In this document: piece after piece, positions 1-24,694 of the stretch
Layout of the letters: every line of letters begins with the position of its first letter
Position numbering within the stretch: the first letter of the stretch is position 1
DNA from: a virus
DNA length: 24,694 nt
Virus record (IMG/VR): IMGVR_UViG_3300035070_000110
Location: 1 to 24,694 of that record
Reading direction: 5' to 3' (one strand)
Made by a program: the position numbers and the translations under genes
The notes under the pieces: generated by a model
The model's input: only the letters and a program-made list of their open reading frames with translations
Databases searched by the model: none
Told to the model about the DNA's origin: nothing

Positions 1-240
1 GATCATCCAAACCTTCAAGTTGTGTCTGATATCGATTCTCGATTTACAGACAATATTGAGGTCGGTGGGTTATTGCTATGTCAGAACTCAACCGAAAATA
101 TGCAAGCGAGACGCGATGCACAGAATGCTCAGGCTCAAAGTCAGATGCAAGCTGTGGACAACTCTTACTTGCGTAACTCAGACCCTCGTATGCCCGTTCT
201 AAATCCAGAGCGGTCTACGCGATCTTCGTTTGGCAAGTAA
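1..240 (+). CDS. C-terminal end of an unidentified head-region protein (5' truncated)
   Basis: The frame is open from the first base to a TAA stop, so 79 residues of a longer protein are visible. A GTG at 22 could start a 72-residue protein, but nothing marks it as a start, and a gene cut by the window edge is simpler. The visible part is hydrophilic and rich in Gln, Asn, Arg and Ser, with a helix-prone stretch ARRDAQNAQAQSQMQA in the middle and a Pro/Arg/Ser-rich tail ending TRSSFGK. It lies 51 bases before the decoration and capsid genes, where phages often carry a portal, protease or scaffold. I cannot assign it to any of these from this fragment. Confidence 0.75.
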   Translation, partial: DHPNLQVVSDIDSRFTDNIEVGGLLLCQNSTENMQARRDAQNAQAQSQMQAVDNSYLRNSDPRMPVLNPERSTRSSFGK

Positions 241-291
241 CCTTTTGGGGAGCTTGCTTGGTTGAAACTCAAATTGTGAGGAAATAGAGCT

Positions 292-903
292 ATGGCTACT
301 ACAGCAGCTCCTTATGGCTTAAGACCCGTCCGCCGTGCGGATGGTATGCCATATGCTGGGGCAACAACCCAGTATCTCATCGATCCCGCTGGTGAAGCAA
401 CAAACCTATTTTATGGGCAAGCTGTTATCATTGGGGCAGATGGGTATATCGCGCTGGCTACAGGTACAGGTGCAGACCTTACCTCTAACAGCATTTCAGG
501 CACTTCAGGCGTAGGCGCAATTGGCGTTTTCGTAGGTTGTGAATATGTAAACTCTTCAGGCCAACTCGTACAGGCTCAGTATTATCCATCAGGTACATCT
601 AATGGTGACGCTATTAAAGCCTATGTTGTTGACGATCCAAACGTACTATTCCAAGCGCAGCTTGATGGTGCTGGAGCGCAAACAATTATTGGCACGAACA
701 CATTCTTTGCAGCAGTACAGTCTACCTCAACTGGTGATACATCAACAGGTAACTCGACTTCTGCGTTGGATGCGACTGTACAAACCGCAGCGGCTGCATT
801 CCGCATCGTTGCACATGTTTCTGACGCTAGTGATGCGTACCCAGATGTACTTGTTAAGTTCAATCCGGGCGGTCACCAGATGACGAACAATGTTGGCTTA
901 TAA
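292..903 (+). CDS. Probable head decoration or structural protein upstream of the capsid gene
   Basis: This 203-residue protein starts MATTAAPYGLRPVRRADG and is rich in Ala, Gly, Ser and Thr. It has no membrane segment or catalytic motif, which is the composition of a beta-rich virion surface protein. An AGGA-type ribosome site (in GAGGAAATAGAGCT) precedes the ATG. It ends 12 bases before the major capsid gene, the usual place for a decoration or capsid-stabilising protein. Similar proteins accompany capsid genes in marine phage contigs, as I recall. Its role is inferred from position and composition; a minor capsid protein is the main alternative. Confidence 0.7.
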   Translation: MATTAAPYGLRPVRRADGMPYAGATTQYLIDPAGEATNLFYGQAVIIGADGYIALATGTGADLTSNSISGTSGVGAIGVFVGCEYVNSSGQLVQAQYYPSGTSNGDAIKAYVVDDPNVLFQAQLDGAGAQTIIGTNTFFAAVQSTSTGDTSTGNSTSALDATVQTAAAAFRIVAHVSDASDAYPDVLVKFNPGGHQMTNNVGL

Positions 904-915
904 GGAGATTAGATT

Positions 916-1821
916 ATGGCTATATCACGCGCCCAGCTCCTTAAAGAGCTATTACCCGGTCTGAATGCTTTATTCGGTCTTGAGTACGATCAGTACGAGA
1001 ATGAGCATGCAGAGATTTACGAAACTGAAAACTCAGATCGTAGCTTCGAAGAGGAAGTGAAATTATCCGGTTTTGCAGCAGCCCCAGTGAAAGCTGAAGG
1101 CCAAGCAATTTCTTACGATAATGGTCAAGAACACTTCACTGCTCGTTACAACCATGAAACGGTTGCAATGGGTTTCTCTATCACTGAAGAAGCTATGGAA
1201 GATAACCTGTACGACTCATTGTCAGCTCGTTATACAAAAGCCTTGGCTCGCGCTATGGCGTATACGAAGCAGGTTAAAGCAGCATCTTTGTTGAACACAG
1301 GTTTTGATACATTCACTTCAGGTGACGGATCATTCTTGTTTGCAACTAACCACCCAACTGTAGAGGGCGGCACAAACGCAAACAAACCTTCAACAAACGC
1401 TGACTTGAACGAAACATCTTTAGAGCAAGCTGTTATCGATATTGCTGCGTTCACTGACGAACGTGGTCTATTGATTGCTGCACGTCCTCGTAAGTTGGTC
1501 GTTCCACCTGCGCTTATGTTCGTTGCAACTCGTTTGCTACAAACAGAGCTACGTACAGGTACAGCGGATAACGACATCAACGCATTGCGTTCGAATGGTT
1601 CGATCCCAGAAGGCTACCGTGTCAACCACTATCTAACTGACGCAGACGCTTTCTTCATCACTACAGATGTTCCAAACGGCATGAAGCACTTTGTGCGTAC
1701 TGCTATGCAGACATCTATGGACGGTGACTTCGATACAGGTAACGTGCGCTACAAAGCTCGTGAGCGTTACTCATTCGGCGTATCTGATCCATTAGGCATC
1801 TACGGTTCACCGGGTGCTTAA
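916..1821 (+). CDS. Major capsid protein, Mu gpT-like
   Basis: This 301-residue protein would form the icosahedral shell of the head. Its N-terminus (QLLKELLPGLNALFGLEY), the central GFSITEEAMEDNLYD region and the following helix-rich segment (YTKALARAMAYTKQVKAA) resemble the Mu-type major head subunit gpT family, which takes the HK97 fold. The length is near the roughly 300 residues usual for gpT. A GGAG site lies 9 bases before the ATG. The preceding gene looks like a decoration protein, and a strong terminator follows within 25 bases of the stop, both typical of a highly expressed capsid gene. The family call is by eye. Confidence 0.85.
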   Translation: MAISRAQLLKELLPGLNALFGLEYDQYENEHAEIYETENSDRSFEEEVKLSGFAAAPVKAEGQAISYDNGQEHFTARYNHETVAMGFSITEEAMEDNLYDSLSARYTKALARAMAYTKQVKAASLLNTGFDTFTSGDGSFLFATNHPTVEGGTNANKPSTNADLNETSLEQAVIDIAAFTDERGLLIAARPRKLVVPPALMFVATRLLQTELRTGTADNDINALRSNGSIPEGYRVNHYLTDADAFFITTDVPNGMKHFVRTAMQTSMDGDFDTGNVRYKARERYSFGVSDPLGIYGSPGA

Positions 1822-1823
1822 TT

Positions 1824-1837
1824 AGTTCAATAGAACT
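1824..1837. repeat. Intergenic palindrome copy A, AGTTCAATAGAACT
   Basis: The arms AGTTC and GAACT flank a 4-base AATA centre. It begins 2 bases after the capsid gene stop and ends a few bases before the terminator stem. It is one of four near-identical intergenic copies (see 6393, 14466 and 19408) and is identical to the copy at 19408. Function is unknown; an RNA hairpin, a processing site or a protein-binding operator are all possible. Confidence 0.85.
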
Positions 1838-1840
1838 TTT

Positions 1841-1874
1841 GAGGGGGCGGGTTTACTCGCCCCTTTCTTTTTTT
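1841..1874 (+). terminator. Rho-independent terminator after the major capsid gene
   Basis: An 8-bp stem, GGGGCGGG (1844-1851) pairing with CTCGCCCC (1856-1863) with one G-U pair, closes a TTTA loop. It is followed at once by an 11-base T-rich run (TTTCTTTTTTT). It would stop or reduce transcription after the capsid gene, so that genes downstream are made in smaller amounts unless a new promoter acts. It is the only strong terminator I see in the window. Confidence 0.9.
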
Positions 1875-1984
1875 GTAGAATGTGTTATTCTGCGATTGGG
1901 GTAACATTAGCCTTGCAGACAGGATTCCGCCCCACCTGACGTTGCACAGACTGCTAGGCAAAACCTTGTGCAAGGGGTACTAAT
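1875..1984 (+). other. Structured leader between the terminator and the next gene
   Basis: No gene fits here, and this 110-base stretch is the core of the longest non-coding gap in the window (1822-1984). A small hairpin GTAGAAT/ATTCTGC lies at 1875-1893. GCCTTGCAG (1910-1918) can pair with CTGCTAGGC (1951-1959) with one mismatch, enclosing a CAGG/CCTG stem (1920-1923 with 1935-1938). TTGCACA (1942-1948) can instead pair with TGTGCAA (1967-1973), which excludes or knots the first stem and covers the front of the AAGGGG ribosome site (1972-1977). It could be a translational control element. I see no convincing -35/-10 pair. The pairings are visible; a function is inference. Confidence 0.45.
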
Positions 1985-2467
1985 ATGGCTTCAACTACAT
2001 TTTCAGGCCCAGTGACATCTACTGCTGGTTTTATCAGCGGTTCAGATTCTCTGGTTTCTATCACAGCAAACGCAACAATGACCGCTGCTTCAAACGCAGG
2101 TCGAACAATGAATCTAAACATAGCATCAGGTGCTACTGTAACTTTACCTGCCGCTTCAGGTACAGGTAACACATATCGTTTCTTTGTTCAGACAACTGTG
2201 ACTTCTAACAACTATAAGATCCAAGTTGCTAACGCCAATGACACAATGTCAGGTGTTGCAGTGGTTGCGAACGATAGCGACGCTACAGCTTCTATCTTTG
2301 AAACAGCAGCAGATAGTGACACGATTACTTTAAATGGCACTACAACAGGTGGTATTCTTGGTGGACAAATTGAGATTCAAGATGTTGCATCAAATAAATT
2401 CCGTGTTCTTATTAATCAAGCAGCAACAGGATCAGAAGCTACTCCATTCAGTGCAGCCGTTTCATAG
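1985..2467 (+). CDS. Small beta-rich virion protein (unidentified)
   Basis: This 160-residue protein is dominated by Thr, Ser, Ala, Gly, Val and Asn in alternating beta-like patterns (for example GATVTLPAASGTGNTYRFF). There are no cysteines, no membrane segment and no enzyme motif. An AAGGGG ribosome site sits 7 bases before the ATG, at the end of the structured leader. The composition suits an extracellular virion component such as a decoration or fibre-base protein. It is the first gene after the capsid terminator and starts a run of small genes. I do not recognise a named family. Confidence 0.65.
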   Translation: MASTTFSGPVTSTAGFISGSDSLVSITANATMTAASNAGRTMNLNIASGATVTLPAASGTGNTYRFFVQTTVTSNNYKIQVANANDTMSGVAVVANDSDATASIFETAADSDTITLNGTTTGGILGGQIEIQDVASNKFRVLINQAATGSEATPFSAAVS

Positions 2468-2474
2468 GTGATTC

Positions 2475-2636
2475 ATGGGTAAATTAACTGCGATGAAGTC
2501 CCGTAAAGGGGTTCGTGCAAGGAATAAAGACGGGACATTGAAAGCCGATGACCCGTCAACTCCTGACGTAAATGAAGCATGGGAAGGTGGCAAAGCACCT
2601 GTAAAGCGTGGTCGCCCTGCAAAGAAAAAGGAATAG
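2475..2636 (+). CDS. 53-residue basic protein (unidentified)
   Basis: ATG at 2475 to TAG at 2634-2636, lying 7 bases after the previous stop and 3 bases before the next start. The product begins MGKLTAMKSRKGVRARNKDG and ends in a Lys/Arg tract (KRGRPAKKKE) that resembles an AT-hook core, GRP flanked by basic residues. The tight fit between neighbours and the shared basic character of the genes around it argue that it is translated. DNA or RNA binding is plausible from the GRP tract, but this is inference from a very short motif. Confidence 0.6.
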   Translation: MGKLTAMKSRKGVRARNKDGTLKADDPSTPDVNEAWEGGKAPVKRGRPAKKKE

Positions 2637-2639
2637 AGT

Positions 2640-2909
2640 ATGCGTTCAGATGTACAAACGAAACGTGTTACTGGCACAGGGTCGCTTGCTGTTGGCCCTG
2701 CTAGGATAAGACAGATTCAAGTCCTTACTGCTTCTGGCACACCTCGTCTTACTGTCACTGACGGTAATGGAGGTTCCACAGTTCTTGATCTAGATTTCAA
2801 AGCTTCTGACATACACTCAGTAAACATTCCATCTGATGGTATTCGTGTAGGAGACATATATGTTTCTGTTCTCACAAACATCACCGCTATGACGGTGTTC
2901 TACAACTGA
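2640..2909 (+). CDS. 89-residue beta-rich small protein (unidentified)
   Basis: The product starts MRSDVQTKRVTGTGSLAVG and has alternating hydrophobic strands (RIRQIQVLTASG, DIYVSVLTNITAMTVFYN), suggesting a single small beta sandwich. There is no cysteine or signal peptide. An AAAAAGGAA ribosome-site-like run lies in the end of the preceding small gene. It stands out as non-basic in a cluster of basic genes. A small capsid or tail accessory protein is a reasonable guess, but no family was recognised. Confidence 0.6.
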   Translation: MRSDVQTKRVTGTGSLAVGPARIRQIQVLTASGTPRLTVTDGNGGSTVLDLDFKASDIHSVNIPSDGIRVGDIYVSVLTNITAMTVFYN

Positions 2910-2917
2910 GTAGTCTT

Positions 2918-3214
2918 ATGGCTGAGAAAAAGAAAAAGGGTACTATGAAAGGCCACACCATAAAAGGTGGTCATAAACGTCCTACTAAAAAAGGTGCGGG
3001 TATGACTGCTAAAGGTGTGGCTAAGTATCGTAGAGATAACCCCGGCTCCAAGCTCAAGACAGCCGTTACAGGTAAAGTAAAAAAGGGCAGCAAGGATGCG
3101 AAGAGACGTAAGTCATTCTGCGCTAGATCAGCAGGGCAGATGAAGAAGTTTCCTAAAGCTGCAAAAGACCCTAACAGTCGTTTACGGCAAGCAAGAAAAA
3201 GGTGGAAGTGTTAG
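2918..3214 (+). CDS. Small Lys/Arg-rich protein ending in a CAR...RRWKC-type tail
   Basis: About a third of the 98 residues are Lys or Arg. The middle (GVAKYRRDNPGSKLKTAVTG) and the end (KRRKSFCAR at about 63-70, then RQARKRWKC) form a pattern I recall from small proteins of marine phages and some large algal viruses; no function is known to me. Two cysteines are present, one at the very C-terminus. The stop is followed directly by the next ATG, so the two genes are probably translationally coupled. The charge suggests nucleic-acid binding or DNA packing in the head, which is inference. Confidence 0.7.
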   Translation: MAEKKKKGTMKGHTIKGGHKRPTKKGAGMTAKGVAKYRRDNPGSKLKTAVTGKVKKGSKDAKRRKSFCARSAGQMKKFPKAAKDPNSRLRQARKRWKC

Positions 3215-3511
3215 ATGGCAATGTCTCGTTCTCAAATGGGTAGTCAGTTGGTTGGTAATCGTGTCTCTACAGGTGACGATGCAAAAGACCTTGAGATCAT
3301 CCGCATGGGCAAAGGTGGTAAGACTAAAAAGAAAAAGTCTAAAAGCCGCGTGAACGAAGCGGGTAACTACACAAAGCCATCCATGCGTAAGAGATTGTTT
3401 AACAAGATCAAGGCTGGTGGTAAGGGTGGAGCGCCGGGTCAGTGGTCTGCTCGAAAGGCACAGATGTTAGCACAACAGTATAAGAAGGCAGGCGGTGGAT
3501 ACAGGGATTGA
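3215..3511 (+). CDS. Small basic protein with GQWSARKAQ...YKKAGGGY motif
   Basis: The 98-residue product has a Lys-rich segment in the first half (GKGGKTKKKKSKSR) and a conserved-looking C-terminal half with RKRLFNKIKAGGKGGAPGQW followed by SARKAQMLAQQYKKAGGGY. That second motif is familiar from short proteins of marine phages and cyanophages; the name DUF5872 comes to mind but I cannot confirm it. The start directly abuts the previous stop. The function is unknown. The motif looks like a folded helical module, not simply a charged tail, so a specific nucleic-acid or protein contact is possible. Confidence 0.7.
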   Translation: MAMSRSQMGSQLVGNRVSTGDDAKDLEIIRMGKGGKTKKKKSKSRVNEAGNYTKPSMRKRLFNKIKAGGKGGAPGQWSARKAQMLAQQYKKAGGGYRD

Positions 3512-4019
3512 GAATGATTTACGCAGTTGGTCGCGTGAAGTATTAGAGGTTCCCAACGAACACCTCAAAGGGATGTCTCCATGTCCCTATGCAAAAGAGG
3601 CGTGGAAGAAAGACAAAGTTCTGGTTGTTGAAACAAACAGTATATACGCCGACTCGCTAAAATATTGCGCGTCATTCGCTGACACAGGTAAAGAACTTGT
3701 GGTGTTAGCTTCTTACAAAATTCCAAACATGAAGAAGTTCAATAAGCATGTATCTCATTTAAACGATACATTTGATTCCTTGCATTGTATGGAGTTCCAT
3801 CCTGAGTATGGAGCAGAAGATGCAGACTTAGACTTCTTAACAGATAACGATTGGGAAAGTTCTGTGGATAAGTCATATTGTATGATTTTTATCCAAGACC
3901 TTGAACAAGTTGTTAGAGCCAGTGACAAGCTGGAGCGATTGGGGTACTATAAAGTGTACCCTGAATCAGAGTACCAAGAACTCGTAGTAGAACGGAAAAG
4001 GAGACTCCAATGGCTATGA
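3495..4019 (+). CDS. Unidentified 174-residue acidic protein with a CPYAKEAW motif
   Basis: The GTG start at 3495 overlaps the previous gene by 17 bases and has an AAGGCAGG-like ribosome site. The upstream in-frame stop at 3468 limits the choice, and ATT at 3507 is the other option, since the next Met lies beyond the conserved-looking N-terminus. The product contains LRSWSREVLEVPNEHLKGMS followed by PCPYAKEAW, then beta-alpha segments (KVLVVETN, ELVVLASYKIPNMKKF). In a cluster of basic genes it is the one cytosolic-enzyme-like protein. I recall similar N-termini in marine phages but no function. Two regularly spaced early cysteines could not be tied to a known metal site. Confidence 0.7.
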   Translation: MDTGIENDLRSWSREVLEVPNEHLKGMSPCPYAKEAWKKDKVLVVETNSIYADSLKYCASFADTGKELVVLASYKIPNMKKFNKHVSHLNDTFDSLHCMEFHPEYGAEDADLDFLTDNDWESSVDKSYCMIFIQDLEQVVRASDKLERLGYYKVYPESEYQELVVERKRRLQWL

Positions 4020-4177
4020 AACCTCGTGCAATGAAAAAGAAACCTATGGGAATGAAACGCGGCGGTGCAGCAAAGAAGATGATGCGCGGCGGCAAGAATA
4101 AGCTCACCATGAAGCGTGGTGGTGGCATGATGAAAAAACCTGTGGCGATGAAACGTGGTGGTAAGTCTAAAAAGTAA
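4010..4177 (+). CDS. 55-residue Met/Lys/Arg/Gly microprotein with MKRGG repeats
   Basis: ATG at 4010 to TAA at 4175-4177, overlapping the previous gene by 10 bases and sharing its last base with the next ATG. A GGAGA site lies 5 bases before the start. Of 55 residues, 16 are Lys, 5 Arg, 11 Met and 10 Gly. MKRGG occurs three times (residues 15-19, 34-38, 47-51) and MMRGG once (24-28). Codons vary between repeats (CGC, CGT), so the repeats are not simple DNA duplications. RGG-type repeats often bind nucleic acid, so RNA or DNA binding is the natural guess. No enzymatic role is possible at this size. Confidence 0.7.
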   Translation: MAMKPRAMKKKPMGMKRGGAAKKMMRGGKNKLTMKRGGGMMKKPVAMKRGGKSKK

Positions 4178-4440
4178 TGGCCTTAAAGAAGTCGCAGAAG
4201 AGCCTCAAGTCTTGGACAAAGCAGAAATGGCGTACTAAAAGTGGCAAACCGTCTACGCAAGGGGCTAATGCTACTGGTGAACGGTATTTACCTTCTGCGG
4301 CTATTAAGTCTCTTAGCGATGCTGAATACGCAGCAACTACCAGAGCAAAAAGAAAAGGCAAGGCTTCAGGCAAGCAGCATGTGGCTCAACCTAAGAAAAT
4401 TGCAAAGAAAACCAGACGACACAGAAGTGTAGTTACATAG
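4177..4440 (+). CDS. Small Lys-rich protein (LKKSQKSLKSWTKQKWRTKSG type)
   Basis: This 87-residue product starts at an ATG that overlaps the previous stop (TAATG). The sequence LKKSQKSLKSWTKQKWRTKS is followed by GKPSTQGANATGERYLPSAA and then IKSLSDAEYAATTRAKRKGK. I recall this as a conserved small protein of marine phages, also seen in cyanophages and large viruses. It ends in a basic tail. It probably folds, given the ordered Trp, Tyr and Leu positions, and is likely a nucleic-acid-associated virion or packaging factor. That role is inferred from charge and position. Confidence 0.75.
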   Translation: MALKKSQKSLKSWTKQKWRTKSGKPSTQGANATGERYLPSAAIKSLSDAEYAATTRAKRKGKASGKQHVAQPKKIAKKTRRHRSVVT

Positions 4441-4449
4441 GATCATATT

Positions 4450-5133
4450 ATGGCAGTAGTAACCCCAGACCTCCCAGAACTTTTTGAAGAAGCCTATGAA
4501 AGGGCAGGTCTTGAGATGCGTTCTGGCTATGATCTCAAAACGGCTCGAAGGAGCCTTAACCTTTTAACATTGGAGTGGCAAAACCGTGGGCTTAATCTCT
4601 TCACTATTGAAGCTGGTACTCTTTCCATTACGGCAGGCACAGCAACTTATACATTACCTGCGGACACGATTGATCTCATCGAACACCAAGTCCGAACAGG
4701 TACAGGTACAAATCAAACCGACACCTCCCTCCAAAGGATCAGTGTCGCAACCTACGCCCAGCAAACCAACAAAGAAACGCAAGGTAGGCCGACCCAAATC
4801 TTCATCCAAAGGCTCCCCACGGAAGTCAAAGTAACATTATGGCCTGTGCCTGATGCAACAACTACATACACTTTATTTTATTATAGGTTGAAGGGTATCG
4901 ATGGTTTATCTTCTGGTATTGGTGGTGATGTATCTACTGTTCCTCCTCGTTTCGTTCCGGCTCTAGTTTCTGGTTTGGCTTATTATTTATCCATGAAAAG
5001 ACCAGAGGCAGCGCCTCGCGCTCAAGCACTTAAACAAGAATATGAATTTCAGTTTGAGTTGGCAGCAGGTGAGGATGAGGAGACAGCATCAATTAAGTTT
5101 GTGCCTTTTGATACGTTTATGACAGGTGCTTGA
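4450..5133 (+). CDS. Head-tail adaptor-like protein 1
   Basis: This 227-residue protein has the layout of the phage adaptor that sits under the portal (T7 gp11 / P22 gp4-like): an N-terminal helical part (ELFEEAYERAGLEMRSGYDL, ARRSLNLLTLEWQNRGLNLF), a central beta part (YTLPADTIDLIEHQV, VKVTLWPVPDATTTYTLFYY) and a C-terminal helical part (FVPALVSGLAYYLSMKRPEA). The stop overlaps the next start as ATGA at 5133. A second protein of the same general design is at 6400-7056, so the two may form successive rings or serve different joints. The family is recognised by eye, with the usual length. Confidence 0.75.
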   Translation: MAVVTPDLPELFEEAYERAGLEMRSGYDLKTARRSLNLLTLEWQNRGLNLFTIEAGTLSITAGTATYTLPADTIDLIEHQVRTGTGTNQTDTSLQRISVATYAQQTNKETQGRPTQIFIQRLPTEVKVTLWPVPDATTTYTLFYYRLKGIDGLSSGIGGDVSTVPPRFVPALVSGLAYYLSMKRPEAAPRAQALKQEYEFQFELAAGEDEETASIKFVPFDTFMTGA

Positions 5134-5924
5134 TGAGTTACGCAAAAGCTAAATATGCTTATGGTTTCTGTGATAAGACAGGGTTTCGTTACCCGTTGAA
5201 AGACCTTGTGCCTGAGTTTAACAACGGCGTGAAGACTGGTTTTCTTGTTGGTAGAGACGTAGTTGACCCAGATCAGCCACAGAACTTCTTGGGGCGTATA
5301 AAGATTAACGACCCTCAGTCTCTTAGGAATCCTCGCCCAGATACATCTCAGACAGAAAGCAGGGCGTTATTTGGGTTTAACCCTGTAGGCAATAATGCAG
5401 TCTTTATGACTGCGTCCGTTGGGAGAGTAACGGTTTCTATTACTGATACAGGTAGCGAAATAGTTAGTCCTACAGGTGTAGCAGCATCTACAGGGGTTGG
5501 TTCTGTTACAGTTCCTAGAGACGATGTAACTGTAAGTCTCACAGGCGTGGCGGCGACTTCTGCTATAGGATCGCCCACTATAAGCACAAACGTTACTACA
5601 CTTATTGTAACTGTTGCCAACCCCGGTTCTGGAAACAAATACTATATTGATGGAGTTCAGCAAGATACTCTTAGTCTTTCTGAGGGTCAAACATATCGAT
5701 TCGATCAATCAGATAATACCAATTCTGGGCATCCATTACGTCTTTCAACCACCTCAGATGGTACTCACAACAGCGGCTCAGAGTATACAACAGGTGTAAC
5801 AACAAGCGGCACTGCGGGCAATTCGGGTGCTTATACACAAATTACGGTGGCTTCCGCAGCGCCAACACTGTACTATTATTGTACAAACCACTCAGGAATG
5901 GGTGGGCAAATTAACACACCGTAG
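5133..5924 (+). CDS. Virion-type protein with C-terminal cupredoxin-like domain
   Basis: The ATG at 5133 overlaps the previous TGA; an in-frame TTG at 5130 is less likely. Of 263 residues, 1-90 form a conserved-looking N-terminal domain (YGFCDKTGFRYPLKDLVPEF, VGRDVVDPDQPQNFLGR). Residues 111-150 carry two units of the TG repeat found in the gene at 7815 (VSPTGVAASTGVGSV, VSLTGVAATSAIGSP). Residues 155-260 look like a cupredoxin: YYIDGVQQDTLSLSEGQTY, then His200, and Cys250-x-x-His253-x-x-Met256 in YYYCTNHSGMGG, a complete type 1 copper ligand set with amicyanin-like Cys-His-Met spacing. There is no signal peptide. A tail or head appendage is likely; copper binding is unproven. Confidence 0.75.
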   Translation: MSYAKAKYAYGFCDKTGFRYPLKDLVPEFNNGVKTGFLVGRDVVDPDQPQNFLGRIKINDPQSLRNPRPDTSQTESRALFGFNPVGNNAVFMTASVGRVTVSITDTGSEIVSPTGVAASTGVGSVTVPRDDVTVSLTGVAATSAIGSPTISTNVTTLIVTVANPGSGNKYYIDGVQQDTLSLSEGQTYRFDQSDNTNSGHPLRLSTTSDGTHNSGSEYTTGVTTSGTAGNSGAYTQITVASAAPTLYYYCTNHSGMGGQINTP

Positions 5925-5940
5925 AACGGAGGAGTATATT

Positions 5941-6393
5941 ATGGAAAAAAAGAACCTTAAACCAGTCCCAGAAAACAAGAAAACAAGTCTTGGCAAGTTA
6001 CCTACAGAAGTCCGTAATAAAATAGGATTTCAGGCTAGTGGTGGTAAAGTTAAGAAGATGACAAAAGGTGGAAATACAAAACCAAAGCCAAGACCGGGAT
6101 CAGAAAAGATTACTAAAGAATCTTTAGTGGGAGGCATGACTAAAGCTGAAGTTGAAGACGCTATTTCTAAAGGCAAAAACCCTACTAGAAAAAAAGGTGA
6201 CAGAGCAGGTGTTACTTCTAAGAAGTTAAAACCTAATACTACAAACAAAAAAATACTTGAAGCTATTTCAAATTTAAGTCCCATATCTAAGGCAGCGGCG
6301 GCAGGTAAGTCTGTAGAAAAGATGGGTATGGGTGGTAAGTGCCGTGGTATGGGTGCAGCAACCCGTGGTGGAAATTTTAGTAGGAATGGATAA
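5941..6393 (+). CDS. Basic protein with a GGKCRGMGAATRGG tail (unidentified)
   Basis: The ATG at 5941 follows a good GGAGG site by 6 bases and gives 150 residues; a longer frame reaches upstream into the preceding gene but lacks a start of its own. The protein is Lys-rich and low in hydrophobic residues, with SLGKLPTEVRNKIGF near the front, MTKAEVEDAISKGKN in the middle, and a C-terminal GMGGKCRGMGAATRGG. I recall that tail ending several small marine phage proteins. It is likely a flexible nucleic-acid-binding or virion-internal protein. Its stop shares a base with palindrome copy B. Confidence 0.7.
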   Translation: MEKKNLKPVPENKKTSLGKLPTEVRNKIGFQASGGKVKKMTKGGNTKPKPRPGSEKITKESLVGGMTKAEVEDAISKGKNPTRKKGDRAGVTSKKLKPNTTNKKILEAISNLSPISKAAAAGKSVEKMGMGGKCRGMGAATRGGNFSRNG

Positions 6394-6406
6394 GTTCAAA
6401 TGAACT
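6393..6406. repeat. Intergenic palindrome copy B, AGTTCAAATGAACT
   Basis: AGTTC and GAACT arms flank AAAT. The first base is the last base of the preceding TAA stop, and the ATG of the next gene (6400-6402) lies inside the palindrome. If it forms an RNA hairpin, the start codon would be half in the loop and half in the stem. Confidence 0.85.
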
Positions 6407-7056
6407 ATTCTGAGTTATTACAGCTTATACAAGATTACACGGAGAACGATGAAACATCTTTCGTGACCAATATCCCTACGTTTGTGCGACAGACAGAAGA
6501 GCTGGTGAATCGTACAGTAATGATCCCAGAGCTTCGCAAGAACGTGACGGCAAACTTGGATAACGCAAATCCTTACATGGCTAGACCCTCAGACTTCTTG
6601 GCACCGTTTTCGTTTGCCGTGATAGATGGCAGTGGTAACTACACATTCTTAATTGAGAAGGATGTAAACTTCATGCGTGAAGCATACCCAGATCAAACAT
6701 CTACTGGCACACCTAAGTACTATTCCGAATTTGATGGTGACTTTACATCAACAGGGTCTCCGGGGAACTTTATCTTAGGGCCAACGCCTGACTCAGATTA
6801 TTTAGTTCAATTGCACTATTACTACGATCCGCCTTCAATCGTGACATCTAGTACATCTTGGCTTGGAGATAACGCTGAAGAAGTATTACTGTATGGAAGT
6901 TTGGTGAACGCATATGTTTACATGAAGGGTGAGGCTGATGTTCTTGCCATGTACAAAGAAAGATACGATAACGCCTTACGTCGATTGCTGGTATTAGGAG
7001 AGGGCAGATTGAAACGCGATAGCTATCGTGACGGCGAACCAAGGTTAGATATGTAA
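6400..7056 (+). CDS. Head-tail adaptor-like protein 2
   Basis: This 218-residue protein has the same plan as the product of 4450-5133: an N-terminal helical segment (YSELLQLIQDYTENDETSF, VRQTEELVNRTVMIPELRKN), a beta core (NFILGPTPDSDYLVQLHYYY) and a C-terminal helical part (EEVLLYGSLVNAYVYMKGEA, YKERYDNALRRLLVLGEG). This matches the phage adaptor family that links portal to tail. The ATG lies within palindrome copy B and only an AGGA 14 bases upstream could serve as a ribosome site, so initiation may be unusual. The stop overlaps the next ATG (TAATG). Confidence 0.8.
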   Translation: MNYSELLQLIQDYTENDETSFVTNIPTFVRQTEELVNRTVMIPELRKNVTANLDNANPYMARPSDFLAPFSFAVIDGSGNYTFLIEKDVNFMREAYPDQTSTGTPKYYSEFDGDFTSTGSPGNFILGPTPDSDYLVQLHYYYDPPSIVTSSTSWLGDNAEEVLLYGSLVNAYVYMKGEADVLAMYKERYDNALRRLLVLGEGRLKRDSYRDGEPRLDM

Positions 7057-7352
7057 TGTTTAAGATTGATTTAAGTGTACCCCGTGATGAACAAGTTGTG
7101 TTAGTCAACACAACAGAGAAGCGTGGATTATCCCCAGAAGAACTTTCTGAGCAATGCGTTCAGAAAATAGTGTCGGTTTCTGATCAGGCTCCCCCTGCTA
7201 TCAGAGATCAGGCTCGTGCTTTCTCTAAGCACGTTGAAACGCTTGTTGCGTATTATATGCGACAGGCTATTCGCAGTGACCGCACAACAGTGTGTAATGC
7301 ACTAATTGACGCGGGACATCCCCAATTGGCTGAACTCATAAGGAGACTTTAA
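7056..7352 (+). CDS. Small helical protein near the adaptor gene (unidentified)
   Basis: The 98 residues are helix-prone and mixed in charge: EQCVQKIVSVSDQAPPAIRD, ARAFSKHVETLVAYYMRQAI and NALIDAGHPQLAELIRRL. It starts at an ATG overlapping the adaptor stop, so the two are probably coupled. I recall proteins with DQAPPAIRDQA and AGHP-x-LAELIRRL from marine phage contigs with the same neighbours, always unnamed. A small assembly factor for head or tail joining is plausible. Nothing points to an enzyme. Confidence 0.65.
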   Translation: MFKIDLSVPRDEQVVLVNTTEKRGLSPEELSEQCVQKIVSVSDQAPPAIRDQARAFSKHVETLVAYYMRQAIRSDRTTVCNALIDAGHPQLAELIRRL

Positions 7353-7353
7353 A

Positions 7354-7791
7354 ATGGCCTTTACCGGAAACTTTATGTGTACGTCGTTCAAGTCGGAACT
7401 TATGACAGCGACACACAACTTTACAAACTCAACAGGTAATACTTTCAAGTTAGCTCTGTATACTAACAGTGCTTCTTTCACAGCGGCAACAACAGCTTAT
7501 ACAGCGACTAATGAAGTTAGTGCGTCTGGTTCGTATTCAGCAGGTGGTGGTTCATTAACCAATGTCACACCAACAACTTCTGGTACGACTGGGTTCACAG
7601 ACTTTGCAGACATCACGTTTACTTCTGCAACAATCACTGCTCGTGGTGCGTTGATCTATAATGACTCAGCATCAGGTGATCCGTCTGTGGTTGTTCTGGA
7701 CTTCGGTGCAGACAAAACATCTACATCTGGTGATTTCCAAGTTGTATTCCCAACGGCTGACGCGAGTAACGCTATTATCCGTATCGCCTAA
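7354..7791 (+). CDS. Beta-rich virion protein (unidentified)
   Basis: The 145-residue protein starts MAFTGNFMCTSFKSELMTAT and continues with Thr/Ser/Ala/Gly-rich strands (FKLALYTNSASF, ITARGALIYNDSASGD). It ends at VFPTADASNAIIRIA. An AAGGAGA site in the end of the previous gene precedes the ATG. Proteins of this kind, with the FKLALYT stretch, are common structural proteins in marine phages, to my recollection. It opens the fibre and appendage block and is probably a tail or fibre-base component. Confidence 0.7.
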   Translation: MAFTGNFMCTSFKSELMTATHNFTNSTGNTFKLALYTNSASFTAATTAYTATNEVSASGSYSAGGGSLTNVTPTTSGTTGFTDFADITFTSATITARGALIYNDSASGDPSVVVLDFGADKTSTSGDFQVVFPTADASNAIIRIA

Positions 7792-7814
7792 ACTCTTACT
7801 AGGAGTGACGGCCT

Positions 7815-9014
7815 ATGGCGGATGCCAGAGTAATATTTACAGGTTGGGGCCGAAGTAGCTGGAGTAGCGGTACTTGGAGTAATCCAGCCGTTACCCTTCC
7901 TTCGGCTGCTGGTCAGGTAGGCACTGTCACGGTTGTTGGCAATGCCCCAAATATTGCTGTCACTGGTCTTGGCGCAGTTACTGGCGTTAGCAGTGTTTCT
8001 GTTGAGGGAGCAGCTACTGTTCCAAGTACAGGCATTGCTGCTACGGGTGGCATTGGTGATGTAAGTATTCTTACTGGCGCAGTTGTTTCACCCACTGGTG
8101 TTGAAGGCACGACAGCAGTTGGCTCTGTTGTTGCATCTATCCCCGGAGAAGTTTCCGTTATTGGCATACAAGCAACCACTGCGGTTGGCTCTGTTACAGC
8201 TACGGGTACAGCTAGTGTTACTCCTACGGGTCTTACCGCCACAGGTGAGGTTGGTGGGCTACCGACGCAACCAGTTGGTCAAGAGGCTACGGGCGCTGTA
8301 GGCGTTGTATCTATCAATGGTACAGTTAATGCCGTTATTACAGGCTTAGAAGGTACGAGTGCTGTAGGGTCTGTAACTGTATCTGGTGATGCTCCAAATA
8401 TTCCTGTCACGGGTATCGCTGCTACAGGCGGTGTTGGTTCTGTCACTGTTGTTGAGGGCGCTGGTGTAGGGATTAATGTCACTGGTGTTTCTAGCACGTC
8501 TGCTGTTGATTCGGTTACTGCCACTGGTGGTGTTGAGATTACACCTACTGGACTTGCAGCAACAAGTGCATTGAATGGGGTTACTGCTACAGGATTGGCG
8601 AGCGTTCCAGTTACAGGTCTTGAAGCTACAGGTATTGTAAACGGACTTCCTCAAGATGTTACTGTTTTCTTAACTGCCGCTGATGCTTCGGGTTGGGGTC
8701 GTAGTTCTTGGAGTTCAGGAACTTGGAGTCAGCCTGTAGCTACCAGCCTTGGTATGTCAGGTAGTGTTGGTGCTGTAACAGTAGATTTATTAATTCAAGT
8801 CCCAGTTACAGGGTTAGAGGTGACAACTGGCGTAGGTTCTGTTAGTATCGCCACAGGTACGGGAATTGATGTCCCAGTTACAGGGGTAGAAGCGACTGGA
8901 TCGGTAGGGCCAAGAGGAGTAACAGTTTGGGGTAGAATAGTTCCAAGTGAAACTGCAACATGGACAATGATTGCACCAAGCACAACAACAGAGTATACTG
9001 AAATTAGACCTTAA
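7815..9014 (+). CDS. TG-repeat virion protein with two GWGRSSWSSGTW motifs
   Basis: The 399-residue protein consists of a Trp-rich motif (GWGRSSWSSGTW, residues 10-21), then about twelve units of 20-23 residues of the pattern VPVTGLEATGAVGSVTV, the same Trp-rich motif again (residues 293-304), two more TG units, and an end containing WGRIVPSETATWTMIAP. It is almost free of charged residues in the repeats. This is the profile of a long beta-repeat appendage exposed on the virion. An AGGAG site precedes the ATG. Repeat units also occur in the products of 5133-5924 and 16416-16712. Host-contact or spacer roles are inference. Confidence 0.8.
   Translation: MADARVIFTGWGRSSWSSGTWSNPAVTLPSAAGQVGTVTVVGNAPNIAVTGLGAVTGVSSVSVEGAATVPSTGIAATGGIGDVSILTGAVVSPTGVEGTTAVGSVVASIPGEVSVIGIQATTAVGSVTATGTASVTPTGLTATGEVGGLPTQPVGQEATGAVGVVSINGTVNAVITGLEGTSAVGSVTVSGDAPNIPVTGIAATGGVGSVTVVEGAGVGINVTGVSSTSAVDSVTATGGVEITPTGLAATSALNGVTATGLASVPVTGLEATGIVNGLPQDVTVFLTAADASGWGRSSWSSGTWSQPVATSLGMSGSVGAVTVDLLIQVPVTGLEVTTGVGSVSIATGTGIDVPVTGVEATGSVGPRGVTVWGRIVPSETATWTMIAPSTTTEYTEIRP
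7947..8920 (+). repeat. About 14 protein-level repeats, V-x-VTGLxATxxVGSV
   Basis: Units of about 20-23 residues are recognisable by TG(L/I/V)-x-(A/G/S)-T followed 4 to 6 residues later by VGSV or a variant. The DNA of neighbouring units differs a good deal, so this is an old, protein-level repeat. The run is interrupted near the end by the second Trp-rich motif (8691-8726). Confidence 0.8.
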
Positions 9015-9030
9015 CGGAGATTAATGTTTC

Positions 9031-9714
9031 ATGGCTAGTACATATACAACAAATACAGGTATTGAGCTGATTGCTAACGGCGAACAGTCTGGCACATGGG
9101 GCGATACCACAAATACAAATTTACAAATTATTGATCGTTTAACAAACGGCGTTGGCACGATAACTCTTTCGGGAACGACGCACACTCTCACTACCACAGA
9201 TGGTTCTCTTTCTGATGGTCAGTACAGAGTTCTTTTACTGGCAGGGTCTCCTTCGGGAACAAACACCATTACGGTGACTCCAAACGATCAAACCAAGCTA
9301 TTTTTTGTAAAAAATAATTCAGGACAAAGCGCAATATTTTCACAGGGGTCAGGTGCAAATGTCACGATTCCTAACGGTGAAAGCGCGATTATTTATTGCG
9401 ATGGTGCAGGGTCAGGCGCAGCAGTGGTTAATTTATCTGCCACCTTTGACCTTACAACATTTTTGGAAGCGTCAAACAATCTATCAGATGTTGGCAATGC
9501 ATCGACAGCAAGAACAAATTTAGGGGTTGCGATTGGGTCAGATGTTTTGGCGTATGACGCAAACCTACAGGGATTTGTAACGGCTCTTACTCTACCCACA
9601 TCAGACGGGACAAACGGGCAAGCGTTGGTTACAAATGGTAGTGGCACTGTCAGTTTTGGTAGTGCTGGAATTGGAACTGGTAAGGCCATCGCAATGGCTA
9701 TTGTGTTTGGATAA
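9031..9714 (+). CDS. Probable tail fibre or fibre-base protein
   Basis: The 227-residue protein starts MASTYTTNTGIELIANGEQS, then GTWGDTTNTNLQIIDRL, an N-terminus I recall from many marine phage fibre proteins. The middle is a beta sandwich-like region (TITVTPNDQTKLFFVKNNSG). Residues 150-215 contain NNLSDVGNASTARTNLGV, a motif common in phage fibres, followed by Gly/Thr-rich spacer sequence. The end, IGTGKAIAMAIVFG, may anchor trimerisation or another fibre. A GGAGA site lies 10 bases upstream. It lies between the repeat protein and the propeller paralogues. Host binding is inferred from family resemblance. Confidence 0.75.
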   Translation: MASTYTTNTGIELIANGEQSGTWGDTTNTNLQIIDRLTNGVGTITLSGTTHTLTTTDGSLSDGQYRVLLLAGSPSGTNTITVTPNDQTKLFFVKNNSGQSAIFSQGSGANVTIPNGESAIIYCDGAGSGAAVVNLSATFDLTTFLEASNNLSDVGNASTARTNLGVAIGSDVLAYDANLQGFVTALTLPTSDGTNGQALVTNGSGTVSFGSAGIGTGKAIAMAIVFG

Positions 9715-9727
9715 AGGAGGCTAACCG

Positions 9728-10105
9728 ATGGCAGCACCGAACATTGTAAACGTAAGCTCAATACTTGGAAAAACAGATCAGTATGCACTTACAACAACTA
9801 ATCAAACTACAATTTTAAACAACGCAGCATCGAGTGATAATGTTCTTAAAGTGAACATGATCCAAGTTGCAAACGTAGACGGGTCAAATGCTTGTGACAT
9901 TACGATAGATGTACACAGTGCAGATGATGGAGCGGGTACAGCCTTTTCGCTTGTATCTACTGTGTCAGTCCCTGCGGATGCGTCATTGGTTGTGATAGAT
10001 AAAAACACAGCGATATATTTAGAAGAAGATATGTCGATTACGGCAACCGCTGGAACAGCAAGCGATCTTGAAGTTATCATAAGTTACGAGCAAATCACCG
10101 ACTAA
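9728..10105 (+). CDS. Small beta-rich tail or fibre accessory protein
   Basis: The 125-residue protein starts MAAPNIVNVSSILGKTDQYA and has strand-like segments (VNMIQVANVDGSNACDITID, SLVVIDKNTAIYLEEDMSIT), suggesting one compact beta sandwich. A strong AAAGGAGG site lies 7 bases upstream of the ATG, so it may be made in quantity. I recall similar proteins next to fibre genes in marine phages. It may be a fibre-tip, collar or decoration subunit; the exact role is unknown. Confidence 0.7.
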   Translation: MAAPNIVNVSSILGKTDQYALTTTNQTTILNNAASSDNVLKVNMIQVANVDGSNACDITIDVHSADDGAGTAFSLVSTVSVPADASLVVIDKNTAIYLEEDMSITATAGTASDLEVIISYEQITD

Positions 10106-10117
10106 TAGGAGTCGCAC

Positions 10118-11296
10118 ATGGCTAAAGGTAGAGGCGGCTTTATAGGTCAAGACGGGCTAAATGCACCAGACAGCCCTACAGGGGTAAGTGGTACGTCAGG
10201 AGATTCTTCGGTAAGCGTTGCATTTACCGCGCCGACTGATGTAGGTGGTTCTGCAATTACGGGCTACAGAGCGCAGTCAAATACTGGCGTGGGCGCTTCT
10301 GGAACTTCTTCTCCAATTAATGTTACTGGTTTATCTAACGGTACAAGTTACACGTTTAACGTGTGGGCAATCAATGCGTTTGGATATTCGTCGCCTAGTA
10401 GTCCTTCAGCTAGTTTAAGCCCTGCTGCTCAATACGCTTACATGCTTGGTTTTCAAAGTACAAATCGTGAAAGAGTCAGCATTGTTTCTTCTGGAAACTC
10501 TGCTAATTTTGGAACTCTTAGTGATGGCTCAAGAGTATTTCATGGAGCAACTTCTTCAAGCACACGAGGAATTGTTGGTGGTTCAGACCTTACTACAAAT
10601 GATTTTCTTTATTGGACTTTAGCCTCAACGGGTGTGACACAAACTTTTGGTGACGCGGCTTCAAGTGGTAATTGTAGAATGAGTGGTAATGCAACTAGAG
10701 CTATTAGCGCAAGGTCTGCTGCCGACAATAATAGTATTGAATATTTAACTATTGCTTCTACTGGAAACGGAACTGATTTTGGGGATCTCACACTCGCTCG
10801 CGGCAACACGGCTTCTGCTAGTTCTGCAACGCGGTCACTAGTCTGTGGTGGATGGCCTAGTAATGGTTTAGTTAATACAGTAGATTACGTCACGATAGCT
10901 TCCACTGGAAACGCTTCAGACTTTGGAGACTTAACTATAAACTCAGCTTTTTTTGCTGCTTGTGCGGATGGAACAAGATTAGTCTGTAGCGCACGTTTGC
11001 AAAACACAAGTCCGACAACTTATGTAAATACGATGGATTACTGCACAATAGCATCAACAGGAAATTTTACTGATTTTGGTGATGCCACGCAATCTTCAAG
11101 AACGACACAAGGAGCCGCAGGCACAACAAACGGACTGTTTATGGGTGCAGAGGCGGGGTCAGGACACAATGCTAAGTATATAGATAAAATTGTTGTTCAA
11201 ACCACAGGTAACGCTGTAGATTGGGGCGATCTTGTGAATGCAGGAAATTATAAATTTGCGGCTTGTTCAAATGCAACTGTTGCGGTTCAACCTTAA
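10118..11296 (+). CDS. Propeller-like appendage protein 1 with N-terminal fibronectin type III domain
   Basis: Residues 14-103 of 392 fit a fibronectin type III domain (PDSPTGVSGTSGDSSVSVAF, AITGYRAQ, NVTGLSNGTSYTFNVWAIN). The rest holds six repeat cores of the type DYVTIASTGNASDFGDLT spaced about 40-50 residues apart, alternating with SSATRSLVCGG-like segments. Six such cores suggest a six-bladed, Kelch-like propeller. It is the first of three tandem genes with the same repeat, and only this one has the fn3 domain. A GGAG site precedes the ATG. A host-binding spike is the likely role, inferred from position; the fold is a prediction. Confidence 0.75.
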   Translation: MAKGRGGFIGQDGLNAPDSPTGVSGTSGDSSVSVAFTAPTDVGGSAITGYRAQSNTGVGASGTSSPINVTGLSNGTSYTFNVWAINAFGYSSPSSPSASLSPAAQYAYMLGFQSTNRERVSIVSSGNSANFGTLSDGSRVFHGATSSSTRGIVGGSDLTTNDFLYWTLASTGVTQTFGDAASSGNCRMSGNATRAISARSAADNNSIEYLTIASTGNGTDFGDLTLARGNTASASSATRSLVCGGWPSNGLVNTVDYVTIASTGNASDFGDLTINSAFFAACADGTRLVCSARLQNTSPTTYVNTMDYCTIASTGNFTDFGDATQSSRTTQGAAGTTNGLFMGAEAGSGHNAKYIDKIVVQTTGNAVDWGDLVNAGNYKFAACSNATVAVQP

Positions 11297-13205
11297 AGGA
11301 GCTTTTTAATGCCAAATTATCAAGGTGTATGGTCGCTCTCAACGCAGTATCAGAATAGAACAGGTTGGCCTGTGAACAATACTGCAAATGGTATTGCTAT
11401 TGTCAGTAACGCTAGTGGGATGCAGACATTTGTTGTGACTACATTAGGAAACTCTACTGACTTTGGGGATTTTACAACTCAGAGAGGTAAGGGGGCAGGT
11501 TTTGCAAGTACCGTTAGGGGTGTAGTTGGAGGCGGTAGTGGCCCCGTAAACATAATTGATTTTATTACTTTTTTGACCGAAGGAAATGCTACAGACTTCG
11601 GCGACTTGACCGTGGCTAGAGAAGAGTGTGCAGGTCATTCAAGTTCTACTAGAGGCTTAATTGCAGGTGGTGATACAGGTAGTAAGTCGGACGTTATAGA
11701 CTACGTTACGATAGCTAGTGCAGGTAATGCCACAGACTTCGGTAATCTTGCGGCAGCAAATACTTCGCCATCAGGCGCAGGGAGCAGTGTTCGTATGGTA
11801 ATAGGTGGCGGTATTGAAGGCAGTAGCAGAGTTAATCGTATTCAGTATGTAACCATAAGTTCCACAGGTAACTCCACAGATTTTGGTGATTTGAGTTTTA
11901 ATAACGCGCAAGGCGATGCCCTTTCTAATGCTACCAGAACTGTTTTCACAGGTGGTTATGGAACTTCGTCATCGAACGTATTGGAATATGTTACCACCGA
12001 CACCACTGGAAACGTCACTGATTTTGGTGATCTTTCAGAAGGGACACGAAGGCTCGCGTCTACTTCTAATGCAACTCGTGGGGTTATGGCAGGGGGTGAC
12101 GGAACCAACTTACGCTCAAAAATAGAGTATATAACAATAGCGACAACAGGTAATTCTGCTAGTTTTGGTAACCTACTACAGGCTACGGATAGCTGTAATA
12201 GCGGATTTAGTTCTGCTCACGGAGGACTTCAATAATGCCTAAACGTTATCTAGGAAACATTATAACTGATACTCCGACAGAGCCGACAGATAACTATGGT
12301 TCTACATCGGCGAATGGCGTGTGGTCACTTGCGGAAGCTGAAAGATATACGGCGGCAGGGCTGTGGCCTACGGCAGGGAATGTAAATCCGATTGCTTTAA
12401 CAACAACTGCTAGAGATTTGAATGCAATTAGAATACGTACAATTGATCAGATTTCTATCACTACTACAGGAAACGCTACAGATTTTGGTGGAGAGACATT
12501 AAGCACTGGTACATTTAACTGTGCAGGGTTTAGCGATAGTGTAAAACGGTTTGAGGCAGGTGGTGCTGGTGTTAATGTGATACAAACTCTTAACTATTCA
12601 TCGGGTTCAAGTTCTGTAGATTTTGGAGATTTAACAGTAGCGCGAGGTGAATGTGGTGGATACTCAAATTCTACTCGCGGTATCGTCGGTGGAAGCGCAG
12701 GTGGCATTACCGGCATCGGTACGATTGATTACGTTACTATGGCAAGTGCGAGTAATGCTATCGACTTTGGCGATATGTCTGCGGCTAACAGAAATCAGCA
12801 ATGTCGCGCAGCAGGTTCACAAACAAGAGCTATTTTTGGTGGTTTTGAAAGTGAACAAAACAAGACTGACTACATTACTCCATCAACAACGGGCAACGCC
12901 ACAGACTACGGCAACCTAACAAACAACCACAATAACGCCTTTGTAGGAGCTAGCCTGACTAGAATAATCATAGCAGGTCGATATACCAGTGGGTCTGATC
13001 ATATCGAATACAACACTATTTCATCTACTGGATCATTTTCGTCTTTTGGGTCGTTATCAGTTGCAAAAGGTTGGGGTGGCACAGCCTGTAATTCTACGCG
13101 AATGGTAATGATGGGCGGCACACACTCTGGCGATGAGCAAAATGATATTTCATATATCACAATAGCATCAACTGGAAATGATACTGATTTTGGTGACTTA
13201 ACAGC
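10470..13205 (+). repeat. Eighteen TGN-x-x-DFGD repeat cores in three tandem genes
   Basis: Each of the three genes from 10118 to 13260 carries six cores of the form (I/V)xYxTxASTGNxTDFGDL, alternating with S-x-(S/A)TR-x-x-x-x-GG. The equal count of six in genes with different N-termini is unlikely by accident and points to a closed six-blade ring as the structural unit. Confidence 0.75.
11309..12235 (+). CDS. Propeller-like appendage protein 2
   Basis: The 308-residue protein begins with a short N-terminal piece (YQGVWSLSTQYQNRTGWP) related to that of the next gene. It then has six TGN-x-x-DFGD type cores (such as IDYVTIASAGNATDFG) separated by SSSTRGLIAGG-like turns. An AAAGGAG site lies before the ATG and the stop overlaps the next start (TAATG), so genes 2 and 3 are probably co-translated. 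The lack of the fn3 domain suggests that it docks through a different partner. Divergent DNA between copies argues for old duplication or separate acquisition. Confidence 0.75.
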   Translation: MPNYQGVWSLSTQYQNRTGWPVNNTANGIAIVSNASGMQTFVVTTLGNSTDFGDFTTQRGKGAGFASTVRGVVGGGSGPVNIIDFITFLTEGNATDFGDLTVAREECAGHSSSTRGLIAGGDTGSKSDVIDYVTIASAGNATDFGNLAAANTSPSGAGSSVRMVIGGGIEGSSRVNRIQYVTISSTGNSTDFGDLSFNNAQGDALSNATRTVFTGGYGTSSSNVLEYVTTDTTGNVTDFGDLSEGTRRLASTSNATRGVMAGGDGTNLRSKIEYITIATTGNSASFGNLLQATDSCNSGFSSAHGGLQ

Positions 13206-13260
13206 GAAAAAATCAGCTATGGCGGCAGGTGCTCCAAGCACACCGTCGGTAACTGGATAG
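12235..13260 (+). CDS. Propeller-like appendage protein 3
   Basis: The 341-residue protein has an N-terminal segment with GVWSLAEAERYTAAGLWP, aligned with GVWSL...WP in the preceding protein, then six repeat cores. Some are degenerate (YSSGSSSVDFGDLT, ISSTGSFSSFGSLS) and some canonical (YITIASTGNDTDFGDLT). The second core keeps DFGDLTVARGECGGYSNSTR, close to one in protein 2. The ATG overlaps the previous stop. Paralogues at one locus commonly vary in receptor range, which is a reasonable inference here. Confidence 0.75.
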   Translation: MPKRYLGNIITDTPTEPTDNYGSTSANGVWSLAEAERYTAAGLWPTAGNVNPIALTTTARDLNAIRIRTIDQISITTTGNATDFGGETLSTGTFNCAGFSDSVKRFEAGGAGVNVIQTLNYSSGSSSVDFGDLTVARGECGGYSNSTRGIVGGSAGGITGIGTIDYVTMASASNAIDFGDMSAANRNQQCRAAGSQTRAIFGGFESEQNKTDYITPSTTGNATDYGNLTNNHNNAFVGASLTRIIIAGRYTSGSDHIEYNTISSTGSFSSFGSLSVAKGWGGTACNSTRMVMMGGTHSGDEQNDISYITIASTGNDTDFGDLTAKKSAMAAGAPSTPSVTG

Positions 13261-13271
13261 GGAGAAAAGCA

Positions 13272-14150
13272 GTGCCAAAAGATACAACAACAGAACTTAC
13301 GTCAATAACACCAGACATTAATATTCAACTTCCACAAGCGAAGCCAGAGTATAAGTCTATGTTGGCGAATATACAGGAAAAAGCACCTGCAATCGCACAG
13401 GCATCTAGTAACTTTTACAAGTCACACTCACAGATGATGAGCGTTACATTAGACGTTACTGCAATAACACCGATACGCTCTATTAAGCATAGTCTTGCTG
13501 AGATTGAAAAAACCAAGTCAGCCTTACAAGAAGGCTACTTCCGCATGAAAAAAGAGGAAGTAAAGCTTAAAAAGCTAGAGCGTAAGCTTGAGACGGAGAC
13601 AGATGATCTTGAGCGTGAAATGCTTGAAGTAAAAATTAATGAAAAGCAAGCACAAGCTGCAAGCTCTCGCGGATATGTAGAAGGTGCAGTTAGAAAGCTT
13701 AACTTCTTTACCAATCAGTATGACAATCTGATGAAGAAAATCGGCAAGGATGAACTTACTGAAGAGGACTACGAATTAGAAGAAATTAAGTACCACATTA
13801 TGACGTGCATGAAGCAAGCACTGAATAGTGCAAGGCCGCGTAATGGTGTGATTGATGAAGGCAATATGATTTACCTGTTTGATCTTGGTATCAATGCGGC
13901 ACAAGCCCAAGCGGAAGTGTTTTCATATTTGCAGTGGGAGAATGAGGTTATAAAGCAAGGCAACGCACCAGAGCATCATCATACGGTGCAGTGGCTAGAG
14001 GCATGTGCAGAAAAATGGGCGCATTGCCCCGGAGACTTTGCTAACAGTCGTGGTTTTGATATACTAGATAAAACATCATTAACGAATACCCCACAATTAG
14101 AGGATAAGAAAAATGGCACACAAAGTAGTAAAGTACAGACTAGAAAGTGA
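13272..14150 (+). CDS. Coiled-coil tail-region protein (unidentified)
   Basis: The GTG at 13272, with GGAGA 7 bases upstream, starts a 292-residue protein. Residues about 75-150 form a strong coiled coil (EEVKLKKLERKLETETDDLE). Before it is SVTLDVTAITPIRSIKHSLA, a stretch I recall as highly conserved in cyanophage and marine phage proteins; after it are ELEEIKYHIMTCMKQALNSA and IYLFDLGINAAQAQAEV. It follows the fibre genes and may be an assembly chaperone or connector for them, which is inference. The last 38 bases overlap the next gene in another frame. Confidence 0.75.
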   Translation: MPKDTTTELTSITPDINIQLPQAKPEYKSMLANIQEKAPAIAQASSNFYKSHSQMMSVTLDVTAITPIRSIKHSLAEIEKTKSALQEGYFRMKKEEVKLKKLERKLETETDDLEREMLEVKINEKQAQAASSRGYVEGAVRKLNFFTNQYDNLMKKIGKDELTEEDYELEEIKYHIMTCMKQALNSARPRNGVIDEGNMIYLFDLGINAAQAQAEVFSYLQWENEVIKQGNAPEHHHTVQWLEACAEKWAHCPGDFANSRGFDILDKTSLTNTPQLEDKKNGTQSSKVQTRK

Positions 14151-14466
14151 CGGCACTATACCGACTTGGTTAAAGTTTGGTGTAACGCAATTAACAGGCG
14201 GCATGTATCCAGTAAAGGATAGTGGAACAGCTAGTCCACAAGATTGGATTATGATTGGCATTTCTGATGACGGTGCAGATATATCTAGCGCGGTTGAAGA
14301 GATAACCTCACAGGCAGACTTACAGACGTATATTGCTGAAAAAACAGCAGAATATAATTGGACAGACCCTGCCCCGACAGAAGACGACCCAGAGGCAAGA
14401 GTGCCTCGTGATGCTGCTGCACACGCTCAACGTGTTTGGGATGATTTAGACGCACTGAACGCATAA
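14113..14466 (+). CDS. Unidentified 117-residue protein overlapping the coiled-coil gene
   Basis: The ATG at 14113 has an AGGAT site 7 bases upstream, inside the end of the previous gene, giving a 38-base overlap. The product has a beta-like front (HKVVKYRLESDGTIPTWLKF, DWIMIGISDDG) and an acidic helical tail (RVWDDLDALNA). Its size and acidity suit a small chaperone for a fibre or an assembly cofactor. No family was recognised. The TAA stop shares its last base with palindrome copy C. Confidence 0.7.
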   Translation: MAHKVVKYRLESDGTIPTWLKFGVTQLTGGMYPVKDSGTASPQDWIMIGISDDGADISSAVEEITSQADLQTYIAEKTAEYNWTDPAPTEDDPEARVPRDAAAHAQRVWDDLDALNA

Positions 14467-14479
14467 GTTCAATTGAACT
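14466..14479. repeat. Intergenic palindrome copy C, AGTTCAATTGAACT
   Basis: This copy is a perfect 14-bp palindrome with no unpaired centre. It starts at the last base of a TAA stop, and the next gene's ATG lies 14 bases beyond it, after the AGGAAATGGA ribosome-site region. Confidence 0.88.
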
Positions 14480-14493
14480 AATTAGGAAATGGA

Positions 14494-16416
14494 ATGCCAC
14501 TACAAAAACTCCAGTTTCAACCGGGAATAAACAGGGAGACAACTTCATATACAAATGAAGGGGGTTGGTTTGATGGTGACAAGGTTCGTTTCCGACAGGG
14601 ATTCCCAGAGAAGATTGGTGGTTGGGAGAAGCTAGGGTCTAAGTCTTTCTTGGGTTCTTGTCGTGCGTTATGGCCTTGGCGAACTCTAAACCTAGATGCT
14701 TTTCTTGGGGTTGGCACCCATCTAAAATATTACATCGAGTCTGGTGAGGGTTACTATGACATAACCCCTACACGAGCCACAACGAGTGCAGGTGACGTAA
14801 CATTTTCTGCTACAAATGGTTCTTCTACAATTACTGTCTCTGATCCTAGTCACGGTGCAGTGGTTAATGATTTTGTCACATTTAGTGGAGCAGTAACTTT
14901 AGGCGGAAATATAACCGCAGCGGTATTGAACCAACAATATCAAATTAACGAGATTGTAGACTCTTCTTCGTACAAGATTATCGCTCGTGCTGCGGGTTCG
15001 TTAGACAGTATTACAGACGATGGTCAATATTCTCCAACTCCTGTTGTGGCGAATGCATCTGATACAGGTAACGGAGGGTCGTCGGTTGTCGGCACATATG
15101 AGATTAATGTCGGCCTAGATACATCCGTCACAGGTAGTGGTTGGGGCGCAGGTGCATGGGCAAGAGGAACGTGGGGTTCTGCTGCGACTGTTGATCTTGT
15201 TACAGACACATTGCGTATTTGGACGCATGACAACTTTGGCGAAGACCTTATTATCAATGTGATGAATGGCGGCATATACTACTGGGATGCGTCAGCAGTG
15301 AACGCCTTAACAAATCCAGCAGTTGCCATAAGTGATCTAGCTGGTGCCGATTTAGCTCCGACCATAGCCAAAAAGGTTATTGTTTCAGATGTTGACAGGC
15401 ATGTTATTGCTTTTGGTTGTGACCCACTAGATAACATAGGGACTCAAGACCCACTGCTTATACGCTTCTCAGATCAAGAAAACGTAACGGACTGGCGACC
15501 CACGACGACAAACACAGCAGGTGATCTACGTCTAGGCTCTGGCTCAAAGATTGTTACAGCTATCGAAACCAGACAACAGATTCTAGTTTTCACAGATGTA
15601 TCTCTTCACGCGATGCAGTACATCGGCCCACCGTTTACCTTTGGGATCAACATGATTTCAGAGAACGTAACTATTCGAAGTCCGATTGCTGTGGCTGCGG
15701 TTGAGGATACCGTATACTGGATGGGCAAGAACGAGTTTTACGTCTACAATGGTGGAGTGCAAACACTGCCTTGTTCAGTACGTGATTATGTATTCTCAAA
15801 CTTTAATTCGGTTCAGGCAGAGAAATGCTTTGCTGCGGTAAACTCTTCATTCTCAGAAGTATGGTGGTTCTATCCATCAGCAAGCTCAGACAATAATGAT
15901 AGATATGTAGTCTATAACTACCTACAAAACATCTGGTACTACGGCAATCTAACACGAACAGCATGGGTAGACCGTGGTGTCGAAGAAAATCCGATTGCTG
16001 CGGGACGTGATGGGTATTTGTACAACCATGAAGTTGGCTTTGATGATGGCAGCACTACACCTGCATCTGCGATAACTTCTTATATTGAGTCTAGTCAGTT
16101 TGATATTGGTGATGGAGATCAGTTTAGTTTTGTCCGTAGACTAATACCAGACGTGACGTTTAGAAACTCTACAGCTCAAACACCTACAGCAAACTTTACC
16201 CTTAAAGCGCGGAACTTTCCGGGCGGTGCCTACCTGCAAAACAACAGCAAAGCAGTAGAGAAGACGGCATCAGTTCCTGTAGAACAGTTTACACAAGATG
16301 CACATGTTAGACTACGTGGCAGATCAGTTGCTATTAGAGTTGACAGTAATAACACTGGCACAGGGTGGAGGCTTGGTTCTCCACGGATCGATGTGCGTAG
16401 TGACGGGAGACGGTAA
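14494..16416 (+). CDS. Probable tail nozzle / tubular protein (T7 gp12 or P22 gp10-like role)
   Basis: This 640-residue protein has the N-terminus MPLQKLQFQPGINRE followed by NEGGWFDGDKVRFRQGFPEK and IGGW, which I recall as a hallmark of a large tail protein in marine podoviruses. The rest is beta-rich, with Trp/Tyr-rich strand segments (AVEDTVYWMGKNEFYVYNGG, RYVVYNYLQNIWYYGNLTR) as in propeller-based nozzle proteins. Residues 216-227 (GWGAGAWARGTW) match the Trp-rich motif of the gene at 7815. It would form the distal end of the short tail under the adaptor ring. The assignment rests on length, position and N-terminal resemblance. Confidence 0.7.
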   Translation: MPLQKLQFQPGINRETTSYTNEGGWFDGDKVRFRQGFPEKIGGWEKLGSKSFLGSCRALWPWRTLNLDAFLGVGTHLKYYIESGEGYYDITPTRATTSAGDVTFSATNGSSTITVSDPSHGAVVNDFVTFSGAVTLGGNITAAVLNQQYQINEIVDSSSYKIIARAAGSLDSITDDGQYSPTPVVANASDTGNGGSSVVGTYEINVGLDTSVTGSGWGAGAWARGTWGSAATVDLVTDTLRIWTHDNFGEDLIINVMNGGIYYWDASAVNALTNPAVAISDLAGADLAPTIAKKVIVSDVDRHVIAFGCDPLDNIGTQDPLLIRFSDQENVTDWRPTTTNTAGDLRLGSGSKIVTAIETRQQILVFTDVSLHAMQYIGPPFTFGINMISENVTIRSPIAVAAVEDTVYWMGKNEFYVYNGGVQTLPCSVRDYVFSNFNSVQAEKCFAAVNSSFSEVWWFYPSASSDNNDRYVVYNYLQNIWYYGNLTRTAWVDRGVEENPIAAGRDGYLYNHEVGFDDGSTTPASAITSYIESSQFDIGDGDQFSFVRRLIPDVTFRNSTAQTPTANFTLKARNFPGGAYLQNNSKAVEKTASVPVEQFTQDAHVRLRGRSVAIRVDSNNTGTGWRLGSPRIDVRSDGRR

Positions 16417-16712
16417 TGTCTCGCAATCTCGCTATACCCTATTTCCCCAACGCCCCACGGGAGTATAATCAGCAGTATATATCTGAAATCGTTCGCGCTT
16501 TTTCTGTTTATGTGCAGCAGGTTCAGAACCCCGGTGAGGGGCGAAACACATTTGGCGTATTCACCAACTTACAGACGGATGATTCTGGTTTAGAAACTGG
16601 GGCTATCTTTAATCACGGTGGATATGTTAAGATAACACAAACAAACACACCACATGCTCGTGGGTCAACAGGAACTGGGGCTGTTGGTTCTGTGACAGTG
16701 ACAACTACATAG
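16416..16712 (+). CDS. Small tail-region protein with a TG-repeat end (unidentified)
   Basis: The ATG overlaps the nozzle stop (TAATG), suggesting coupled translation. The 98 residues start MSRNLAIPYFPNAPREYNQQ, followed by a helix (YISEIVRAFSVYVQQVQNPG). They end STGTGAVGSVTVTTT, a single copy of the TG repeat seen in the gene at 7815. It is probably a minor tail component that interacts with the nozzle or with the repeat protein; this follows from neighbourhood and the shared motif. No known family name. Confidence 0.7.
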   Translation: MSRNLAIPYFPNAPREYNQQYISEIVRAFSVYVQQVQNPGEGRNTFGVFTNLQTDDSGLETGAIFNHGGYVKITQTNTPHARGSTGTGAVGSVTVTTT

Positions 16713-16719
16713 GTGAACC

Positions 16720-16953
16720 ATGTCTGATGAAACCGTAATTACAATGCCCGATGGTGGTCGATGGAGACCTGCTACATCTGTTGATACTATTCAGTGCCAT
16801 AACTGCGATAACTTGGTGGACACACCAGAAGAAATAGCCTCGTATCCTGATGGCAACTGCCCAGACTGTGGCGAGTCATGGACAGACGATACTAAGAAGC
16901 ACACAGCCATCACTGTGACCATGCCGCAATCTATGGACGGAGGGACTTTGTAA
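16720..16953 (+). CDS. Small zinc-ribbon protein
   Basis: The 77 residues contain Cys26-x-x-Cys29 (CHNC) and Cys47-x-x-Cys50 (CPDC, followed by GESW), a two-knuckle zinc ribbon with a 17-residue spacer. The front reads MSDETVITMPDGGRWRPATS. AGGTGA precedes the ATG, and the stop overlaps the next start. Zinc ribbons bind nucleic acids or act as structural staples in larger assemblies. Lying between tail and internal virion genes, it could be a virion staple or a late regulator. The zinc site is visible; the role is not. Confidence 0.75.
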   Translation: MSDETVITMPDGGRWRPATSVDTIQCHNCDNLVDTPEEIASYPDGNCPDCGESWTDDTKKHTAITVTMPQSMDGGTL

Positions 16954-17774
16954 TGCCTAAAGGTGGTAAAACTGCAATAGCAGCCAAAAAAGCAAAAGAA
17001 AATAAATCTTTTGGTGAAAAGCTGAAGAGCGGCATTCGCAGTTTAGGCTCTGATATCGCAATGGGTATCGGCGCTAAAGACAAAACTGATGACTATCGCC
17101 GTCGCACTGCGAACACAGTAGCCGTTAATAGAGCCATACAACGTGGTGATCCGTCTGGTTTGTCAGATGATCTTCAGTCCCGTTATCGTCGAGAAAAAAT
17201 GATGGCGGACATGTCAAGAGGCCGTGATAAAAGACAGAGAGACACACAACAGCAGACCGACGATCAAGCTTCAGACATGACAGATCAGTATGCTGAAAAC
17301 CTTCGTCGCTACAATGAATACATGCAAAGCCAGCAGCCACAAGGGCCAGCGGTCACTCCTGAAATGCGTCAGGCTGCATTGCAAACCTTTGAATCTCAGC
17401 GCGGTGCAGGTCAGATGCCATATTACATGGCGGCAGCGGCACAATCACAAGACCCAGATATGAGTCCAGCGTTCCAATACGCAGCACAGAACTATGCAAC
17501 ACTAGGTGGATCACAACGTCTTGGCCCACGTCCTATGGAGATGATGAGCGTAGCAGAGCGTCGTCAGATTAATGACATGGCACAAGCTATGGCAGATCAA
17601 CAAGCGCAGCAGATGGACTATCAACGCGGCATGGATGTAGTTATGCGTGGCGGTGGCAAGGGTGGCCCTGCTGTAATGCCGCAACGACCTATGCCTCAAA
17701 CGGGTATGCCCACAAGAATGCCACCTAACTTCGGAGCAATCTTAGCTCAAAGATTTGGGGGATTTGGAGGTTAG
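16953..17774 (+). CDS. Gln/Met/Arg-rich protein, possibly internal virion component
   Basis: The 273-residue protein starts at a TAATG overlap. It has a Lys-rich front (MPKGGKTAIAAKKAKENKSF), a long polar helical middle with many Asp, Arg and Gln (DKRQRDTQQQTDDQASDMTD), Met-rich segments, and a Gly/Met/Pro tail (FGAILAQRFGGFGG). Low complexity and the lack of hydrophobic core suggest extended or coiled structure. Its composition is like the proteins encoded at 20968 and 22434, which favours a virion-internal or ejection role. No catalytic motif was seen. The next gene, a membrane protein, starts 3 bases later. Confidence 0.65.
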   Translation: MPKGGKTAIAAKKAKENKSFGEKLKSGIRSLGSDIAMGIGAKDKTDDYRRRTANTVAVNRAIQRGDPSGLSDDLQSRYRREKMMADMSRGRDKRQRDTQQQTDDQASDMTDQYAENLRRYNEYMQSQQPQGPAVTPEMRQAALQTFESQRGAGQMPYYMAAAAQSQDPDMSPAFQYAAQNYATLGGSQRLGPRPMEMMSVAERRQINDMAQAMADQQAQQMDYQRGMDVVMRGGGKGGPAVMPQRPMPQTGMPTRMPPNFGAILAQRFGGFGG

Positions 17775-17776
17775 TA

Positions 17777-17995
17777 ATGCCAGCAACCATTATCGATGAC
17801 TATAAAGTTTTTCCACGACTTATGATGCTAGTCGTGACGATCTTAACGTATCAAAGTGTGCATTGGTATATGTCTTTGCCCGATCCAACAAACGGTCAGG
17901 CAGGTCTGGTATCTGTGTGCATGGGTGCGCTTACTGGTTGTTTCGGCATCTGGATGAACAAAGAAGCAAAGACTGACAGGGGTGGTCAATCATGA
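17777..17995 (+). CDS. Small membrane protein, possible holin or antiholin
   Basis: The 72-residue protein has two likely membrane segments, about residues 14-32 (RLMMLVVTILTYQSVHWYM) and 42-60 (AGLVSVCMGALTGCFGIWM), joined by a short polar turn, and a charged C-terminus (NKEAKTDRGGQS). It overlaps the next holin-type gene by 4 bases (ATGA) and starts the lysis cassette. Paired small membrane proteins are common in lysis modules as holin and antiholin or pinholin. Which role this one has cannot be read from the sequence. Confidence 0.7.
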   Translation: MPATIIDDYKVFPRLMMLVVTILTYQSVHWYMSLPDPTNGQAGLVSVCMGALTGCFGIWMNKEAKTDRGGQS

Positions 17996-18375
17996 TAGGT
18001 CAACTTATAGGCCCAATAACTGAGTTAGCAGGGGGTTGGCTCAAGGGCAAAGCAGACGCACAGGCTGCAACAGCAAAGCTCAAGCTAACAGAGGCGGAAG
18101 CGAAAGCGAAAATAATGCTCTCAAAAGAAACGTCTATAGCGGACTGGGAGCGCATTATGGCAGAGGGTTCTAGGTCAAGCTGGAAAGACGAATGGTTTGT
18201 CATTGTCCTGTCTATTCCATTAATTTTAGCCTTCATTCCGGGTGCAGAAGGTTGGGTTGATCGTGGTTTTGAACAGCTCTCCAAAGCGCCGGACTGGTAT
18301 TTTTACAGTTTAGGTATTGCCATTTCAGCGTCGTTCGGTGTGCGTGGGGCTACAGCATTCTTTAAGAGGAAGTAA
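17992..18375 (+). CDS. Holin, 3TM gene-transfer-agent-like family
   Basis: The 127-residue protein has an N-terminal amphipathic stretch (MIGQLIGPITELAGGWLKG), a charged helix (ATAKLKLTEAEAKAKIM), then SWKDEWFVIVLSIPLILAFI and a second membrane segment about 102-120 (WYFYSLGIAISASFGVRG). This order and the SWKDEWF motif match the holin family known as 3TM or GTA holins. Holins form holes in the inner membrane, letting endolysin reach the wall and timing lysis. The ATG overlaps the previous stop, and the following nuclease gene overlaps this stop. Confidence 0.8.
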   Translation: MIGQLIGPITELAGGWLKGKADAQAATAKLKLTEAEAKAKIMLSKETSIADWERIMAEGSRSSWKDEWFVIVLSIPLILAFIPGAEGWVDRGFEQLSKAPDWYFYSLGIAISASFGVRGATAFFKRK

Positions 18376-18776
18376 TGTATACTTACTTTGTTTCTTCAGT
18401 AGATAGAGTTGTAGACGGTGATACGGTAGATGTAATCATCGATCTTGGCTTTGATCTGACAAAGAAGGAGCGAGTAAGGCTTGCAGGGATAGACACACCA
18501 GAAAGCAGAACAAGAGACTTAGAAGAAAAAGCTATGGGTCTTGAGGCCAAAGATCATCTTACAGGTATGCTTGAGGGTGCTGATAGATTGATAGTCAGAA
18601 CAGAAAAAGACGGCAAGTATGGTCGGATGCTTGGTTGGTTTTATAAAAATGAAGACGCGAAGTACTCTATAAATGAGACGATGGTAGCACAAGGTTATGC
18701 TTGGGAGTACGATGGCGGTAAGAAAGAAAAAGATTTGCAGACCTTGAGGGACAAAAGGAAAGCTCCAAATGAGTAA
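18375..18776 (+). CDS. Staphylococcal nuclease-like (thermonuclease family) enzyme
   Basis: The 133-residue protein aligns by motif with the SNase family, which hydrolyses DNA and RNA phosphodiesters using calcium. Metal ligands appear as Asp14 and Asp16 (VVDGDTVDV) and Asp40 in RVRLAGIDTPESR, which also has the catalytic Arg35 and Glu43. Arg84 in KYGRMLGWF matches the second catalytic arginine. There is no signal peptide, so it acts in the cytosol or after lysis. It lies inside the lysis cassette, its ATG overlapping the holin stop and its end overlapping the endolysin by 8 bases. It could cut host DNA or thin released DNA; both are inference. Confidence 0.88.
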   Translation: MYTYFVSSVDRVVDGDTVDVIIDLGFDLTKKERVRLAGIDTPESRTRDLEEKAMGLEAKDHLTGMLEGADRLIVRTEKDGKYGRMLGWFYKNEDAKYSINETMVAQGYAWEYDGGKKEKDLQTLRDKRKAPNE

Positions 18777-19392
18777 AGCACTAAAGATTTTACAAGAGAA
18801 ATGTGGTGTTACAGCAGACGGTGCGTTTGGGCCGAATACAGCCCGTGCAATAGCTAGGCATTACAACTGGACATCAAAGCGAGGCGCACATCTTCTAGGG
18901 CAAGCTGCTCATGAGAGTGGCAACTTCATGGTATCCGAGGAGAATCTTAACTATCGTGCAGAAACAATGTGTCGTGTGTGGCCTTCTAGATTCAATACCA
19001 CGAAAGAAGCAGAGCCATATGCACGGAATCCTGAAAAGCTGGCAAACAAAGTGTATGCTGACCGCATGGGTAATGGCTCAGAGGCGAGTGGTGATGGCTG
19101 GAAAAATCGTGGTCGAGGTTTCATACAATTGACGGGCGCAAAAAATATCAAGCAGTTCGCAGAGCATATAGGCCGTGATAGCCTTGTAGATGATCCGTCA
19201 CCTATCGCAGATGAGTTGGCTATGGACAGTGCTGTGTTCTTCTTTGAAAAGAACGGGCTATTTAATATAGCTGATGAGGGCGTTACGGACGAAATTATTA
19301 AGAAAATAACCAAAAGAGTTAATGGTGGTTATCATGGTTTGGATGATCGCATCCAAAAAACAAAGAAGATATATAGTTGGCTAGACGATTGA
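18769..19392 (+). CDS. Endolysin, GH19 (chitinase-like) muramidase type
   Basis: The 207-residue protein has a short N-terminal peptidoglycan-binding-like part (ALKILQEKCGVTADGAFGPN) and a GH19-type catalytic domain: AHESGNF with Glu49 as likely catalytic acid, NYRAETMCRVWPSRF, KVYADRMGNG, and GWKNRGRGFIQLTGAKNI. The end has RVNGGYHGLDDR, with the family's NGG. It would cleave cell-wall glycan once the holin opens the membrane. No signal peptide is present, fitting holin-dependent export. It overlaps the nuclease gene by 8 bases. Glycan specificity (muramidase rather than chitinase) is inferred from the phage context. Confidence 0.88.
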   Translation: MSKALKILQEKCGVTADGAFGPNTARAIARHYNWTSKRGAHLLGQAAHESGNFMVSEENLNYRAETMCRVWPSRFNTTKEAEPYARNPEKLANKVYADRMGNGSEASGDGWKNRGRGFIQLTGAKNIKQFAEHIGRDSLVDDPSPIADELAMDSAVFFFEKNGLFNIADEGVTDEIIKKITKRVNGGYHGLDDRIQKTKKIYSWLDD

Positions 19393-19407
19393 GAGAATAA
19401 ATGTTAA

Positions 19408-19421
19408 AGTTCAATAGAACT
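19408..19421. repeat. Intergenic palindrome copy D, AGTTCAATAGAACT
   Basis: Identical to copy A, and extendable to 7-bp arms (AAAGTTC and GAACTTT, 19406-19423). It lies 15 bases after the endolysin stop and 13 bases before the ATG of the next gene, with the GGAG ribosome site 3 bases beyond it. Confidence 0.88.
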
Positions 19422-19434
19422 TTTGGAGATTAGT

Positions 19435-20553
19435 ATGGTTCTACCCCTGTTAATGAGTATAGGTCTACCTGCACTAGCAGGCACGGGTGCGCTTGCTGGC
19501 ATTCCCCTCCTTGGAACTATGGGGGCAGCAGGTCTTGCTGGTGTCGGTGCAGGGCTGGGGTCTTTTCTTCAGACAGGTGATATTGGAAAGGGCATTCAAA
19601 CAGGTTTAACGTCTTTCCTTGGCGGTAAAGTTCTTGGTGGAATTACTGGTGGTTCAGGTATTAAAGATGGCACCGCTATGGAACGCATTTTAGGTTCGCA
19701 AGCGAGTGCTAGAGAGGCCGCTCTAGAATCTATAAAGCAAGCTGGCGGCACTGGATTTATCGGTGGATTGCCAACAGGAACAGAGGGCAGCTTGTTTTCA
19801 GGTGGTCTTCAAGGCGCAGCGGCTGGAGCGATGCTTCCGGGGGTCTTAGGCGCAGGTCTTATGGGTCAAACCATGACCGATGCACAGATGATGCAGAAAG
19901 AATACGAGAATCGCGCAAAAGAAGATGAAGACACAAGACCACCCATGCCACGTCCTATGCGGGTAACACAGAGTGCTGATCCGTTCGCATCAGGTGGTGG
20001 AGAGGGTCTGTATTTCCAATACACACGTCCGCCAGCACCGCCGGGATATACACCACAATACCCATACTACTATGCAGGTGGTGGTCTAATGGGTCTACGC
20101 AGAATGCAAGAAGGTGGCGAAGCCGAAGTTGACGAGGTAATGGAAGAGAATGGCATGAATGAGAAAGATGTCATTGTCGAAGCTATAAAAGCAGTTAAGG
20201 GAATGTCTGAGCAGCCAGAAATAGTCTTGGCTATGTTTGTTCAGAAGTACGGCGAGGACGCATTACGCGATCTTGTCGGGCGAGTGCAGTCGGGAGAGTT
20301 TGATGAGACTGTAGAACGCTTTGCGTCTGGTGAAAAAGGTATGGTGAATGGGCCGGGAGATGGCTCTGGTGTCGATGACATGGTGCCAGCCACACTTGAG
20401 GGGAAACAAGATGTCCTTTTAGCAGACGGTGAGTATGTACTGAGGAAGAAGTCTACTGATGCTTTAGAGAAGGCATATGGTGGTGGATTCCTTGATGTTA
20501 TTAACCGTGCCGAAGAGGATGCTCCAAAAGAACTTGAACGAATGGTGGGATAG
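19435..20553 (+). CDS. Probable internal virion or ejection protein, Gly-rich front
   Basis: The ATG at 19435, 6 bases after GGAG, is preferred to a TTG 12 bases upstream. The first 60-70 of 372 residues are Gly/Ala/Leu-rich (GAAGLAGVGAGLGSFL), like a membrane-inserting glycine-zipper region. The middle is Pro/Tyr-rich (PRPMRVTQSAD, PGYTPQYPYYYAGGG) and the end has GPGDGSGVDDMVPATLEG with VLLADGEYVLRKKSTDALEK, a motif I recall in large marine phage virion proteins. The hydrophobic start and place after lysis genes fit a DNA-ejection protein that enters the host membrane. This is inference; no lytic domain was seen. Confidence 0.65.
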   Translation: MVLPLLMSIGLPALAGTGALAGIPLLGTMGAAGLAGVGAGLGSFLQTGDIGKGIQTGLTSFLGGKVLGGITGGSGIKDGTAMERILGSQASAREAALESIKQAGGTGFIGGLPTGTEGSLFSGGLQGAAAGAMLPGVLGAGLMGQTMTDAQMMQKEYENRAKEDEDTRPPMPRPMRVTQSADPFASGGGEGLYFQYTRPPAPPGYTPQYPYYYAGGGLMGLRRMQEGGEAEVDEVMEENGMNEKDVIVEAIKAVKGMSEQPEIVLAMFVQKYGEDALRDLVGRVQSGEFDETVERFASGEKGMVNGPGDGSGVDDMVPATLEGKQDVLLADGEYVLRKKSTDALEKAYGGGFLDVINRAEEDAPKELERMVG

Positions 20554-20966
20554 TGAGAGTAAGCTTGGTGCCGCCAGAAGCGGTAGGCCAAATATGGAAG
20601 GAAGTTGAGAGAGTATTAAAGAAGAGCGTAGCGACAGTTAAAGACAAAGCCGAACTGATAGACATATTAGATGGCATATATAACGACACTTACGTTCTTT
20701 GGGTTGTAATGGATGAAGATGATAGCATAGTAGCTGCATTTACCACACGACTTCTAGTATATCCTCAACGGAAAGCCTTGGCATTAGATTGGGTAGGCGG
20801 AGAGCGCATGAAAGAATGGGAAGATCAACTGATCGACACTATGCGCCGCTACGGAAATGAGTTAGGATGTAGTCATCTAGAGGGCTATGGACGGAAAGGA
20901 TGGGGTAGAGCTTTGAAAAAATACGGATTCTATCCTGAGTATATAGCCTACCGAATGGAGTTATAA
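20553..20966 (+). CDS. GNAT-fold-like protein in the internal virion region
   Basis: The GTG start overlaps the previous stop (TAGTG), giving 137 residues. The core has YVLWVVMDEDDSIVAAFTTR, RKALALDWVGGERMKEWEDQ and GCSHLEGYGRKGWGRALKKY ending GFYPEYIAYRMEL. A beta strand with a glycine-rich turn, then a final strand with GF-x-x-x-x-Y-x-M, is typical of the GNAT acyltransferase fold. T7 gp13, also a GNAT-like protein, lies in a comparable place next to internal core genes. Whether this one is active is unclear because a clear acetyl-CoA P-loop (R/Q-x-x-G-x-G/A) is not evident. It could be a structural relic or an assembly protein. Confidence 0.6.
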   Translation: MRVSLVPPEAVGQIWKEVERVLKKSVATVKDKAELIDILDGIYNDTYVLWVVMDEDDSIVAAFTTRLLVYPQRKALALDWVGGERMKEWEDQLIDTMRRYGNELGCSHLEGYGRKGWGRALKKYGFYPEYIAYRMEL

Positions 20967-20967
20967 A

Positions 20968-22437
20968 ATGGGTAAGGGCAGTTCACAGGCACCAGCCGAT
21001 CAAACAGTACGCCAAACAAACCTACCTGAGTACGCTGACCCGTACTTTCGTAGGATGTTGCAGGGTGCCGAAGAAGCAACTATGCCCTTTCAAGATGACC
21101 TAAGTCAGCCGATTTACGATGACGCAGGTAACATCACAGGCTTCGGTCAGATGTCTACATATCAGCCTTATCAGGGTGAGCGCATTGCGCCTTCTGCAAA
21201 CTACGGAGATATTCAAGCCTCTCGTGCCATGATTCGTGGTATCGCACAACGTGGCATCCCCGGAATGAAAGAGGCTATGGCTGCTCAACGCGAGGGTATG
21301 GGCGCACAACGTGAGGGTATGGGTGTTCAGCGCGAAGGCATGGACGTAACCCGTAGAGGTATTGGCTTTACAGAAGAGGGTATTGGTCGCTTACGTGACA
21401 TTGGTCAGTATGGCACTGGTGATTTTAGTCAGTATGATCAATTCGAAAGATCAAAATTTGATCCATATTCTAAGTTCCGTCAGGCTAACTATACCGAATA
21501 TGGTTTTCAACAGCCCGATATGTTCACTGGTGAGTCAGTGGGGCAGTACATGTCTCCGTATATGCAGAATGTTGTGGACGTTCAGAAGCAACAAGCTCAG
21601 TTAGACTTTGATCGCAGTCAGGCAGGTCGTGACGCAGCGGCGGTACAAGCAGGTGCGTTTGGCGGATCACGTCAAGCAGTCGGTGACTACCTAGCTCAAG
21701 AAGGTCTAGCCCGTCAGATGGGCGACATTCAAGCCACAGGGCAACAGCAAGCGTTTGAGCAAGCAGCCAGAATGTTCGGCGAAGACCGCGCAGCTCAGAT
21801 GGAGATGGAAAGACTACGCGGTGCTGAACTTGCTCGTGTACAAGCGGGTCGCGCAGGTGAACTTGGTCGGGTTCAAACAGGTGAAGCAAGTGAGTTAGGA
21901 CGAGTACAGGCTGGACGTGCAAGTGAGCAGTCAAGACTAGACGCACTTCGTGCAGCAGAACTAGGACGTGTGCAACAAGCTATCGAACAATCTCGTCAGT
22001 TTGGCGCAGGTCAAGCTCTCGCAGCAGAGCAAGCAGCAATGCAGGGCGCAGGTCAGTTAGGGACAATGGCACAAGGGCTTGGTGGTCTTGGTATGAATGT
22101 TGGTCAGCTTGGTATGAATGTTGGTCAGCTTGGTCAGAGCCTTGCAGGTCTTGGTGAGCGTCAACGTGCAGCAGATATACAAGGCGCACAGCTACTTGAG
22201 ACAGTTGGTCGTGATATTCGTGCAGAGGATCAGGCGCGTCTTGACCTATCATACGAAGATTTTCAGCGTCAGCGTGACTACCCAATCCAACAGTACGAGC
22301 GCATGGCAGGTATCCTACGCGGTGTGCCAGTAACGCCGAATGTAGAGCAGCAGCGTATGGTTAGCTACAACCCAGTACAGCAAGCCTTGGGTGCGGGTAT
22401 ATCGGCACTTGGACTATATAAAGGTCTATCAGCATGA
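20968..22437 (+). CDS. Repeat-rich probable internal virion protein
   Basis: The 489-residue protein has a front with LPEYADPYFRRMLQGAEEAT, then six or so 7-residue units around AQREGMG (residues about 99-140), a Tyr/Phe/Gln-rich section, VQAGAFGGSRQAVGDYLAQE, five 11-residue units like SELGRVQAGRA (286-340), a GMNVGQL repeat, and YNPVQQALGAGISALGLYKG at the end. Helical repeats with Ala, Gln and Arg suggest a long amphipathic helix bundle. Such proteins in short-tailed phages often form the inner core or ejected channel. No enzyme motif was found. The next gene overlaps the stop by 4 bases. Confidence 0.7.
   Translation: MGKGSSQAPADQTVRQTNLPEYADPYFRRMLQGAEEATMPFQDDLSQPIYDDAGNITGFGQMSTYQPYQGERIAPSANYGDIQASRAMIRGIAQRGIPGMKEAMAAQREGMGAQREGMGVQREGMDVTRRGIGFTEEGIGRLRDIGQYGTGDFSQYDQFERSKFDPYSKFRQANYTEYGFQQPDMFTGESVGQYMSPYMQNVVDVQKQQAQLDFDRSQAGRDAAAVQAGAFGGSRQAVGDYLAQEGLARQMGDIQATGQQQAFEQAARMFGEDRAAQMEMERLRGAELARVQAGRAGELGRVQTGEASELGRVQAGRASEQSRLDALRAAELGRVQQAIEQSRQFGAGQALAAEQAAMQGAGQLGTMAQGLGGLGMNVGQLGMNVGQLGQSLAGLGERQRAADIQGAQLLETVGRDIRAEDQARLDLSYEDFQRQRDYPIQQYERMAGILRGVPVTPNVEQQRMVSYNPVQQALGAGISALGLYKGLSA
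21283..21387 (+). repeat. Five 7-residue repeats (21-base units, AQREGMG type)
   Basis: The units read AQREGMG, AQREGMG, VQREGMD, VTRRGIG and FTEEGIG, each encoded by 21 bases. The DNA of the units differs at synonymous positions (CGC or CGT for Arg, GAG or GAA for Glu), so they are older than the 21-base tandem copy at 22087. Confidence 0.85.
21823..21987 (+). repeat. Five 11-residue (hendecad) repeats, 33-base units
   Basis: The units read AELARVQAGRA, GELGRVQTGEA, SELGRVQAGRA, SEQSRLDALRA and AELGRVQQAIE. An 11-residue period is a mark of gently right-handed coiled coils or of long amphipathic helices that lie on membranes. Confidence 0.85.
22087..22128 (+). repeat. Exact 21-base tandem duplication
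   Basis: The unit begins CTTGGTATGAATGTTGG and ends TCAG (21 bases). It occurs twice without a mismatch, followed by a shortened piece (CTTGGTCAG). It encodes LGMNVGQ twice and keeps the frame. The perfect match suggests a recent slip or unequal copying. Confidence 0.88.
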
Positions 22438-24694
22438 ACATTTTAGAGCTTCAAGACAACCTCAAGGACTTACCAGATAGCGCATTGATGCGCGAAATGC
22501 AGATGCCATCAGGCAGCGCACCACAGTTCCTTGTCTTGAGTGAGCTAAAACGCCGTAAACGTATGCGTGACGAGTTCAAGCGTCAAGAAGCCTCAAACAT
22601 GCCAACCGTAGCAGAAGAAGTTGTCACAGCCGCAGGGATGCCGCAGCAAGGTATTATGCAAGCAGCACGTGCAATGGCACCGAATACAAACATGGCCCAG
22701 AATACGGGTATGGACATGGCAGCACCAGTCCCTGCCACACGCGCCCCACAGCCACAGATGATGTCGGATGGCGGCATCATGCGCCTTAATCAGGGATATA
22801 AGATATCATCAGGTACTAGTATATCAGACACATTTTTACCTGCAAGAATAGAAATGGCTTTAAGCGGTAGTAATGCTAATGACAGGATGGTGATTGCAGA
22901 ACAGGTTCTTTCGGGTGTGTATGGCCCTGAAATGCAGTCCCAGTTCACATCAAGTATGCTTGCAGGTAATTATGGCGATGATTTAAAAAACATAGCTGAA
23001 CAATTTAATTCTGTCGCTGCATCGCTTGACGACTCAGCCCCGACAGTTATGGGTGAAGGGCCAAGCTTACAAGAAATAAACCCAGACTCCACAACTTTTG
23101 TTGCCCCAGAAACAGTTAGCGATCCACGCGAGCGCGGTGCGTTAGCTTTTAATAGATACTCAACAGGTGGTTTAGGTGCTATACCTAGCGTTCCTAATAT
23201 TCCTCAAATGGCTTTAGATACGCCGTTATCGTTAAACCAAATTATAGATTCTGGAGTGGGTATTCGCGGTACAGATACAAAAGCCTCTCAAGAGTTAGCT
23301 GAATTTTTAGCAAGTCGTAGATCTGATGTTCCCGGCGCTAACCTTCCCGGTGAGTCAAACCCTTACGTAATAGACCCAAATGCGGCTTTTAAAGCAGGAG
23401 AGTCTTTATCTGATGATGTAGCTATGGCTGAGCTTATGGCTCAAGCTAAAATTGAAAGAGAAGGTTTTGGTGCAGGTGTTGAAGATCAACTATCTCTACA
23501 AGAACAACTTGCTAATAAGTTGGATTTTGCAGTCGATGCAAATAAATCAGCACGTTTATCGGAAATAAATACTCCTCCCCCATCAGTTATTGCAGCGCAG
23601 GCAAATGCAGCGGCGAGAGCCGAAGATGCACCTACCTTTATGGGGGATGTAGTGCCGTTCCTTGGCGATGCGTCTGTTGCCGCAGGTAAAAGTTTATACA
23701 ATAGCTTATTCCCACAAAAAACAGTCGGGCCAGATGATGTAATTGCGGAGCTGCGTGAACAAAATCTTAGCGTCGAGGACAAAGCCGCTCAACTAGGACT
23801 TACTTCAATTACTGGTAAAGACGGTGAGCCGTACTTTATTAGTCCTGCGGGTATGGTGTTTGCACAAGAAGGCGAAGATTTAACTCCCGTAAGCGGCGGT
23901 GCAGCTATGAACATTATGGATGTTGCACAAAACCAAGGTAAAGATTTTAGTAAGTCTCCACTTGGTGAGATACCTTTTGGTAGTTACGCTACTGACGAAG
24001 CAGGTAATGTGCTTCCTGACAGCTATACTCCAATGGCACCAATAGATATAAGCGGGATTAAAAGTCCAGATTTCTTAGAGGGCGCACTTGGCCCTGAAAG
24101 CACAATCGGCAGTGTGTTAAATGTACAAGAAGGCGCTGCACCAACTACGAGCGTGTCAGAAGAAGGGGTTCGTGTTTTTCCTGCGTCTCCAGACCCATCA
24201 TTACTCTCAGATGCTACAACCATTGCAGAGCAAGCCGCCGAAGCGGCAGCGGAAACAACAACTGAGGATCAAATGTTAGAAGCGTCTGGAGCCGCAGATG
24301 CAACATATCCTGCTACTGTAACTACAGACGATGACCCCAACAAAAGATTACCAACAACAGACCCTGATCCTGAAGGGTTTGGCTCAACAGATTCTCGTAT
24401 CGCTAAGATGTTATCAGAGCGTCAAAAGCAAGCCGAATCAGATAAGTGGATGGCACTTGCACAAGCAGGTTTTGAGTTGATGAAGCCAACTCCAACTATT
24501 GGCGAAGGTTTTGGTAAAGCAGGTCAGGCAGGTCTTGCCTATCTAACCAAGTCTAAACAAGGTCTACGTGACTTTGAGACTGATATGCTTAAATTAGAAA
24601 CACAGTTAGCGGCTGCAAGACTTAGATCACAAGGTACAGGTAAAACTTCTGCAACGGCATACGCTGCATTAGAACGCGCTCACAGTAACGCGCT
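22434..24694 (+). CDS. Large probable internal virion protein (3' truncated)
   Basis: The ATG at 22434 overlaps the previous stop (ATGA), and the frame stays open for 753 codons to the window edge, so the C-terminus is missing. The front, LQDNLKDLPDSALMREMQMP then APQFLVLSELKRRKRMRDEF, is one I recall from large virion proteins of marine phages. The middle is acidic and low in motifs. Near the end is DKWMALAQAGFELMKPTPTI with GEGFGKAGQAGLAYLTKSKQ, a helical region also familiar from that group. No transglycosylase or protease motif is seen in the visible part. It is likely the largest ejection or core protein; that is inference. Confidence 0.75.
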   Translation, partial: MNILELQDNLKDLPDSALMREMQMPSGSAPQFLVLSELKRRKRMRDEFKRQEASNMPTVAEEVVTAAGMPQQGIMQAARAMAPNTNMAQNTGMDMAAPVPATRAPQPQMMSDGGIMRLNQGYKISSGTSISDTFLPARIEMALSGSNANDRMVIAEQVLSGVYGPEMQSQFTSSMLAGNYGDDLKNIAEQFNSVAASLDDSAPTVMGEGPSLQEINPDSTTFVAPETVSDPRERGALAFNRYSTGGLGAIPSVPNIPQMALDTPLSLNQIIDSGVGIRGTDTKASQELAEFLASRRSDVPGANLPGESNPYVIDPNAAFKAGESLSDDVAMAELMAQAKIEREGFGAGVEDQLSLQEQLANKLDFAVDANKSARLSEINTPPPSVIAAQANAAARAEDAPTFMGDVVPFLGDASVAAGKSLYNSLFPQKTVGPDDVIAELREQNLSVEDKAAQLGLTSITGKDGEPYFISPAGMVFAQEGEDLTPVSGGAAMNIMDVAQNQGKDFSKSPLGEIPFGSYATDEAGNVLPDSYTPMAPIDISGIKSPDFLEGALGPESTIGSVLNVQEGAAPTTSVSEEGVRVFPASPDPSLLSDATTIAEQAAEAAAETTTEDQMLEASGAADATYPATVTTDDDPNKRLPTTDPDPEGFGSTDSRIAKMLSERQKQAESDKWMALAQAGFELMKPTPTIGEGFGKAGQAGLAYLTKSKQGLRDFETDMLKLETQLAAARLRSQGTGKTSATAYAALERAHSNA

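Follow-up and report, generated by a model that had tools for sequence, protein, structure and literature searches.

Background

Cupredoxins are familiar as free electron carriers and as domains of oxidases, and metals are also already known in the fibers of phages. The closest described relatives of the module analyzed here belong to the plastocyanin/azurin family (PF00127), in particular the chromosomal cupredoxin of Prochlorococcus (loci L393 and L394), and likewise have a cupredoxin fold and His...Cys-x2-His...Met ligands, and share with the module an HPF motif at the first His, an SGTPG segment, and a YYxC...GMGG ending. The Prochlorococcus protein is free, has a secretion leader, and spaces its loop as Cys-x2-His-x4-Met, whereas in phages the module is fused to other domains as the C-terminal part and has x2-x2 spacing. 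In fold, the module is matched best by rusticyanin (1rcy) and by a three-domain Cu nitrite reductase (2dv6) in its N-terminal cupredoxin domain, but these are only 12 to 19% identical to the module and function in respiratory electron transfer, not as components of virions. Amicyanin has the same Cys-x2-His-x2-Met loop (CTPHPFM), but its His-to-Cys distance is about 39 residues, against 50 in the module. The loop is also spelled out in the title of PDB entry 2vmj.

On the phage side, T4 gp37 and an alterophage have His-x-His iron sites in their fibers, associated with a Trojan-horse idea (PMC11705849). The metal there is in a virion appendage, as we propose for the module, but it is iron, bound through His-x-His within a fiber trimer, in contrast to the beta-sandwich domain of the module with its single Cys/His/Met site. 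A literature search, with most subscription papers outside its scope, found no report of a type 1-site cupredoxin module in phage appendages.

A modular phage protein with a predicted type 1 copper site

The window is the whole 24,694-nucleotide stretch that was analyzed, a 24.7-kb viral contig from IMG/VR in which virion structural genes surround the gene of interest. The relevant features are as follows.

916..1821, + strand, major head protein (phrog_371)
4450..5133, + strand, upstream structural gene (phrog_12985, and phrog_10775 tail protein)
5133..5924, + strand, modular-protein gene, 263 aa, with an N-terminal domain, TG repeats, and a predicted C-terminal cupredoxin domain
5133..5417, + strand, N-terminal domain, aa 1-95 (phrog_28581, unknown function)
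5418..5585, + strand, TG-repeat linker, aa 96-151 (read from the translation)
5586..5921, + strand, predicted cupredoxin domain, aa 152-263 (AF2, Foldseek and VIA-align, and profile homology to the Prochlorococcus cupredoxin)
5730..5732, + strand, His200 codon, first predicted copper ligand (100%, 36/36 diverse intact members)
5880..5882, + strand, Cys250 codon, predicted copper ligand (100%, 36/36)
5889..5891, + strand, His253 codon, predicted copper ligand (100%, 36/36)
5898..5900, + strand, Met256 codon, predicted axial copper ligand (100%, 36/36; Gln is the sole replacement, in one inserted-domain group)
6400..7056, + strand, downstream virion structural protein (phrog_2941), located after the module gene where gene order is conserved

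The ATG at 5133 of the 263-aa open reading frame overlaps the stop of the preceding gene. A first-pass annotation had proposed a full type 1 ligand set at 5133-5924 (His200, Cys250, His253, and Met256) in a C-terminal domain joined to TG repeats and a phage N-terminal domain and lacking a signal peptide, and this description proves accurate: the coordinates, frame, and residues are exact, and the two other parts lie at aa 96-151 and aa 1-95. His200 is within SGHPLRLS and C250-x2-H253-x2-M256 is within YYYCTNHSGMGG, with a His-to-Cys distance of 50. The linker (aa ∼96 to 151) contains two imperfect TG repeats, TGVAASTGVGSVTV and TGVAATSAIGSPTI. Judged by eye, the protein does not start with a signal peptide (N-terminus, MSYAKAKYAYGFCDK). 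The 263-aa protein is supported as a putative virion appendage protein by synteny and by the annotations of its families (tail fiber, T4 gp9-like). A 399-residue protein encoded at 7815-9014 consists mostly of TG repeats resembling the linker of the cupredoxin protein; a gene at about this position is where some related phages have the cupredoxin module instead.

Predicted fold

AlphaFold2 (AF2) prediction of the domain with 76 homologues gives a model with pLDDT of 95.9 and pTM of 0.88, a Greek-key beta-sandwich of cupredoxin type predicted with very high confidence. With domain numbering (residue minus 150), the model has His50 just before strand 52-55, Cys100 at the end of strand 96-100, and His103 and Met106 in the loop preceding strand 107-111, so that the predicted placement of the ligands along the strands is as in cupredoxins. 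At the level of fold and strand placement, the structure prediction proposed in the first-pass annotation agrees with its assignment of the site. A single-sequence AF2 model of the whole protein (pLDDT 31) was discarded.

Each of the best 27 Foldseek matches in the PDB is a copper protein, with E values of <1e-3 for 13; they include rusticyanin, three-domain nitrite reductase, McoA, AcoP, pseudoazurin, amicyanin (E of 0.009, below the top match), and laccases. TM-scores to these solved cupredoxins are moderate (0.47 to 0.61 by query length, first 14 rows), and VIA-align superimposes 97 residues on the N-terminal cupredoxin domain (residues 24-131) of the nitrite reductase 2dv6, with a Z score of 9.8 and an rmsd of 2.5 angstrom. 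A fiber protein of phage S-SCSM1, for which a virion proteome exists (PMC9602691), also matches the predicted fold. Pithovirus and Marseillevirus metagenome entries named "beta-sandwich protein" match the model with TM-scores of 0.68 to 0.74 by query length (ranks 41, 49, and 50).

Relationship to cellular cupredoxins

The 263-aa protein scores 12.7 bits against PF00127 (Copper-bind), and the domain alone 15.2 bits, below the 21.2-bit gathering cutoff, and no NCBIfam family matches the protein. The module profile nonetheless matches a Prochlorococcus protein at an E value of 2e-7 (13 whole genomes searched), and hhalign aligns the two with a probability of 95.6 over 102 columns and with the four ligands in register. 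The Prochlorococcus protein does pass PF00127, its versions from two genomes scoring 32.2 and 26.7 bits versus the 21.2-bit cutoff, and one copy sits on a 1.66-Mb contig and is therefore chromosomal. Given this match to a PF00127-passing protein, the module is a cupredoxin by descent and not just by shape.

Profile searches against the PDB also align plastocyanins with the four ligands in register at E values of about 0.1, although these are evidence of register only, because antibodies came at similar E values in the same search; phmmer with the single sequence against the PDB returns antibody and ribosomal noise only. The likeness to amicyanin noted at first pass is only partly borne out: the loop spacing agrees, but rusticyanin and the nitrite reductase domain are nearer in fold, and the nearest cellular sequences found are picocyanobacterial members of the plastocyanin family. 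A picocyanobacterial or cyanophage route of origin is plausible, because some cyanophages carry free-standing relatives of the cellular protein. These stand-alone copies are 43 to 47% identical to the Prochlorococcus cupredoxin (e.g., S-CAM4, accession number KU686202, 166570-166902), and a plastocyanin-like cupredoxin is present in 5 of 21 Prochlorococcus genomes searched (L393 to L397). Weak Pfam matches among members of the family (At5g54830-like, CBM_4_9, FecR, and others) are below cutoff or absent on rescanning ten members, and were set aside.

Conservation and loss of the ligands

An iterated profile aligns 564 copies of the module from 379 loci, of which 420 copies have the full His/Cys/His/Met set and 14 have Gln replacing Met. 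Most of the remaining copies, split and truncated alignments aside, lack the Cys, second His, and Met together, and just three of those without these ligands retain the first His. Among 57 representatives that are <70% identical to one another, 36 are intact, 1 has Gln, and 20 are without the copper site. H200, C250, H253, and M256 are the sole columns that are 100% conserved in the 36 intact representatives, the next best being P201, F204, and Y248 at 94% each, and because these four columns alone are invariant in members so diverse, the ligand set is not there by chance. All 15 complete modules that are fused in relatives picked by the N-terminal domain, and not by the module, also keep the four ligands. 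An alignment of homologues had been set beforehand as a test of the site, and in it the ligands are not freely lost: they are invariant in the 36 and go missing wholesale.

Spacing varies, with His-to-Cys distances of 41 to 59 among relatives, and one relative (L363) having Cys-x2-His-x3-Met. The earlier observation that the His-to-Cys distance is near that of plastocyanin is thus correct as to the distance, 50, but the closeness carries no weight by itself given the spread among relatives.

The Cys, His, and Met are gone together each time the site is lost, but a tree places these losses in only two to three lineages. Many independent all-or-none losses are therefore rejected, and we down-weight this pattern and regard the invariance of the ligands as the stronger evidence. 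The only ligand change other than loss of the whole site is Met to Gln, which is a change that genuine cupredoxins make, as Gln is the axial ligand of stellacyanin. The Gln form is a domain inserted in another module; the cyanophage proteins concerned are ∼1,000 residues long and bear a YHYH domain as well. These YHYH proteins (L236:3317-6085, L244, L213, and others of L212 to L291) have several cupredoxin modules each, one intact, one ligand-less, and in some the inserted module with Gln for Met. In a cyanomyovirus tail fiber lineage (L101, L107, and L108 to L131) the domain is retained and all four ligands are gone. As ligand-less members exist, copper is not required everywhere that the module is used.

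Comparison of the source locus with 15 loci having the same gene shows 71 to 84% amino acid identity in the module while 53 to 79% of fourfold sites differ. On this pattern the module is under strong purifying selection, because the fourfold sites are near saturation yet the amino acid sequences remain so alike; near-saturation likewise excludes the possibility that the high identity arose because the module was exchanged recently. Neighboring structural genes fall to about 40 to 54% identity in the more distant loci, a contrast with the module that is inflated because the module itself served as the query that retrieved the loci.

Distribution and architecture

The module (the C-terminal 112 residues) matches 341 phage records, mostly of cyanophages but also of pelagiphages and Methylophilales phages, in proteins annotated as tail fiber, structural, or baseplate wedge-tail fiber connector. 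It is present in at least 600 IMG/VR stretches (>600 among the matches listed) and on 15 contigs of genome assemblies, mostly single-cell or metagenome bins. In PHROGs it matches inside tail fiber families phrog_30742 (E of 5e-22) and phrog_693 (E of 4e-20), for which PHROGs mentions neither copper nor cupredoxins. Among phages in culture, the module is present in S-TIM5, Bellamy, EXVC032P Baldr, HTVC028P, and Melnitz.

The N-terminal domain has a distribution of its own. A homologue of gene 4450-5133 is directly upstream of the homologous N-terminal domain in 43 loci, and among 80 loci fetched by the N-terminal domain the module is fused in 17, 15 complete and 2 cut by contig ends. No module is found within the examined flank in 37 of the 80, where many of the proteins are ∼114 residues, and the module is therefore not essential to this type of appendage. 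The other 26 loci have an N-terminal-domain protein of ∼155 residues, and the neighboring gene encodes a distant cupredoxin domain (L418:3445-4092 and ∼25 similar loci among L413 to L489), so that absence of a fused module cannot be equated with absence of any module. The ligands His/Cys/His/Met are present in the five of these distant genes that were read. In the one neighbor gene scanned, that of L418, the distant domain is fused to a T4 gp9/10-type N-terminal domain (PF07880). The protein that pelagiphage HTVC027P encodes at this position shows weak similarity and has an unrelated C-terminus. The copper module thus recurs at this genomic site in more than one form, and the N-terminal domain is probably an anchor for exchangeable outer parts, because its loci show such varied C-terminal forms.

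Interpretation

The reading that we favor, and consider reasonably probable, is that the gene codes for a genuine cupredoxin domain with an intact predicted type 1 copper site, carried as an exchangeable module on a virion appendage and most likely involved in host contact. We propose that the protein is present in the virion, acquires copper after lysis, and displays the loaded domain for host contact. The N-terminal domain would fix the protein to the phage particle, and the TG repeats would act as a spacer holding the cupredoxin domain, which would be exposed on the outside. The copper site is probably empty when made, because the phage assembles in the cytoplasm and the protein is without a signal peptide, and would be filled from the lysate or from seawater after release. 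The loaded domain would most likely serve attachment, through metal-dependent rigidity of a binding face or, alternatively, by docking to the host surface or to a copper-handling component; we guess at attachment before other roles because tail fiber, baseplate, and small appendage proteins are the ones among which the module travels.

The evidence disfavors three other readings, in differing degrees. The domain could be an adhesion or spacer element of cupredoxin fold that holds no copper in life, similar to the Ig-like modules of tail fibers, with the ligands being relics or packing residues. Persistence of ligand-less homologues in cyanophage tail fibers suggests that the fold functions without the site, and the cytoplasm where virions assemble has almost no free copper, but we regard this reading as unlikely, because relics would drift singly, whereas the ligands are the sole invariant columns in the face of near-saturated synonymous divergence, their losses are complete, and the one other change is to the natural axial ligand of stellacyanin. 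It is less likely still that the four residues bind another metal, such as zinc, or form a redox-active thiol site that provides stability or covalent contact with the host. Phage fibers do use other metals, as in the His-x-His iron sites (PMC11705849), but the residues fit type 1 copper sites in kind, spacing, and position along the strands, as does the fold, and the homologues of known class are copper proteins. Stand-alone relatives of the Prochlorococcus cupredoxin in some cyanophages might point to a soluble, host-directed electron carrier (an auxiliary metabolic protein) that is not part of the virion; this is very improbable for a domain that is fused to a conserved N-terminus with no obvious signal peptide, has structural genes on both sides, and elsewhere is fused to tail fiber and baseplate proteins.

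Under the favored reading of a copper-binding appendage module, many ocean virus particles may bear a copper site on their outer parts. A conserved copper-site module distributed over tail fiber, baseplate, and small appendage proteins of common ocean phages would provide marine virions with a redox metal site, tie infection to copper supply in a way that can be tested, and contribute ligands to ocean copper chemistry. A broader proposition, that several unrelated lineages of ocean phages have copper-loaded type 1 centers on their tails for host recognition or redox sensing, is tentative and on balance doubtful. If true, the tail copper centers would be the copper counterpart of the iron Trojan-horse idea, and virions would also count among the strong copper-binding ligands of seawater. 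The module also provides a lead to function for PHROG tail families without a domain annotation, and as module-bearing phages are in culture, these proposals are testable now.

Other features of the window

Three adjacent proteins encoded in 10118-13260 have in common repeats of the type ASTGNATDFGDLT...TRGIVGGG that are perhaps beta-propellers, and the first of the three starts with a fibronectin type III domain. Further downstream, 18375-18776 codes for a Staphylococcal-nuclease homologue (PF00565, E of 1.4e-15), and the gene right after it has a weak peptidoglycan-binding match.
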